The notes under the pieces are model-generated. The model had not been told where the DNA came from. It was given only the letters and a program-made list of their open reading frames with translations, and searched no databases. Positions 1 through 64,000 of a stretch of DNA of 64,000 nt are shown piece by piece. Numbering within the stretch: position 1 is the first letter of the stretch; each line of letters opens with the position of its first letter. This stretch comes from an uncultured SAR92 cluster bacterium (GTDB lineage Bacteria; Pseudomonadota; Gammaproteobacteria; Pseudomonadales; Porticoccaceae). Location of the stretch: positions 1-64,000 of the forward strand of contig CABZOI010000010.1 of the NCBI GenBank assembly GCA_902527245.1. Direction: 5' to 3'. The translations under genes and the position numbers were made by a program.

Positions 1-1
1 T

Positions 2-273
2 GGCGCCCCAGTAGCACCTCATGATGGTAGTAACGCTGCAACATATACTCACGATGCATCGACGGGAGCACTTGTCCTAACCGGCAAGGGCGCACATGTT
101 GGATTGCCAAAAGTCTATAATGGTGGCGAATTGTCCAATTCAGCAGACCCACAAGCGGATGCTCCTGACTCCATCACTTACACTGTAACTGAAATATCTG
201 ATTCAGCGATGACGATCCAGATTCAGTATAACGGTGATAACACGTGGCAGTTTAAATTTGCAAAAGTTGTTGC
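2..273 (+). repeat. W-rich domain copy 1 (partial)
   Basis: This encodes about 90 residues, beginning GAPVAPHDGS and ending WQFKFAKV. They match copy 2 at 1753-2262 residue by residue, differing by a 4-residue indel and conservative changes. The segment runs straight into the middle of an HYR repeat (AFLAGASAVDN) with no first strand of that repeat visible after it. Confidence 0.8.
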
Positions 274-3200
274 GGTTGATCCCTCAAATGCGATTGCCGC
301 CTTCCTAGCGGGTGCCTCTGCTGTTGATAATGTTGATGGCACATTGCCTGTGACTAATGATGGTCCAGGAGTCTTCCCGCTTGGAGAAACTGTTGTAACA
401 TTTAGTGCTACTGATGCGGCTGGTAACATAGGAACAGCAACTGCGTCCGTAACAGTCACTGACCAGACAGCGCCTGAGATAACTGCACCAGCTGATGGTA
501 CACTTGCAGCGACTGATGCGGCAGGTCTAGCGTCCTCTGATGCTTCTGTTCAGGCTTGGTTTGCAACAGCAACTGCGACTGATAATGTTGACTCTTCGTT
601 GACGATAACCAATGACGCTCCTGAGGTTCTTCCAATCGGCGATACAGTGGTTACTTTCTCTGTGAGTGATGCTGCTGGAAACTCTGCAACTGCAACCGCG
701 ACAGTGACGGTTGCTGATTTGACGGCACCGGTAATTGCGGCGCCAGCCACGATTACTTTCCTAGGAGAGAATGACGGATTGGCTGTGAGCGATGCACAAG
801 TCACAGATTTCCTAGCATCTATTACTGCGACGGATAACGTAGATGGTGCCATTGCGACAATTACCAATGATGTGCCTGCCGATGTGTTTCCACTTGGAGA
901 TACAACGGTAACCTTTACTGCAGTGGACGCGGTGGGTAATGCGGGCTCAGCACAGACAGTGGTTACAGTAAGTCTCGATATCACGCCTCCAGAGCTCACG
1001 GTGCCAGCACCGATTGCGTTGGAAGTTGATATGCCATCGGATGTTGTGGACGCCAGCGATGATGCAATCGTTGCTTTCTTAGCGGGTGCAACCGCGATTG
1101 ATAATAAGGACGGCGATGTCACATCGAGTATAGTGAATGATGGACCTGCTGAATATGCAGTAGGGGAAACAGTCGTTACCTTTACAGTTGCTGATGCTCT
1201 TGGTAACACTGCATCGAAATCTTCTACGGTTACAGTGACAGTAACCGATACGGATGGCGATGGATTGCCTGACTTCTATGAAAATCTGTATGGGTTAGAT
1301 CCAAATGATCCTTCAGATGCAAGTGGTGACTTGGATGGAGATGGATTTACCAACCTTGAAGAATATGAGGCGGGTACTGATCCCACAAGAGACGAGTTAC
1401 CACCTGAGCTTACAATTCCTGCGGATATAAGCATGGGTGCAACTGGAAGAATGACCGATGTTGATATAGGAACTGCGACAGCTGTTGACTTGAAAGATGG
1501 AGAACTTTCTCCATCGCCAAGCGCGACCGGACCATTTAAATCTGGATTGACTTTGATTACGTGGAGCGTTTCAGATGCTGCAGGTAATACATCGACGGCA
1601 GTTCAGACGGTTGAAATTATGCCTCTTGCTAATTTAACTCCATCTTCAGTCACCGTAGAGGGTACGACAGTTGATGTAATTGTCGAGTTAAGTGGCGACG
1701 CTGCTGCATACCCAGTAACAATTCCATTGTCTATCGATGGAACTGCGACGATGGGTGAAATGCCAAGCGCATTGGCAGGTGATTGGACGCTAGCACCAAT
1801 GGCGGGAGCCTTAGGGGTAGGCTGGGATGCTGATAATGCAACTGGTTGGTGGTCTAACAGCGAAGGAGATGTGACTGGACGTGCATGTTTATTCGACGAT
1901 ATCTTCAGGTTTGGATCCGATGGATCATTTGCAAACGTGATGGGCGCGGAAACTTGGCTAGAGGGATGGCAAGGTGTTGATGGCGATCAATGTGGTGCTC
2001 CTGTAGCGCCGCATGATGGAAGCGCCTCTGCAACGTATACCTATGATTCATCGACTGGGTCGGTGATGATAGATGGCGTGGGTGCTCACCTTGGCTTGCC
2101 GAAAGTATTTAATGGTGGTGAGTTAACAGATCCGGCTGATGCGCCTGCTTCAGTAACGTATGTTATTACTGAAATGTCAGATACAGCGATGACAGTGCAA
2201 ATTAACTACTTCGATACATATGTATGGCAGTACAAATTTGTGAAAGTGGCTTCTGCTGCAAGTTCTGGTGACTTCTCGGTAAGTGACACAGTGACGATTA
2301 CTGAAGGCACTAAAGGTATGGTCACCATGACAGTCAATGAAGACTCAGAAGCTGAGTCTGCGGAGACGGTCGTGATCACTCTTGGCTCACCGACGAATGC
2401 GGTAACTGGTTCGGTGACTGAAAGAACGATCACAATTGTAGAAGAAAATGTAGCGCCGATGATTCATCTTAGTGTGGTACAAGGTGGTACTTCTGGAAGA
2501 ATAGTAGCTGCAGACGGTGGCTTGGTTACAGTAACTGCAAACTACAGTGATTTGAATCCTGGCGATACTCACACGTTAGAGTGGGATTCCGCATTGAGTG
2601 GTCTTGATTACGTAACTATTGACGGAGCGACCGTAACAGTTGATCCAAGTTCATTGGGTGATACGTTAATGACTGCTTCTGCAATAGTTACTGATGACGG
2701 TAACCCGATCCTTTCAGCGTCAGACTCTGTGATAGTTAAGATATTAGCTTCTGCGCCAGCTCTGGGTGCTGATGATAGTGACGGTGATGGAATATCTGAT
2801 GCGGATGAGGGATATGGTGATTCGGATAACGACGGTATTCCAGATTATCTCGATAACATAGACGAGAGTAACTTGGCTCCTGTCGGTGATAGTGGAGATG
2901 TGGTTCAAACCGCTGCTGGAACGACGGTCGTACTAGGTGATACTGCATTCTCAAGTGGAAACAACGAAGTTGGTATTGATGAGTCTGATGTTGGCTCTGC
3001 CGATGCAGATTGGGATTACCTAGGTGGCCTAGTGGACTTCAAGGTATCTGGGGCTCAAGCTGGAGCGACGTACAACGTCGTAATACCATTGAGTGGAACT
3101 GTTCCTGCAGGTGCGGTATTAAGGAAGTTCATGGGAGATAACATTGGTTGGCAAGATTTTGTAGAGAATGCTACCAATGCGATTCATTCTGCTATGGCGA

Positions 3201-3802
3201 CCTCTGGTACATGTCCTGAGCCTGGAAGTTCTGTTTATGCGCCAGGTCTACCAACTGCAGATGGCATGTCTGAGCAGACAATTTGTTTGGAGTTGTTGAT
3301 TGAGGACGGTGGACCAAACGATATGGATGGAGTTGCAAATGGTACTGTTGTTGATCCAAGCGGTATAGCAACTCTATACTTTGGACCGCCAAGCTCTAAC
3401 AGTACGATTTCAATCGATGCAACTGAGCTGAAAGCAGGCGGTAACGAAACTGCAACAGTGACTGTGACAGCTGTAGATCCGGATGGCAGAGCACTGGAGG
3501 GTATGACAGTTTCAGCGTCAGCAAGCCTCTCTGATGCCACTGTGGGTGGCTTCACCGAAAGTGCGGGCGGCGTATATACTGCGACATTGACGCCAGGTAA
3601 GACTGGTGGAGAGCTGACAGTGACAGCAACAATAAGTGATGGAAGCGATTCTGTCTCTATTACTTCAGCGGTTGTTACGATTAAGAAATCTGGCGGCGGA
3701 TGTACCGTAGGTGGGTCAGGTTCCTCTGATTCGTCTATGATTATATTGCTGCTTGCTGGAATGCTATACCTGCTAAGACGTAAGCTTTTCAAGATACAGT
3801 AA
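2..3802 (+). CDS. Very large secreted HYR/Calx-beta-like/TSP3 repeat protein (5' end outside window)
   Basis: The reading frame is open from base 2, so this is the last 1,266 residues of a longer protein. The first in-frame start-like codon (TTG at 104) lies inside a domain and is not the real start. Visible order: the end of a W-rich domain (bases 2-273), four HYR-like repeats marked by ATDNVD, TVVTF and DAAGN motifs (about 273-1245), an acidic Ca-binding thrombospondin-type-3 stretch (1246-1385), another HYR (1390-1620), a Calx-beta-like domain interrupted by a second W-rich domain (1630-2445), a second TSP3 stretch (2770-2860), and two more beta-rich regions. The C-terminus is GGGCTVGG, then one hydrophobic helix and RRK, a layout typical of CTERM-type sorting tails. 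It is probably surface-attached or released, in adhesion or glycan binding. The processing enzyme is not in the window. Confidence 0.85.
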   Translation, partial: GAPVAPHDGSNAATYTHDASTGALVLTGKGAHVGLPKVYNGGELSNSADPQADAPDSITYTVTEISDSAMTIQIQYNGDNTWQFKFAKVVAVDPSNAIAAFLAGASAVDNVDGTLPVTNDGPGVFPLGETVVTFSATDAAGNIGTATASVTVTDQTAPEITAPADGTLAATDAAGLASSDASVQAWFATATATDNVDSSLTITNDAPEVLPIGDTVVTFSVSDAAGNSATATATVTVADLTAPVIAAPATITFLGENDGLAVSDAQVTDFLASITATDNVDGAIATITNDVPADVFPLGDTTVTFTAVDAVGNAGSAQTVVTVSLDITPPELTVPAPIALEVDMPSDVVDASDDAIVAFLAGATAIDNKDGDVTSSIVNDGPAEYAVGETVVTFTVADALGNTASKSSTVTVTVTDTDGDGLPDFYENLYGLDPNDPSDASGDLDGDGFTNLEEYEAGTDPTRDELPPELTIPADISMGATGRMTDVDIGTATAVDLKDGELSPSPSATGPFKSGLTLITWSVSDAAGNTSTAVQTVEIMPLANLTPSSVTVEGTTVDVIVELSGDAAAYPVTIPLSIDGTATMGEMPSALAGDWTLAPMAGALGVGWDADNATGWWSNSEGDVTGRACLFDDIFRFGSDGSFANVMGAETWLEGWQGVDGDQCGAPVAPHDGSASATYTYDSSTGSVMIDGVGAHLGLPKVFNGGELTDPADAPASVTYVITEMSDTAMTVQINYFDTYVWQYKFVKVASAASSGDFSVSDTVTITEGTKGMVTMTVNEDSEAESAETVVITLGSPTNAVTGSVTERTITIVEENVAPMIHLSVVQGGTSGRIVAADGGLVTVTANYSDLNPGDTHTLEWDSALSGLDYVTIDGATVTVDPSSLGDTLMTASAIVTDDGNPILSASDSVIVKILASAPALGADDSDGDGISDADEGYGDSDNDGIPDYLDNIDESNLAPVGDSGDVVQTAAGTTVVLGDTAFSSGNNEVGIDESDVGSADADWDYLGGLVDFKVSGAQAGATYNVVIPLSGTVPAGAVLRKFMGDNIGWQDFVENATNAIHSAMATSGTCPEPGSSVYAPGLPTADGMSEQTICLELLIEDGGPNDMDGVANGTVVDPSGIATLYFGPPSSNSTISIDATELKAGGNETATVTVTAVDPDGRALEGMTVSASASLSDATVGGFTESAGGVYTATLTPGKTGGELTVTATISDGSDSVSITSAVVTIKKSGGGCTVGGSGSSDSSMIILLLAGMLYLLRRKLFKIQ
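1753..2262 (+). repeat. W-rich domain copy 2, nested in a Calx-beta-like domain
   Basis: About 170 residues, starting near ALAGDWTLAPMAG and ending YKFVKV. The sequence before it (IPLSIDGTAT) and after it (SGDFSVSDTVTITEG) joins into one normal Calx-beta-like domain when the segment is removed, so the domain is an internal insertion. I recall similar LAGxWxLAPxAGALGVG segments in secreted proteins of marine Bacteroidota. Its function is not known to me. Confidence 0.7.
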
Positions 3803-3818
3803 ATGTCTTGATAATTTG

Positions 3819-3855
3819 AAAGGGCTGATCAAGCTTTTGATCGGCCCTTTTTTTT
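3819..3855 (+). terminator. Rho-independent terminator after the repeat protein
   Basis: An inverted repeat of about 14 bp (AAAGGGCTGATCAA, loop GCTT, TTGATCGGCCCTTT, one T-G mismatch/wobble) is followed by a T run. It lies 17 bases after the TAA of the repeat protein and just before the next gene. Confidence 0.9.
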
Positions 3856-3864
3856 GAATTCTGT

Positions 3865-4779
3865 ATGCAAAACCATATATTTTTTATTCTTGTTGGAATC
3901 CTAGGGCTTTATTTGGCCAATCCTGTTTTTGCATTTTTTTTTGGGGTAGGTCTTTCATTTTTTGGTATCAGTAAAAATTTAAAGCACCTCGATAGAATAG
4001 GATCCTGTCTGTTAAAAATAGCAATCATTCTTCTTGGGCTAGTATTTGATGCTAACAGGGTTTCTGGCCTGGCCTTTGAGAGTTTCCTTTTAGTATTAGG
4101 ACTTGTGACAGTAACGAGCTTTCTTGGCATTGTTTTATATTTTGTTTTCAATGTATCAAAAAGATTTAGTATTTTGAGCACGGCTGGTACTGCCATTTGT
4201 GGTGCAACCGCTGTCTCTTCAGTTTCTCCTTTGATAAATGCTAAGTCAAACGAAGTAGGTTCTGTTTTATCAATAATTTTTATTTTAAATGCAGTTGCAA
4301 TGATTTTCTTTCCAATGATAGGAGACGCTCTTAACCTTACCCAAGAACAGTTTGGTGTCTGGGTTGGTTTATCTATTCATGATACGTCTTCTGTGGCTGC
4401 AATAAGTACACTTTACGGAGAAAACACAACTGAAGTTGCTTTAGTCACGAAGCTGATCAGAACCTTGTTTTTAATACCATTGATTATTATTTTAGGCATT
4501 TTGTTTAAACGTAAATTTCAACGCTCTCAATTTCCTCTATTTATAGCGCTGTTTATTTTGGTACTAATAATTGCTGGTATATCAGATTTACCTGACTCAG
4601 TCATATTGTCAGCAAGCTTCTTGTTTAAATTTTTGATTGTTTTAGCACTATACTTTATTGGATCTCAAGTTAACTTCAGAACTTTACTTCAGCTCACAAA
4701 GCACTCCATGATCCATATTATTTCATTATGGATAATTATCTCTTGTATATCGCTATTTCTGGTTTTGAATTTTGTTTAA
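3865..4779 (+). CDS. yeiH: YeiH/UPF0324 family inner-membrane protein, putative sulfate exporter type
   Basis: 304 residues, nearly all hydrophobic, with about ten predicted membrane helices. The family signature segments GTAICGATA (about residue 110) and GLSIHDTSS (about 170) are present; both are hallmarks of the YeiH (Cons_hypoth698) family. Members are annotated as putative anion exporters, but the substrate is not established for most. The ATG lies 10 bases past the terminator of the preceding gene, so the promoter must overlap that terminator or transcription reads through it. The stop is one base from the convergent parA stop. Family assignment is firm; the transported substrate is unknown. 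Confidence 0.85.
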   Translation: MQNHIFFILVGILGLYLANPVFAFFFGVGLSFFGISKNLKHLDRIGSCLLKIAIILLGLVFDANRVSGLAFESFLLVLGLVTVTSFLGIVLYFVFNVSKRFSILSTAGTAICGATAVSSVSPLINAKSNEVGSVLSIIFILNAVAMIFFPMIGDALNLTQEQFGVWVGLSIHDTSSVAAISTLYGENTTEVALVTKLIRTLFLIPLIIILGILFKRKFQRSQFPLFIALFILVLIIAGISDLPDSVILSASFLFKFLIVLALYFIGSQVNFRTLLQLTKHSMIHIISLWIIISCISLFLVLNFV

Positions 4780-4780
4780 G

Positions 4781-5503
4781 TTAAAGTTGAAAAAGCTTTT
4801 TAGGACGGAGCTTTAACCTGTCGGAGTGAATGATAAGATCCGTAATCCATTTGGAGTAGGCTGAATGTTCTCTAAGTAATACTTTCACATTGTTGTCATC
4901 ACGTTCCGCTCTAAAGGCTCGCCTGAAGTTTGGTGAGTAGCGAAGTGGTTTGCCAAAGTAAACTGGCATTCCTGCCAGAACAGACCTTAATTCATTTAGC
5001 TCATCTCTATGATCAATCATTGAAGGCAGTATCACAACCAGCGGTGATTTCTTTGGAGAATTTTCAGTATCTGAATCAAATAGCTCAATAAGCGAAGATA
5101 TATATTTTTTAGTTGCAAATACATCTGCATCGCTTACAGATGTTGGGATGAAAATAATATTCGAGTGGAGTAAGAATGTGCTTCTTTCTGGCTCGTTTCC
5201 AGCTGGACAGTCTAATATAGAATAGCATTCAGATAAGTGATCGCTTGAGATCGATTCTAAATGACTAATTATTCGGGAGTTATTCGGAGTTGCTGACCCT
5301 AATGAGAATTCTTCATTATTTGTAACATTAAAGCGATGATTTGCAAAACGAGATAATGAATCACTAGTTGTAGCTTGGGGATCAAGATCTATTAACTGAA
5401 CTTTAGCACGATTGTGTCTTGTAGCTAGGCTCAGGCTAGTTAGAAGGGCGATCGTGCTCTTACCCACGCCCCCTTTTGAGTTGGCAAAAACAGCAGTTTT
5501 CAT
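4781..5503 (-). CDS. Orphan ParA/MinD-type ATPase paired with bactofilin
   Basis: 240 residues with a deviant Walker A (KGGVGKST, residues 10-17), a Walker A' segment (LIDLDPQ, about 38) and a Walker B-like hydrophobic strand ending ILDCPAG (about 98). This is the ParA/MinD fold, a dimerising ATPase that positions DNA or protein cargo. No ParB or parS-like gene lies nearby, so it is probably not the chromosomal ParA. It starts 22 bases after the bactofilin stop on the same strand and is probably co-transcribed. In Myxococcus, bactofilins and a ParA system work together, so positioning by or on a bactofilin scaffold is a reasonable inference. Confidence 0.85.
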   Translation of the reverse strand: MKTAVFANSKGGVGKSTIALLTSLSLATRHNRAKVQLIDLDPQATTSDSLSRFANHRFNVTNNEEFSLGSATPNNSRIISHLESISSDHLSECYSILDCPAGNEPERSTFLLHSNIIFIPTSVSDADVFATKKYISSLIELFDSDTENSPKKSPLVVILPSMIDHRDELNELRSVLAGMPVYFGKPLRYSPNFRRAFRAERDDNNVKVLLREHSAYSKWITDLIIHSDRLKLRPKKLFQL

Positions 5504-5525
5504 TTTATTACCTGAGGTTTAGGTT

Positions 5526-5957
5526 CTACAGATCCTCATCAGAGGTATCTGAATCCTCTTCTAATGACGCGGAAAACGCTTCTAAACGGTCTGACACAGC
5601 CGGTTGTGATACTGTTTGATCACCATCCCAATCGGTCGAAATTTCGCCGACAAGCTTTGCACCCACTACCGTTTCAAGTTCACCATAATGAATTTTTCCT
5701 CTGATTTTACCTTTTGCGGTTACTTCCAGCTTTCCAGAAAGAGTGAGAGTATCCTCAATAACTCCCTCAACAAGGGCAGTCTCGCCAGAGATATCTCCAG
5801 TGACCGACCCATTTTCTCCAACAATCAGATGTTTAACTGATATTTTACCGACGAAAGTACCGTCGATTCTTGCTGTTCCATGTATATCCAAAGAAGCACC
5901 TTCAAGGTGAGTTCCCTCTCCAACATAGAATTCGTATTCAGAATTACCTTTTGACAT
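5526..5957 (-). CDS. Bactofilin (polymer-forming cytoskeletal protein)
   Basis: 143 residues. A short N-terminal tail is followed by a right-handed beta-helix core of repeating hydrophobic/Gly turns (GTARIDGTFVGKI, VTGDISGETALVEG, GKLEVTAKGKIRGKI). The C-terminal tail is acidic (EEDSDTSDEDL). This is the DUF583/bactofilin pattern at normal length. Bactofilins self-assemble without nucleotide at the membrane or cytoplasm and organise cell-wall enzymes or partition proteins. It is the first gene of a two-gene unit with the ParA-type ATPase, not beside the M23 peptidase often seen with this family. Confidence 0.92.
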   Translation of the reverse strand: MSKGNSEYEFYVGEGTHLEGASLDIHGTARIDGTFVGKISVKHLIVGENGSVTGDISGETALVEGVIEDTLTLSGKLEVTAKGKIRGKIHYGELETVVGAKLVGEISTDWDGDQTVSQPAVSDRLEAFSASLEEDSDTSDEDL

Positions 5958-5983
5958 TTATCTAATCCTCACTGCCTATTGAA

Positions 5984-6015
5984 CCTCGGGACAATGGTGA
6001 TATTCCCCCGAGAGG
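5984..6015 (-). other. Inverted repeat in the bactofilin leader
   Basis: On the minus strand, CTCGGG and CCCGAG arms lie about 16 bases apart, roughly 30 bases upstream of the bactofilin start. It could be a leader hairpin, an operator or the end of the upstream xylanase transcript. There is no T run, so a simple terminator is unlikely. Confidence 0.35.
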
Positions 6016-6082
6016 GGCTCTATGATATCGATATTTGATAATTCGGACAATGTTTTTTGTTTATTTAAGAGTCATGGTTGGG

Positions 6083-7237
6083 TTATTTGACAAGTTTTAT
6101 GACCGCCTCATAGGCGAGTTTCTTTTCAAAAGATCTTCCAAACAGCAGTGGATAGTCTGTCCTGCCACTCATTGGTTTATAGTCTCTCCAACTATTTCCA
6201 TCCCAAACACCCCAAAATGTAACTCTTTCAATAACATCGTCATACTTTAGAAAAAGTCGGAAGATATCTCTATATCGTTCGCTCTGTTCGATTAAAACAT
6301 TCTTCGGTATATCCTTTTCATAAGGATTCAAATCTTGAGCCAACTCGTAGCGCTCCTCAATACTTGCGGTTCTATATTTCCATGCATTTGGAAGAACACT
6401 TACATCGAGCTCCGTAATATGAATTGGGATATCGACCGCCTGACTCTTTTTTAACACTCTTTCTATCCCATCAAGTGAGGGCTCTTTAAGAAAAAGATGT
6501 GCTTGGTATCCTAATCCATAGATTGGGATACCCCTTTTTTTGAAGTCTTTGATCATGTTTAGCGCAAAATCTAATTTACCCTCTTGATCCAAGTTATAGT
6601 CGTTGTATAGCAATTTAGTATTCGGATCCGCTTTGTGAGCCGCTTTGTATGCAATTTCTATGTATTCGGGCCCAATTATTTCTAGCCATGGACAAGGCTT
6701 ATAAAAAGCATCCCAAGATTTAGTTTTTGGGTTCCACTTTGTTTCTATGGCTTCGTTTACTACATCCCAATATTCTACTTTCCCTTTATATCTTCCAACG
6801 ATTTTTTTGATATGCTTTTCGAGGCGGTTGATTAGCAATTCCCGATCAACTTGATTTCCTTTTTTGTCTTTAAAAAACCAGTCTGGTGTTGAATTCTTCC
6901 ACACCAAGGTATGTCCGACGACTTTTAAATCATTTTTTATCGCAAAATTTATCATTTCATCGGCTGCTCTAAATCTAAATTTACCCTCCTTTGGTTGCAG
7001 GAATCGGGGCTTCATTACGTTCTCTGCGGTGATTACATTGAACTCTCTCAAAGTAATCTCCTTCTCCTGTTGCAAAAAAATATTTTTACTACCATTAACC
7101 TCATGGCCATGCCATATAGTCCCAATTAAAAAATTTTCAGAGAAAGCATTTTTTAAAGTTTCGGAGGAGACAGTAATTGAAGCAAACAAAAGCCAAAGCA
7201 GCGTGATGAATGGCTGAAATTTGTGTAGAGCTTTCAT
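6083..7237 (-). CDS. GH10 endo-1,4-beta-xylanase, secreted
   Basis: 384 residues with an N-terminal signal peptide (hydrophobic stretch about residues 9-24), then a single glycoside hydrolase family 10 barrel. The acid/base glutamate is E162 in WDVVNEA and the nucleophile is E276 in ITELDVS. ENVMKP (about 72-77) and the C-terminal WGVWDGNSW loop also fit the family. The usual His after GHTLVW is Lys here (K114), at a place that normally contacts the substrate. It would cleave beta-1,4-xylan or a related xyloside polymer in the periplasm or outside. It has no carbohydrate-binding module and no neighbouring sugar genes, and seems monocistronic. Confidence 0.92.
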   Translation of the reverse strand: MKALHKFQPFITLLWLLFASITVSSETLKNAFSENFLIGTIWHGHEVNGSKNIFLQQEKEITLREFNVITAENVMKPRFLQPKEGKFRFRAADEMINFAIKNDLKVVGHTLVWKNSTPDWFFKDKKGNQVDRELLINRLEKHIKKIVGRYKGKVEYWDVVNEAIETKWNPKTKSWDAFYKPCPWLEIIGPEYIEIAYKAAHKADPNTKLLYNDYNLDQEGKLDFALNMIKDFKKRGIPIYGLGYQAHLFLKEPSLDGIERVLKKSQAVDIPIHITELDVSVLPNAWKYRTASIEERYELAQDLNPYEKDIPKNVLIEQSERYRDIFRLFLKYDDVIERVTFWGVWDGNSWRDYKPMSGRTDYPLLFGRSFEKKLAYEAVIKLVK

Positions 7238-7374
7238 AGTTTATTTTTTGAATTAACTTTTATATTTTGTTCTTTTTTTAGATTTTAATAGTAAAAATTG
7301 ATTTGATGAAGGGATTTCAGTCTTTTTAGGCTTTGCCAAGAAGCGCAATATACCTCTGGAAACGTTGATTTCTA

Positions 7375-7451
7375 TGGTAGCTACGGGTGGGCTTGAACCA
7401 CCGACCTCAGCATTATGAATGCTGCGCTCTAACCAGCTGAGCTACGTAGCC
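7375..7451 (-). tRNA. tRNA-Met (CAT), elongator
   Basis: A 77-base cloverleaf with encoded CCA. The acceptor stem GGCTACG pairs with CGTAGCT, the anticodon loop is TTCATAA, and the T loop is TTCAAGC. The acceptor and D arm resemble the E. coli elongator tRNA-Met. Neither the initiator nor the lysidine-type tRNA-Ile2 acceptor pattern is present. Confidence 0.96.
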
Positions 7452-7477
7452 ACAGTTCCAAATAGATTAAATGCGGG

Positions 7478-7506
7478 AAGTTACACTCGCCGGATGTTCT
7501 AGTCAA
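7478..7506 (-). promoter_or_regulatory. Sigma-70-type promoter for tRNA-Met
   Basis: On the minus strand, TTGACT and TAACTT are separated by exactly 17 bases and followed by a GC-rich discriminator (CCCGC). The expected start lies about 20 bases before the mature tRNA. A GC-rich discriminator is typical of stringently controlled stable-RNA promoters. Confidence 0.7.
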
Positions 7507-7609
7507 GTATTTGTGTTACAAAATATCTTCTGAATTTTTATGACAAGTTGGACTTACATAATTAGATCATTTATTGAGGTTACACTATACTTTACTCCCA
7601 TCATAATAT

Positions 7610-9220
7610 TTGAGAAGTGTTTTGCGTCACGATGAAATTCAGATTTCAGTTGAGTCTCAAGGCTTTTACAAAAGCTTAAACAAAACTGTAGCGTTAACTC
7701 CAAAAATCCTGATTGCCTCTTTAATTTTTTGGGTTGGAATATATCCAGAGACTGCAGGATCCTTGTTGATGGAAACACAACTTCTTTCCACAAAATTGTT
7801 TGGTGGCTGGTATATATATGCAACAGCATTTTTTATGATAATTTGTATGCTTTTAGCTGTGTTTCCAAAAATTGGAAAATTAAGATTAGGATCCGAGGGC
7901 GAACAACCAGAATTCAGAACATTTACATGGTTATCGATGATGTTTGGTGCAGGCATTGGCATTGGTATGTTAACCTACTCCACAGCAGAACCAATATTTC
8001 ACCTTTCTCAAAATCCAGATACGATTCGTGGTTTTACTACTTCTTTAAATTCCGACAATGTGAGAAGCGCATTTAAATGGACGCTTCTTCATAATGGCTT
8101 AACTGCTTGGTCCTGTTACGGAGTTGTCGGAATATCTTTAGCGTATATGTCATACAACCAAGGGCTACCATTGTCTATTCGGAGTGTTTTGCAACCTGTA
8201 TTTGGCAGACATGTTTTAGGACCTTTAGGAAATATCATTGATATTGTAGCAATTCTAGCGACTATAGTAGGGTTGAGTGTGACCATCGGTTACGGTGTGT
8301 CACAATTTGCTTCAGGATTATTTAATATTAGCAAGTTTGATTGGTTGGTAGGAGAAAATGCCAAACCAACTATCCAGGCCCAAATATTGGGACTCTTGTT
8401 AATTGTGGGAGCCTCTTGTGTATCCGCAATGTCAGGAATTCACAAAGGTATAAAATGGTTGTCAAATATAAACATGATTCTCTCCCTAGTCCTTATTTTA
8501 TCTTTTGTTTTTTTTGGTTCCTCATTTATCGCATTTAAAACTTTTTTTGTCACAATCTTCGACTATGTAATGGCGTTACCAAAAATGTCATTTACAGTAT
8601 GGGATTCCAACCAAACTTCCGTTTCAAGCGAGCTGAGTTCGTGGCAGAGTAGCTGGACTATTTTTTATTGGGCTTGGTGGATTGCTTTCGCACCGTTTGT
8701 AGGATTTTTTTTGGCAAGAGTTTCCAGAGGAAGAACTATCAGAGAATATGTATTGGGGGCAATTATTGTTCCGTCATTAATTTGCCTTGTTTGGTTCTCT
8801 TTCATTGGTGGCACTGCGATTGATTTGGAGCTTTCAGGTAAAGCAAACGGAGCAATTGTAAATACAGATATCTCAAATCAATTATTTGCAACGATCAATT
8901 TGTTTATTTCGGAAAATTTTGCATCAATATTGTCATTTATCGTTGTGACTTTACTCCTCACCTTTTTAGTGACGTCTGCTGATTCAGGGATCTTAATTAT
9001 CAACACTCTTGCTTCGGGAGGTGACGGAGATCACAAAAGAGGTAAACATATCATCGTTTGGGGAATAATTTTTTCCGCCTTAATTGGAACCTTACTTTAT
9101 GCTGGAGGCATGGATGCGCTGAGATCAGTGATGATAATAGGTGCTCTCCCATTCTCACTTGTTATGCTCTTTATGACTATCGCGTTAATCAAAACCTTTC
9201 TGAAAGTTCGGTCACTCTGA
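7610..9220 (+). CDS. BCCT-family sodium/betaine-choline-carnitine type transporter
   Basis: 536 residues, about twelve membrane helices. The BCCT signatures are present: GAGIGIGMLTYSTAEP near residue 105, and the YWAWWIAFAPFVGFF segment followed by RVSRGRTIREYV near 350-380. The family imports quaternary ammonium osmolytes such as glycine betaine, usually with Na+. The exact substrate cannot be read from the sequence. No ATG is available in a sensible place; TTG at 7610 or 7622 is the likely start, so the first residues are uncertain. It is convergent with ilvC with an 18-base gap. Confidence 0.9.
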   Translation: MRSVLRHDEIQISVESQGFYKSLNKTVALTPKILIASLIFWVGIYPETAGSLLMETQLLSTKLFGGWYIYATAFFMIICMLLAVFPKIGKLRLGSEGEQPEFRTFTWLSMMFGAGIGIGMLTYSTAEPIFHLSQNPDTIRGFTTSLNSDNVRSAFKWTLLHNGLTAWSCYGVVGISLAYMSYNQGLPLSIRSVLQPVFGRHVLGPLGNIIDIVAILATIVGLSVTIGYGVSQFASGLFNISKFDWLVGENAKPTIQAQILGLLLIVGASCVSAMSGIHKGIKWLSNINMILSLVLILSFVFFGSSFIAFKTFFVTIFDYVMALPKMSFTVWDSNQTSVSSELSSWQSSWTIFYWAWWIAFAPFVGFFLARVSRGRTIREYVLGAIIVPSLICLVWFSFIGGTAIDLELSGKANGAIVNTDISNQLFATINLFISENFASILSFIVVTLLLTFLVTSADSGILIINTLASGGDGDHKRGKHIIVWGIIFSALIGTLLYAGGMDALRSVMIIGALPFSLVMLFMTIALIKTFLKVRSL

Positions 9221-9238
9221 GTTTGAAAAAACTATTTA

Positions 9239-10717
9239 CTAATCGAGTGCCAAACTTTTCATTTGTGTCATATAACCCCGAAGCTTTTTACCGATGATCT
9301 CTACGGGATGATTCCGAATAGATTCATTAACCCTAATTAATTCTTGATTATCCACATTTATAGATTCTTCTCTGATCCCATTTCCAAGATCTTCCAAAGA
9401 AAGTTTACTGACGAACTCTTTCAGAAGAGGAACAGCTGCATGGGTAAAGAGATAATTACCATATTCCGCAGTATCTGATATAACAACATTCATTTCGTAA
9501 AGCTTGTTCCTAGCGATGCAATTCGCTATCAGAGGGGTTTCATGAAGTGATTCATAATAAGCAGACTCTTCAATTATCCCGGCATCGACCATTGTTTCAA
9601 AAGCAAGTTCAACCCCTGCTTTTATCATAGCAATCATAAAAATCCCTTTGTCATAATATTCTTGTTCACCAATAGTTTTTGTGCAATCTGGTGCCAATTC
9701 AAAGGTTGTTTTTGCAGTCTCATTCCGCCATTTTAAGAGATTGATATCGTTATTTGTCCAATCAATCATCATCATCTTCGAGAATTCACCTTCGATAATG
9801 TCATCCATATGCTTCTGAAACAGGGGTGCTAACAAACTCTTTAATTCTTCTGCGATGGCTGAAGCTCTCATTTTAGAAGGATTAGAGAGTCGATCCATCA
9901 TGTTAGTAATTCCTCCATGCTTTAGTCCTTCTGTGACCGTTTCAATACCGTATTGAATAAGTTTTCTTGCATACCCCGATTCGATACCTAACTTAATTAA
10001 ATGTTCATGACCCATAATTGCTGTGGTCTGAAGCATTCCGCATAGAATTGTCTGTTCACCCATCAGATCTGATTTAACTTCTGCAATGAATGATGATTCT
10101 AATACTCCAGCCCTGTCACCCCCGGTTGCACTTGCGTAGGCTTTTGCAATTTTGAGACCATTTCCATTGGGATCATTTTCAGGATGTACCGCAATAAGAG
10201 TTGGCACACCAAATCCACGCTTATATTCTTCTCTGACTTCTGTGCCTGGACATTTTGGAGCTACCATTATAACGGTAATATCCTCGCGAATTTTCATGCC
10301 TTCTTCCACAATGTTGAAGCCGTGTGAATAAGCCAAAGTGGAGCCTTTTTTCATAAACGGCATTACCGAAGAGACTGCTTTTGTGTGTTGTTTATCTGGA
10401 GTAAGGTTGAGTACTAGATCTGCTTTAGGTACTAGTTCTTCGGGTGTTCCAACCTCGAAACCATTTTCATTTGCAGATAGAAATGATTGCCTTTTTTCCT
10501 TAATGGCTTGATCTCGCAAGGCGTATGATATGTTTAATCCTGAATCTCTCATGTTCAAGCCTTGATTTAAACCTTGAGCACCACATCCAATAATTACAAT
10601 ATTCCAGCTCTTTAAGAGATTGCACCCATCTATAAATTCATCTTTTGACATAAACCGACATTTGCCAAGTTGGGATAATTTATCTCTTAAACTAAGAGTA
10701 TTAAAATAGTTCTCCAT
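9239..10717 (-). CDS. ilvC: Ketol-acid reductoisomerase, class II (long form)
   Basis: NADPH-dependent isomerisation and reduction of acetolactate, the second shared step of valine, leucine and isoleucine synthesis. From the ATG at 10717 the protein has 492 residues, matching the long enterobacterial form nearly end to end ([21 protein letters not shown] at the N-terminus, KKLRGYMT near the C-terminus). The nucleotide-binding GCGAQG motif lies near residue 45. The ATG at 10717 has GGAG seven bases upstream, so an 18-codon upstream extension is not used. It stands alone, without ilvBN beside it. The long class II form is less usual in Pseudomonas-like relatives, which have the short form. Confidence 0.96.
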
Positions 10718-10807
10718 GTTGATCTCCAGAATTGCGGTTTGAAATTTGAGGACGCCATTTCGTTTGAACAATTATAAACAAAAGCTGACAATCCATAAAA
10801 CGGTATA

Positions 10808-11716
10808 TTAAGTTTTTGCTGTGGATGTAATTACTGAACCTGTAACTACAAAAAAGGCTCCTAGGATTACTATAAAATTTAGTGGCTCAGGATTTAGTAT
10901 TGTTGTTGGGGCAATTTGGACGACGAACAACGTGATTAACGGTGTTGTAGCTAAAATAGCGCTTACTCTTGATGCGTCAATATGCGTTAGGGCCTCTGAA
11001 AAACTTCCATAAGCAATCAATGTATTTAATCCACAAAAGAGTATTAGTGACCACTGGAAAGTGCTCAGGTTCGGCAGTTCATCGAATGATGAGATAGGGA
11101 AAAAGAAAACGGCTCCTATCCAATAGAATATCATCATTGTTTCTTGCGCAGAAAATTCTCTTAATAAAACTTTTTGAAATATAGCGTAACAAACCCATAC
11201 TAATGCGGCGCCTAAAAGTAAAATTAAACCTAGACCATATCTGTTGAAAGATAAGAAAACATCGTCATACTTGGGACTAAAAAACATGAGTAATCCACTG
11301 ACAAAAATAATCACACCAAACCATTGGAGATATGAAAAGTTCTCTTTAAATAAAAATACGCCTGCTAGCAATAGGCAGATAGGAGCGACCTGCATCATTA
11401 CTTGAGCTGCCTCTGCAGAGGTTTTATCCAGCCCGAATATGTATAGGGCGTAATTTATGCAAAGTAACAAACCAGCGAATCCAAATTGCAGTAACAATTT
11501 CCAATTGGTTAATTTGTGTCTATTGATGAGTTTGTTTTTTTGAATCAAGAGTGGTGTCAGTATAGTTGCAGCAATAATAAATCTGAAAAATGTTGCTGTG
11601 AAAGGATCTATGGTGGAGAGAATACCTATTAAAGCGATTGGCAAAACACCCCATAAGCTCGCAGTTACCATCGCAAAAAGTAATCCTTTTTTCTTGCTTT
11701 TCGCAACAGAATTCAT
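10808..11716 (-). CDS. EamA/DMT-family permease
   Basis: 302 residues with ten predicted helices in two related halves, the duplicated EamA (drug/metabolite transporter) architecture. The charged N-terminus (SKKKG) should be cytoplasmic. Members export amino acids, metabolites or drugs; no substrate can be named here. It lies 10 bases downstream of ychF on the same strand and may be the last gene of the prs-rplY-pth-ychF unit. Confidence 0.85.
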   Translation of the reverse strand: MNSVAKSKKKGLLFAMVTASLWGVLPIALIGILSTIDPFTATFFRFIIAATILTPLLIQKNKLINRHKLTNWKLLLQFGFAGLLLCINYALYIFGLDKTSAEAAQVMMQVAPICLLLAGVFLFKENFSYLQWFGVIIFVSGLLMFFSPKYDDVFLSFNRYGLGLILLLGAALVWVCYAIFQKVLLREFSAQETMMIFYWIGAVFFFPISSFDELPNLSTFQWSLILFCGLNTLIAYGSFSEALTHIDASRVSAILATTPLITLFVVQIAPTTILNPEPLNFIVILGAFFVVTGSVITSTAKT

Positions 11717-11726
11717 GATCTAGCGT

Positions 11727-12818
11727 TTATACATTAAATCTAAAATGGATTACGTCACCATCTTGGACAATGTACTCCTTACCCTCTAAGCGCCACTTGC
11801 CGGCGTCTTTTGCGCCTTGCTCGCCATTAAATGTAATATAGTCATCAAAATTGATAACCTCCGCTCGTATGAAACCCTTCTCAAAATCGGTGTGTATTTT
11901 TCCTGCAGCTTGAGGTGCGGTGGCATTTTTTTTTATTGTCCATGCTCGAAGCTCATTTGGACCAGCTGTAAAGTACGTGTGTAAGTTCAAAATATTGTAA
12001 CCAGAGGTAATTACTTTATTAAGACCAGGTTCAGACATTCCCATTGACTCGAGAAACTCTTGTTTTTCGCTTTCAGAAAATTCGTTCATTTCCGCTTCGA
12101 TTTTATTACAAATTGGAATAACTAAAGAATTCTCCTTAGAACCAAATTTCTGGAGAGTGGTCAAATAAGGATTATTGTCAAATCCGTCTTCTTTCACATT
12201 CGCAACATAAAATGTGGGTTTTAATGTCAAAAGATTGAGGGGTTTAAGTATTAGCTTTTCATTTTTGTCCATCCTCGCAGATCTCAAAGGAATACCTGTA
12301 TTTAAAGTCACAACTAATTTGTCAATCAGATTGTCTAGAATTATGGATTCCTTGTCCCTTGCCTTCACAGATTTAGAAATTCTTTCTTTGGTATTTTCTA
12401 GAGTTTGTAAATCTGCGAGAGCCAGTTCTGTATTGATTATTTCGAGGTCAAAAATCGGATCTACGTGATCATGCACATGAATTACGTTGTCATCATCAAA
12501 ACATCTTACCACATGGGCTATTGCGTCAGTTTCTCGTATGTTTGCCAGAAATTTATTTCCCAATCCTTCTCCCTTGGATGCACCTCCAACGAGACCTGCA
12601 ATGTCCACAAATTCCATAACTGCGGGTATTATTTTGTTGGGTTTTACTATTTTTGCAACTTTATCAATTCGATAATCCGGAACAGAAACTAATCCGTTAT
12701 TAGGTTCGATGGTGCAAAAAGGAAAGTTTTCTGCATTAATTTCTAAATTAGTTAATGCATTGAATAATGTTGATTTGCCAACATTTGGGAGCCCCACAAT
12801 ACCGCACTTAAAACCCAT
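11727..12818 (-). CDS. ychF: Redox-regulated ATPase YchF (Obg family)
   Basis: 363 residues, the usual length. The P-loop GLPNVGKST (residues 8-16) and [17 protein letters not shown] (about 69-85) are present, as is the C-terminal TGS-like domain ([22 protein letters not shown]). YchF binds ATP more than GTP and associates with ribosomes; it affects oxidative stress and translation fidelity. The start is 3 bases after the pth stop, as in many gammaproteobacteria, so the two are co-translated. Confidence 0.97.
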
Positions 12819-12821
12819 ATT

Positions 12822-13406
12822 TCATAAAGCCTTGTTTTTGGTATGCAAATCAAGAAGTGCCGCATCCCAATTATTATCAAATAGCATTGGTAAGCTTTTC
12901 ATCGCATTCTGGAAGCTCTTTTTAATAAGTTCCTTTTGATTAGTTAAAGGAGCTTTTAGTACATAATTGGTCACTTGTGAGGCATCTCCTGGGTGATCAA
13001 TTCCAATTCTTAATCGTTTAAAGCTGTTTTCATTTCCAAGGCACGCAATTATGTCTCGTAAACCATTATGTCCTCCATGACCTCCACCATCTTTGTATCG
13101 AGCAGTTCCAACAGGCAGATCGAGATCATCATGAACAACTAACATTGAAGATGGATCTATTCTGTAAAAGTTCAAAAAGGCAGATACAGATTTACCACTT
13201 TCATTCATAAATGTATCGGGTATCAGTAGGCTTAATTCGTGATCACCAATTCTACCTTGTCCTGATTGACCGAAATATTTCTTGCTCGGTTGTATCTTAA
13301 TATTGAAGCTTTTTGCTACAGCCACAGTAAAGGCGGCACCAACATTATGTCGGGTACCTGCGTACTTATCTCCGGGATTTCCCAAACCGACGATTATATT
13401 GATCAT
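12822..13406 (-). CDS. pth: Peptidyl-tRNA hydrolase
   Basis: 194 residues, full length. The family motifs GLGNPGDKYAGTRHNVG (residues 7-23, including the catalytic His) and HDDLDLPVG and GGHGGHNGLRDI (about 92-115) are all present. It frees tRNA from peptidyl-tRNA dropped by stalled ribosomes. It sits between rplY and ychF, the conserved order in this group, with 26 bases after rplY. Confidence 0.97.
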   Translation of the reverse strand: MINIIVGLGNPGDKYAGTRHNVGAAFTVAVAKSFNIKIQPSKKYFGQSGQGRIGDHELSLLIPDTFMNESGKSVSAFLNFYRIDPSSMLVVHDDLDLPVGTARYKDGGGHGGHNGLRDIIACLGNENSFKRLRIGIDHPGDASQVTNYVLKAPLTNQKELIKKSFQNAMKSLPMLFDNNWDAALLDLHTKNKAL

Positions 13407-13432
13407 AGTGACAGTTGATTAATCTAATTTAA

Positions 13433-14107
13433 TTAATCTTCGCCAGTAGTCTCTTCGTTCTCTGAACTTTCCGCAGATGTGTCTTCAGTAGATTCAGACT
13501 CGCTTGGTTCATCTATTTCAACAGCTTTCTGCTTGTTTACCGTAGCAACTGTTAAATCGTAGTCAGCTCCTTGACTCAAGGATACACTTTCAACACCATC
13601 AGGAAGAGTAAGATCTGATAGATGTACTATCTGACCTACGTCAACCTCGGCCATATCAACATCTATTGATTCGGGTAAGTCTTTTGGTAGACACGAAACT
13701 TCTATATCGGTCATCGTATGCGCGATTAGTCCACCACCAAGTTTGACTCCAACGCAGGTATCTTCATTTATAAAGTTGAGTGGAACTCGTGTTTGGAGTT
13801 TTGTTGTTTTACTGACTCTTAAAAAATCCATATGAAGAATTATCTGTTTCGCAGGATGCCTTTGAATATCCTTTATGATTGTATCCTCTGCTTTTCCATC
13901 GATTGAGAGAGAGATAATACTTGAATAAACGGCATCATTTTCCAGAGCTTTCGTTATATCTTTGTGAAGTATTGATATTTTTTCTGCATCTTTCTTTCCT
14001 CCATAAATAATGGCAGGTACTTCGCCAGTCAGACGACGCAGGCGGCGGCTCGCACCTTTCCCTGTATCTTCTCTTGACTTCGCATTTATCGTAAAGTTTG
14101 TAGACAT
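13433..14107 (-). CDS. rplY: 50S ribosomal protein L25, long CTC form
   Basis: 224 residues, with an N-terminal L25 5S-rRNA-binding domain (about 1-95, GKGASRRLRRLTGEVPAIIYGG), the CTC-type C-terminal beta domain, and a Glu/Ser-rich acidic tail. The long form is common outside the enterics, where L25 is only about 95 residues. It binds 5S rRNA in the large subunit and lies directly downstream of prs. The ATG has GAGG about 6 bases upstream. Confidence 0.96.
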   Translation of the reverse strand: MSTNFTINAKSREDTGKGASRRLRRLTGEVPAIIYGGKKDAEKISILHKDITKALENDAVYSSIISLSIDGKAEDTIIKDIQRHPAKQIILHMDFLRVSKTTKLQTRVPLNFINEDTCVGVKLGGGLIAHTMTDIEVSCLPKDLPESIDVDMAEVDVGQIVHLSDLTLPDGVESVSLSQGADYDLTVATVNKQKAVEIDEPSESESTEDTSAESSENEETTGED

Positions 14108-14191
14108 TATTGCCTCCTCGTTTAATTGACACAGACCGCGACCAGACCTATGTCATTGATTATACTCTGAATAGTTCAAAGCTTTTAAAAT

Positions 14192-15133
14192 TTATAAAAA
14201 CATTGCGCTGATAGATTCTTTATTGCTTATCCGTCGGATTGCTTCTGCGAGCATGGGACCTAGCGGTAGGACATGTATTTTTTTACATCTCTTTGCTTCA
14301 TCAGATAAAGGGATGCTATTGCTGACCACCAATTTGTCTAACTCTGAGTTGGAAATGTTATTTAGTGCGTCTCCCGATAAAACTGGATGTGTAGCATACG
14401 CTACTACTTTTTTGGCTCCCCTTTTTTTCAAGGCAGTCGCAGCTTTACACAGGGTTCCCGCGGTATCAACCATGTCATCAACCAGCACGCAAGTTCCTTT
14501 TTCCACTTCACCAATTAAATTCATTACTTCACTTTCATTAGGTGATGGCCTTCTTTTGTCAATGATTGCAAGATCGCAGTCGAGTTGTTTTGCCACAGCG
14601 CGCGCCCTTACTACTCCTCCTATGTCTGGTGAGACAACCCGCAAGTTCTTATAGTTTTGTCTCTCTAAATGATCAATCATGACGGGTGCGCCATATACAT
14701 TATCAACAGTGCAGTTAAAGAAACCCTGTATTTGCTCTGCATGCAAATCAACGGTGAGAACATGATCAACTCCAGCATTAGATAGCATATCGGCGACGAC
14801 CTTTGCACTTATGGGAACTCTCGCAGATCTGACTCTCCTGTCCTGTCGAGCATATCCAAAATAAGGCACGACCGCAGTAATACGCCCTGCAGATGCCCGT
14901 CGTAATGCATCGATCATCAAAACTAGTTCCATGACGTTTCTATTAGTGGGAAGGCAAATTGGTTGGACGATGAAAACGTCATTTCCCCTGACGTTAACTT
15001 TTATTTCAATATTAATCTCTCCATCGGAGTATAAGTCTACCAATGCATTACTGATCGAAACGCCCAACGATCGGGCAATTTGATTTGTCAATTCTGGATT
15101 AGCATTACCTGTAAATACCATCACGCTTGCCAT
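14192..15133 (-). CDS. prs: Ribose-phosphate pyrophosphokinase
   Basis: Makes PRPP from ribose-5-phosphate and ATP for nucleotide, His, Trp and NAD synthesis. 313 residues, the usual size. It shows the Mg/ATP segment [10 protein letters not shown] (about 97-106), the histidine-containing [13 protein letters not shown] (about 130), and the PRPP-binding [13 protein letters not shown] (about 216-228). The start at 15133 has AGAGGA about 7 bases upstream; an internal ATG at codon 5 is less likely. It is downstream of ispE and tRNA-Gln, as in Pseudomonas. Confidence 0.97.
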
Positions 15134-15160
15134 GCGTTATTCCTCTTTGTGGAAAATATT

Positions 15161-15236
15161 TGGCTGGGGCGGGAGGATTCGAACCTCCGAATGACGGGAT
15201 CAAAACCCGTTGCCTTAGCCACTTGGCGACGCCCCA
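15161..15236 (-). tRNA. tRNA-Gln (TTG)
   Basis: A 76-base cloverleaf with encoded CCA: acceptor TGGGGCG with CGCCCCA, anticodon stem ACGGG/CCCGT, loop TTTTGAT with anticodon TTG, T loop TTCGAAT. It begins inside the last codons of ispE (22-base overlap, same strand) and ends 28 bases before prs. No separate promoter can lie between ispE and it, so it probably matures from the ispE-prs transcript or from a promoter inside ispE. Confidence 0.97.
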
Positions 15237-16072
15237 AATTCTAATCTATCAATTGTTTCATGCACTGGAGAGGATGAGATTCCTTTTGTCACAAACCCTA
15301 ACCATTTATTCGGTAAAACTTTAAGCACTGAATTTGCCTTTTCTTGTGTTTCAAACTGGCAAAAGATACAGCTTCCTGTCCCTGTAAGTTTCGGATTACC
15401 TTGGTCTTTTAACCATGTTAGGACCGATGAAATTTCCGGGTATAGTGAAGCCACTAAATTTTGACAGTCGTTCTCCGAATGACCTTTTAAAATCGCCGAT
15501 ATTTTGGATGGTAGTGAGTTTCTTGTCAATTCAGAGTGAGAAAAAATTTCATTAGTTGAGACGGATATTCTTGGATAAACGATTAAAAACCAACACTCAG
15601 GTGTTGCGATAGGCATCAGTTTTTCTCCAATACTCTCAGCAAGAGCATTTTTGCCTAATAAAAAAATGGGTACATCAGCACCGAGCTGGTATCCAAGTTT
15701 CGATAATTGATCGTTTGAGTAATTCAAGTGCAATAAGCGGTTTAGTATCAACAATGTTGTTGCAGCATTGCTACTTCCACCGCCTAATCCCGCACCAATC
15801 GGGATTTTTTTATTGAGTGTAATCTTACAATTTAAAGGCTGAGAAAGCTTTTCCTCAATCATGTCTGTTGCTTTAAGAATGAGGTTGTTCTGTATCTTTA
15901 CATTGGATATTAATTGAACACCTCTATCCTTGGTAAGTTCAAAAGTCATATTGTCGCCAAAATCTATAAATTGAAAAATGGTTTGGATATTGTGGTAACC
16001 ATCAGGACGGCGATTCAATATTTTTAAGTTGAGATTTAGTTTCGCAGGAGATAAAACTTCAATTCTTATCAC
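15215..16072 (-). CDS. ispE: 4-diphosphocytidyl-2-C-methyl-D-erythritol kinase
   Basis: GHMP kinase of the MEP isoprenoid pathway, phosphorylating CDP-methylerythritol. 285 residues, normal length. Family motifs: SPAKLNLNL (residues 8-16), the glycine-rich ATP loop PIGAGLGGGSSNAA (about 91-104) and the C-terminal LTGTGSCIFC (about 233-242). Its last seven sense codons and TAA stop lie inside tRNA-Gln. RNase P cutting at the tRNA 5' end would remove the stop from the message. It follows lolB with a 3-base gap. Confidence 0.97.
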   Translation of the reverse strand: MIRIEVLSPAKLNLNLKILNRRPDGYHNIQTIFQFIDFGDNMTFELTKDRGVQLISNVKIQNNLILKATDMIEEKLSQPLNCKITLNKKIPIGAGLGGGSSNAATTLLILNRLLHLNYSNDQLSKLGYQLGADVPIFLLGKNALAESIGEKLMPIATPECWFLIVYPRISVSTNEIFSHSELTRNSLPSKISAILKGHSENDCQNLVASLYPEISSVLTWLKDQGNPKLTGTGSCIFCQFETQEKANSVLKVLPNKWLGFVTKGISSSPVHETIDRLEFGASPSG

Positions 16073-16075
16073 TGT

Positions 16076-16645
16076 CTAAAATTCCCATGAAAGTATTTTT
16101 AATATGAGCCAATTTTTTTGTCCACGCATAGCGATTTTCATAGGAAGCAGTTGATCATTAATATTTTTATAGTCATCTAACTGGATAATCCATCCATCCT
16201 GTGAAAATTCTTTCGTTAATTTGTTTTCATCCACTAATAACTCTGTCGTTGGTTTATTGGGGACTTGCATTCCTTTTATCCACCATTTCAAATTTGAAAA
16301 CGGCAGTGACAAACCAACTAATTTTTGTGCGGCATGTTCTGTTTCAAAAATATGATTTTGATCGTTGTGGCTTATTTTGCTGATTTTGTTATCCCCAGAA
16401 ATAAAAATCTTTTTATTGAGTGGAAACTTTAAGTCAATGTAATGATTATCTTTTCTCTGTCTCCACTTTAGGGTTGCGAAGCCTTGTTCCCCTGAGTTTG
16501 AGAACGAAATCTTAGAACGTATTGTCCAGTTTTGATTGGAAAATATATTTATCTTTTGTTCGTTTTGTTCTTCCTGAGTATTTTGTGTAAGACATCCAGA
16601 TAATAATAAGAGAAATATTAGACTAACTCGTAGACCATTTCTCAT
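16076..16645 (-). CDS. lolB: Outer-membrane lipoprotein receptor LolB
   Basis: 189 residues with a lipoprotein signal ending in LLSGC (Cys18). The mature part is a LolB-type beta half-barrel, with NWTIRSKISFSNSGEQGFATLKW near residue 39 and WWIKGM near 121. LolB takes lipoproteins from LolA and inserts them in the outer membrane. Overall similarity is weak, but the size, lipobox and position between lbcA-like and ispE make the call good. Its start overlaps the upstream stop by 4 bases (ATGA). Confidence 0.88.
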   Translation of the reverse strand: MRNGLRVSLIFLLLLSGCLTQNTQEEQNEQKINIFSNQNWTIRSKISFSNSGEQGFATLKWRQRKDNHYIDLKFPLNKKIFISGDNKISKISHNDQNHIFETEHAAQKLVGLSLPFSNLKWWIKGMQVPNKPTTELLVDENKLTKEFSQDGWIIQLDDYKNINDQLLPMKIAMRGQKNWLILKILSWEF

Positions 16646-18393
16646 GATTCGCTCTCAATATTTAGATTCAGCCTGCGTATCGTTTTAATCAGTGTGTCAT
16701 TTTTTGGATATTCTTTGTAACTGCCACTAATTACTTTGACGGCTTCTTCCCGTTTTTCTAATGACCAAAGTACCTCGCCTAGATGAGCTGCAATCTCAGC
16801 GTCTTTATTTAACTGATATGCACGTCGCAAAAAATAGAGTGCGTCCTGTATGTTACCAAGCTTAAAATGAGCCCAACCCAAACTATCAATGGTTGCAGGG
16901 TCTGAAGGGTTGAGATCGTAAGCTTTTTTAATTAAATCATATGCTTCATTTGTTCTATCGGTATAAATCAGCATGGAGTAACCCAGTGCATTTAAGGCAG
17001 TGGGATTCGAAAAATCTAATTCAAGTATGGATCTCAAATCAGCTTCCATCTTATTAAAAGTCTCCCTGCCGTCAGCTGACATAGAACGCATGTACAACAA
17101 ATTAACGTCTTTTGGAAATATAGAGAGGGCTTCTGTCAATAAATTATATGCCTCGTGTTTTTTATCTATTGATAAAAGAAGATTTGATTCGATTTGATAA
17201 AGATTCTTGGCATAATTTGGCTTTGTTTTTCTCTCTGAGTGTAGATATTTTATGACCTCATCATAGCTTGATGTTTCCGCAAAGAGAGTTATTAGTTTTT
17301 CTTGTGCCAATAGATATTTTTGGCCGCTTTCTACTTTTGAGTAATGAAGGATTGCTTTTGTTACATGACCCTCGCTCTCCGCTATGTTTCCTAAGTAGAA
17401 CTGAGTGTCATTCGATTTTTGAGAGTTATTTTTTATAGTTTTTAGTATAGCTTTGGCTGAATTTTCATTACCCTGTGATAAGTGTAAGAGAGCCAACATG
17501 TATGCGATGTTTGTATTATCAGGATCTAAATTACTAATTTTTTCGAATTCTGAAATGGCGAGCAACGGGTCTTCATTAGCTAGATACTCAGCATAACGAC
17601 GCATTAGGTTCAAATCATTGTTTTTTCTAGCAACAGCATTGGAAAGCAATGTAAGTGCTTTTTCCTTATCACCTATCCTGTTTAGAATTTGAGCTAAGAT
17701 TATTGTGGCTTGGCTATCATTTGGCTTTTCTAATAACGCTTTTCGCAGGAAATATTCTGCTTTTCTCTCATCCCCACTTTGGTTATACACAACTCCAGAC
17801 AGCAACATTTTTGAATATTTATTATCTTCGGATTCTGCAATATGCGAGATGCTTTTGATTATAGAATCGGGAGTATGTCCCATTATCTGTTGTTGGGAAA
17901 TTATAAAAAGTAGCGGATTGATGTCGCCAATATTATGATATATCCAGTATCCATGGGTCAGCGCATCTTTGGGGTTTTTTAAAAGCAAATAACTTTCAAT
18001 TTTTGCAATATGTGATGATGGATCTTCTGGATCTAATTTAAAAAGTAAATCACTCATTTCGGTAATAAACTCAAGATTTGCTGATGCTTTTGCGAGGCTG
18101 TAAGCATTGGCGACAATGGCTTTATCATTTTCAGATCTTGCTCGATCTATATATGTGTACAAAGCGTCATTCACATTTCCTCTCTTGAGGTTTAGATCAC
18201 CTGTAATTAGATCCCGAAGCACAAAAGTTTCTACAGGCTCTATGATTGAAGGCTCTGTATTTGTGGTTTGAATGGATTTGGTTGCAGATTGATTTGCTAA
18301 TGAATCATGATGCATCACATTATCTATGGAGAAGCAACTGGATAAAAGTGCGATATATGCCAGACCAAAAAAGATTTTTATTCGTACTTTCAT
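16642..18393 (-). CDS. TPR outer-membrane lipoprotein, LbcA-like
   Basis: 583 residues. The lipoprotein signal ends in ALLSSC (Cys20), and the rest is tetratricopeptide-type helical repeats, clearest near the C-terminus (ALNALGYSML, SLGWAHFKLGNIQDALYFLRR). The place between hemA (divergent) and lolB is the same as that of the Pseudomonas TPR lipoprotein LbcA (PA4667). LbcA holds the periplasmic protease CtpA and its cell-wall hydrolase substrates. Equivalence here rests on position, length and architecture. No ctpA is in the window. Confidence 0.8.
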   Translation of the reverse strand: MKVRIKIFFGLAYIALLSSCFSIDNVMHHDSLANQSATKSIQTTNTEPSIIEPVETFVLRDLITGDLNLKRGNVNDALYTYIDRARSENDKAIVANAYSLAKASANLEFITEMSDLLFKLDPEDPSSHIAKIESYLLLKNPKDALTHGYWIYHNIGDINPLLFIISQQQIMGHTPDSIIKSISHIAESEDNKYSKMLLSGVVYNQSGDERKAEYFLRKALLEKPNDSQATIILAQILNRIGDKEKALTLLSNAVARKNNDLNLMRRYAEYLANEDPLLAISEFEKISNLDPDNTNIAYMLALLHLSQGNENSAKAILKTIKNNSQKSNDTQFYLGNIAESEGHVTKAILHYSKVESGQKYLLAQEKLITLFAETSSYDEVIKYLHSERKTKPNYAKNLYQIESNLLLSIDKKHEAYNLLTEALSIFPKDVNLLYMRSMSADGRETFNKMEADLRSILELDFSNPTALNALGYSMLIYTDRTNEAYDLIKKAYDLNPSDPATIDSLGWAHFKLGNIQDALYFLRRAYQLNKDAEIAAHLGEVLWSLEKREEAVKVISGSYKEYPKNDTLIKTIRRLNLNIESES

Positions 18394-18538
18394 TCTGCAA
18401 ATAAATTAATTAAATATTAGACGTGATACGGATTTTAGCAAAGATTAGATATTTTTAATTGGTTAGCCACATTTATCTTTTCAGTAGTGTAAAATTCACC
18501 GGGTCGCTTAAACGCTTTGACTATAGAAAATTAGAGAG

Positions 18539-19795
18539 ATGCTCACAGCTTTTGGTATAAATCACAGAACAGCCTCAGTAGATTTGAGAGGAAAATTATC
18601 ATTTTCCCCTGCATTGATGGAGAAGGTTCTTCAGGATGCTCAATCGATTCTCCACGTGAGAGAGATTACTATTTTGTCCACATGCAATCGAACCGAGATC
18701 TATTTGTATGGGGATGTGAGTGATCATCATCTTATTTCGTGGCTTGCGATGATAAAGGGGACAGAAATTAACAATCTATCAAATTGTTTTTACAGCTTTA
18801 AAGACGAGGATGCCATAACGCATATGATAGAGGTAGCGAGTGGAATGGATTCCTTGATTCTTGGGGAGCCACAAATATTCGGACAAATTAAGTCCGCTTT
18901 CTTGGTTGCTAAGGAAGCAGGGACTGTATTTAAAAATTTGGAAAATATATTTCAATTTGTTTTCTCGATTGCAAAAAGAGTAAGGTCCGAGACAGCAATA
19001 GGTAAAAATCCTGTATCTGTTGCCTCCGCATCAGTGAATTTAGCGTCAAAAATTTTTTCTAATTTAGAGGAGGCCCATGCTCTTGTTATTGGTGCGGGTG
19101 ATACGATTGAGCTTGTTGCAAAACACTTAGTTGAAAATGGCATAGGAAAATTAACTGTTGCTAACAGGACGTTAACAAAAGCTCGCAGTTTTAGCGAAAA
19201 TTTTTCTGCTGATATGATATTACTATCGGATATGCCAGATATGTTGGGGACTGTGGATATCTTAATCTCTAGCACAGCAAGTCAACTTCCGATACTTGGC
19301 AAAGGTGCAGTTGAAACAGCTTTAAAGAAGAGGAAATATAGGCCAATGTTTATGGTGGATATCGCCGTGCCGAGAGATATTGAGCCTCAGGTTGAAGAAT
19401 TATCTGATGTTTATTTATACACCGTTGACGATCTGGAAGACTTCATTGAGGATAATGTTAAAGCAAGAAATTCAGAAGCAAATATTGCACGAGTGATTAT
19501 TTCAGACGAGGTAAACCGTTGGAGTATCGAAAATCGGGGCCGATCAGTGGTAAGGACAATAAAAGAGTTTAGAACTAATGCAGAAAAAATAAGGGATGTT
19601 GAGATTAATCGCGCTTTAAATTCGCTCGAAAAAGGTAAAAGCGCAAGCGATGTTGTTGTGGAACTTGCCCGGAGCATAACGAATAAATTATTGCATGCTC
19701 CTACTAAAAATATAAAAAGGGCTGGTGAGGAAGGCAGGCATGACGCTATCGCCACCACAAAAGAACTATTCAATTTAACTGATAAAGAAAATTAA
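18539..19795 (+). CDS. hemA: Glutamyl-tRNA reductase
   Basis: First committed step of tetrapyrrole synthesis in this group: reduces Glu-tRNA to glutamate-1-semialdehyde with NADPH. 418 residues. GINHRTA (6-12) and the catalytic Cys49 in STCNRTEIY are present. The middle holds an NADPH-binding domain (VIGAGDTIELVAKHL, about 183) and the C-terminus a dimerisation helix (about 320-410). ATG follows AGAGAG. It leads hemA-prfA-prmC (45 bases to prfA) and is divergent from the TPR-lolB-ispE unit. Confidence 0.97.
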   Translation: MLTAFGINHRTASVDLRGKLSFSPALMEKVLQDAQSILHVREITILSTCNRTEIYLYGDVSDHHLISWLAMIKGTEINNLSNCFYSFKDEDAITHMIEVASGMDSLILGEPQIFGQIKSAFLVAKEAGTVFKNLENIFQFVFSIAKRVRSETAIGKNPVSVASASVNLASKIFSNLEEAHALVIGAGDTIELVAKHLVENGIGKLTVANRTLTKARSFSENFSADMILLSDMPDMLGTVDILISSTASQLPILGKGAVETALKKRKYRPMFMVDIAVPRDIEPQVEELSDVYLYTVDDLEDFIEDNVKARNSEANIARVIISDEVNRWSIENRGRSVVRTIKEFRTNAEKIRDVEINRALNSLEKGKSASDVVVELARSITNKLLHAPTKNIKRAGEEGRHDAIATTKELFNLTDKEN

Positions 19796-19840
19796 TCTGT
19801 ACTTTTTTCGAGGAAAGAAACAAAAAAAGTAGTAATTTTT

Positions 19841-20929
19841 ATGAAGGCTAGCATTGTATCCAAACTTGATGTGCTTGTTGATCGACATGAAGAATTAGGT
19901 ATGCTTTTGAGTGATCCCGGTGTAATTGCCGATCAAGACAAGTATAGATTATTCTCGACTGAATATTCTGAGCTCGAGCAATTAGTTTCTCAATATAAAG
20001 AGTTGCTCTCTAAAGAGGACGAGTTGGCCGAAATATTAGTTCTCTTGGAGGATACTGATCCTGAGATAAAATTATTGGCGAGTTCAGAAAAAACGAGGAT
20101 AGATCAAGATATTTCGCTGCTAGAAAAGACTATTGAGACTTTACTTCTGCCCCGAGACCCCAACGACACAAAAAATGTATTTTTAGAGATTCGAGCTGGA
20201 ACTGGTGGTGATGAGGCCGCCATATTTTCAGGTGATTTATTTCGAATGTACTCAAAGTATGCCGAGGCCTCAGGCTGGAAGGTGCAAGTATTGAGCAATA
20301 GTGATGGAGATCATGGCGGATACAAAGAAATAATTGCTCGAATCGAAGGGAAAAATGTTTACTCCAAATTAAAGTTTGAGTCAGGTGCACACAGAGTCCA
20401 ACGTGTTCCAGAGACAGAATCACAAGGAAGAGTGCACACATCAGCATGTACAGTTGCAATTTTGGCAGAGGCGGATCAAAAAGACGAGATAGAAATTAAC
20501 AAAAATGACTTGAGAATAGATACTTTTCGTGCCTCAGGAGCGGGTGGACAGCATGTTAACAAAACTGACTCAGCAATTAGAATAACCCATATCCCAAGTG
20601 GAATTGTTGTTGAGTGTCAAGATGAGCGATCCCAGCACAAAAATCGTGCCCGAGCTTTGAGTGTATTGCAATCAAAGTTAATAACAGCGAGAGATAATGA
20701 GGCTGAGGCGCAATTATCTCAACACAGAAAACTTTTGGTTGGAAGTGGTGATCGTTCGGAAAGAATAAGGACCTATAATTTCCCCCAAGGTAGATTGACT
20801 GATCACAGGATAAATCTGACGTTGTACAAACTCAATGAAATTATGGAAGGGGTCTTGCAAGAAGTCATTGATGCACTAAGCAATGAATTTCAAGCAGAGC
20901 AACTTCTTAATTTAGATGATCACTCTTAA
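19841..20929 (+). CDS. prfA: Peptide chain release factor 1
   Basis: Reads UAA and UAG stop codons and triggers peptide release. 362 residues, normal length. The universal GGQ is at 235-237 in [13 protein letters not shown]. The PxT-type stop-recognition region is near residue 185-190 ([13 protein letters not shown]), which is the RF1 form. The last base of its stop codon is the first base of prmC's ATG (TAATG), giving translational coupling to the enzyme that methylates its GGQ glutamine. Confidence 0.98.
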
Positions 20930-21789
20930 TGCTCAATTCCATTGATAATATAATTCGTAGTTCAAAAGAAAATCCTACTTATGAATGTATTGTCGACTTC
21001 TCATTTGAAACAGAACTATTGTTATGCGAAGTGATAAATGTTGAGCGTAGTTGGCTGAAGGCAAATCCCAATTATATTTTATCAGATGAGCAGGAAATCA
21101 AATTCTCAAAACTCAAGCTTCGGCGTGAAAAAGGAGAGCCGATAGCATACATTATCGGTAATCGAGGTTTTTGGACTCTTGATTTAAAGGTTAATGAGAG
21201 TGTTTTAATACCTAGACCAGAATCTGAGTTAATTATTGAGCTATCGTTAGATTTACCCTTAACAAACAAAGCAGATGTCCTAGATCTTGGAACAGGATCG
21301 GGAGCATTAGCGTTGGCGTTAGCTTCTGAGCGAAAAGGGTGGAGTATCACTGGAACTGATGTCTCGATTGATGCTTTAAAGGTAGCAGAATTTAATAAGG
21401 AATATCACCGTTTGAATAATGTTGAATTTATAAAGAGTTTTTGGTTCGAAGAATTCGAAAAGAAATCTCCTGGTCAAAGTAAGTTTGACTTAATCGTCAG
21501 TAATCCGCCCTATCTTGGAAAGGATGATCCTCACCTGGACAAAGGTGATCTTAAATATGAGCCCAATATTGCATTAATTGCTGCGGAAAATGGTAAGGCT
21601 AACTTGGAAACAATTATCTTTTCAAGCGTTACGTTTTTAAGAGATCAAGGATGGTTACTGGTGGAGCATGGATTTGATCAAGCACCAATAGTAAGAAAGT
21701 TTTTCGGTGAGGCTGGCTTTAAGAAATGTCAAACCGTGAAGGACCTAAATAATCATGATCGGGTAACGATGGGTTTGCTTGAATTTTGA
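20929..21789 (+). CDS. prmC: Release factor glutamine methyltransferase
   Basis: SAM-dependent N5-methylation of the GGQ glutamine in RF1 and RF2. 286 residues. N-terminal helical substrate domain, SAM loop DLGTGSGALALALA (about 118-131) and the catalytic NPPY at 192-195. Start overlaps the prfA stop by one base. The 3' end overlaps the convergent MATE gene by 37 bases. Confidence 0.97.
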   Translation: MLNSIDNIIRSSKENPTYECIVDFSFETELLLCEVINVERSWLKANPNYILSDEQEIKFSKLKLRREKGEPIAYIIGNRGFWTLDLKVNESVLIPRPESELIIELSLDLPLTNKADVLDLGTGSGALALALASERKGWSITGTDVSIDALKVAEFNKEYHRLNNVEFIKSFWFEEFEKKSPGQSKFDLIVSNPPYLGKDDPHLDKGDLKYEPNIALIAAENGKANLETIIFSSVTFLRDQGWLLVEHGFDQAPIVRKFFGEAGFKKCQTVKDLNNHDRVTMGLLEF

Positions 21790-23159
21790 ATCATCAGATT
21801 TCGTATAGCCTTTTTTGATATAGCGTCCCATCTTACAAGTAGGCCTATACCAGCCAATATTACAGCTAATATGCATCCAATCCAAAATCCATAAACTCCT
21901 AAAGGCTCTATGATCCAGTTAGTCAAAGAAATCACATAAGCTATAGGAAATACGATTATCCAAAAAGCGAATATTTGAATCACTAACGGTATTTTAGCCT
22001 CTTTGTAACCCCTTAAAGCACCACTGCACGTCATTTGAAAGCAGTCAAATAAACCGAGTACAGCAGAGAAGATAAATAAATTTACAGCGATCAGCTGTAC
22101 TTGTTCATCATTGCTAAACAGTTCGGCGAATTTAAATCGAAACAAGATTTTCAGAAAGCTTAGTGTCAATGCAAATACAAAGACCAATTTAAATCCTGTT
22201 ATACATATTACTCTTGCATCTCTGGCATCTAATGAGCCTAATCGTTGCGAAACGAGTATCGTTAGGGCCTGTGCAATTCCCAAAGGAATCATAAAAGCGA
22301 GAGCATCGATATTGATTGTTATTGCATGAGCTGCAACGATATTAGCGCCGAGGTGTGCTATTAAAATAGGTATTATTGCAAAAAAACCAAATTCTGCCAG
22401 TAGGTTTAAAGATATCGGAATTCCTAGATTAAGCGTGCGTTTGATTTGATCAAATTTTGGTTTTTGGAAATTTGAAAATAAGTTTAATAACTTATTTCCT
22501 CTTGATAATTTCGCATAGAAAATCATTGCAATTAGTAAGAATGAGTATGCAAAAGTAGTTGCCCACGCTGCACCGATGCCACCCATATTTGGAGCGCCAA
22601 ATTTTCCGAATACTAACGTGTAATCGAGCAATGCATTTATTGCAAATGCTATGCAATTGAATATTAATATGGGCTTGGTATTTCCCATGCCTTCAAACGT
22701 TGTTCGAAAAACCAGAAAAACGGGTAGTACGAACGCAGTAATAAAATAGGGGAGAAGATAACCTGTAGCGATCTCAGCAACTTTTGCAGAGATAGATAAA
22801 TTTTTTAGGCTGTATATCCCGATAGAGAGAGCGATAATTATCAACACTGAAATTGGAATTGATAACCACAGACATTGTTGAAATTGATTTTTTACACTTG
22901 AGTATTTGGATGATCCCCAAAATTCTCCTATTATCGGACTATTTGCAACCATAAACCCAATCACAGTAAGGCTTATCATGTTCCAAATACTTATACTTAG
23001 TTGCACCGCTGCAAGGGTTTCAGCGTCTAATTGACCTGCCATGTATATATCAGTAACACCAATGCCAAGAATAGCAATTTGACTCACAATAAGTGGCATT
23101 GCAAGACTTAAAATTTCATTCGAATAACTCCAAAAATTTTTATTCTTTTTTTCTGACAA
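21753..23159 (-). CDS. MATE-family multidrug/toxin efflux transporter
   Basis: 468 residues, twelve predicted helices in two related halves. Near the N-terminus is SLAMPLIVSQIAILGIGVTDIYMAGQLD, a clear MATE/NorM signature. The second half repeats it (LNLGIPISLNLLAEFGFFAI). Such carriers export cationic compounds using Na+ or H+. Substrate and ion cannot be decided. Its 3' end overlaps prmC on the other strand. No regulator is adjacent. Confidence 0.92.
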   Translation of the reverse strand: MSEKKNKNFWSYSNEILSLAMPLIVSQIAILGIGVTDIYMAGQLDAETLAAVQLSISIWNMISLTVIGFMVANSPIIGEFWGSSKYSSVKNQFQQCLWLSIPISVLIIIALSIGIYSLKNLSISAKVAEIATGYLLPYFITAFVLPVFLVFRTTFEGMGNTKPILIFNCIAFAINALLDYTLVFGKFGAPNMGGIGAAWATTFAYSFLLIAMIFYAKLSRGNKLLNLFSNFQKPKFDQIKRTLNLGIPISLNLLAEFGFFAIIPILIAHLGANIVAAHAITINIDALAFMIPLGIAQALTILVSQRLGSLDARDARVICITGFKLVFVFALTLSFLKILFRFKFAELFSNDEQVQLIAVNLFIFSAVLGLFDCFQMTCSGALRGYKEAKIPLVIQIFAFWIIVFPIAYVISLTNWIIEPLGVYGFWIGCILAVILAGIGLLVRWDAISKKAIRNLMIQNSSKPIVTRS

Positions 23160-23313
23160 CGGATTACTCCCAGATTTACATAAAATTTTATTATTAAATC
23201 AGAGGCGAATGATTTAGTCCTATGATTAGGCGAGAAAATTGCACGCTAGCTAAGTTTAATGGTAAACGCATGTAAGCTAAAGTAGCATCTGTATCGTACT
23301 CTCAAATCAATGT

Positions 23314-23333
23314 TTGACTTAATTTGAAGTCAA
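23314..23333. promoter_or_regulatory. Perfect inverted repeat upstream of rhlB
   Basis: TTGACTT, six bases, AAGTCAA. It lies in the 223-base gap between the divergent MATE gene and rhlB, about 50 bases before the rhlB start. Each arm can also act as a -35 box (TTGACT), one per strand. It could be an operator for either gene; a chance repeat is possible. Confidence 0.35.
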
Positions 23334-23382
23334 CGAACGAATGTGTTTTCCTAGAGACCCATCAATTTTTGGATAGGCAATT

Positions 23383-24597
23383 TTGATATCTGATAAAGAG
23401 AAAGATGCTGATATAGCTCAAAATAAGCTCCGATTTGAAGACCTACCTCTGTCTCTAGAACTTATAAATGGAATCAAAGGAGCAAACTTTGAATTTTGTA
23501 CTCCAATTCAGGCGAGTTCATTACCGTTCTCTCTAAACGGTAGGGATGTGGTAGGTCAAGCTCAAACGGGTACTGGCAAGACAGCTGCTTTTCTAATAAC
23601 TATTATCGAAGATCTCCTAAGGCATCCTATCATTGATGAACATTATTTGGGTGAGGCAAGGGCGATTGTCCTTGCCCCTACAAGGGAGTTGGCTATCCAG
23701 ATAGGTGAAGATGCCAAAATATTAGCAAGGTTTACAAATCTAAATATTCATGTGCTGGTGGGTGGTGTGGATCCTGAAAGGCAGCTACGAGCGTTAGGTA
23801 GAAACCATTGTGATATTCTTATTGGGACTCCAGGTAGATTGCTTGATTTCTTGAGATCAAAAGATATTTTTTTGGATCGTTTAGAAATTCTAGTGATTGA
23901 TGAGGCAGACCGAATGTTAGATATGGGATTTATTCCTCAAGTAAGACAATTAATTAATCAAGCACCTAAACCAAAGTTACGCCAGTCACTCATGTTTTCT
24001 GCCACATTTTCGAAAGAGATAGAGAGGATGGTATCTACATGGACTGATAACCCAATAATTATCAGATCCGAGCCGAAAGACCTGACAACCAAAAATATTG
24101 ATCAAAAGATTTTTTTGACTGCGAGAGAGGAGAAATTTGATGTTTTATATAATCTACTGAGTAGCGAAGAGTTGAATAACGTAATTATTTTTGCCAATAG
24201 GAGAGATACTTGTCGATCCCTATACGAAAGATTGCGGGGACACAAATTTAAAGTAGGTTTATTGTCTGGTGAGGTGCCACAAAAGAAAAGAATCAAAACA
24301 CTCGAGCAATTTAAGAAAGGACAAATTAATTTAATGGTAGCTACCGATGTTGCAGGGCGTGGAATACATATTGACGGAGTAACGCATGTAATTAACTTTG
24401 AGCTTCCTGAGGAGCCCGAAGATTATGTTCATAGAATAGGAAGAACAGGTAGAGCAGGAGAGAAAGGAACCTCGATAAGCTTTGCATGTGAAGATGATGC
24501 TTTCTTGCTCGAACCAATTGAGGCACTTTTAAATGAGAAACTTTTGTGCACTTTGCCACCCGAGCATCTTTTTGAAAGAAGCCAAGAGAAAATTTGA
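23383..24597 (+). CDS. rhlB: DEAD-box RNA helicase, RhlB-like
   Basis: 404 residues. All helicase motifs are present in order: Q motif (FEFCTPIQASSLP, about 38), AQTGTGKT (about 65), PTRELA, GTPGR, DEAD (about 178), SAT, and the C-terminal RGIHIDGVTHVINFELPEEPEDYVHRIGRTGRAG block. The CTPIQA and HIDGVTHV wording is that of RhlB, the degradosome helicase, rather than RhlE or SrmB. It lacks the long basic C-terminal tail of the enteric protein. The only usable start is TTG at 23383 with a weak ribosome site, so the N-terminus is less certain. Confidence 0.88.
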   Translation: MISDKEKDADIAQNKLRFEDLPLSLELINGIKGANFEFCTPIQASSLPFSLNGRDVVGQAQTGTGKTAAFLITIIEDLLRHPIIDEHYLGEARAIVLAPTRELAIQIGEDAKILARFTNLNIHVLVGGVDPERQLRALGRNHCDILIGTPGRLLDFLRSKDIFLDRLEILVIDEADRMLDMGFIPQVRQLINQAPKPKLRQSLMFSATFSKEIERMVSTWTDNPIIIRSEPKDLTTKNIDQKIFLTAREEKFDVLYNLLSSEELNNVIIFANRRDTCRSLYERLRGHKFKVGLLSGEVPQKKRIKTLEQFKKGQINLMVATDVAGRGIHIDGVTHVINFELPEEPEDYVHRIGRTGRAGEKGTSISFACEDDAFLLEPIEALLNEKLLCTLPPEHLFERSQEKI

Positions 24598-24599
24598 CG

Positions 24600-25067
24600 T
24601 TATTGTTTGTGTGATTTAAGTAATCTTTGCTTATCGATATTCCATGCTCGTTCTTTCAAAACTCTTCTTTTATCTAAATTACTTTTCCCACGAGCTAACG
24701 CAAGCTGACACTTTACAAGATGCCTTTTCCAGTACATTGATAAGCAAACACAAGTAAGACCTTTCTGCTCTATATGGACTTTTATTTTTTTAATCTCATT
24801 TGTATTTAGTAGCAGTTTTCTCATTCTGGTTGGCGTCGATTTGTAGTGAGTGGATTTTGAGATTAATGGAGATATATTGACGTTGTGTAGCCATCCTTCA
24901 AAATCTTTAATTACAACAAAAGACTCGCGCAAAGATACCTGGCCTTCACGTAAACTTTTGACCTCCCATCCTTCCAAAACTAGACCCGCTTCAAATGTCT
25001 CGGTGAGTTCATAATCGAATTTAGCCTTTTTATTAGTAATTATGGTTTTTGACACTTGTTGGGACAT
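24600..25067 (-). CDS. smpB: SsrA-binding protein SmpB
   Basis: 155 residues, full length. Motifs LVLEGWEVKSLREG (about 29-42), LLLNTNEI and LSMYWKRHLVKC and the C-terminal basic tail with WNIDKQRLLK all fit. It binds tmRNA and places its tail in the stalled ribosome. A strong AAGGAG lies directly against the ATG at 25067 with no spacing; GTG at codon 5 (25055) is a possible alternative start. No tmRNA gene was found in the window. It begins the block that contains ratA, bamE and fur. Confidence 0.96.
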   Translation of the reverse strand: MSQQVSKTIITNKKAKFDYELTETFEAGLVLEGWEVKSLREGQVSLRESFVVIKDFEGWLHNVNISPLISKSTHYKSTPTRMRKLLLNTNEIKKIKVHIEQKGLTCVCLSMYWKRHLVKCQLALARGKSNLDKRRVLKERAWNIDKQRLLKSHKQ

Positions 25068-25162
25068 CTCCTTCCACTACAAATATTGGTTATCAACTGT
25101 ATTTATTGTAAAGGTGTTCTTTTATGAAAGGGAGTATTATGATGGATCTCGGAGGAAATAAC

Positions 25163-26539
25163 ATGACACTACAAAAAAAAGGCATGCATGGTGCTTGGGC
25201 AAGTCGATGGACTTTCATAATGGCAGCAACAGGCTCCGCAGTTGGTTTAGGTAACATGTGGAAATTCCCCTATGTAGCAGGAAGCAATGGTGGAGGTGCC
25301 TTTGTTATTATTTATCTTCTATGCATTCTAATGATAGGAGTTCCCGTTATGATGGCGGAGGTGATGATAGGTCGACAAGGCCGACAAAGTCCTATTAATT
25401 CAATGAAAGATTTAGTCAGTGAGCATCATATAAACAGAAGTTGGCTATCTATCGGTTGGTTGGGCGTTGTTGCTGGGCTCTTAATTTTATCTTTTTATGC
25501 GGTTATAGCAGGCTGGGCACTTAAATATATATTTTTATTAGCATCAGGAGATCTCCAAAGCGCCAGTGGAGAATCCGCAAGTGCGGTTTTTTCCAGTTTA
25601 CTTAGCGACCCACAGGGGTTGATCTTTTGGCAGACGATCTTTTTATTTTTATGCGTCATTGTTGTCATGGGAGGTGTAAAAAGAGGTCTGGGCTTAGCGG
25701 TTGAAATATTGATGCCGGTTTTATTTGTCGTAATACTCCTGCTTTTAATTTTTTGTATTTTTAACACAAATATGGCTGACTCGATCAAGTTCTTATTTAG
25801 TTTTAATTTTTCAGATCTCTCGGGAAGATCAATATTAGAGGCCATGGGCCAAGCATTTTTTACGTTGAGTATTGGTATGGGAGCAATAATGGCCTATGGG
25901 GCTTACATGCCGCAAGATGCGAGTATCGGTAAAACCGTTATGACTGTCGCTTTTTTTGATAGTCTAGTGGCGATAGTCTCAGGCTTAATAATATTTTCAA
26001 TTGTTTTTTCCACAGCAGGACTAGAACCGACGGCAGGACCCGGTTTAATGTTTATTAGCTTACCTATCGCTTTTGGAAACATGTCTGCAGGATTATTTGT
26101 AGGTGCTATATTTTTTATACTAGTCTCGATAGCCGCATGGAGCTCAGCAATTTCTCTCTTAGAGCCATCAGTGGCTTGGTTAATGGAAGAAAGGAATATG
26201 GGTAGAGTGCAAGCTAATATCTCTATTGCGGTAATTGCGTGGATTCTGGGCATTGGAAGTGTGCTTTCTTTTAACTATTGGCAGGAATATAAGTTGCTAG
26301 GTTTTACTTATTTCGATTTTTTAGATTTTTTAACTTCCAACATAATGCTTCCATTGACGGGTCTTTTAATTGCAGTTTTCGTTGGATATATCATTTCACC
26401 ACGGATTATAGATTCTCAGATGAATTCCAATACTAGGTGGAGGTCTAGTTGGATAACATTACTTAAATTTGTCGCCCCGATTGCGATTTTAATTGTTTTT
26501 GCCGTTGGGATTATAGATAAATTTGGCAATTTATCTTGA
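25163..26539 (+). CDS. Sodium-dependent SNF-family transporter
   Basis: 458 residues from the ATG at 25163, which has GGAGG 8 bases upstream. Earlier ATGs at 25124-25142 lack such a site. About twelve helices. The N-terminal signature WTFIMAATGSAVGLGNMWKFPYVAGSNGGGAF is the Na+-binding and substrate region of the LeuT/neurotransmitter:sodium symporter fold. It probably imports an amino acid, but the substrate is not readable. It is inserted between smpB and ratA, which are adjacent in relatives, and ends 7 bases before ratA, suggesting one transcript. Confidence 0.93.
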   Translation: MTLQKKGMHGAWASRWTFIMAATGSAVGLGNMWKFPYVAGSNGGGAFVIIYLLCILMIGVPVMMAEVMIGRQGRQSPINSMKDLVSEHHINRSWLSIGWLGVVAGLLILSFYAVIAGWALKYIFLLASGDLQSASGESASAVFSSLLSDPQGLIFWQTIFLFLCVIVVMGGVKRGLGLAVEILMPVLFVVILLLLIFCIFNTNMADSIKFLFSFNFSDLSGRSILEAMGQAFFTLSIGMGAIMAYGAYMPQDASIGKTVMTVAFFDSLVAIVSGLIIFSIVFSTAGLEPTAGPGLMFISLPIAFGNMSAGLFVGAIFFILVSIAAWSSAISLLEPSVAWLMEERNMGRVQANISIAVIAWILGIGSVLSFNYWQEYKLLGFTYFDFLDFLTSNIMLPLTGLLIAVFVGYIISPRIIDSQMNSNTRWRSSWITLLKFVAPIAILIVFAVGIIDKFGNLS

Positions 26540-26546
26540 GCTTTAA

Positions 26547-26987
26547 ATGAGTATAGTGAATCGGTCAGCGTATGTTCCGTACTCAGCGGAATGCGTCTAT
26601 AGTTTAGTAAATGACATAAAAAACTATCCTTGTTTTATAAATGGTTGCTCAAGTGCAAATATTCTTGAGGATTTGGATACTCACATGATAGCGTCTATAG
26701 GAATAAAAAAGGCTGGGGTAGCTTTTAAATTTACCACTAAAAATTTACTCGAATTCCCATCATCAATAGAGATGCATTTGGTGGAGGGGCCTTTTAAATA
26801 TTTGACTGGTTGTTGGAAATTTGAAGGGTTGAGCCAAAATGCATGTAAAGTCAATCTCACTATTGATTATGAGTTTAACAATAAAATATTAGGTGCAATA
26901 ACCTCAAAAATTTTTGATCAGATTGCAAATACACTTATCGATGATATTTGTGCACGCGCAGATACACTTTTTATGAAAGTTGAATGA
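26547..26987 (+). CDS. ratA: RatA-like START-domain protein
   Basis: 146 residues in one SRPBCC/START fold. VNRSAYVPYSAECVYSLVNDIKNYPCFINGC (3-33) is the family's N-terminal pattern. In E. coli RatA binds the 50S subunit and blocks subunit joining; in other bacteria and mitochondria relatives (Coq10) bind quinone. Which role applies here is unknown. Position next to smpB and convergent with bamE-fur agrees with the conserved cluster. The rnfH gene usually found directly after it is absent. Confidence 0.9.
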   Translation: MSIVNRSAYVPYSAECVYSLVNDIKNYPCFINGCSSANILEDLDTHMIASIGIKKAGVAFKFTTKNLLEFPSSIEMHLVEGPFKYLTGCWKFEGLSQNACKVNLTIDYEFNNKILGAITSKIFDQIANTLIDDICARADTLFMKVE

Positions 26988-27034
26988 GTTTTAACTAGAG
27001 ATTTTGAGCGAATTTTGTGAGTATGAAAGAGGAT

Positions 27035-27355
27035 TTATGGATTGTTTATTATTTCTCCAAGATTTTCTATTTCATCAAAAACAAGTATCAAGTTCTTTTG
27101 CTCAATTTTTCCTGATGGTGAGACATATCTGTATGCATAATCCCATCGATTACCTGTGAATGTGTCATTAATTATAGGAGTCCCTAATACATATTTAACT
27201 TGATTTTTAGTCATTCCAATAAAGAGTTGATCAATCATTTTTTGATCAAGAATATTTCCTTGTTGTATGCCAATTTTGTGGACACTCGGAAAATTAATTG
27301 ATCCACAACCAAACAGGAATGCAAGTGATAACAGTACAAGAAATAATTTTTTCAT
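27035..27355 (-). CDS. bamE: Outer membrane assembly lipoprotein BamE
   Basis: 106 residues. Lipoprotein signal ending LAFLFGC (Cys17). The SmpA/OmlA fold follows, with MIDQLFIGMTKNQVKYVLGTPIIND and a C-terminal WDYAYRY segment. It is a small lipoprotein of the BAM machine that inserts outer-membrane beta barrels. It is divergent from fur (73 bases between), exactly as omlA and fur are in Pseudomonas, where the promoters overlap. Confidence 0.95.
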   Translation of the reverse strand: MKKLFLVLLSLAFLFGCGSINFPSVHKIGIQQGNILDQKMIDQLFIGMTKNQVKYVLGTPIINDTFTGNRWDYAYRYVSPSGKIEQKNLILVFDEIENLGEIINNP

Positions 27356-27427
27356 TTAAATAGGGTTCCAGTTTTTACCAAGATTGGTGATAATACCGTA
27401 AGAATTAATTTATAAGAAGTGTGATAG

Positions 27428-27841
27428 ATGAGTAAAAAAGATCACGACTTAAAAAAAGTTGGGTTGAAAGTAACGTTACCAAGAATAAAGATTCTCCAAA
27501 TATTAGAGAGTACACCTGATTGGCATATGACGGCCGAGGACATTTATCAGGCACTTCGAGATGCTCAAGAGGACGTAGGTATTGCTACGGTATATAGAGT
27601 ATTGACTCAATTTGAAGCAGCGGGCTTAATCATCAGGCACAGTTTTGATAATGGTCCGGCAGTGTATGAGTTAGATCGTGGAGATAGCCATGATCATATG
27701 GTTTGTACCGAAACTGGTCAGGTTGTGGAGTTCCTAAGTCCTGATATTCAAAAGATTCAAGAGGAAATAGCTCACAAACATGGTTTTAAAGTAATTGGGC
27801 ATAGCCTTGTTCTTTACGTAAAGCCACTTGATAAATCCTAA
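27428..27841 (+). CDS. fur: Ferric uptake regulator
   Basis: 137 residues. N-terminal winged helix (LKKVGLKVTLPRIKILQILE, then TVYRVLTQFEAAGLI as recognition helix). The C-terminal metal domain has HDHMVC and the closing HGFKVIGHSLVLYV. The first of the two structural CxxC cysteines of enteric Fur is kept (VCTETG), but the second is missing, so that zinc site is not formed, as in Pseudomonas Fur. With Fe2+ it represses iron-uptake genes. It is 21 bases before the AGCS transporter. Confidence 0.96.
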   Translation: MSKKDHDLKKVGLKVTLPRIKILQILESTPDWHMTAEDIYQALRDAQEDVGIATVYRVLTQFEAAGLIIRHSFDNGPAVYELDRGDSHDHMVCTETGQVVEFLSPDIQKIQEEIAHKHGFKVIGHSLVLYVKPLDKS

Positions 27842-27862
27842 AGTTTACATTTTCTCAAAATA

Positions 27863-29245
27863 ATGGCATTCCCTGAGGTTTTAGAAACATTCTTTAATCG
27901 CTGGGCCGATCTAATGTGGGGAACTCCATTGGTTGTCTTATTAGTCGGCGGTGGTCTGTATTTTATGATCCATTCAGCTTTCAGACCATATCGTTATTTT
28001 GGTCATGCCATAAATTTAGTGTTAGGAAAATACAGTTTGAAAGACGATCCGGGAAGTATTCCCCATGCCCAAGCGCTATCAACAGCTTTATCCGGGACTC
28101 TGGGACTAGGCAATATTGCAGGTGTGGCAATAGCAATATCGGTAGGTGGGCCAGGGAGCATATTTTGGATGTGGGTCACTGCAATCGTTGGTGTATCTAC
28201 TAAATTTTATACTGCTTCACTCTCGGTAATGTATCGACACCAAGATTTAAATGGACAAATCTATGGAGGTCCAATGTACGTGATTATGAATGGTATGGGT
28301 AAAAAGTGGTACCCGTTGGCAGCATTGTTTGCCGGTGCATGTATGATTGGCGCACTTCCAGTTTTTCAAGCAAACCAATTTGTTCAATTATTACGAGATG
28401 TAGTTGCTCAACCCTTAAATCTAGCCTCCCAGGATAATCACTTTATATTCGATTTGTTTGTTAGCTCTGGAGTTGCATTCTTGGTGTTCATTATAATACG
28501 GGGCAAGATTTACAGTATTGGAAGCTTCGCGGTTAAAGCTGTGCCTCTAATGGTGGTAGCATATTTATTCATGACTTTTATCGTAGTTGGTACCCATTTT
28601 GACAAAGTTTTATCAGTTTTTAGACTAATCATTACTGATGCTTTTTCTGGCTCGGCAGTGGCTGGAGGCTCATTAGCGACTGTTATTATGATAGGCGTAA
28701 GGAGAGGAGCATTTTCTAATGAGGCAGGAATAGGTACCGAGTCGATGGCTCACGGTACTGCAAAAACGCGAGAGCCAATAAGAGAAGGATTAGTGGCAAT
28801 GTTAGGTCCCGTAATTGATACGCTAATTATGTGTACTTGCACAGCTTTTATTATTCTATTAACGGGTGTTTGGCAAACAGCAGAAGACAGTTATGGAGTG
28901 ACATTAACAATGTTAGCCTTGAAGTCAATTTTTCCTATTTTTGGACAGTATTTTTTATTATTTATGGTTGGTTTATTAAGTTTGAGCACAATGGTTACCA
29001 TGTGGTTCTATGGTATCCGGTCTGCGGTTTTCTTATTTGGAGCGCGAGGAGAATCGTTCTATACGCCCATTTACCTAGCCCTTCTTGTAGCTGGCTCAGT
29101 TGTTTCTTTGGATTTAGTGAATGGTCTCATCTTAGCAACATTTGCTACTATGGCTATACCAACTATGATTTCTGCAATATATTTGTCACCTAAAGTAAAA
29201 GCTGCATCTAGAAAGTATTTTCAAAATCTGGGGGCAGAAAGTTAA
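27863..29245 (+). CDS. AGCS-family sodium:alanine/glycine symporter (copy 1)
   Basis: 460 residues, about eleven helices. The family signature ALSGTLGLGNIAGVAIAISVGGPGSIFWMW lies near residues 75-105, and GAFSNEAGIGTESMAHG near 285. It probably imports alanine or glycine with Na+. Its ATG is 21 bases after fur, so the two may be co-transcribed. The 3' end overlaps the convergent gpx gene by 38 bases. Copy 2 in the window (53.8 kb) is only distantly similar, so the two are not a recent duplication. Confidence 0.93.
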   Translation: MAFPEVLETFFNRWADLMWGTPLVVLLVGGGLYFMIHSAFRPYRYFGHAINLVLGKYSLKDDPGSIPHAQALSTALSGTLGLGNIAGVAIAISVGGPGSIFWMWVTAIVGVSTKFYTASLSVMYRHQDLNGQIYGGPMYVIMNGMGKKWYPLAALFAGACMIGALPVFQANQFVQLLRDVVAQPLNLASQDNHFIFDLFVSSGVAFLVFIIIRGKIYSIGSFAVKAVPLMVVAYLFMTFIVVGTHFDKVLSVFRLIITDAFSGSAVAGGSLATVIMIGVRRGAFSNEAGIGTESMAHGTAKTREPIREGLVAMLGPVIDTLIMCTCTAFIILLTGVWQTAEDSYGVTLTMLALKSIFPIFGQYFLLFMVGLLSLSTMVTMWFYGIRSAVFLFGARGESFYTPIYLALLVAGSVVSLDLVNGLILATFATMAIPTMISAIYLSPKVKAASRKYFQNLGAES

Positions 29246-29717
29246 AAAATTTTTTTAAATCTTTTTCGATTGCACTGGGTGCTGCAGTTGGTGGGTAACG
29301 TTTTCTAACTATTCCCTTTCTGTCAATAAGAAATTTAGTAAAGTTCCATTTTATATTTTTAACCAGAAATCCCTTTTTTTCATTTGTTAAAAATTTGAAC
29401 ACAGGATGCTGATTTTCACCATTAACAAAAATTTTCTCCATAATTGGGAATGTTACTCCATACTTCATTTCACAGAACTTAAGAATATTTTCATTATTAT
29501 TTGGTTCTTGAGCACCAAATTGATTACAAGGAAAAGCGAGAATTTTAAAGTTATTGTGTTGATGCTTTTCATACATATTTTGGAGCCCCACGTATTGCGG
29601 TGTAAACCCACATTGGCTTGCAGTGTTTACAATTAAAATTACACTCCCTCTCAATTTTGAAAACTCAAGCCGTTCTCCTGTTGAGAGTTTGGCACTAAGT
29701 TTGTAAAAATCAGACAT
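29208..29717 (-). CDS. Glutathione peroxidase family (thioredoxin-type peroxidase)
   Basis: 169 residues, no signal peptide, so cytoplasmic. The peroxidatic site is a Cys (C36 in NTASQCGFT), not selenocysteine. The rest of the tetrad is visible: Q66 in FPCNQFG and W124-N125 in KWNFTKF. C64 of FPCN and C82 are further cysteines. Bacterial Cys-type members mostly use thioredoxin to reduce H2O2 or lipid peroxides. The start is at 29717, and the stop lies inside the 3' end of the AGCS gene on the other strand. Confidence 0.93.
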   Translation of the reverse strand: MSDFYKLSAKLSTGERLEFSKLRGSVILIVNTASQCGFTPQYVGLQNMYEKHQHNNFKILAFPCNQFGAQEPNNNENILKFCEMKYGVTFPIMEKIFVNGENQHPVFKFLTNEKKGFLVKNIKWNFTKFLIDRKGIVRKRYPPTAAPSAIEKDLKKFFNFLPPDFENTF

Positions 29718-29745
29718 TGTTTCTTATATGAATCAGGATAATGTT

Positions 29746-30543
29746 TTATTTAAAACAATTTTCTGAGGATGGAAATTTGCCCGATAACACTGCTTCCTTG
29801 TAGAGCTCTATTGCCTCTTTTATTGAGTTTGCATCTGTAAGGAAATTTTTGGTGAATTTGGGTGTTAACTCAGACAACCCCAGAATATCATGAGTAACTA
29901 AGACCTGACCATCTGTCTTCCCACCTGCCCCTATTCCAATGACTGGGACCTCCAATGCTTTCGTAATTTCTTCACCTAGTAATGTCGGCACACATTCCAA
30001 CAAGAAGAAATCAGCACCTGCTTTCTCTAAAATCATCGAGTCCGATTTTATTGTATTAGCTTCGTCTTGTCCCTTTCCTCGAACTCCATAAGATCCAAGT
30101 TTGTGGATATATTGAGGTGTTAACCCCAAATGACAGCAAGTTGGAATGCCTCTTACCGATAGTTCTTTAATTATTTTTTCAACCCACTTCCCACCTTCTA
30201 TTTTTATTATTTCAGCACCAGATTGCATAAGCTTTGTCGCATTTATTAGCGCGTCATCCAAGGTTTTATATGACATGAAAGGCATATCGGACATAACAAG
30301 AGAGTGACTAGCGGCTTTTGCTACGAGTTTGGTGTGATAACACATTTCTTCCATCGTCACTGGAATTGTATTTTTATTTCCTTGAATTACATTCCCTAAC
30401 GAGTCTCCAACCAAGATTATGTCTATTTTTGTATCATTAAGTACTCTCGCAAATGAAAAGTCATATGCTGTTAAAACTGTGAATTTCTTGTTCCCTTTTT
30501 TCAGAGATTTAATATCTTTAATCGTAATTTTTTTCATCAACAT
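29746..30543 (-). CDS. panB: 3-methyl-2-oxobutanoate hydroxymethyltransferase
   Basis: First step of pantothenate synthesis: adds a one-carbon unit from methylene-THF to ketoisovalerate. 265 residues, normal size. Motifs: LTAYDFSFARVLND (about 25), VGDSLGNVIQGN (about 46), and EGGKW (about 117-121). The next gene in this group is usually panC; here it is gpx, and no panC is in the window. It is last in pcnB-folK-dNK-panB, 50 bases after the kinase. M1 or M3 could be the start. Confidence 0.96.
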   Translation of the reverse strand: MLMKKITIKDIKSLKKGNKKFTVLTAYDFSFARVLNDTKIDIILVGDSLGNVIQGNKNTIPVTMEEMCYHTKLVAKAASHSLVMSDMPFMSYKTLDDALINATKLMQSGAEIIKIEGGKWVEKIIKELSVRGIPTCCHLGLTPQYIHKLGSYGVRGKGQDEANTIKSDSMILEKAGADFFLLECVPTLLGEEITKALEVPVIGIGAGGKTDGQVLVTHDILGLSELTPKFTKNFLTDANSIKEAIELYKEAVLSGKFPSSENCFK

Positions 30544-30593
30544 TGCTCGGTTGTTTGATCTAGATTATAGCGTAACGTACCGCTTAATTTAAT

Positions 30594-31274
30594 TTATAAT
30601 GTTGGATTATAGTAATTCCGGCTTATTTTTTTGGTAAGTAAATACCTGACAAGATCTTCATAGTCTCTCTCATTCTTTGCTAAATTTATCGTACTAGTAT
30701 TAACAATTAGTAAGGGTGTTTCAGTATAATGATAAAAAAAATGAGTATATGCATCATTAAGTTGAATCAAGTAATTCTCATCAATATCTTTTTCCATAGA
30801 CCTTCCGCGTAATTTTACCCGCTGCATCAAAGCTGATGTTGGTGCTTGCAAATAGATTACAACATCTGGTTTTGGCAAATCTGTAATAACATTTTCGTAT
30901 ACGGTGTTGTATAAACTGTATTCATGATCATCCAGAGTGATTTTTGCAAAAATAGGATCTTTCTCAATGATAAAATCTGAGACTCTGACTGATTGAAAAA
31001 TGTCACCTTGTCTCAGATTTTGTAGTTTCTTTAACCTTTGAAATAAAAAATGAAGTTGGACTGATAGAGCATGATTTTTTTTATCTCTATAGAACCTCTC
31101 TAGAAAAGGATTTTCGTCTGGCTCCTCCAAGATTACATCATAGTTTAAAGAGGAGGCGAGCTTTTCTGTGAGAGTAGTTTTACCCACACCGATTGCTCCT
31201 TCGACCGCGATATAATTCGGTACACATATCGATGCAGTCTCAAGATTAAATTTTGTCAGAAAGGTTTGCTCCAA
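30594..31274 (-). CDS. Deoxynucleoside kinase (dGK/dAK type)
   Basis: 226 residues. P-loop EGAIGVGKTT (about 25-34), the DE/DR-type segment VRVSDFIIEK (about 97), and the lid RVKLRGRSMEKDI (about 152). It would phosphorylate a deoxynucleoside with ATP for salvage; specificity cannot be read. It overlaps the folK 3' end by 29 bases with its start at 31274, or begins later. A kinase between folK and panB is found in several proteobacteria. Confidence 0.9.
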   Translation of the reverse strand: MEQTFLTKFNLETASICVPNYIAVEGAIGVGKTTLTEKLASSLNYDVILEEPDENPFLERFYRDKKNHALSVQLHFLFQRLKKLQNLRQGDIFQSVRVSDFIIEKDPIFAKITLDDHEYSLYNTVYENVITDLPKPDVVIYLQAPTSALMQRVKLRGRSMEKDIDENYLIQLNDAYTHFFYHYTETPLLIVNTSTINLAKNERDYEDLVRYLLTKKISRNYYNPTL

Positions 31275-31791
31275 CTCTCCAATTCTCCCAATTATTATCC
31301 ATTAATTTAACAATACTCTGATTAGCTAAATTTTCCAAGGTATTGGAACTTTTGTATCCATAGATCTCACTCAAGGATGGCTCTATTTCAATTAATGGGA
31401 GCATAACAAATGCTCTCTCAAAGATTCTAGGATGAGGAATTTTAAGATTTTGTGTACTCACCTTTAAATTTTCATAAATTAATATATCTAGATCAATTGT
31501 TCGGGGTCCCCAATGGATGATTCTTTCCCTTCCTTGCATTTTCTCAAAACCTTGAAGTACTTCGAGGAGTGCTTCTGGACAAAAGTTTGTTTTGACTTTG
31601 ATGACGGCATTTATAAAATCAGGTTGATTTGTAAGTCCGATTGGTTTTGATTTATACAATGATGACACTGATGTTATTGATATATCCCGAGATGAGTTGA
31701 TTTTGTTCAATGCGGCTATGAGTTGATCAACTGGAGTGCTCTCTGACCCAGCAATATTGCTACCTAGCCCAATAAAAGCAAATTTTTTCAA
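31246..31791 (-). CDS. folK: HPPK, 2-amino-4-hydroxy-6-hydroxymethyldihydropteridine pyrophosphokinase
   Basis: Transfers pyrophosphate from ATP to hydroxymethyl-dihydropterin in folate synthesis. 181 residues. Family motifs: FIGLGSNI (5-12), PDFINAVI (about 57), and the signature WGPRTIDLDILIYEN (about 95-109), then PHPRIFERAFVMLPL. The start overlaps the pcnB stop by 4 bases (ATGA). Confidence 0.96.
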   Translation of the reverse strand: MKKFAFIGLGSNIAGSESTPVDQLIAALNKINSSRDISITSVSSLYKSKPIGLTNQPDFINAVIKVKTNFCPEALLEVLQGFEKMQGRERIIHWGPRTIDLDILIYENLKVSTQNLKIPHPRIFERAFVMLPLIEIEPSLSEIYGYKSSNTLENLANQSIVKLMDNNWENWRVGANLSDKI

Positions 31792-33083
31792 TTGTAGAAC
31801 TCTGTATTTAACAAGTAACTTGCTTTTTTCAAATTTTTCTTATGAATACCATTTTCGTGATCAATTCCGACATAATTTTGAATCTCTGTCCACCATACAC
31901 CCAAATTTTGGAGATCTTCACCAACAGCTTCTCGAATTAAGATAAAATCATAGGCTGATCTGAAAGATCGATGTTTTAGTATCACATCAACACTTTTCGG
32001 ATTTGGCATAAGTAATTGCAGATGCATGCGCCACATGTCTAATATTTTAAACACATATCTTTTGGGTATGGAAACAAGCAGAGACTCTTTATCAAAGAGC
32101 TTCCTTGAAGCAATCTCAAGTGTTTTTCTGACAGTAAACTTTTTATTGTTCACTTTTGAAATTTCTTCCATCAGACTGGGCCATAAAAGTACCGCGAAAA
32201 GAAAGTGTGGACTTACATATTTTTTTTGCCACACTCTCAAATCTGTCGATGCTAGAAGAATATCATAGAGCTTGGCAGTGTTTTTTGATCGAATTCTTGA
32301 TGGATTATCATAGATAAAAATGTTCAGGCCATTAAATTCTTTCATTACTTTCAAGGCATTAAGGCCATAACCAAGAAGGAAAGTTTTTAGTATTTCATCA
32401 AATAGCCTTGCTTTTGAAACATCTTTTAGTAAATTTAATTTTTTCTTTATCTGTTTTTTTATTTTTGGAGGTATGGTAAATCCAAGTTTTGCAGAAACTC
32501 TTATTACGCGGAGTATTCTGACAGGATCTTCCCTAAATCTATTTCCGGGTGAACCAAGAATTCTTAAATGTTTCTTGTTCAGGTCTGCTACGCCATCAGT
32601 GAAGTCAATAATTTTGTCCTCCAAAGGATCGTAATATAAGGCGTTTATTGAAAGATCTCGCCGAAATGCGTCTTCTTTGATGATGCTTAATCTACCATCA
32701 AAGAAACGCTCTGTATTTTGGACGATTTTTTTTGAGTTACCCACCGGCGAAGTTTCCTCAATCATTTCTTTTGATTGAAAAGTTGAGACCTCAAAGATCT
32801 TTTTATCTTGTTGTACATGCACAATTTGAAACCGTCTTCCTATTATTTTAGAGGACAAGAAGATTTTTTTTATTTGAGTTGGTGTTGCGTCAGTGACAAT
32901 GTCGAAGTCTTTGGGTTCTATCTTTAAAATTAAATCCCGAACTGCTCCACCAACTAGATATGCGGCAAATTTTTTTGTCGACAATCGTCGCACAATAGAG
33001 AGGGCTTGATTACAAATCTGAGATGGATTTACATTAAGATCAGAACCCTTAAACAGCTTGGGCTTTGTAGCATTATTTGTCAA
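31788..33083 (-). CDS. pcnB: Poly(A) polymerase I
   Basis: 431 residues. The nucleotidyltransferase core LVGGAVRDLILKIEPKDFDIVTDATP (about 43-68) with two catalytic Asp, RRFQIVHV, and RRDLSINALYYDP (about 142) gives class II polymerase. Length and a basic C-terminal part fit PcnB rather than a CCA-adding enzyme, and folK directly after it is the conserved order. PcnB adds 3' A tails that speed RNA decay. In Pseudomonas cbrAB lie between gluQ and pcnB; here there are only 244 bases. Confidence 0.92.
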   Translation of the reverse strand: MTNNATKPKLFKGSDLNVNPSQICNQALSIVRRLSTKKFAAYLVGGAVRDLILKIEPKDFDIVTDATPTQIKKIFLSSKIIGRRFQIVHVQQDKKIFEVSTFQSKEMIEETSPVGNSKKIVQNTERFFDGRLSIIKEDAFRRDLSINALYYDPLEDKIIDFTDGVADLNKKHLRILGSPGNRFREDPVRILRVIRVSAKLGFTIPPKIKKQIKKKLNLLKDVSKARLFDEILKTFLLGYGLNALKVMKEFNGLNIFIYDNPSRIRSKNTAKLYDILLASTDLRVWQKKYVSPHFLFAVLLWPSLMEEISKVNNKKFTVRKTLEIASRKLFDKESLLVSIPKRYVFKILDMWRMHLQLLMPNPKSVDVILKHRSFRSAYDFILIREAVGEDLQNLGVWWTEIQNYVGIDHENGIHKKNLKKASYLLNTEFYN

Positions 33084-33151
33084 TTACAAGCCACAGATGT
33101 TGGGAGATTATGCAATGTTTTTGTGAGCATTAGTTAAATATTATTAAGTTT

Positions 33152-33175
33152 AAAAAAGGCGCCAAAGGCGCCTTT
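33152..33175 (-). terminator. Rho-independent terminator of dksA-gluQ
   Basis: On the minus strand AAAGGCGCC, TTT loop, GGCGCCTTT, then a T run. It lies about 150 bases after the gluQ stop and 70 before pcnB. The gap between gluQ and this terminator has no convincing ORF; a short 3' UTR or small RNA could be there. Confidence 0.85.
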
Positions 33176-33327
33176 GAGTGAGTTCTAATGTTTCAAGAAA
33201 CTCTTCGCATAATGTTTTTCTTATTTATAGTTATTATTTTGTCGAATATGTCGACAGAGTAAATTTAAATTTTTTTCGGACAATATGCAAGGGTTTCGTA
33301 CTAATGTTATTGCTCGGCAAATTTAGT

Positions 33328-34242
33328 CTATAAAATTTGTGCTTGTTCCGTGATTGATTTTGATAAAAGTTGAGGTATGGCCTTGGGACACCAGTTTTTT
33401 TTTGCCCAATCAATTATGATCTGATTAGATTCGTTTTTCAGTTCAGCGGGCGGGTTTTGACCGAGCCAATCAAGTGCTAAATATAAAATAGAAAGTTTAG
33501 TTTTACTAAATTCCATTAGAGCGTTTTTGCTCTTACTCATTTTTTCGCCATCTTTGTTTTCAACAACAGGAATATGACTATACAAAGGGGGATTAAAGTT
33601 GAGACTTTTATGAAGAATAAGTTGGTTAAATGTTGATGAGATTAGATCTGCACCACGAAGTACACTAGTTATATTTTGAACATAATCATCAATAACCACA
33701 GCATACTCATACGAAAAAATCTGGTCTTTCCTTCTAATTATAAAATCTGAGGTTATATGAGCAGTTTCTTGATTACCCTGAATATTATCAATGAAATTTT
33801 GTATATTGTTTGTTTCAGAAATCTTCAAACGAACAGATGTCTTCTCATGTGATAGTTTTTTGTTACGACAACGATAATCGTAAACATTATTTAAGCTTTG
33901 TAGTCTTTTGCGAGAGCATTCACATCTATAACATAGATTTTTACGAATTAAGTCACCAAAGATTTCCTCATAAAGTTTAAGATTATCAGACTGCCGTCTA
34001 ATTGGTTCATCAGATATCAGATTGAAATATTCAAGTGTTCGTATAATATTTTCAGAGGCGCCTCGTTGAACTCGCGGAGAATCGAGATCATCGAGTCTTA
34101 TGATCCAGGAGCCATTTTTTGCTTTTACATCTAAATAGCTCGCGAGTGCACAAGTTAGCGAACCAAAATGAAGCCTGCCACTTGGCGTGGGAGCAAATCT
34201 CCCTCTTAAATTTTTATTTATTTTAGGATTTTCATGGTGCAT
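33328..34242 (-). CDS. gluQ: Glutamyl-Q tRNA(Asp) synthetase
   Basis: 304 residues: the catalytic core of GluRS without the anticodon domain. RFAPTPSGRLHFGSL (15-29) is the HIGH-type signature, and a KMSKS-like EKMSKSKN lies near 235. A zinc site is formed by CYRCECSRK (about 98-106) and downstream DYRCRNK. It puts glutamate on queuosine of tRNA-Asp. It lies 27 bases after dksA, as in most gammaproteobacteria. Confidence 0.95.
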   Translation of the reverse strand: MHHENPKINKNLRGRFAPTPSGRLHFGSLTCALASYLDVKAKNGSWIIRLDDLDSPRVQRGASENIIRTLEYFNLISDEPIRRQSDNLKLYEEIFGDLIRKNLCYRCECSRKRLQSLNNVYDYRCRNKKLSHEKTSVRLKISETNNIQNFIDNIQGNQETAHITSDFIIRRKDQIFSYEYAVVIDDYVQNITSVLRGADLISSTFNQLILHKSLNFNPPLYSHIPVVENKDGEKMSKSKNALMEFSKTKLSILYLALDWLGQNPPAELKNESNQIIIDWAKKNWCPKAIPQLLSKSITEQAQIL

Positions 34243-34269
34243 GAGTGTCTCGAAAAGAGGACAAACTAG

Positions 34270-34755
34270 TTAGCCACCAGTTATTTGCTTTTCTCGTATT
34301 TCATCCAGCGTCTTACAATCAACGCACAACTCAGCGGTTGGACGAGCTTCCAAGCGTCTTACACCAATATCGATACCGCATTGGTCGCAAAAACCATAGT
34401 CATCCTCTTCAATCCGAATAAGCGTTTTATCAATCTTTTTTATCAGTTTTCTTTCCCTATCCCTCGTTCTCAGCTCAAGGCTGAATTCTTCCTCTTGGGT
34501 TGCTCTATCTGATGGATCTGGGAAGTTAGCTGCTTCATCTTTCATATGAGATACAGTCCTATCAACTTCCTCCATAAGTTCCAATCTCCAAGCTTTTAGA
34601 ATGAGCTTGAAATGCTCTTGCTGTTTCTCATTCATGTATTCTTCTCCCTTTGAGATTACATAAGGGGAAACGCCATGGAGAACGTTAACGCTGGATTTTG
34701 AGGTTTTCTTTTTAGTTTTTGACTTTGGATTCTCAACGCTCGATTGTTTTGCCAT
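34270..34755 (-). CDS. dksA: RNA polymerase-binding transcription factor DksA
   Basis: 161 residues. Coiled-coil region (about 60-110) whose tip carries the acidic residues that reach the polymerase channel ([13 protein letters not shown]). Then a C4 zinc finger: CDQCG and CVDC (about 127-151). It mediates the ppGpp response with RNA polymerase and would act on promoters such as that of tRNA-Met here. First gene of the dksA-gluQ unit. A Lys/Ser-rich N-terminal tail precedes the core. Confidence 0.97.
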
Positions 34756-34905
34756 TAATGTTTCCTAGCTTTATAGTTTAAAAATACTTGAGGCCGGGAG
34801 TTATAGAGATTTTTTGAAAGATTTTCAAGAAAAACTTGTTTTAATTAATGAAATAATCGCATTCACTACTTTTTTGTTTAAAAACAGGAGTTCATCAAAA
34901 TTATT

Positions 34906-35604
34906 ATGCTACACAGAGGCATTTTCTTAAGAAGATACAAACGTTTTTTTGCTGAGATTTCCTCCGATTCTGGGGAAATTCTTACACTTCACTGCCCAAA
35001 TACAGGTAGTTTGAAAAATTGTTTAATTGAGTCATCTCCTTGTTTATATTCGCTGTCCTCTAACAAGAATCGGAAATTAAGTGGTACATTGGAGTTTGTT
35101 ACTACTAGATTCGGTAACCTCGCAGGCATAAATTCTGCCGCTGCAAATAAAATAGTTGCTTCTGCTCTCAATGCCAGAGTTATTCAAAGTCTCAAAGATT
35201 ACGATACCTTTTTCAAAGAAGTGAAATTTGGTGAGGAAAATAGCCGTCTTGATTTCCGGTTGCAAAGTTCAAAAAACTTACTGCCTGACTGCTTTTTAGA
35301 GGTAAAAAGTGCAACCTATGATATTGGCAATGGGATCATTCTTTTTCCAGATTCAGTCACTTCAAGAGGAGCAAAACATTTGAGAGAGCTTACGAGTGCA
35401 GTTGAAAAAGGTTATCGTGCAGTTTTGTTCTTTTGCGTACAGGTGTCAAATTCAAAGATGCTTAAAATTGCAGATAATATAGATCCTTATTATGCTGATA
35501 CACTTGCCAAGGCAGTTACTGCTGGGGTAGAGATAAAGACTTGGAATACCAGATTATCTGGAGATGAAGTGACACTAAAAGACCAAATAGAATTTTCGTA
35601 TTAA
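34906..35604 (+). CDS. sfsA: SfsA family DNA/RNA-binding nuclease-like protein
   Basis: 232 residues, full length. LHRGIFLRRYKRFFAEI (2-18), HCPNTGSLKNC, and the C-terminal PD-(D/E)XK-like region DCFLEVKSATY, FPDSVTSRGAKHLREL (about 126-167). SfsA was linked to maltose metabolism in E. coli; its biochemical role is poorly known. Next to dksA in E. coli and here (divergent, 150 bases). It begins a rightward set with the M15 peptidase and the CysE-like gene. Confidence 0.95.
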   Translation: MLHRGIFLRRYKRFFAEISSDSGEILTLHCPNTGSLKNCLIESSPCLYSLSSNKNRKLSGTLEFVTTRFGNLAGINSAAANKIVASALNARVIQSLKDYDTFFKEVKFGEENSRLDFRLQSSKNLLPDCFLEVKSATYDIGNGIILFPDSVTSRGAKHLRELTSAVEKGYRAVLFFCVQVSNSKMLKIADNIDPYYADTLAKAVTAGVEIKTWNTRLSGDEVTLKDQIEFSY

Positions 35605-35646
35605 TTATGTTTGCAATAAATTTCGCCAGTACTTTGGAGCTATTCT

Positions 35647-36363
35647 GTGCAAAAGTATAATCTAGAAAAATTAGTGTTAGGAACTAGTGATGATCATCTA
35701 TGTTGCTTAAATGAGAATGCGTTCAAGGGGGATTTAAATCAAAAAAAATGTGTGTTTATCCATACTGAAGTTTTGCCTATGTATCAGAAATTAAAATTAT
35801 TTGCTAAAAGCTCTGACATTGAATTAAGAATTATTAGTGCATACCGTTCTTTTGATCAGCAGTTGAAGATTTGGAATCAAAAATTGTCTGGGAGTAGACC
35901 GGTTTTGGATGATTTCTCAAGGCCTTTGGATATATCTAAGATGGATGCATGGCAACGGATAAGATCAGTCCTCAGATGGACTGCTCTTCCGGGCACATCC
36001 CGACATCACTGGGGTACTGACTTTGATATCTATGATGCATCGGCAATACCAAAAAGTTACTCTATAAAATTAATTTCCTCTGAATATAGTGGAGGAGTTT
36101 TTAACAGACTCGACACTTGGCTGGATTCAAAGGATGCTGAATCAGATGATATTAGGACTAAATTTTTCCGTCCATATAAAAAAGATAAAGGTGGAGTTGC
36201 TCCTGAACCTTGGCATCTGAGCTATAAACCGATTGCGGATATTTACCATAAAAAAATAGATATAGGTTTTTTAAAACGACAAATATCAAATTCTGAAATT
36301 ATAGAAAGACAAACTATACTGCAAAGATTAGAGGAAATAGTTGAAACATATGTCTTCAATTAG
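35647..36363 (+). CDS. M15-family D,D-/L,D-carboxypeptidase-like metallopeptidase
   Basis: 238 residues with a GTG start. The VanY/M15B zinc motifs are present: SAYRSFDQQ (about 66), GTSRHHWGTDFDIYD with the His and Asp ligands (about 118-132), and EPWHLSY with the third His (about 193). The family trims peptidoglycan stem peptides. No signal peptide is visible, so it may act in the cytoplasm on recycled wall peptides, or the N-terminus is cleaved or exported otherwise. Its 3' end overlaps the CysE-like gene. Confidence 0.88.
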   Translation: MQKYNLEKLVLGTSDDHLCCLNENAFKGDLNQKKCVFIHTEVLPMYQKLKLFAKSSDIELRIISAYRSFDQQLKIWNQKLSGSRPVLDDFSRPLDISKMDAWQRIRSVLRWTALPGTSRHHWGTDFDIYDASAIPKSYSIKLISSEYSGGVFNRLDTWLDSKDAESDDIRTKFFRPYKKDKGGVAPEPWHLSYKPIADIYHKKIDIGFLKRQISNSEIIERQTILQRLEEIVETYVFN

Positions 36364-37078
36364 AAGGGATAAATCTGATCTTTTTTGTTTAATTCAGCAG
36401 GATGCGAAAAATACCTGTGAGGAAGATGTTAGCTCTATTGATATTTTGGAAAACAAGATTTTGAGGTTCAAAAATATTGAAGACCTGTTTGTTTTTAATT
36501 TAGTCGATGACCTTGACCAAGAAAAATTAAACATTAATTTCTATAATCTCTTTTTAAAATATATTTCCTCAAACACAAACGCTTTGAAATTTCTTGAAGC
36601 TGACCTTCTTGCGACATTTACGAGAGATCCCGCATGTAAAAATCATTATGATCCCATATTATTTTTTAAAGGTTACAAAGCTCTTCAACTGCATCGTCTG
36701 GGGCATTGGTTATGGAATAAAAAAGAGTATTTTTCTGCGTTAGCAACTCAGAGTTTAATATCAGAGTTGTATCAAGTGGATATTCATCCAAGTTGTGTTA
36801 TTGGCAAGGGTATCATGATCGATCATGCAACCAGAGTGGTAATTGGGGAAAGAGTACTGATAGGTGACAACATTTCTCTATTGCACTCGGTGACAATAAT
36901 TGCACCAAAGGTCGAAGACCTTATTGTTATTGAAGACGATGTTTTAATATCCGCGGGAGCATCAATTATTGGAAATATTAATATTAAGAAAGGAGCAAAA
37001 GTTGGGGCGGGCAGCCTTGTAATTGAAAATGTTTCCGAAGGATCGACAGTTGTTGGCGTGCCATCTCGTCAACTCTAA
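36341..37078 (+). CDS. Serine acetyltransferase-like hexapeptide protein, missing second catalytic His
   Basis: 245 residues from TTG (36341), or 242 from ATG (36350). The N-terminal helical CysE domain is present with FTRDPAC (about 91) and FFKGYKALQLHRLGHWLW, followed by a left-handed beta-helix. The first catalytic His in MIDHAT is kept (about residue 162), but the GGTGK...RHPKI loop of true CysE is replaced by IIAPKVEDLIVIED. It therefore lacks the second catalytic His and part of the acetyl-CoA loop. A normal cysE lies 4 kb away. It may use another acceptor or be inactive. It overlaps the M15 peptidase by 14-23 bases. Confidence 0.8.
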   Translation: MKHMSSIRRDKSDLFCLIQQDAKNTCEEDVSSIDILENKILRFKNIEDLFVFNLVDDLDQEKLNINFYNLFLKYISSNTNALKFLEADLLATFTRDPACKNHYDPILFFKGYKALQLHRLGHWLWNKKEYFSALATQSLISELYQVDIHPSCVIGKGIMIDHATRVVIGERVLIGDNISLLHSVTIIAPKVEDLIVIEDDVLISAGASIIGNINIKKGAKVGAGSLVIENVSEGSTVVGVPSRQL

Positions 37079-37118
37079 ATACTAGATGCTATATTAATTT
37101 TCTGAGCTAGAAACGCTG

Positions 37119-38351
37119 CTAAAAACAAACACTGCAAATATGATCAATTTGTTTTTGTAAGATCAATTGTCTTTGCTCATCAAAACCTTCTAATAAATAG
37201 ATATTTTCTCTCCAAAACTTGAATCTCGCTATTGTCGTTAACTCGTCAAAATCAAAATATATAGAGCTCAAAACGATATCATTATTGTTATTTTTGGAAG
37301 CTTCTTTGCTCGCAAGCACCTTTAATTTTTGAATTGACTCGTGAAATTTAAAGAGCGGAGCGAGCGGGAGCTCATCGTTATGAACTGACCAGCTTAGATT
37401 TAAACTAATACCCATTTTTCTTGATAATTTAATTAGAACTTGGTTAAGCGTATGCACAGCCATTAGGGATATTAATATGTGTTGTTTAGATTTTGAGTTA
37501 GATCTAATAAGAAAGGATACGGTGCCTTCGTTCCCCTCAAGACGCTCTCCACCATAAAGTTCAAGTGTGCGTTTTACGCATAAATCTACCTTTTCAAACA
37601 GTGAATTTTGATTTTCTTTACCAAGTTCATTATTGAGAGATTCTCTGTTTAAAATCACTCCTGAAAATATACAAGCAAACGAATTTGAGTTTTGCAAAAC
37701 ATCAACCTCATCTAAGCTTTTAAGTAATGGCTGAAGTTTTGATTCGAGGGCATGTATCTCATTTGTTATTGTCGGATTATCGCCAGGGATCAGTGAAATT
37801 AAATTTGTAATTCCTTTGGAAATATTAGAAGAGTTTTTAAAAGTGATTAGTGTCAGTAGAACCGTCAAAACTAGCCACATAAGAAAAACATAATAAAAAA
37901 TTTTCATCTGCTCTGATTGAATTTGGGATAAATCTAGCTCTAATACCAAAGTCCCAAGGACAGTTTTTTCAAATTCAAGCTTCTTTTCAATTTTTTCAGA
38001 ATTGAGGTTTAAAGAGTCCTCACTAGAACTTTTTACTACCAGATCACCATTCACATCAAAAAAACTGCAGCTGATTACAAACTCATTAGTTGTCATTTCC
38101 TGTAAGGTGAATTGCAAGCCCAGATTATCATTATTTAACAAAGGTTTCTGTATTAGAGTAACAAGTTGGTTCATAATTGACTCTCTCTCAGAATTTGATT
38201 TTTTCTCGATTAATTTTTGTGTTTGATAGAAAGAAACGAGGCAAAGTAGCGTACCGATTAATAAGCAACTAAAAAGAGTTTGAGTGGGTGCTCTATATTT
38301 TAGAGATGAAAGTGAGCTGTTCTTTACATTTTTTAAATTTATTTTCGTCAT
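37119..38351 (-). CDS. YtjB/AhpA-like inner-membrane protein (SMP_2 type)
   Basis: 410 residues from the ATG at 38351; an upstream ATG at 38393 adds 14 residues and overlaps serB. Two membrane helices (about 25-45 and 150-170 from that ATG) enclose a periplasmic domain of about 100 residues; the rest is cytoplasmic. Divergent next to serB is the place of E. coli ytjB (smp) and Pseudomonas ahpA. Similarity is mostly in layout, so the assignment is tentative. No catalytic motif was recognised. Confidence 0.6.
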   Translation of the reverse strand: MTKINLKNVKNSSLSSLKYRAPTQTLFSCLLIGTLLCLVSFYQTQKLIEKKSNSERESIMNQLVTLIQKPLLNNDNLGLQFTLQEMTTNEFVISCSFFDVNGDLVVKSSSEDSLNLNSEKIEKKLEFEKTVLGTLVLELDLSQIQSEQMKIFYYVFLMWLVLTVLLTLITFKNSSNISKGITNLISLIPGDNPTITNEIHALESKLQPLLKSLDEVDVLQNSNSFACIFSGVILNRESLNNELGKENQNSLFEKVDLCVKRTLELYGGERLEGNEGTVSFLIRSNSKSKQHILISLMAVHTLNQVLIKLSRKMGISLNLSWSVHNDELPLAPLFKFHESIQKLKVLASKEASKNNNNDIVLSSIYFDFDELTTIARFKFWRENIYLLEGFDEQRQLILQKQIDHICSVCF

Positions 38352-38387
38352 TAGTCGGACAGAATTTATAGTAAAAGGTAAAAGTAA

Positions 38388-39560
38388 GTGCAAATAATAA
38401 TTGTTGAGTTAAAAAATGAGATAGGCAGCTTAGCGCAGTTGATCATTAACTCATATTCACTGAACATTTTGGAAATCTCTGATGTGTCAGACAACAAAGG
38501 ATCTGCTGATTCTATTACATTAAAACTGGTCAGTAAAAACATATTAACCAATAAGGCAATTTTCCAAAATTTTGAGCTAGCGGATATGATGCATGTCATC
38601 AGAGTTGAACGTGTTAACAACTTAACTTTTTCTTCGAATGATGATTTGAAAATCAACCAATTTAGTGGACTTTTATTGATCTCTGACACAGTAAGCGAAG
38701 AACTTTTCACAATCATCATTAAAACAGCTCTTAATTTTGGACTATCATTCTTTTCGTCGGCTGTTTGCTCAAATAGGGAGAATTCTCAAAATTGCTTGGT
38801 CATCAGAATTGTATTTACGGGCTGTGTTACCGATCGCATGAACTTTCAAATCAAGTTGCTTGAGATTGAAGAACAATTCTCGGTCGACATATGTTTTGAG
38901 GATCAAGAATTTAAGGTAAGCGACTTTTCTCTTATTGTCTTTGACATGGACTCTACTTTGATTAATTGTGAAGTAATTGATGAATTGGCTCGGGAGGTAA
39001 ACATGCAAAATGAAGTAGCTAAGATAACCGAGTCTGCTATGCGGGGAGAATTAGATTTTGTTGAAAGTCTTCACAAAAGATTATCATTATTAAAGGGAGC
39101 ACCTTGTAGCATTCTCTACAAGGTGCTCGATGCGATTGACTATAACCCAGGCGCAAAGCGCCTTATTTCAAAGTTACAGTCGTTAGGATACAAAACTGCA
39201 ATTATATCGGGTGGTTTTTCTTTTTTTACAGAACACATAAAAAACTCACTGTCGATAGATTATGCTTTTGCAAATGTATTAGAGATATCAAATGATATTT
39301 TGACAGGCAAAATAGAGAATTGTCCTCTTGACGGTAAGATGAAAAATTCACTAATGAAGAAGCTAGCCGTTGATCTCAACATAGATTTGCGTCGCGTTAT
39401 TGCCGTTGGAGATGGTGCAAATGACATTCCAATGATTTCAAACTCAGGTTTGGGCATTGCATTTAGAGCAAAGCCGAAAGTATCTGAAGCCTCTAAATAT
39501 GCAATTAAAATTGGTGGTCTAGACACTATTTTGTATTTTCTGGGCATTAAAGATGATTAG
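38388..39560 (+). CDS. serB: Phosphoserine phosphatase
   Basis: Last step of serine synthesis. 390 residues, with about 170 residues of ACT-like regulatory domain before the HAD core. The nucleophile is D186 in VFDMDSTLINCEVIDELA; GGFSFF and the metal site GDGANDIPM (about 344) follow. The long N-terminus resembles Pseudomonas SerB more than the enteric one. GTG start with AAAGG 10 bases upstream. Divergent from the YtjB-like gene with 36 bases between. Confidence 0.95.
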   Translation: MQIIIVELKNEIGSLAQLIINSYSLNILEISDVSDNKGSADSITLKLVSKNILTNKAIFQNFELADMMHVIRVERVNNLTFSSNDDLKINQFSGLLLISDTVSEELFTIIIKTALNFGLSFFSSAVCSNRENSQNCLVIRIVFTGCVTDRMNFQIKLLEIEEQFSVDICFEDQEFKVSDFSLIVFDMDSTLINCEVIDELAREVNMQNEVAKITESAMRGELDFVESLHKRLSLLKGAPCSILYKVLDAIDYNPGAKRLISKLQSLGYKTAIISGGFSFFTEHIKNSLSIDYAFANVLEISNDILTGKIENCPLDGKMKNSLMKKLAVDLNIDLRRVIAVGDGANDIPMISNSGLGIAFRAKPKVSEASKYAIKIGGLDTILYFLGIKDD

Positions 39561-39561
39561 G

Positions 39562-39590
39562 TCAACTCTTGTTTGATATTAATTTATAAT
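39562..39590 (+). promoter_or_regulatory. Candidate promoter of efp
   Basis: A perfect -10 TATAAT at 39585-39590 lies 17 bases after a weak -35 (TCAACT, 39562). The expected start leaves a leader of about 30 bases before the efp ATG. Confidence 0.5.
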
Positions 39591-39627
39591 GTGACTTTAA
39601 TGACAACCTATTAAGTTGAGAGGGAGA

Positions 39628-40194
39628 ATGAGTAGTTTTAGCACCAGTGAATTTAAATCAGGTTTAAAAGTTATGCTAGAAGGTGACCCATGCTCTATTA
39701 TTGAAAATGAATTTGTGAAGCCCGGGAAAGGACAAGCGTTTAACAGAGTAAAGTTACGAAATTTAAAAACCTTCAAAATTTTAGAACGAACCTTTAAGTC
39801 TGGCGATTCTCTTGAAAGTGCTGATGTGATCGATATGGATATGGATTTTCTCTATGATGATGGAGAATTCTGGTATTTTATGGATCCAAATACGTTTGAA
39901 CAGTTTCAGGCTGATATCAATGTAATTGGAGAATGTGCGAAGTGGTTGTCAGAGCAGGATTCCTGTGTTGTGACGCTTTTTAACGGGAATCCATTACTTG
40001 TAACGCCACCCAATCATGTGGAGCTTGAGATTGTCGAAACTGACCCAGGATTGAGAGGCGACACTGCCCAAGGTGGGACTAAGCCTGCAAAATTGAAGAC
40101 TGGCGCCGTTGTAAAGGTGCCTCTATTCCTTGATCAAGGGGATGTTATAAAGGTGGATACGAGATCAGGCGAGTATCTGGGGAGAGTTCGTTAA
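39628..40194 (+). CDS. efp: Elongation factor P
   Basis: 188 residues from the ATG at 39628, equal in length to the E. coli protein; AGAGGGAGA just upstream supports this over a TTG at 39616. Three beta-barrel domains. K34 in VKPGKGQAF is the lysine lysylated by Epm[22 protein letters not shown] and [11 protein letters not shown] close the protein. It relieves ribosome stalling at polyproline. Modifier gene epmA lies 17 bases downstream. Confidence 0.98.
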
Positions 40195-40211
40195 CAATCG
40201 AGTCATTAAAT

Positions 40212-41177
40212 TTGTTCGAAAATAATTGGCGTCCACAGACATCTCAAGAAGTTTTAGTAGCAAGGTCTAAAATAATTACTTCGATCCGAAATTTTTTTTC
40301 ACGAAATAATGTGTTAGAGGTTGACTTACCAGTGTTGTCTTCAGCAACAGTGTCAGATCCTTTCATTAAATCGTTCACTGTGAATCATCCGTTAGGAGAT
40401 TTATATTTGCAATCATCCCCTGAGTATTTGATGAAAAGGCTGATAGCAGAAACGAAGCGCGATTATTACTATCTTGGAAAGGCTTTTCGTGCTGATGAAG
40501 TGGGTAGGTTGCACAATCCTGAATTCACAATTTTGGAATGGTATCGATGCGATTGCGATGAATTTTATTTAATGGACGAAATAATTAGTTTAATTCATGT
40601 GGTGTCGAAAGGTAGGGATTGTTATAAAAATGTTACGAAATTGAGTTACAAGGACTGTTATCAAAACGCTCTGAGTACAGATCCACATGCACTTACCACT
40701 ATGGAGCTGCAGACTTTTTGCAAACTTAAAATAGGTAGTCAATGGGCTGAATCCTCGAGAAAAACGTGTCTTGACTTAATTTTCAATCATTTCATTCAAC
40801 CAGCTTTACCACCTGGTGTTGTTTTTGTTTATGAATTCCCTGAGTGCCAAGCTGGCTTATCTAAATTAAAAAGGTCAGATCTCGGTTACTGCGTTAGTCG
40901 ACGTTTTGAAGTCTTTATAAATAATATAGAGATTGCTAATGGCTATTTTGAATTAAATGATAGCGATCAACAAAGAGAGCGTTTTGAAAGTGATAATTTA
41001 GAGCGAAGAGAGCAATCAAAAGATTTGATTCAAGCAGATAAAAAACTGCTTGATGCGTTAGACTATGGCTTACCCAATTGTTCTGGAGTGGCTATCGGAG
41101 TCGATAGGTTAATTATGTGCTTACTCAACCTCGAGGACATATCCGCAGTTATGCCTTTTCCATGGATGTATCAATGA
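40212..41177 (+). CDS. epmA: EF-P beta-lysine ligase EpmA
   Basis: 321 residues: a LysRS catalytic core without the anticodon domain. Class II motifs are seen: VLEVDLPVLSSATVSDPF (about 33-50), FRADEVGRLHNPEFTILEWY (about 94-113), and the C-terminal GVAIGVDRLIM (about 295). It attaches (R)-beta-lysine to K34 of EF-P. Start is TTG at 40212 with no near ATG. Direct pairing with efp suggests co-transcription. The aminomutase gene epmB is not in the window. Confidence 0.95.
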   Translation: MFENNWRPQTSQEVLVARSKIITSIRNFFSRNNVLEVDLPVLSSATVSDPFIKSFTVNHPLGDLYLQSSPEYLMKRLIAETKRDYYYLGKAFRADEVGRLHNPEFTILEWYRCDCDEFYLMDEIISLIHVVSKGRDCYKNVTKLSYKDCYQNALSTDPHALTTMELQTFCKLKIGSQWAESSRKTCLDLIFNHFIQPALPPGVVFVYEFPECQAGLSKLKRSDLGYCVSRRFEVFINNIEIANGYFELNDSDQQRERFESDNLERREQSKDLIQADKKLLDALDYGLPNCSGVAIGVDRLIMCLLNLEDISAVMPFPWMYQ

Positions 41178-41179
41178 TC

Positions 41180-41965
41180 TTAATTCTTTAAAAAAATTTG
41201 ATCCATTGAAATCGAAGGCGGAAAGCCGCCTGTATGACCAATTTTTTTTGCTGGCACACCTGCGACGATAGATCTTGGTGGAAATGAGTCGAGCACCACA
41301 CTCGCGGCACCAATCAGGGATCCATTTCCTATCTCTATATTCCCAAGGATTGTTGCACTGGGACCTATTAAAACGTTGCTACGAATCTTTGGATGTCGAT
41401 CACCACTATGTTTACCAGTGCCGCCAAGAGTGACTGATTGCATGATTGAGACATTATCGTCAATAACAGCAGTTTCGCCAATAACAATCCCAGTAGCGTG
41501 ATCAAGCATAACCCCGTAGCCAATGTTTGCGTTTGGATGAATGTCTATTGCATAGTTTCTGGAGATAATAGCTTGTAGTGACAGAGCTATGGTCGGTTGT
41601 TTTTCCAACCAAAGTGTGTTCGAGATTCGATGGATCTGAAGTGCCATAAATCCCTTATAAAAAAGAAGCGGTGTGCTTAAAAAATTACATGCAGAATCAC
41701 GATCGAACACGGCCATCAGATCTTGAGCAATTTTCTTCTCACAAAGACTTTGATTCATTATCTCTTTGAATGTTCTGGAACAGACATAATTCTTAGGTAA
41801 GTTTGACTTAATTATTTCAGTAATGCTGCAGCCGAGTGCAGCCCTCATACTTTCATGAGAGAGTATTTTTTCATTGAGAAAGTTTTTTAAATTTGGTTCG
41901 CCTTGAATAGCACTCTCAGCTTCGATGACTATTTGAGACCAAATTTTATCTGTAGAGTGCTCCAT
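41180..41965 (-). CDS. cysE: Serine O-acetyltransferase
   Basis: First step of cysteine synthesis. 261 residues. N-terminal helical domain, then hexapeptide beta-helix with both catalytic histidines: LDHATGIVIGE and the GGTGKHSGDRHPKI loop. AGVPAKKIGHTGG closes it. In contrast to the CysE-like gene at 36.3 kb this copy has all known catalytic parts. It is convergent with epmA (2 bases apart) and has zapG upstream on the same strand. Confidence 0.96.
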   Translation of the reverse strand: MEHSTDKIWSQIVIEAESAIQGEPNLKNFLNEKILSHESMRAALGCSITEIIKSNLPKNYVCSRTFKEIMNQSLCEKKIAQDLMAVFDRDSACNFLSTPLLFYKGFMALQIHRISNTLWLEKQPTIALSLQAIISRNYAIDIHPNANIGYGVMLDHATGIVIGETAVIDDNVSIMQSVTLGGTGKHSGDRHPKIRSNVLIGPSATILGNIEIGNGSLIGAASVVLDSFPPRSIVAGVPAKKIGHTGGFPPSISMDQIFLKN

Positions 41966-42009
41966 AAAAATTGTAATAACTAAGTCTCAAGCTGTCTTGC
42001 AATCAAACA

Positions 42010-42528
42010 TTATTTCATTGTGTTTGAAATATTTTTTTCGTCAAGACTATTATCGACTTCCTCATTATTGTGGGATTCGCTCATTTCGGAGTCACTATTA
42101 GCATCGATACCATACTCTTCACTGAGGACTCCGCCAGGCACTTTTGGTGCATAATCACGTGGTATGTCAATATTTTCCACGTTGAGAATTTCATTTTTTG
42201 AGGCGAGTACTGATAAATCTAGATCATTAGTTTTAAGTAATTCTCTGCCTATCTCAGAGCTGGATAATCGTAAAGCAGAGCTGGCTAAGTGCTCATTTAT
42301 TTCATCTACATTATTAGATAAATTTTTCATTAATTGAGAGAGTATCAAAAAGTGCTCTGATACTTCTTGCTGATATTGTTTTAACTCTGTATTCTTTTTT
42401 TCTAATTTACTCTCCATGTCTGGTGATTCATCAGAGTCTAATTTTTCAGAGTTAATAAATGTAATATATGCTCCAATACCTGCTGCAAAAGATAATGCAG
42501 CAGTGATGATAAGTATCAGCGCATCCAT
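42010..42528 (-). CDS. zapG: ZapG/YhcB family (DUF1043) membrane protein
   Basis: 172 residues: one N-terminal membrane helix (about 4-24), then a coiled coil (about 38-80) and an acidic Ser/Asn/Glu-rich tail. This is the YhcB layout. Divergent from zapE, with the same neighbour rplM as in E. coli. YhcB/ZapG takes part in cell-envelope and division control. The sequence is weakly conserved except for the helix and coil, so the position carries much of the evidence. Confidence 0.82.
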   Translation of the reverse strand: MDALILIITAALSFAAGIGAYITFINSEKLDSDESPDMESKLEKKNTELKQYQQEVSEHFLILSQLMKNLSNNVDEINEHLASSALRLSSSEIGRELLKTNDLDLSVLASKNEILNVENIDIPRDYAPKVPGGVLSEEYGIDANSDSEMSESHNNEEVDNSLDEKNISNTMK

Positions 42529-42654
42529 ATAAGCATCCTAATTTGTTGGTATAGTTTTCTTAGTCAAAATATACGATAACTTAAGTATAAACTAAACTAG
42601 TTTTATTATTTTATTTTGTTGTTATTACAAATCAATTTAACTTTAATAGTGCAT

Positions 42655-43755
42655 ATGAGTTTAATATTAAAGCAATTTGAAAAGAACATAGTCGAGGGAA
42701 AATTCTCACGAGATACTGCTCAAGAGGAAGCAGTTGAAAGTTTATCGCTATTACAAGATAGAGTGACTTTGAAACATAATCGAAAAATCAATCACTTCTT
42801 AAAAGGTTTATTAAATAAAGCGCATTCGAGAAGTACCAATGGAATCTATATTTGGGGTGATGTTGGTAGAGGCAAAACTTACCTTATGGACTTATTTTTC
42901 GAAACATTATCTTTAAGGAAAAAGATGCGGATTCATTTTCATAGATTAATGTACAAAATTCATACTGATTTGAAATTAGTTGCAGGTAAAGCAGACCCAA
43001 TAGCATGGGTGGCGAGGCACTTAGCTGCTGATGTGGAGGTTTTATGTATTGATGAATTTTTTGTAAAGGATATTGGTGATGCAATGATCCTTGGCGCATT
43101 TTTAGATGAGTTATGTACATGTGGGGTGTCATTGCTGATTACGTCTAATGTAGAGCCGAGAGATCTTTACCTGAATGGTCTTCAAAGGAAAAATTTTTTG
43201 CCTGCTATTGAAACGATATATGAGTATTGTGATGTTTTAAGGCTGAAATCCTGTACTGATTACAGGTTTAGGGAATTAGAAAAAAGCAAGGTTTATTTTA
43301 TTCACGATAATAAAACTACAAAAAGTAGTTTGGAAGAAATATTCAACGGATTGTTGAGTCCTAATGAGGAATTCTTTGAGTCAACGCATCTTGTTATTCA
43401 AAACAGAAAGATTTTGGCTTATCGATATTCTCACAATACAGTTTGGTTCTCCTTTAGAGAGTTATGTGATGGGCCTAGAAGTCAGAATGACTATATCCAA
43501 ATTGCAAAGGAATATCACACTGTAATCATTGAGAATATACCAGAATTAACAGAGGACAGAGAAAACATGACTCGTCGCTTTATAAGTTTGGTCGATGAAT
43601 TTTATGACAGGAATGTAAAGCTGATAGTTTCTGCGGAAAAACCAATACATAAACTCTACTCTGGTAGAGATTTAATTTTTGAATTTGAACGAACTAGAAG
43701 CAGGTTGGTAGAGATGCAAAGCAAAGATTACTTATCAAACCCCCGTACCCCTTGA
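42655..43755 (+). CDS. zapE: Cell division ATPase ZapE (AFG1-like)
   Basis: 366 residues from the ATG at 42655; a 13-codon extension upstream is less likely. P-loop [17 protein letters not shown] (about 64), then FHRLMYKIH, Walker [14 protein letters not shown], and the closing [18 protein letters not shown]. The AFG1/ZapE family contacts FtsZ in E. coli. Divergent from zapG and just upstream of rplM, as in E. coli. Confidence 0.95.
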
Positions 43756-43789
43756 ATGCATCGATATTCAATAAAGTTAGCGTAAGCTA

Positions 43790-43818
43790 TTGTATTAATT
43801 GTCTCTCATCATTACAAT
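43790..43818 (+). promoter_or_regulatory. Candidate promoter of rplM-rpsI
   Basis: TTGTAT and TACAAT are separated by 17 bases in the 92-base gap between zapE and rplM. The predicted start leaves a leader of about 25 bases. No L13-type hairpin leader is obvious. Confidence 0.5.
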
Positions 43819-43847
43819 TCGCTCCCTCAATTGATTTATATGGTTTT

Positions 43848-44276
43848 ATGAAAACGGTAAGTATCAGTACAGACTCGGCATCCCGCGAATGGGTGCTGAT
43901 AGATGCAACAGGTCAAGTCTTGGGAAGACTGGCTGCTCAGGTTGCGGCTAGGTTGCGTGGCAAACATAAGCCTGAATATACTCCTCACTCAGATTGTGGT
44001 GACTATGTCATTATTATTAATGCATCAAAAGTTCGGGTTACTGGGAACAAGACAACAGATAAAAAATATTTCTCTCACACGGGTTTTCCTGGAGGAATTA
44101 AGGAGATAAATTTTTCTCAAATGATGGAGAAATTCCCTCAGCGTGCGATTGAAAAGGCTGTAAAAGGAATGTTGCCTCGGGGTCCTTTAGGTCGTGAGAT
44201 GTATCGGAAGTTAAAAGTATATGGAGGTTCAGAGCATCCTCATGCTGCTCAGCAGCCTTCAACTGTTAACGTATAA
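43848..44276 (+). CDS. rplM: 50S ribosomal protein L13
   Basis: 142 residues from the ATG at 43848 (MKTVSIS), which matches the E. coli start (MKTFTAK). An in-frame extension of 32 codons to 43752 is not homologous. Motifs [20 protein letters not shown] and [23 protein letters not shown] are present. It forms a two-gene operon with rpsI (9 bases apart). Confidence 0.97.
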
Positions 44277-44285
44277 GGTTATAAA

Positions 44286-44678
44286 ATGGCTACTACAACT
44301 TATTATGGGACAGGAAGGCGCAAGACGTCCTCTGCGAGGGTATTTATTTCATCTGGAAGCGGGAAGATCACCATTAACAACAAGGGGATGGATGAATATT
44401 TTGGTAGACAAGTTGCTAGGATGGTCGTTAAGCAACCGTTTCAAATTACAGAGACTGAAGATAAATTCGATGTAAACATTTCTGTCAGCGGTGGCGGTAA
44501 TTTCGGACAGGCTGGCGCGATTAGACATGGAATTTCAAGAGCGTTGGTGGAGTTTGATGAAAATTTGCGTGGTCCGCTAAGGCAAGCTGGTTTCTTAACT
44601 CGAGATGCGAGAAAGGTAGAACGAAAAAAGGTGGGATTACACAAAGCCAGGAAAAAACCACAATTTTCTAAACGATAA
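44286..44678 (+). CDS. rpsI: 30S ribosomal protein S9
   Basis: 130 residues, exact family length. [12 protein letters not shown] at the start and the basic tail ending KKPQFSKR, whose final Lys-Arg reaches the P-site tRNA. Translated just after rplM with AAGG-type sites between. The 170 bases after it hold the petA promoter. Confidence 0.98.
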
Positions 44679-44714
44679 AATTATCAATAAAATCAAATAG
44701 TTATCATTATTTTT

Positions 44715-44756
44715 CTGGATCGTCTAATTGTGTTTTGGATAAGGATCCAGTATACT
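44715..44756 (+). promoter_or_regulatory. Promoter with flanking inverted repeat, upstream of petA
   Basis: TTGTGT (44728) and TATACT (44751) are 17 bases apart. Arms CTGGATC (44715-44721) and GATCCAG (44744-44750) form a perfect 7-bp inverted repeat around the -35 and next to the -10. This could be an operator controlling the cytochrome bc1 operon. The transcript leader would be about 85 bases. Confidence 0.5.
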
Positions 44757-44848
44757 TACGATGTTCGTATGAAACATATAAACTTGGATCTAACTTTGCC
44801 CTCTATCCTCCCTGATATTGGCGAATATCCTTAAAATAAGGTTATAAA

Positions 44849-45454
44849 ATGAGCACTGATGTTGTTAACGAAAGCAGACGAAAATTTTTGTTAGCTTCCA
44901 CGTCTGTTTTGGGCGGGGTGGGTGTTATCGGTGCGGCCGTCCCATTTGTTGCATCCTGGAAACCAAGTGCGAAAGCAAAGGCTGCAGGTGCACCTGTGAG
45001 AGTTGACATATCAAAATTAGATTATGGTGCGCAAATTGTTGTGGAGTGGAGAGGCAAACCTGTTTACGTTGTTAAGCGTTCGTCAGAGGCGATTAGTAAC
45101 CTGGAAACTTATGGTTCAAATATCCTAAGGGATAAGGATTCCGAGCTCGCCTCGCAGCCTGATTATGTATCAGGAAACTCAAGAACCTTGCCTGGAAAAG
45201 AAGAGATTTTAGTGATAGTGGGATTGTGCACTCACTTGGGATGCGCTCCTATGTACCGACCGGACGTTGGGGCAAAAGACCTTGGCGGTGAAGAATGGTT
45301 AGGAGGTTTCTTCTGCCCATGTCATGGATCAAAGTTTGATCTATCGGGAAGAGTATATGCGGGTGTTCCCGCACCATCAAACTTGGAGGTTCCGCCCCAT
45401 AGCTACGAATCTCAGAATATTATTGTAATTGGAGTAGATACGGAGAATGCTTAA
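44849..45454 (+). CDS. petA: Ubiquinol-cytochrome c reductase Rieske iron-sulfur subunit
   Basis: 201 residues. Tat signal and anchor: SRRKFLLASTSVLGGVG (residues 9-25) then a hydrophobic stretch. The Rieske [2Fe-2S] ligands are in CTHLGCAPM (about 130) and CPCHGSKFD (about 152). It passes electrons from ubiquinol to cytochrome c1 on the periplasmic side. The fused cytochrome b/c1 gene follows 3 bases later. Confidence 0.97.
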   Translation: MSTDVVNESRRKFLLASTSVLGGVGVIGAAVPFVASWKPSAKAKAAGAPVRVDISKLDYGAQIVVEWRGKPVYVVKRSSEAISNLETYGSNILRDKDSELASQPDYVSGNSRTLPGKEEILVIVGLCTHLGCAPMYRPDVGAKDLGGEEWLGGFFCPCHGSKFDLSGRVYAGVPAPSNLEVPPHSYESQNIIVIGVDTENA

Positions 45455-45457
45455 ATC

Positions 45458-47494
45458 ATGAATCAATCTAAAGGTTTCGCTGCATGGCTTGATTCCAGAA
45501 TGCCAACGTTAAAGGTGCTTTGGAACGATCATATGGCTGAATACTTCGCGCCAAAGAATTTCAATTTCTGGTATTATTTCGGCGTTCTATCACTTGTAGT
45601 CTTGGTCATCCAACTTGTTACTGGTGTTTGGCTGCTTATGAGCTACGAAGCGTCGGCTGAAAGAGCTTTTGCGTCGGTTGAATACATTATGAGAGACGTA
45701 GAGCTGGGTTGGATCATCAGGTATGCTCATTCCACTGGTGCTTCAATGTTTTTCGTTGTCGTGTACCTACACATGTTTAGGGGTTTAATATACGGCTCGT
45801 ATAAGGCTCCCCGTGAGCTAGTCTGGGTTTTCGGCATGACAATCTATCTTGCATTAATGGCGGAAGCATTTTTGGGATATGTCTTGCCCTGGGGACAAAT
45901 GTCTTACTGGGGCGCTCAAGTTATTATATCTTTGTTTGGAGCAATTCCCGTTGTGGGCGACGACCTTGTTCAGTGGATACGAGGTGATTATCTTTTATCA
46001 GGAATTACCCTTAATCGGTTCATGTCGTTACATGTTGTAGCGTTACCAATAGTGCTAATTGCCCTAGTGGCGATGCATATTATTGCGCTTCATGATGTCG
46101 GATCAAATAACCCAGACGGAGTAAGTATAAAAAATCACTACGATGAGAACGGAAAACCCAAAGATGGCTTACCATTCTTTCCTTATTTTGTTATACATGA
46201 TCTACCACCCATTGTGATATTCTTGTTTGTCTTTTGCACCATTCTGTTCTTTATGCCGGAAATGGGTGGTTACTTTTTAGAGCATGCCAATTTTGAAATA
46301 GCTAACAGTTTGAAGACTCCAGAACATATTGCTCCTGTGTGGTATTTCACGCCTTTCTATTCTATGTTGAGAGCAGTCCCCGATAAATTAGGGGGTTTAA
46401 TTGTAATGGCGGCAGCTGTTGCGATCTTATTTATTCTTCCATGGCTTGATAGAAGTCCAGTGCGCTCGATGAGATATAAAGGACGCATCAGCAGAATAGC
46501 AATTTTGATCTTTCCCGCAGCTTTTTTGATACTTGGGTACTTGGGTATGAAGGCGCCTACTCCAGCGAGAACGATATTGGCTCAAGTATGTACTTTTCTA
46601 TATTTTGCGTTTTTTATCGGAATGTTTTTTTGGACTAAATATGAAAAGACAACTCCAGAGCCGAATAGGATAACCATGGATGGCGGACTTGGTTTTTGGC
46701 GTACAACCGGGGCTGTATCAATAATAGCCCTTATGGTTTTTCTACCCATTAAAGTCGTAGGTGCAGAAAGTAAGTTCTCTTGCGGAACGATGGAATGTGA
46801 CCCCTTTGAAGCAAATTTAAAAGATCATGCATCCCTACAAAACGGTGCAAAATTGGCGGTTAACTATTGCATGGGTTGCCACTCCTTTAAATATTCGCGT
46901 TGGGAGAGAGTTGCGGATGACATTGGAGTGCCCCATCAAATGATGATGGATAACATGGTGTTTGCGGATCAAAAGATTGGAGATCTTATGGAAATCTCGA
47001 TGCCTGCAAACGCATCAAAAGATTGGTTTGGAGCAGTTCCGCCGGATCTAACTTTGGTTGCACGATCCAGATCTCCTGAGTGGGTTTACACCTACTTGAG
47101 AACCTTCTATGCAGATGAAAATCGACCGCTTGGTGTAAATAATAAAGTGTATCAGGATGTTGGAATGCCCCATGCGTTACTTGATTTGCAGGGACTCGCG
47201 GAGTGTCGGCCAGGCCCCGTTAAAACCGGATATGGAGGGATAAAAAGAGATCTGTTGACCGGTCAAGATATTTTGGATGATCCTTGTGGCCGGTTAGAAA
47301 TTATTGAATCTGGCTCTTTACCAGCGGAAGAATTTGACGAGGCAGTTTATGACCTGGTAAATTTTCTAACATATGTCGCTGAGCCAATGGCTGAAGAAAG
47401 AAAGCAGATTGGTAAATATGTTCTTTTATTCCTAGCTCTTCTACTAGTTCCCACTACTCTATTAAATAGGGAGTATTGGAAAGGCATTCACTAA
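45458..47494 (+). CDS. petBC: Fused cytochrome b / cytochrome c1 of the bc1 complex
   Basis: 678 residues in one uninterrupted frame. Residues 1-405 are cytochrome b: four heme His (RYAHSTGAS, VVYLHMFRG; SLHVVALP, VAMHIIALHD), PEHIAPVWYF-type Qo loop. Residues 412-436 look like an internal signal peptide (basic R415, hydrophobic core, VVGA before ES). Residues 437-678 are c1, with CMGCH at 471-475, a Met ligand in DVGMP, a Cys pair (AECRPG, DPCGR) and a C-terminal anchor. Bradyrhizobium fbcH is built the same way and is cut after synthesis. Pseudomonas and most gammaproteobacteria have two genes. Confidence 0.95.
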   Translation: MNQSKGFAAWLDSRMPTLKVLWNDHMAEYFAPKNFNFWYYFGVLSLVVLVIQLVTGVWLLMSYEASAERAFASVEYIMRDVELGWIIRYAHSTGASMFFVVVYLHMFRGLIYGSYKAPRELVWVFGMTIYLALMAEAFLGYVLPWGQMSYWGAQVIISLFGAIPVVGDDLVQWIRGDYLLSGITLNRFMSLHVVALPIVLIALVAMHIIALHDVGSNNPDGVSIKNHYDENGKPKDGLPFFPYFVIHDLPPIVIFLFVFCTILFFMPEMGGYFLEHANFEIANSLKTPEHIAPVWYFTPFYSMLRAVPDKLGGLIVMAAAVAILFILPWLDRSPVRSMRYKGRISRIAILIFPAAFLILGYLGMKAPTPARTILAQVCTFLYFAFFIGMFFWTKYEKTTPEPNRITMDGGLGFWRTTGAVSIIALMVFLPIKVVGAESKFSCGTMECDPFEANLKDHASLQNGAKLAVNYCMGCHSFKYSRWERVADDIGVPHQMMMDNMVFADQKIGDLMEISMPANASKDWFGAVPPDLTLVARSRSPEWVYTYLRTFYADENRPLGVNNKVYQDVGMPHALLDLQGLAECRPGPVKTGYGGIKRDLLTGQDILDDPCGRLEIIESGSLPAEEFDEAVYDLVNFLTYVAEPMAEERKQIGKYVLLFLALLLVPTTLLNREYWKGIH

Positions 47495-47537
47495 GAACTT
47501 AAATTTCACTTTAATAAATATAAAAAGAGAGGTAAAT

Positions 47538-48146
47538 GTGAGAAGATCTTCGATGACTTTGTTCTCTGACCCGAATTGTCAGTTCAGTCACAGGGTTAGA
47601 ATAGTTCTTGCCGAAAAAGGTGTCACAGTTGAGATAGAAAATACTGAGACCGACTGTGTTACTGACGAGATTCTTGAAGCGAATCCGTATGGTACTCTCC
47701 CAACACTTGTGGATAGAGATTTAGCTCTATATAAGTCCACAGTTATAATGGAGTATCTTGATGAGCGGTTCCCACATCCGCCCTTACTACCTGTGTATCC
47801 GGTTTCTAGAGCAGAGAGTCGACTTTGGATTTACAGAATAGAGAGAGATTGGTGCTCGCTAATACCAAAAATTGAAGTTCAAGACTCGGATGAAGCCCGT
47901 ACCGAGCTGAGAGACTCAATAGTCTCGATCGCAAGTATCTTTGATGAAATGCCATATTTTATGAGTGAAGAATTTACCCTAGTTGATTGTTGTCTTGCTC
48001 CTTTATTGTGGCGATTACCCAGCTATAGCATTTCTTTACCAAAGGATAGGCAAACAAAACCCTTATTGAGTTACATGGATAGAGTTTTTGAAAGAGACGC
48101 GTTTCAGTGTAGCTTGTCAGATCTTGAGCGTGAGATCAGAGCATAA
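47538..48146 (+). CDS. sspA: Stringent starvation protein A
   Basis: 202 residues, GST fold: N-terminal thioredoxin-like domain (SDPNCQFSHRVRIVLAEKGV, about 10-29; NPYGTLPTLVDRDL about 50) and helical C-terminal domain. SspA binds RNA polymerase and alters transcription in stationary phase. GTG start with GAGAGG upstream. Position after petABC is standard; sspB, its usual neighbour, is missing. Confidence 0.94.
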   Translation: MRRSSMTLFSDPNCQFSHRVRIVLAEKGVTVEIENTETDCVTDEILEANPYGTLPTLVDRDLALYKSTVIMEYLDERFPHPPLLPVYPVSRAESRLWIYRIERDWCSLIPKIEVQDSDEARTELRDSIVSIASIFDEMPYFMSEEFTLVDCCLAPLLWRLPSYSISLPKDRQTKPLLSYMDRVFERDAFQCSLSDLEREIRA

Positions 48147-48176
48147 AGTTAAAGGTAAGTTCTTCAGAAAATCATA

Positions 48177-49376
48177 ATGATAAACACGTTGGATTCCAAG
48201 ATGGATGTTGCAATAGTTTCAGCAAAGAGAACCCCCATTGGAAGTCTTCTCGGTAATCTCTCCGCTGTTAGTGCACCAGAATTAGGATCTACTGCTATTC
48301 GAGCAGCTTTAAATGAGAGTAATGTTGAGGCATCAGATATTGATGAAGTAGTAATAGGAAATGTTCTTGGAGCTGGATTAGGCCAGGCACCTGCTAGGCA
48401 GGCTGCTATTGGGGCACGGCTTCCCAGCTCAGTTCGTTGTAGTACCATAAATAAAGTTTGTGGATCTGGAATGAAAGCGATTGCAAATACTTGTAACTCA
48501 ATCCAGTTGGGTCAATCTCAGGTGGCCGTGGCCGGTGGAATGGAGAGCATGAGTTTGGCACCATTTTTAATAAATTCAATGAGAGCCGGCAATAAATTTG
48601 GCCATACCAACATAATAGATCATATGCAATTTGACGGATTACAAGATGCATATGACGGTGTTGCAATGGGTAGTTTTGCGGAGAATTGTGCGGAGAGATT
48701 TCAGTTTGGTCGGTCTGAGCAAGACGCATACGCCATTGAATCTTTAAAGAGAGCAAAGTACTCAGTTGAGAATATGCTTTTTAAGGATGAAATTTGTGAG
48801 GTCACTGTTAAAACAAAAAAATCGTTAAAGGTAATAGGTATAGATGAGCAACCTTTAAAAGTGGATATTAATAAAATTGGTGATTTAAAACCTGCGTTTA
48901 AAGAGAATGGAACTCTCACAGCCGCTAATTCAAGTTCAATTTCTGATGGAGCGGCGGCGCTATTACTTTGTGATTCGAGATTTGCCGCAAGTAAAAAAAT
49001 GGCGCCTCTGGCTTGGATAAGAGGAATATCAGAATTTTCACAAGAGTCGGAATGGTTTACATTATCTCCAATTGGAGCCATTCAAGATCTTATGTCCAAG
49101 CTTGATTGGGCCCTATCAGATGTTGGTTTATGGGAAATAAATGAAGCCTTTGCCGTAGTCCCAATGGCTGCAATGAGCGAACTTAATATTCATCATAGTA
49201 AGGTCAACGTTCGCGGTGGTGCTTGTGCACTTGGTCACCCTATAGGGGCGAGTGGAGCGAGAATAGTAGTTACCCTGGTTCACGCCATGATAAAGGAACG
49301 TTGCAGTAAAGGTATAGCCTCTATATGTATTGGAGGCGGGGAGGCCATGGCAATAGCAATAGAATTGAATGACTAG
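48177..49376 (+). CDS. Acetyl-CoA acetyltransferase (thiolase)
   Basis: 399 residues, or 391 if the ATG at 48201 is used. Catalytic Cys in NKVCGSGMKA (about 97), His in NEAFAVVP (about 325) and GHPIGASGAR, and the second Cys in CIGGGEAMA (about 385). Condenses or cleaves acetoacetyl-CoA; a role in fatty acid, ketone or isoprenoid-related metabolism is possible. The GGGEAMA form differs slightly from the common GGGEGxA. The 3' end overlaps dolP by 4 bases. Confidence 0.93.
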   Translation: MINTLDSKMDVAIVSAKRTPIGSLLGNLSAVSAPELGSTAIRAALNESNVEASDIDEVVIGNVLGAGLGQAPARQAAIGARLPSSVRCSTINKVCGSGMKAIANTCNSIQLGQSQVAVAGGMESMSLAPFLINSMRAGNKFGHTNIIDHMQFDGLQDAYDGVAMGSFAENCAERFQFGRSEQDAYAIESLKRAKYSVENMLFKDEICEVTVKTKKSLKVIGIDEQPLKVDINKIGDLKPAFKENGTLTAANSSSISDGAAALLLCDSRFAASKKMAPLAWIRGISEFSQESEWFTLSPIGAIQDLMSKLDWALSDVGLWEINEAFAVVPMAAMSELNIHHSKVNVRGGACALGHPIGASGARIVVTLVHAMIKERCSKGIASICIGGGEAMAIAIELND

Positions 49377-49939
49377 TCAACATACTCCAAACATCTGACA
49401 ACCTTTCGAACACCTCCGGTGTCAACAGCTATCTCTGTAGCCAGATCGGCTGAAGATTCGTCAACTGTACCAAGCAGGTAAACAACACTATCCTCAGTGA
49501 CTACTAACATATCGGAATAATCGACCTCAGTATTGAATGTTAGTTTAGTTTTAATTTTAGCGCTAATGATAGAATCGTTGGTACGTGAGACAATTGAAGT
49601 ATTTCCTCTAACTTGAAGCTCATTATAGACTTTTCTGACACCTCGATATTCTCTCGCAATATCGCCTGCTATGCTCCTCAAGGAATTATTTGGAACCTCT
49701 CCCGTTAAAAGAACTAAACCATTAAATACAGAAACATTAACATGAGCCTTATCCAGATCTGGATCTGCTTTTTTTATGTTTACGCCTATAAACGTCTTCA
49801 TCTTTGGATCGTCTATACCCGCGCCAATGGTTTTTCCTGTCTCTGCTGGCTGAATGGGTTCAGTGGTTAAGTCGTCAACTATTGTTGTGCAACCAAAGTT
49901 AAAACTAATTAAAATTACTAAAAATAAATTCAACCGCAT
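49373..49939 (-). CDS. dolP: BON-domain outer-membrane lipoprotein DolP
   Basis: 188 residues. Lipobox FNFGC (Cys17) and two BON domains (about 46-112 and 120-186), each with a VxVxxG.VxLxG pattern (VFNGLVLLTGEV, VTEDSVVYLLGTV). DolP supports outer-membrane integrity and BAM. Downstream of diaA with a 3-base gap, the E. coli lpoA-yraN-diaA-dolP order minus yraN. Confidence 0.94.
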   Translation of the reverse strand: MRLNLFLVILISFNFGCTTIVDDLTTEPIQPAETGKTIGAGIDDPKMKTFIGVNIKKADPDLDKAHVNVSVFNGLVLLTGEVPNNSLRSIAGDIAREYRGVRKVYNELQVRGNTSIVSRTNDSIISAKIKTKLTFNTEVDYSDMLVVTEDSVVYLLGTVDESSADLATEIAVDTGGVRKVVRCLEYVD

Positions 49940-49942
49940 TAT

Positions 49943-50500
49943 TTACACTCCAAAAATAATTTCTTCAATTAACGAACACATGCATCGACTAATCTCAATT
50001 TCTGCAAGAATAAGAGCTGACTTTGAAATGCCATCTAAGTTGATTGTAACCTTATTATAAAGTTCCAATTGGCTCAAATTTTTATTTTCAAAAGCCGTTA
50101 TACTAATAACTGATAATTCTGAGTCATTAGCTATTTTGAGCAAGTTTCTAATGTCATCACTCATATCTTTATTAAAAATAGTTACCAAAACGTCTGATTT
50201 TTTCGAGTGTGAGGACAATAACCTTGAGTGAGTATTAAAACTTGATATTTGATTTATATTTAGACATTTAAAAGGTGGTCTATCCATACTGCATCCAGTT
50301 GTTAAGCGTGTGCTTATAAAATTAGAGACGATGCTCGCTTCATTTTCTCCGTAAGTAAAAATAGTCCCATCTGATAAGAGACTGGAACTAATGATGTCTA
50401 CAGCACTAATAATTTCTTGAGTGAATTTTTCGCCAATATGCATTGTGATCTCAATACTCTCTTGGAAATATCTAAATATTTTGTCTTCCAGATTGATCAT
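49943..50500 (-). CDS. diaA: SIS-domain protein, DiaA-like
   Basis: 185 residues in one SIS fold: N-terminal helix, sugar-phosphate-binding loop near GENEASIVSNFISTRL (about 51), and LVTIFNKDMSDD. The usual GNGGSA of DiaA/GmhA is weak here (YGENEAS), so sugar isomerase activity is unlikely. DiaA helps DnaA assemble at the origin in E. coli. Call rests on position between lpoA and dolP more than on sequence. Confidence 0.8.
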   Translation of the reverse strand: MINLEDKIFRYFQESIEITMHIGEKFTQEIISAVDIISSSLLSDGTIFTYGENEASIVSNFISTRLTTGCSMDRPPFKCLNINQISSFNTHSRLLSSHSKKSDVLVTIFNKDMSDDIRNLLKIANDSELSVISITAFENKNLSQLELYNKVTINLDGISKSALILAEIEISRCMCSLIEEIIFGV

Positions 50501-50513
50501 TTTTATCAGGTTA

Positions 50514-52382
50514 TTAGTTGCTTTTCATGGCTTGAATCTTAATTTTTGAGCCATTTTTAAATTGATACCAATACGGATCTTTTGTGACTATATTATTTTT
50601 AAGTCTGAGCACTCCCGTAGCTCCAAGAAGGGGAATCTTTTGAGCAAAAGACAGTTCCCTCAGGTTTTGGGTTAATAAAAAGCTGTCAAAACCTCTCGTA
50701 TACAATTGACGATACTCAGGATGCAGAGTCTCATCAATATTAAGTTCTTGTTGAAGACTCCCTTCCAAGATCCAAGGCATACCGGCAAACTTAATATCAT
50801 CTAAATCTCTGTAGAGATTTTGATCCTCGATATTATCGTAAATTCTAGAGGAGGAGTACACAGGGATATCATTTGCGAAAAGATAATTAAGTGCGGGTTT
50901 TATTTGACGAGCTTTATCAGAATAGGCAAATAAGACTATCCCATCAATATCATTTCGCCGTCTGGAGGATAGATCAAGTTTACTATTCACAAATCGCTTA
51001 AGAAATAAACCTCTCTTTTCACTAGTATCTATATGGAGTGGTCGTTTGAGTAAGTCGGTAAAATCTCGAGTATCTTGATTAAAAATCACTTTGTCTAAGA
51101 TAATGCCTCCTCTTTCCACCCAACCAGATTGAAAAGCTTCCGACGCCTGTACTCCCCAAAGATGATCTGGAGCAATCACTATTACTGATTGAATCCCACG
51201 ATACCACATGTCACTAATAATATGACTGATTTCATCTCCTTGAGAGTTTGAGAAGAAAAATAAATTGTCTCTTTCTGGGTAATTTAATTGATCAAAATCA
51301 TTGAGAATTATTGTTGGTACTTCATAAGTCTCTAAAGATAGTAAATCTTTTGCTTCTGATTGGCGAAATCCACCAATAATTATCTGTGGGTTTAATTTCA
51401 TAGCGTCTTGATAGGAGTTCAAAATTCCATCCTCTGAGGAGTTGAAAATTTTGATGGTTTGGCGATTTTCCTCGTTCATTTTTAAGGAGTTAAAGTACCC
51501 ATTAAGGAAGCCCTCAATAAAGTTTTTACTCGGGCTTAAATATTCATCGTCGAGTGGTAATAATAGCGCTATTTGTCCTTTCTCAGTTTGTATATCGTGC
51601 ACATTATTCGGGATTACCGCAAACTGGGCAGCACTATGGTCCGGATATCTCTCTCGCCAATTTTGATATGCATCTGCTCTTGTTTGTGAATTTAATTGAG
51701 TATCTCTTATTCCTAATCCAAGATCACACCATGCTACTACAATCAAGTCAGCATTATTTTTGCATTTTTGGAGTTTTTTGTATGGTTGGCTTATTAGTTT
51801 CGCGAGTGTTTCATTATGCAATTTGCTTTTAATTTCTTTTGAAGAAATAAGGTTATGGAGTTTCACATCATATTGAATGCTTGTTTTTAACTCTCCAAGC
51901 GTAAGTGCAATAGCAGATTTTTCCTTATACAGATCGATCAAAGCTTCATCATTTAAATTTTTCTCAATCGATAAAATTCGGTTACTCTCTAACTTCTGAA
52001 ATGCGATATTTAACTCATCTTCTGAATTGGAAACTTTTGATTCTAGCAAACTATAATTTAGGAAAGAGACATCATTAAGTTCCTCAGGATTAATGCGTTT
52101 GAGAAAATTCTTACTTTGTAAACTGCTGCCACCTTGTGCAAACTTTAGTGCAGTCTCTAGAAGTTGTTGACTTGTTTTTATTTCTTGTTCACTTTCATTG
52201 GTCTCTTTTTCAATAGATTTTAGTAAGACATCATCTTGTGAAGCAGAAACATACACTTCGGAGGTGGTTGTGTTTATGGTATTCTGAACGGGAGTGCAAC
52301 TCATTATGAACATTGCGCATAAGGCAAACAAACAATACAAACTTTTAGAATATATTTTTTTGTAAATGGCAGATTTTGGCAT
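50514..52382 (-). CDS. lpoA: Penicillin-binding protein activator LpoA
   Basis: 622 residues. Basic n-region and lipobox FIMSC (Cys29). N-terminal TPR-like helices (about 60-240), then a periplasmic-binding-protein-like C-terminal domain (LLLPLDDEYLSPSKNFIEGFLNGYF, about 277). LpoA is an outer-membrane lipoprotein that reaches through the wall to stimulate PBP1A. The start at 52382 overlaps the divergent rsmI start by 17 bases, and no later start keeps the basic n-region. Confidence 0.94.
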   Translation of the reverse strand: MPKSAIYKKIYSKSLYCLFALCAMFIMSCTPVQNTINTTTSEVYVSASQDDVLLKSIEKETNESEQEIKTSQQLLETALKFAQGGSSLQSKNFLKRINPEELNDVSFLNYSLLESKVSNSEDELNIAFQKLESNRILSIEKNLNDEALIDLYKEKSAIALTLGELKTSIQYDVKLHNLISSKEIKSKLHNETLAKLISQPYKKLQKCKNNADLIVVAWCDLGLGIRDTQLNSQTRADAYQNWRERYPDHSAAQFAVIPNNVHDIQTEKGQIALLLPLDDEYLSPSKNFIEGFLNGYFNSLKMNEENRQTIKIFNSSEDGILNSYQDAMKLNPQIIIGGFRQSEAKDLLSLETYEVPTIILNDFDQLNYPERDNLFFFSNSQGDEISHIISDMWYRGIQSVIVIAPDHLWGVQASEAFQSGWVERGGIILDKVIFNQDTRDFTDLLKRPLHIDTSEKRGLFLKRFVNSKLDLSSRRRNDIDGIVLFAYSDKARQIKPALNYLFANDIPVYSSSRIYDNIEDQNLYRDLDDIKFAGMPWILEGSLQQELNIDETLHPEYRQLYTRGFDSFLLTQNLRELSFAQKIPLLGATGVLRLKNNIVTKDPYWYQFKNGSKIKIQAMKSN

Positions 52383-53229
52383 ACTTTATGTTGTCTCCAC
52401 ACCTATTGGTAACTTGGCTGATATGACGCCTCGAGCAGTAACCATACTAGACCAAGTAGATATTATTGCATGTGAAGACACTAGATCCAGTAAAACATTA
52501 CTCAATCGTTTTGATATTAAGACAAAATGCCTCTCTTATCATGAGCACTCTTATGAGCGAGCTACAGACGTTATCATGGAAAAAATTCAAAAAGGTGAAA
52601 ATATTGCCTTGATATCTGATGCAGGTACGCCTTTGATTTCAGATCCAGGCTTCAAACTTGTTAGGAAAGCACGTGCTTTGGGTGTAAGTATCATACCGAT
52701 TCCAGGTTCTTGTGCTGCAATTTCTGCATTGAGTGTTTCAGGATTAAATACCGATGCTTTTTTATTTAAAGGGTTCTTGCCACGAAAGAGGGAGGATAGA
52801 AAAAATACTCTGGAACAAATTCGAGGCTATCAACACACCATTATTTTCTATGAATCACCACACCGAGTTCTTGATAGTATCAAAGATATGAAGTTAATAC
52901 TTGGTAACAAGCGGAAAATCTTTATGGCGAGAGAGATGACTAAACTATTTGAAACATACTTTTCTGGGACGATAGGCGAATTAATAGAGTTTATAGAGAA
53001 AGATTCAATTAACACGAAGGGAGAAATTGTATTAATTGTTGAAAAAGGTGGTGAAGATGCTACAAAACTAAAAAAAGATCATAGAAGGATTCTAAAATTG
53101 CTTTTATCCGAGATGAGCAGCTCAAAAGCCGCATCAATAGCGGCGAAAATAACGGGTGAGAATAAAAAACTACTATACAAGGAGGCCATCATGCTTCTTG
53201 AAAATGATAAACACGCGGACTCACAGTAG
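52366..53229 (+). CDS. rsmI: 16S rRNA 2'-O-ribose C1402 methyltransferase
   Basis: 287 residues, SAM-dependent tetrapyrrole-methylase fold. YVVSTPIGNLADMTPRAV (8-25), ISDAGTPLISDPG (about 83-95), and PGSCAAISALSVSG. A TAA codon lies directly before the ATG at 52366, so no earlier start is possible. Its first 17 bases overlap lpoA head to head. The thioesterase gene follows after 9 bases. Confidence 0.96.
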   Translation: MADFGILYVVSTPIGNLADMTPRAVTILDQVDIIACEDTRSSKTLLNRFDIKTKCLSYHEHSYERATDVIMEKIQKGENIALISDAGTPLISDPGFKLVRKARALGVSIIPIPGSCAAISALSVSGLNTDAFLFKGFLPRKREDRKNTLEQIRGYQHTIIFYESPHRVLDSIKDMKLILGNKRKIFMAREMTKLFETYFSGTIGELIEFIEKDSINTKGEIVLIVEKGGEDATKLKKDHRRILKLLLSEMSSSKAASIAAKITGENKKLLYKEAIMLLENDKHADSQ

Positions 53230-53238
53230 GAGATAAAA

Positions 53239-53721
53239 ATGGATCTTGATATTGCTTTTCCTGAGTCTTCATCGTTTTCTAGAATTACCGCAGAGATGTG
53301 CGATTACAATGGACACATGAATGTACTCTTTTATTTCAAGCTATTCATAGAAAACCTAGAGACCTACTATGAAGATGATCTTGGTTTTTCAAAAGAATAT
53401 TTTAAACAAGGATTTTCCTCGTTTTCGTTGGAGGACAACATAAAGTACCTTAAAGAGTGCAAATTGGGAGAACTTGTTAGAACGAGATATCGACTAAATG
53501 CTTATAATAAAAAACTTATCCACCTTGTTGCAGTTATGATTAATGAAAAAAGAGAAATTTGCAGTATTTATGAAACTATAATTGCCCATGTGGACATGTC
53601 GGTAAGATCAACATCTGAAATGAGTGAAGAATTTATTAAAAACATTGATAGTATTTTCAGATTACACACGAAAAAGGAAATTGAACTGCCACTCAAGTTA
53701 AGTATAAAGGCATTGAAATGA
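53239..53721 (+). CDS. Hotdog-fold thioesterase-like protein
   Basis: 160 residues, one hotdog fold. The catalytic helix region CDYNGHMNVLFYFKLF (about 18-33) matches the D-x-NGHMN-x-x-Y motif of 4HBT acyl-CoA thioesterases. Substrate unknown; relatives act on short acyl- or betainyl-CoA. A clear AGGAGA precedes the ATG. It is 9 bases after rsmI and close to the next AGCS gene, so all three may share a transcript. Confidence 0.8.
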   Translation: MDLDIAFPESSSFSRITAEMCDYNGHMNVLFYFKLFIENLETYYEDDLGFSKEYFKQGFSSFSLEDNIKYLKECKLGELVRTRYRLNAYNKKLIHLVAVMINEKREICSIYETIIAHVDMSVRSTSEMSEEFIKNIDSIFRLHTKKEIELPLKLSIKALK

Positions 53722-53770
53722 AGTAACTGTGGTTTATTTTCGTAAACGTAACAACATTTGGGGAAATATT

Positions 53771-55216
53771 TTGATAGAGGAAATTGTTAATAGTTTAAAT
53801 TCAATTATTTGGAGTAAACCTCTGATTGCTCTCTGTTTAGGAGCAGGAGTATGGTTTTCAGTTCGAACAAAGTTTCTGCAACTAAGGTATTTCAAACATA
53901 TGATTACCTTACTTTTTAAAACAAACACCTCCTCTTCAGGAATATCCTCTTTCCAGGCTTTATCGATTTCATTGTCAGGTCGGGTTGGTACAGGAAATAT
54001 CGCAGGGGTAGCTACTGCAATTGCGATCGGGGGTCCCGGTGCAGTCTTCTGGATGTGGGTGGTTGCTTTTTTTGGTGCATCAACAGCATTTATTGAAGCG
54101 ACACTAGCTCAAATTTATAAAGAGAAAGACGAAACTGGGATGTATAGAGGAGGTCCCGCTTTCTACATCGATAAGGCGATGAATAACAAGCCTTACGCTA
54201 TTCTTTTTGCTCTGAGTACCATTCTTGCTGTCGGATTTTGTTTGCCAGGGATACAGGCTAATAGTATTGCTGTATCTGTAGAAAATGCATGGGGATTATC
54301 GAGGACACATATGGGTTTCTTTTTAGTGTTTCTGATAAGTGTGATTATTTTTGGAGGTGTGAGAAGAATTGCGAAATTTACTCAGGTTATGGTTCCTTTT
54401 ATGGCGCTTGGATACCTAGTTTTAGCTCTGATTATAATAGGTTTTAATGTCAGTGAGTTACCTGAAGTTTTTACCTTAATAATTAGTAGTGCATTTTCAA
54501 TTCATGCTGGTTTTGGCGCTATCGTAGGTTCTGCAATAGAAATGGGTGTTAAAAGAGGCATATATTCCAACGAAGCAGGCCAAGGTACTGCGCCCCATGC
54601 AGCAGCTGCAGCAGAAGTTTCCCATCCAGTAAAACAAGGACTGGTACAAGCATTCTCTGTCTATATCGACACGCTTTTAGTCTGCACGGCGACTGCGTTG
54701 ATGATTTTACTGACTGGCTTTTATAATGTTGGATCAGCAGATGGAGCAGTGATTTACACTGGTCTCCCTGGAGTAGAGGCCGGACCTGGTTATGTTCAGA
54801 ATGTATTCGAGACAATAATTCCAGGATTTGGCGCAATTTTATTGGCTATTGCCCTTTTCTTTTTTGCATTCACAACAATACTCGCTTATTACTACATCGC
54901 AGAGACTAATATTGTATACCTGGGTAGATATTTTAATTGGTCTGGTATGGGAGCAGTGCTTAAAGTATTGTTGCTCTTTTCGGTGTTATTCGGCTCTGTT
55001 AAATCGGCAGAACTTGCCTGGGCAATGGGCGATATAGGAGTGGGATTAATGGCGTGGCTCAATATAATCGCTATCCTTATCTTACAAAAACCCGCACTCT
55101 CAGCATTCAAAAACTATGAAAACCAATACAATGAAGGTGATGTCACAGAATTTGTGGCTGAGGACTCTTCTATTGATGGAACTGATTTTTGGAAAAGTAA
55201 AGATAGGGCTTTATAA
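53771..55216 (+). CDS. AGCS-family sodium:alanine/glycine symporter (copy 2)
   Basis: 481 residues from TTG at 53771, where GGGGA lies 6 bases upstream and the N-terminus (IEEIVNSLNSIIW) fits the family. A GTG at 53729 would add 14 basic residues. Eleven helices; SLSGRVGTGNIAGVATAIAIGGPGAVFWMW and GIYSNEAGQGTAPHAAAA are the signature blocks. Likely imports alanine or glycine with Na+. Only distantly like copy 1 at 27.9 kb, so an old paralogue. It overlaps the convergent rnt by 6 bases. Confidence 0.92.
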   Translation: MIEEIVNSLNSIIWSKPLIALCLGAGVWFSVRTKFLQLRYFKHMITLLFKTNTSSSGISSFQALSISLSGRVGTGNIAGVATAIAIGGPGAVFWMWVVAFFGASTAFIEATLAQIYKEKDETGMYRGGPAFYIDKAMNNKPYAILFALSTILAVGFCLPGIQANSIAVSVENAWGLSRTHMGFFLVFLISVIIFGGVRRIAKFTQVMVPFMALGYLVLALIIIGFNVSELPEVFTLIISSAFSIHAGFGAIVGSAIEMGVKRGIYSNEAGQGTAPHAAAAAEVSHPVKQGLVQAFSVYIDTLLVCTATALMILLTGFYNVGSADGAVIYTGLPGVEAGPGYVQNVFETIIPGFGAILLAIALFFFAFTTILAYYYIAETNIVYLGRYFNWSGMGAVLKVLLLFSVLFGSVKSAELAWAMGDIGVGLMAWLNIIAILILQKPALSAFKNYENQYNEGDVTEFVAEDSSIDGTDFWKSKDRAL

Positions 55217-55837
55217 GGGCCACCCACCTAAATCTTTCCAACGGTTTACGATGGAGCAGAATAGTTCAGCAGTTTTTTTGGCATCATACAGAGCATCATG
55301 AGCGCGCTCGCTTTCAAAATTAATATTAGCTGCTTCGCATGCCTTTGCGAGAACTGTTTGACCATAGGCTAGACCTGCTAAGGTAGCTGTATCAAAGCAT
55401 GAAAAAGGATGAAGAGGATTTTTCTTTATTTTACATCGCTCTACAGCCGCGTTAATAAATGTGAGATCAAAGTGAGCATTGTGCCCCACTAGTATGGCTC
55501 TTTTGCAGCCAGTTTTTTTGGTCTCAAATTTAATAGTTTGAAAAACTTCTTTCAGAGCAGAACTCTCTAGAAGTGCTTTTCTATCAGGGTCATATACATT
55601 GATTCCCGTGAACTCAATCGCTGATTTATCTATGATTGCTTCTGCAAATGGCGCCACATCTCTGGTCTCAGAGAATTTTATTGATAGGTTTCCTTTACTA
55701 TCAAAGCCCAGAATTATTATTGCAATTTGAATTATCGCATTAGTTTTTGCATCAAAGCCGGTAGTTTCTAGATCAATAACTACGGGTAAAAAATTCCTGA
55801 ATCGTGATGCAATGTTTTCTAAATTTTCAGACATCAT
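55211..55837 (-). CDS. rnt: Ribonuclease T
   Basis: 208 residues. DEDD exonuclease: VIDLETTGFDAKTNAIIQIA (19-38), GHNAHFDLTF (about 126) and HDALYDAKKTAELF (about 183). Trims 3' ends of tRNA and other stable RNAs. It lies 4 bases after pyrC, as in Pseudomonas. Confidence 0.96.
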   Translation of the reverse strand: MMSENLENIASRFRNFLPVVIDLETTGFDAKTNAIIQIAIIILGFDSKGNLSIKFSETRDVAPFAEAIIDKSAIEFTGINVYDPDRKALLESSALKEVFQTIKFETKKTGCKRAILVGHNAHFDLTFINAAVERCKIKKNPLHPFSCFDTATLAGLAYGQTVLAKACEAANINFESERAHDALYDAKKTAELFCSIVNRWKDLGGWPL

Positions 55838-55841
55838 TTTG

Positions 55842-56885
55842 TTAGATAAGTTTCCAGTTGAGCTCGCTATTCGCTCCTAGTGGGATTAGCTCAGTATTGA
55901 GATACTTGATTGATGATGGAATTTTCCATTTTTGGCGTTTTAAGGAAATAAAAGAATCGTTATAGGGAAGGCCATAGAAATCCGGACCATGCATGCTTGC
56001 GAAGCCTTCTAACTTATCGAGGGCATTAAATTGATCAAATACTTCAGCGTAAAGTTCTATTGCGGATAAGTGACTGTAACAACCAGCACAACCACAACAA
56101 TTTTCCTTTTGATCCCTGGCATGTGGCGCAGAATCTGTACCTAAGTAAAGCTTTTTATTGCCACTAGTTGCGGCTTCAAGTAGAGCTTGTTGGTGCCTTT
56201 CTCTCTTTAAAATTGGTAAACAGAATAAATGAGGTCGTATTCCACTCACCAACATATCATTTCGGTTATATAGTAGGTGTTGAGGCGTAATGCTTGCATG
56301 AACACTATCAGAATCCTTAGTGACAAAAGTAACACTCTCTTCAGTAGTTATATGTTCCAGTGACACTTTAAGTGTTGGAAATTTCTCCACTAATGGTTTT
56401 AAGATAGTTTCGATGAAAACAGCTTCTCTATCAAAAATGTCGATGTTTTTATCTGTAACCTCTCCATGAATTTGAAGCACCATTCCAACTTCTTGCATAG
56501 CTGCAAAAGTCTTGTTTAATTTGCCTAAGTTAGTGACGCCTGTGTCAGAGTTAGTTGTTGCACCTGCAGGATAAAGTTTTACACCAAATATTATTTTTGA
56601 CTCATGTGCTTTGTAAATCTCTTCTGGTGTAGTTCTGTCAGTCAAAAAAAGCACCATGAGAGGCTGCCATGATGAATCTTGAGGAATGTTTTGCACGATT
56701 CTCTTACGGTACTCATGAGCTAAATCAACTGTGGTTACGGGAGGTACGAGATTTGGCATTATTATTCCACGATTAAAACCTCTGCATGCATTAGGCACAG
56801 TTACTTTTAATGCATCGCCATCTCTAAGGTGAAGATGCCAATCATCAGGCTTTCTAATCTTTATTTCGGTAGATTTTTGCATCAT
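55842..56885 (-). CDS. pyrC: Dihydroorotase (class II)
   Basis: Third step of pyrimidine synthesis. 347 residues. Zinc site DWHLHLRDG (15-23), the Lys for carbamylation in FGVKLYPAGATTNSD (about 100), and EHITTEESV; LGTDSAPHARDQKE (about 247) gives the last ligand and catalytic Asp. Divergent from argG (115 bases). Confidence 0.97.
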   Translation of the reverse strand: MMQKSTEIKIRKPDDWHLHLRDGDALKVTVPNACRGFNRGIIMPNLVPPVTTVDLAHEYRKRIVQNIPQDSSWQPLMVLFLTDRTTPEEIYKAHESKIIFGVKLYPAGATTNSDTGVTNLGKLNKTFAAMQEVGMVLQIHGEVTDKNIDIFDREAVFIETILKPLVEKFPTLKVSLEHITTEESVTFVTKDSDSVHASITPQHLLYNRNDMLVSGIRPHLFCLPILKRERHQQALLEAATSGNKKLYLGTDSAPHARDQKENCCGCAGCYSHLSAIELYAEVFDQFNALDKLEGFASMHGPDFYGLPYNDSFISLKRQKWKIPSSIKYLNTELIPLGANSELNWKLI

Positions 56886-57000
56886 TGTCGGAATGCTACC
56901 GTAAACTTCATTTTGTTCCTAACCATTATTACATTATATAAGCTATATTTGTCTGCTAGTTACCATATATACTGAGTTAAGTTTAGACAAATTTAGATTT

Positions 57001-58218
57001 ATGAACAAAACATCAATTGCAAAAGTTGTCCTAGCATACTCTGGCGGTTTAGATACATCGGTAATCGTAAAATGGTTGCAAGAGACATATGGATGTGAAG
57101 TGATAACTTTTACTGCAGATATTGGTCAAGGAAATGAAATTGAGCCTGCTCGGAAAAAGGCACAAGATTTGGGCGTAAGGCAAATCTTTATCGAGGATCT
57201 GAAAGAAGAATTCGTGCGAGATTTTGTTTTTCCAATGTTTAGAGCAAACACCATATATGAAAGTGAGTATATGCTCGGGACCTCAATTGCTCGACCTTTA
57301 ATTTCAAAACGATTAGTAGAAATTGCCACTGAGACGGGGGCAGATGCAATTTCACATGGAGCAACAGGAAAGGGCAATGATCAAGTAAGATTTGAACTTG
57401 GTGCGTATGCGCTAAATTCTGATATAAAAATAATCGCGCCTTGGAGAGAATGGAATCTTGACTCCAGGACAAATCTTCTCTCTTTCTGTGAAAGACATGG
57501 AATTAAGATAGATTCGGTTGGCAGTAACAAATTTCCATATTCCACGGACGCTAACTTGCTTCACATTTCATATGAGGGAGGTGACTTGGAAGATCCTTGG
57601 TGTGAGCCCAGAAAAGAGATGTGGCAGTGGACTAGGGATATTGAAGATACGCCTGATGAGCCTGAGGTGTTAACCCTGACATTTTCACACGGTGATGTCA
57701 TAGAGATAAATGATGAGCGAAAAACACCTGCTCAAATTCTTAAGGAATTGAATTTGATAGCAGGTATTCACGGGATTGGTAGATCTGACATCGTTGAAAA
57801 CCGCTTCGTTGGAATGAAATCACGAGGATGCTATGAAACACCAGGCGGTTCAGTAATCCTTCGCGCTCGCAGAGCAATTGAATCTATCACACTTGACCGT
57901 GAGGTATTACATTTTAAAGACGAAATAATGCCAAAGTATGCAAAACTCATTTACAACGGTTTCTGGTGGTCACCGGAGAGGATGATAATTCAAGAGGCGG
58001 TGGATAAATCCCAAGAGTTTGTCAATGGATTCGTCAGATTAAAATTATTTAAAGGCAATATTACTGTACTTGGAAGAAAATCAGAAACTAGCTTATATGA
58101 CGAAAATATAGCATCTTTCGATGGTAATGTTGGTTTTGAACAGAAGGACGCTGAAGGCTTTATTAAAATAAATGCACTACGACTCAGGTTGGCGGACCAA
58201 TTAGGTCGTAAGTTGTAA
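57001..58218 (+). CDS. argG: Argininosuccinate synthase
   Basis: Joins citrulline and aspartate using ATP. 405 residues. N-type ATP loop [18 protein letters not shown] (8-25), [15 protein letters not shown] (about 119-133) and [17 protein letters not shown] (about 259). An imperfect repeat TTGTCT ... AGACAA (56949-56993) lies before it. It has 28 bases to the PLP lyase gene. Confidence 0.98.
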
Positions 58219-58246
58219 ATTATGAAAACTTTTAAGAGTGAGATAA

Positions 58247-59194
58247 ATGATTAGTGGTGTATCGGAAATCTATGACGCCCATGCTAGGATAAACTCATAC
58301 ATCCACAACACACCGCTTATTCACAGCAAAGAAATCAATAAATTATGCGGTTGTGACATTGTATTCAAAGCAGATAATCTGCAGAAAATTGGTGCATTCA
58401 AAGCTCGTGGTGCCTGCAATGCAATTTTGTCACTAGATAAGACTGCCCTTGATCGAGGAGTCATAACTCACTCGTCTGGCAATCACGGAGCAGCACTCTC
58501 TTGGGCGGCACAGATGAAAAAAATTTCATGTATTGTCGTCATGCCTGAAAATGCATCAAAAGTAAAAATAGAAGCTGTTAAATCTTACGGTGGGAAAATC
58601 GTATTCTGTGAGCCGACGATATCAGCGAGAGAAATGAAAGTTCAAGAACTTATCGATGAGTATAAATACACATTTATTCATCCTTTTGATGATTATTCTG
58701 TTATCGCTGGGCAAGGATCTATCGCATGCGAGCTAGAATCACAGCTGCAAGAGCCTCTTGATAAGTTGCTGATTCCGGTTGGAGGAGGAGGATTGATTTC
58801 TGGAATATCTTTTTTTGCAAAAAAGAATGGAGGCATTGCTTCGACAATAATAGGTGCTGAACCAGAGACTGCTAGAGATGCGACAGATAGTTTCTACAGT
58901 AAAACGCATGTGACAGATTATAAGCCTATGACGATAGCTGATGGTTTGAGGGCAACATTGGGCGTCAAGAATTTTGAGATCATTTTAAAAAATGTTGATG
59001 AATTCATCACTGCTACAGAGAGTGAGATTATTGAAGCAATGAAGATCATTTGGAGTAGGTTAAAAGTTATTGTTGAGCCTTCGTCGGCAGTCCCGCTTGC
59101 GGTGATTCTAAATAAACCGGAATACTTTAAGAATGAGAGGGTGGGTGTTATTTTGAGTGGGGGTAATCTGGATCTGGAGGATTTACCTTGGTAG
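58247..59194 (+). CDS. PLP-dependent threonine dehydratase / serine racemase-like lyase
   Basis: 315 residues, fold-type II. PLP lysine in IGAFKARGA (about 46-54), SSGNHGAALSWAA (about 80), the phosphate loop PVGGGGLISG (about 178-187), and SGGN near the end. No C-terminal ACT regulatory domain, so not the biosynthetic IlvA form. It could deaminate threonine or serine or racemise serine or a hydroxyaspartate. It follows argG and precedes the PhzF gene (6 bases). Confidence 0.9.
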   Translation: MISGVSEIYDAHARINSYIHNTPLIHSKEINKLCGCDIVFKADNLQKIGAFKARGACNAILSLDKTALDRGVITHSSGNHGAALSWAAQMKKISCIVVMPENASKVKIEAVKSYGGKIVFCEPTISAREMKVQELIDEYKYTFIHPFDDYSVIAGQGSIACELESQLQEPLDKLLIPVGGGGLISGISFFAKKNGGIASTIIGAEPETARDATDSFYSKTHVTDYKPMTIADGLRATLGVKNFEIILKNVDEFITATESEIIEAMKIIWSRLKVIVEPSSAVPLAVILNKPEYFKNERVGVILSGGNLDLEDLPW

Positions 59195-59200
59195 GGGAGA

Positions 59201-60112
59201 GTGATTGAATTGAAGTCATATAAATTCTTTACTTGTGATGTTTTTACCAGTACGCGTTTTTCTGGAAATCAATTAGCAGTTGTTCCCGAGGCTGAAGGAC
59301 TCACGGGTGACCAAATGCAGAAAATAGCAAAGGAGTTTAATTTTTCAGAAACTACATTTGTTCTCAAAAGTGAAATGAATGTTAATCGTAAAGTGCGAAT
59401 TTTTACACCCAATGAAGAATTACCATTTGCTGGACATCCTAACATTGGCACTGCATGTGTTTTAGCACTCGATAAAGACGTAAACGATATCGTAGCACCA
59501 GTCAATGTACTTTTTGAAGAATTAGCGGGGGTTGTTGAAATTCAGATCTCGCAAGATGATAACGAAATATTGTTTTGTGAGTTAAAAGCTCCCGAGAAAT
59601 TTTCACTTGGTGCTAAAGTGCCATCAAGTCAATTGGCTCAAGTTCTGTCTTTGGAGGAGTCTGAAATTGATGCCAGTATTCATGTGCCCATGGAAGCTTC
59701 AGTTGGTTTAAAATTTTTATTTATTAATATTTCCTCGATGCAAGCATTAAGAAAAATAAGAGTAGATCTGGAAAGACTTTCAAAACTCTCCTCCTTTGGG
59801 ATATCGACTAATTTGCATTGCTATTACCTTGATAATGAAAAAAATTGCATTAATGCACGGATGTTCGCTCCAGATTTAGGTGTTAGGGAAGATCCTGCTA
59901 CGGGCAGTGCGAATTGCGCACTCGTGGGATTATTGGCTCACTATCGTCAGTGTAATTCTGGAATGTTTTCATGGAATATCAATCAAGGCATCGAGATGGG
60001 GCGACCAAGTCAATTATTTGCAAGAGCCTCTAAAATCGATGGTAAGGTTGCAGATGTTTGGATAGGAGGTAATTCAGTTTTAGTTTCAGAAGGTCGAATA
60101 CTCTTGGATTAA
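59201..60112 (+). CDS. PhzF-family isomerase/epimerase
   Basis: 303 residues, two diaminopimelate-epimerase-like halves. DVFTSTRFSGNQLAVV (about 14-29), the acid Glu in NFSETTFV (about 50), NEELPFAGHPNIGTA (about 71), and VREDPATGSANCAL (about 227). Most members outside phenazine clusters have unknown substrates. No other phenazine genes are near. Start is GTG at 59201 or TTG at 59210. Confidence 0.9.
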   Translation: MIELKSYKFFTCDVFTSTRFSGNQLAVVPEAEGLTGDQMQKIAKEFNFSETTFVLKSEMNVNRKVRIFTPNEELPFAGHPNIGTACVLALDKDVNDIVAPVNVLFEELAGVVEIQISQDDNEILFCELKAPEKFSLGAKVPSSQLAQVLSLEESEIDASIHVPMEASVGLKFLFINISSMQALRKIRVDLERLSKLSSFGISTNLHCYYLDNEKNCINARMFAPDLGVREDPATGSANCALVGLLAHYRQCNSGMFSWNINQGIEMGRPSQLFARASKIDGKVADVWIGGNSVLVSEGRILLD

Positions 60113-60140
60113 CCTCATAGATAACTAAGGAACAAAAATA

Positions 60141-60608
60141 ATGTCATTACAAGATTCTCAGCGATCAGGTTTTTATGATGAACAGGATTCCACCGTATTT
60201 CATTTGGCAATTCCAGTTACTGATCTGGCTGAAGCAAAAGATTTCTATGTTTCAACGCTTAAATGTGAGATTGGAAGACAGTCTGACACTTGGGTAGATT
60301 TAAATTTTTTTGGACATCAGCTTGTAATTCACTATTCGAAAAATAATGCAAAGCAGAAAACCTCGTTTAATGAGGTTGACGGTCATCAAGTTCCGGCATC
60401 CCATTTTGGGGTCATCTTGTCTTGGGAAATATTTTCATCCTTAGAGTCTCATTTAAGATCTATGGACATTAATTTTTATTTAGATCCTTACCTAAGATTC
60501 GAGGATCAACCAGGTGAACAGAAAACGATGTTCATAAAAGATCCTAGTGACAACTTCATTGAGTTTAAAAGTTTTCGTCATTTGGACGAAATTTTTAAGG
60601 CTTATTAA
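60141..60608 (+). CDS. VOC-family (glyoxalase/dioxygenase-like) protein
   Basis: 155 residues, one VOC fold of two beta-alpha-beta-beta-beta units. Possible metal ligands: His in FHLAIPV (about 21), His in SHFGVIL (about 93) and Glu in FIEFKSF (about 143). Similar to predicted extradiol-dioxygenase-like proteins. The reaction is unknown. It overlaps convergent rnfE by 14 bases. Confidence 0.85.
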   Translation: MSLQDSQRSGFYDEQDSTVFHLAIPVTDLAEAKDFYVSTLKCEIGRQSDTWVDLNFFGHQLVIHYSKNNAKQKTSFNEVDGHQVPASHFGVILSWEIFSSLESHLRSMDINFYLDPYLRFEDQPGEQKTMFIKDPSDNFIEFKSFRHLDEIFKAY

Positions 60609-61254
60609 TGTTTTTTTGTCGGTTTTTGATAAGTGAGTAATTTACGCCAGTTATTAGAAATGCATATATAAAGATGGCCCCTACGGGTGTTTGGAATATT
60701 GGCACAATCATATTTTCGTTAATTACTTGAATCGTCCACGAGCTAGTGAAAGTACCAAAGATGATATCGAAATCGCGAAATATTGTGCCGTATGCGAATA
60801 GCTCTCTAATTAATCCTTGGGCGATAAGTAGTAATGAAAAAGACCTAATGATTTTTATGTTGCTCGGAGTATTTTGGACTCCGATCTTTGGTGCTGCGTT
60901 TAGCACTGACACGAAAAGTAATGAGTGTGCTGCAATTATCAAAATAAACAAATTAGATTTTTGATGGAAATCATATAACTTTGTTTGTATAAAAAGATCA
61001 ACTAATGTCGAGAAAAAAGAAACCAACAAAATCATGTAAAGAAATTTGAATCGTTTTTCAAAAAGAAAATCTTTAAAAGAATAAAAAGCCTTCGTTAGTA
61101 TTAAAACAAACATCAATGAAAGTAATGTGATTATTGAACTTACAAATGATGTAGCCATAATTATTATTGGAGATAATCCAATTAGACCGATCATAGCTTT
61201 ATGGTCAAAGATCGGCTCGTTATGTGATGTTCTTATGGATGGTTCAGCTTTCAT
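60595..61254 (-). CDS. rnfE: RnfE-like membrane subunit, cluster cysteines replaced
   Basis: 219 residues, about six helices. The RnfE/NqrD family is recognisable in LIGLSPIIIMATS (about 24-36), LIRELFAYGTIF (RE...GT-F pattern, about 145) and the final helix. Family members have Cys in LGLCP and in the TNC segment; here these are S28 and S111. No Cys remains in the protein. The last gene of metG-rnfA-D-G-E. It overlaps rnfG by 11 bases. Confidence 0.88.
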   Translation of the reverse strand: MKAEPSIRTSHNEPIFDHKAMIGLIGLSPIIIMATSFVSSIITLLSLMFVLILTKAFYSFKDFLFEKRFKFLYMILLVSFFSTLVDLFIQTKLYDFHQKSNLFILIIAAHSLLFVSVLNAAPKIGVQNTPSNIKIIRSFSLLLIAQGLIRELFAYGTIFRDFDIIFGTFTSSWTIQVINENMIVPIFQTPVGAIFIYAFLITGVNYSLIKNRQKNINKP

Positions 61255-61906
61255 TTTTTGTGGATAAAATCCTTTGTTTATTTTCTTTATAAAATAGTAA
61301 TGCTTTGTAGACTCCTTCTTGAATAGATCTGGAGGTTATTGAAGCTCCTGTTACGACATCAAAATTTTGTTTTGAAAAATAATCTTCCCAACTCTCATCA
61401 TTTGTTTTCGTGATCATGATTCCCTTGAACTTCGATGTCCAAGAACTGTCTTTCTTAATTATTTCGTCGACAATTCCAAGGGTTTCGTTGTGTTCATCGA
61501 CCAGGACTTTCATGACTTCACCCGCTGGCGAGACATATACTCGAAGCTCAATTTTTCCATTGTATGCACGTTTAGTTTTTGATGGAATTATCAAAGAGAT
61601 TAACTTAGCGTCAGAGTATACTGACACAATATTTTCCTCTTCATCATAACCAAGTTGTTCCGTCATTTCTCTTGACAAGTTAATGGAGTTAACAAAGATG
61701 TCGTCTGGTGCTAAATCAATTTCTAATGCCTGTTTTAAAATTTTGTGTTCATAAATTTTTCTATTTTTTTCGATATCCTCTGCGAGTTTTGAATTGACAA
61801 AAATAAGTATTATGAGAAATAGCAGCACAATCAAAGCGAGATTTAAAGTTGGATATTTATTAATAATTGGCACCTCAAATTCGTTGGTATTAAGCTTTAG
61901 ACTCAT
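61244..61906 (-). CDS. rnfG: RnfG-like flavoprotein subunit (covalent FMN site kept)
   Basis: 220 residues: one membrane helix (about 22-38) and a periplasmic FMN domain. YNGKIELRVYVSPAGEV and the HNETLGIVDEI segment match RnfG. The flavinylation motif is D183...TGAS (S189), where the family normally has Thr; Ser can serve for ApbE-type transfer in principle. Overlaps rnfD by 17 bases and rnfE by 11. Confidence 0.9.
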   Translation of the reverse strand: MSLKLNTNEFEVPIINKYPTLNLALIVLLFLIILIFVNSKLAEDIEKNRKIYEHKILKQALEIDLAPDDIFVNSINLSREMTEQLGYDEEENIVSVYSDAKLISLIIPSKTKRAYNGKIELRVYVSPAGEVMKVLVDEHNETLGIVDEIIKKDSSWTSKFKGIMITKTNDESWEDYFSKQNFDVVTGASITSRSIQEGVYKALLFYKENKQRILSTKNES

Positions 61907-62885
61907 GAGTCTGAAAGGTGAATTTATTAATCAGTGGCGTCGCAAAATTTCCTAGTATGACAGCGAAAGCAAGTGCATCTGGATAACCACCCCAGACTCG
62001 TATTATATAAACTAGAACTCCAATGATGCTCCCAAATATTATTTTACCTTTTCCCGTTTCGGGCGAACTTGCTGGATCTGTGATTATAAAAAAGGCACCT
62101 AGCATTGTCGCACCCCCAAATAAATGTAGCATAGCCGAACCGCCACTACTCGAGCTCCCATTGTCAAAAAATAATAGAGACAAAAAACAAATTGATCCAA
62201 TCATTGCAGTGGGACTATGCCAAGTAATCACTCGGATAATAATTAAAAACAGGCCACCTATTAAAAAACTTATGCTGATCCATTCCCAGCCAACAATTGC
62301 AAAACTTGCATCACTAAAAATCTTATTATTTTGATATATTTGCTCTAACATTAGACCGTCATTAGAGTACTTGAACACCTCCAATGCGGTTGCTCCTGTT
62401 AATGAGTCGGGTATCTCAACATTATTGAAAGTGAGACTAAGCGTTTCATGTAGGTTTAGAAATTCGGTTTCATTATTCCGTAATGATCTTGGAAGAATCC
62501 AGGTGCTAATTTTATTTGGGAAACTGATTAATGTGGCTGCGTAGCCAACCATTGAGGAATTGAAAGGGTTCTTAGCATCTATTCCAAAGACATTTTTCGC
62601 GGTGATTGCGATCAGTGTGGCATAAATAATTACCCACCAAGATACCAATGGAGGAAGTGCGATGGCAATGTAAATGCCAATCAAAGTTGATGAAGATATT
62701 TGTAAAGATTTTATTTTCTGCTTGGCTAGCGTAACAATAATCAATTCAAGGCATAGCGTTGAAGTGATGGCTATTGATAGATTGACAAGTACACTCCAAC
62801 CGAATTGATAGATAAGCATGAGAATGGCTGGAGATAGCGCAAGTAGAACATAATTGATTTTACTTTTATTTCCAATATGTCTCAT
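61890..62885 (-). CDS. rnfD: RnfD-like membrane flavoprotein subunit (covalent FMN site kept)
   Basis: 331 residues from the ATG at 62885, whose ATGA overlaps the rnfA stop. An upstream extension of 41 codons lies inside rnfA and is unlikely. About nine helices. PDSLTGAT at 159-166 carries the Thr (T166) that is FMN-linked in family members. ATMLGAFFIITDPASSP and GGYPDALAFAVILGN are RnfD hallmark segments. Confidence 0.93.
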   Translation of the reverse strand: MRHIGNKSKINYVLLALSPAILMLIYQFGWSVLVNLSIAITSTLCLELIIVTLAKQKIKSLQISSSTLIGIYIAIALPPLVSWWVIIYATLIAITAKNVFGIDAKNPFNSSMVGYAATLISFPNKISTWILPRSLRNNETEFLNLHETLSLTFNNVEIPDSLTGATALEVFKYSNDGLMLEQIYQNNKIFSDASFAIVGWEWISISFLIGGLFLIIIRVITWHSPTAMIGSICFLSLLFFDNGSSSSGGSAMLHLFGGATMLGAFFIITDPASSPETGKGKIIFGSIIGVLVYIIRVWGGYPDALAFAVILGNFATPLINKFTFQTHESKA

Positions 62886-63451
62886 AAACCGATCAACCCC
62901 ATAAATCCAAGGGATACAATACCAATCGTAATCATTGTTATTGGATTGCCTCGCAGAACTTCTGGCACAGGCAGTTGATTTATATTTTCTTTGAGTGCGC
63001 TGAAACATATCAGACTTAGTGAAAATCCAATTCCGCCTATCAAGCTGAACAAAGTCGCTTCAAATAAATTTTCATAGTTAGTCGACCGAATTGAAATATG
63101 AAGAATCCCACTGTTGAGAACTATCAGTGATAAAGCTATGTTGTGGCTACTAAATTCCAAGCTAAATAGGTTTTTGAAAAGCTTTAAGACAAAGATCGTC
63201 ATTATGAATATTATCAACATCGAAATCATAGGGAGCAGCAAATTAAAAACTGCATGATTTGCAGTAAGCATTTTTACTATGAGTATGAAAATTGAGGATA
63301 ACATTAATACTATTGTCGTTGCTGCCGCGAGGATGGTTATACGCCTAAAATTAGAAGTTGCTGAAATAAAAAAGCTTAAACCTAGAAGGTCAACGAATAT
63401 TACATAGTTGGCGATAGCAGCAGCCAATGCGATAAGAATTATTTCATACAA
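62882..63451 (-). CDS. rnfA: RnfA-like membrane subunit, cluster cysteines replaced
   Basis: 189 residues, six helices. The C-terminus VPEVLRGNPITMITIGIVSLGFMGLIGL is almost the family consensus. The conserved LGLCPF is LGLSFF here (S26), and the NCAVLG segment is NSGILH (S114), so both iron-sulfur ligand Cys are lost at gapless positions. One other Cys sits at a non-conserved place. TTG start two bases after the metG stop. rnfB and rnfC should follow; rnfD follows instead. Confidence 0.9.
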   Translation of the reverse strand: MYEIILIALAAAIANYVIFVDLLGLSFFISATSNFRRITILAAATTIVLMLSSIFILIVKMLTANHAVFNLLLPMISMLIIFIMTIFVLKLFKNLFSLEFSSHNIALSLIVLNSGILHISIRSTNYENLFEATLFSLIGGIGFSLSLICFSALKENINQLPVPEVLRGNPITMITIGIVSLGFMGLIGL

Positions 63452-63453
63452 GC

Positions 63454-64000
63454 TTACGCCTTCCCATCATTAGCGGAGTTCAACATGGCCTCGATATTTT
63501 CGTTTTGAATTCGACTTATCATGGGTTCGAATTTCTTTATTTTGTGATTCAGTAGAGGATGAGCACTACTGTCCCATAACAGCGTTTCATTTAAAAAATC
63601 TTCGGCCTTTCTAACCAAGTTGGGTGTTATAGGTTTGAGATATATCATAATCAATCTGAATAAATTTATACCCAAGGAGCAAATTTTCAGAACTTGCTCT
63701 TTGTTATCATGTTCCTTATTGAGTACCCAAGGTTGTTTATCAGAGATATACTCATTGGCGAGATCGGTTAATTTAAGAATTTCCCTTGTCGCTTTAGAGA
63801 AATTTCTATTTTCGTAGTTTTCACTGATCGTCGTCGCAGATTGACTGAAAATATTCCATAGTTCTTTGTCATCTATCTCTGAATGAAGATAACCATCGTT
63901 ACCTTTCGTGATAAATTTACTACAGCGGCTAGCAAGATTGACAACTTTCCCAACCAGATCGCTATTTATTTTTTGAACAAAGTCTTCCAAATTTAAGTCA
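63454..64000 (-). CDS. metG: Methionyl-tRNA synthetase (C-terminal part; 5' end outside window)
   Basis: About 181 residues of the anticodon-binding helical domain: EDFVQKINSDLVGKVVNLASR, then DLANEYISDKQPW and ICSLGINLFRLIMIYLKPITP, all close to MetG. The frame is open to the window edge. It ends about 30 residues after the last helix, so the C-terminal EMAP-II-like tRNA-binding/dimerisation domain found in the E. coli enzyme is absent. The rnf-like genes begin 2 bases after its stop and are probably co-transcribed. Confidence 0.95.
   Translation of the reverse strand, partial: DLNLEDFVQKINSDLVGKVVNLASRCSKFITKGNDGYLHSEIDDKELWNIFSQSATTISENYENRNFSKATREILKLTDLANEYISDKQPWVLNKEHDNKEQVLKICSLGINLFRLIMIYLKPITPNLVRKAEDFLNETLLWDSSAHPLLNHKIKKFEPMISRIQNENIEAMLNSANDGKA

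Follow-up and report, generated by a model that had tools for sequence, protein, structure and literature searches.

A metG-linked rnfADGE remnant without RnfB, RnfC or the intramembrane cluster cysteines in two SAR92-clade bacteria

The window analysed here, a 64,000-nucleotide stretch of DNA on contig 10 of the genome of an uncultured SAR92 cluster bacterium (G000; 1.9 Mb, 94% complete), raises the question of what an Rnf locus may still be doing once its electron input, its electron output and its intramembrane cluster ligands are gone. The locus is a four-gene minus-strand rnfADGE set with overlapping frames, directly downstream of metG (Table 1). Inspection of the relatives' loci showed that in this family metG usually adjoins rnfABCDGE on its upstream side, and the orthology of the remnant is thus fixed by its position. 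The rnfD gene probably starts at Met42 of a 372-aa ORF, giving an ATGA overlap with rnfA; this overlap sits where relatives carry rnfB and rnfC. No NqrF or NqrA gene was found at the locus, no periplasmic redox partner gene adjoined the operon, and a promoter scan of the operon gave sites no more numerous than in shuffles and is thus uninformative. The same genome encodes a complete Nqr at a separate nqr-apbE locus (G000:C3).

Table 1 Features of the rnfADGE locus, with positions counted from the first letter of the window.
Feature	Position	Strand	Details
metG 3' part	63454..63999	-	methionyl-tRNA ligase anticodon domain; rest beyond window
rnfA (NqrE homologue)	62882..63451	-	TTG start, 189 aa; PF02508 72.6 bits
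RnfA ligand position S26	63374-63376		AGC
RnfA ligand position S114	63110-63112		AGT
rnfD (NqrB homologue)	61890..62885	-	PF03116 250.5 bits
RnfD FMN site T166	62388-62390		ACC
rnfG (NqrC homologue)	61244..61906	-	PF04205 47.5 bits
RnfG S189 in attachment motif DVVTGAS	61340-61342		TCA
rnfE (NqrD homologue)	60595..61254	-	PF02508 39.9 bits
RnfE ligand position S28	61171-61173		TCT
RnfE ligand position S111	60922-60924		TCA

When compared to the NCBIfam models, RnfD was the sole subunit to pass its own cut-off (TIGR01946, 287.8 bits, cut-off 207). RnfA scored 74.2 bits with TIGR01943 (cut-off 229.3), RnfG 83 bits with TIGR01947 (cut-off 102) and RnfE 44.5 bits with TIGR01948 (cut-off 213). RnfD carries PF03116 only, with no fused PF00175 NAD domain. 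The AlphaFold monomer model was moderate for RnfA (pLDDT 71), with RnfA/NqrE proteins as best Foldseek matches at a TM-score of at most 0.44, and poor for RnfE (pLDDT 55); no argument here relies on these models.

RNF and NQR have a common four-subunit core that includes the cluster (PMC12174285), and in NQR the single change NqrD-C29A abolishes it (PMC10643135). Earlier studies of Vibrio NQR, cited in PMC9325719, reported impaired folding or stability on changes of the ligand cysteines. A preliminary description of the locus had placed serines at the ligand positions of RnfA and RnfE, the RnfA alignment being gap-free. The codons and an alignment with 23 canonical relatives agree with this: the four serines occupy the four ligand columns gap-free, with no conserved cysteine aligned at any of them. 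The same four-column match was obtained when the proteins were aligned separately with NqrD and NqrE of the same genome, which retain all four cluster cysteines and so provide a positive control from the same cell. Misplacement of the ligand columns is ruled out by these two independent references. RnfE, as had been described, contains no cysteine at all in the window translation, and the sole cysteine of RnfA is the non-ligand C149.

A second locus of this kind was found in a congeneric SAR92-cluster single cell (AG-916-D20, here G001; 78% complete, RnfA 45% identical), with the same metG-rnfA-D-G-E order and convergent with a glyoxalase-family gene. Its ligand positions are Gly (GGC) and Ser in RnfA, and Ser and Ser in RnfE. 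The fact common to both genomes is therefore the loss of four out of four cysteines; the description "all four serine" stands for G000 and fails for G001 at the first RnfA position. An assembly or base-calling artefact is excluded by this same cysteine-less state in an independent single-cell assembly whose subunits are 35–58% identical. Among 58 RnfA proteins sampled from the family and the order, 55 had cysteine at both positions, the exceptions being G000 (S,S), G001 (G,S) and G055 (C,S), a member of another genus described below.

All 23 canonical operons in a Blast comparison of 26 operons encoded A, B, C, D, G and E, and metG was visible in the stretches fetched for all but three of them. 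RnfB (PF04060), on the other hand, was absent genome-wide from G000, G001 and a third congener (G002, 64% complete), while being present in four out of four comparison genomes. Nothing in the same three genomes exceeded the cut-off for RnfC (TIGR01945), the best match being an unlinked NuoF-like ORF (39.7 bits vs. 245.95), and the genome-wide search found neither gene relocated elsewhere. G002 is silent on the locus itself, as metG is missing from its assembly. G001 held the only other close locus among the relatives: a profile built from the two RnfA sequences and run on 392 genomes of the order left a gap from the clade (328 bits) to canonical RnfA (at most 109 bits), and a scan of named genomes for this RnfA type returned the SAR92 single cell only. 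SoxR was considered as a lost partner, and none exceeded the cut-off in nine genomes; since these include genomes with a complete Rnf, its absence is uninformative.

The proposal that the four cysteines went together with RnfB and RnfC is thus borne out at the genome level. As the ligands were lost along with both subunits, the known step from RnfB through the [2Fe-2S] cluster of RnfA/E to RnfG cannot run, in keeping with the earlier expectation that the complex may not carry electrons across the membrane as known Rnf does. Judged by its sequence, the locus is not a working Rnf but a derived remnant that does not belong to RNF functionally, and ferredoxin:NAD+ activity coupled to ion transport is predicted to be absent.

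A parallel case was found in another genus of the family (G055; 1.2 Mb, 87% complete), which encodes A, B, D, G and E. RnfC has been lost by fusion, its C-terminal tail remaining on RnfB, and one ligand cysteine has been lost from each of RnfA (the second, now Ser) and RnfE (the second, now Gly). The ETPGL loop of its RnfG lacks the Pro, and ApbE was found only as a fragment. Residues missing both here and in G000/G001 include two features of RnfD, the Pro of the SP motif near the N-terminus and the C-terminal PRxYG motif; a contact of these with RnfC is what we infer. RnfE has lost its KRxRxT tail only in the RnfB-less genomes, which suggests that the tail touches RnfB. A possible sequence of losses suggested by G055 begins with RnfC and half of the ligands.

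A dN/dS near 1 had been named beforehand as a sign of decay. It was not seen: the ratio lies well below 1 in all four genes, and in pairwise GY94 comparison of G000 and G001 omega=1 was rejected for each of them (2dlnL 33.6 for rnfA, 50.4 for rnfE, 78.6 for rnfG and 166.2 for rnfD). The omega values are rough, as dS is saturated (at least 2.8), for which reason the rejection of omega=1 alone is relied on. Neutral decay is ruled out by this codon likelihood (omega<1, 2dlnL 34–166), and since the two species separated purifying selection has acted on all four genes. At invariant columns lost in both species, the same new residue was found in 20 of 50 cases for RnfA (4.1 when shuffled), 23 of 52 for RnfE (4.5), 5 of 13 for RnfG (0.9) and 11 of 22 for RnfD (2.4). 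Such an excess of shared derived residues over shuffling indicates that the losses are largely older than the species split and have been held since.

Rates were estimated on a metG-based tree by relating branch length to that of the remaining tree and normalising to the value obtained in this way for metG, and are rough because the long branches are saturated. The two tips came to 9.0 times the family norm for RnfA, 8.3 for RnfE, 2.6 for RnfG and 1.35 for RnfD, with corresponding stem-branch values of 11.8, 14.5, 3.5 and 2.2. RnfA, normally the most conserved subunit, is thus the most released along with RnfE, and RnfD evolves near its usual rate. Constraint is very uneven: RnfD is by far the best kept, and relaxation is strong in RnfA, in RnfE and in the RnfG pocket for FMN.

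Residues that do not vary among the 23 canonical relatives were used as the reference. Of these, both species retain 54 of 82 in RnfD, including the DxxTGAT site and membrane-core residues, as compared to 30 of 96 in RnfA, 17 of 91 in RnfE and 19 of 37 in RnfG. The losses beside the ligands comprise the Pro following the Cys in RnfA and the TTN, DG and LGRA motifs, all canonically invariant, and the C-terminal KRxRTTG tail of RnfE is missing. The RnfE Asp aligned with NqrD-D133, which a passage of PMC9325719 cites as required in Na+ uptake, is Ser in both species, and the RnfD Asp aligned with NqrB-D397, whose functional role is cited in the same part of that source, is Asn in G000 and Asp in G001.

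The covalent flavin motifs had been reported as intact, and their codons are as claimed (ACC for RnfD T166, TCA for RnfG S189). T166, in DSLTGAT, aligns with the NqrB site of the same genome, and the RnfG attachment motif D-x-x-T-G-A-[S/T]-I-T is present in both species at an RnfG identity of just 35%. The ETPGL loop of RnfG is, however, changed in both (ETLGI/ETTAI; ETPGLG to ETLGIV in G000), and the family-invariant Lys of WxVxK is Phe in both. We infer that the loop corresponds to NqrC 172-176 and the Lys to NqrC K207. In NqrC, this loop belongs to the isoalloxazine pocket and to A/E docking, K207 binds the phosphate, and P174 has been used for an NqrC-NqrD cross-link (PMC12174285, PMC10643135). 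The suggestion of a flavin-only complex therefore fits RnfD, with its site and near-normal constraint, better than RnfG, which keeps the attachment motif only; with the RnfG pocket loop and phosphate Lys lost, flavins on the putative complex are a prediction. ApbE is present in G000 in the nqr-apbE locus, where it also serves Nqr and so is not specific to the remnant; it was not found in the 78% complete G001 assembly.

The explanation that we favour, at a probability of roughly 0.45, is that the locus encodes a repurposed, iron-free remnant centred on RnfD, with FMN on RnfD, a relay of electrons between periplasm and quinone, and RnfA/E as scaffold. A vertically inherited rnfABCDGE would have lost RnfB as its ferredoxin input, RnfC as its NAD output and, in RnfA/E, the intramembrane [2Fe-2S] cluster before the two SAR92-clade species split. 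The remaining proteins would still form a small predicted membrane assembly around RnfD that would no longer move electrons from ferredoxin across the membrane, and ion pumping by the known route would have ended. RnfD would retain covalent FMN, and riboflavin too if it is NqrB-like, and would exchange electrons between a periplasmic partner and the quinone pool, flavinylated RnfG perhaps delivering the periplasmic electrons and RnfA/E being reduced to a scaffold. That RnfADGE is a selected assembly without Fe-S in which covalent flavins on RnfD (and RnfG) link the quinone pool with an electron partner in the periplasm is a more tentative claim.

An electron relay of this kind is supported by the loss of RnfB and RnfC, the loss of the ligands in two assemblies, selection acting foremost on RnfD, and ApbE in G000. 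In NQR, the riboflavin of NqrB/RnfD can pass electrons straight to quinone (PMC12174285), and one-way extracytosolic transfer has been proposed for two-subunit systems of RnfD and RnfG type (PMC8238504). Counting against it are the Asn at the NqrB-D397 equivalent in G000, the lack of a neighbouring periplasmic partner gene and the missing ApbE in G001. Its chief weakness is the damaged RnfG pocket, as loss of the loop and of the K207-equivalent Lys in both species weakens a flavin relay from RnfG to RnfD.

The same damage, combined with retained membrane-core residues in RnfD and the disappearance of every known part for electron entry and exit, would also suit a non-redox role, in which RnfD and RnfA/E act as a passive or ion-coupled transporter or as a structural unit and the flavin motifs are incidental. 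Urea and ammonium transporters have a fold similar to that of NqrB (PMC10643135), and RnfA/E, with its half-helices, resembles symporters (PMC12174285). We nevertheless consider such a role somewhat unlikely, as the attachment motifs of RnfD and RnfG have been retained in both species despite the divergence of RnfG, and the NqrD-D133 equivalent, implicated in Na+ uptake, has been lost. It is also unlikely that the locus is a dead Rnf not yet removed, in which constraint only avoids harmful membrane proteins. The 8-9-fold acceleration of RnfA/E and the part-decayed state of G055, with its lost RnfC, two lost cysteines and ApbE fragment, point in that direction, but slow decay is at odds with the intact, overlapping state of all four ORFs in both species at such a dS, with the rejection of omega=1 for every subunit, most strongly for RnfD, and with derived residues shared far above chance.

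Two further possibilities involve other partners. The remnant could serve the intact Nqr of G000, for instance by assisting its assembly, by regulating it or by supplying an exchangeable D/G part, given that the subunits are homologous and that the complete nqr-apbE locus with its four cysteines lies in the same genome. There is, however, no convergence to Nqr, RnfD scoring 94 bits as NqrB-type and 288 bits as RnfD-type, and relatives with both complexes retain a complete Rnf, making this very improbable. Serine can in principle ligate Fe-S clusters, and both species have Ser at three of the four positions, so that transmembrane transfer might be imagined to continue through a substitute protein for electron input and a replacement cluster bound by Ser or other ligands. 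This we find scarcely credible, as one position is Gly in G001, the invariant residues adjacent to the ligands are lost too, no RnfB-like gene exists genome-wide, and NqrD-C29A alone removes the NQR cluster (PMC10643135).

If the RnfD-centred, iron-free explanation is correct, a known energy machine has seemingly been cut down to another job in two marine SAR92-clade bacteria. Reports on Rnf in SAR92 or on cysteine-less RnfA/E were not found in the open-access literature, which is part of the whole. The ion-pumping subunit of RNF/NQR is debated, with an RnfD channel set against alternating access by RnfA/E (PMC12174285), as is cluster-independent working of RnfD/NqrB. With cluster, donor and acceptor gone and RnfD evolving at a near-normal rate, a role of RnfD alone becomes directly testable here.

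Among known systems, the gammaproteobacterial ferredoxin:NAD+ oxidoreductase RNF/RSX (RnfABCDGE; Azotobacter RNF1, 8ahx) occupies the same metG-linked locus and shares with the remnant the A-D-G-E order, homologous subunits and the flavinylation motifs of RnfD and RnfG. The remnant differs in lacking RnfB, RnfC, the RnfA/E ligands and the RnfE tail, and in its altered RnfG pocket. Na+-NQR (NqrABCDEF), in which NqrB-E are homologous to RnfD, G, E and A, has been proposed to derive from an Rnf in which rnfB was lost and NqrF recruited (PMC4014512). NQR has NqrA and the [2Fe-2S] cluster in addition to the recruited NqrF, whereas nothing has been recruited at the remnant locus; the lineage lies past the loss of rnfB proposed for the origin of NQR (PMC4014512) with no new donor. 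The two-subunit Nqr/Rnf-like systems of Actinobacteria and CPR resemble the remnant in having RnfD- and RnfG-type subunits and no A/E electron path, but their RnfD is fused to an NAD-binding domain and has no flavinylation site (PMC8238504, PMC10979944), whereas the remnant retains RnfA/E and the RnfD site and has no NAD domain. None of RNF, NQR and the two-subunit systems keeps RnfA/E while losing the cluster, and the iron-free remnant, if that explanation is true, would represent a natural half-circuit of the RNF/NQR machine.

Alignment columns showed that RnfD has lost its SP(H) motif near the N-terminus and its PRTYG motif at the C-terminus in each of the three genomes that lack RnfC, whereas the KRxRTTG tail of RnfE is gone only in those that lack RnfB. 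This pattern of joint loss predicts, from sequence, that the motifs would take part in subunit contacts.

A comparable locus in G055, from another genus of the Porticoccaceae, is a case of partial loss that arose independently. Here RnfC is gone and its C-terminal tail is now joined to RnfB, the second cluster-ligating cysteine is replaced by Ser in RnfA and by Gly in RnfE, and the remaining genes retain open reading frames; genome-wide, ApbE was present only as a short fragment.

Features with coordinates
Feature	Location	Remark
metG	L048:5455-7128	3' part = window 63454-63999
metG, second species	L047:6444-8129	
Half-lost rnf locus	L051:1114-5093 (G055:C14)	genome 1.2 Mb
Two adjoining long ORFs (518 and 951 aa)	G000:C16:13392-15238	weak RnfC-profile matches

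For G001, the congener sharing the metG-rnfADGE operon, a whole-genome search yielded neither ApbE nor an Nqr-type counterpart to RnfA, which at 78% completeness may reflect a sequence gap; a true absence would make flavinylation impossible there. The ORF pair on C16, common to all three congeners, probably encodes a putative NAD-dependent formate dehydrogenase. MetG, encoded beside the rnf genes, measures approximately 557–561 aa in both species, compared to 689–712 aa in relatives such as G005 and G016, which possess the C-terminal tRNA-binding domain missing from the shorter proteins.
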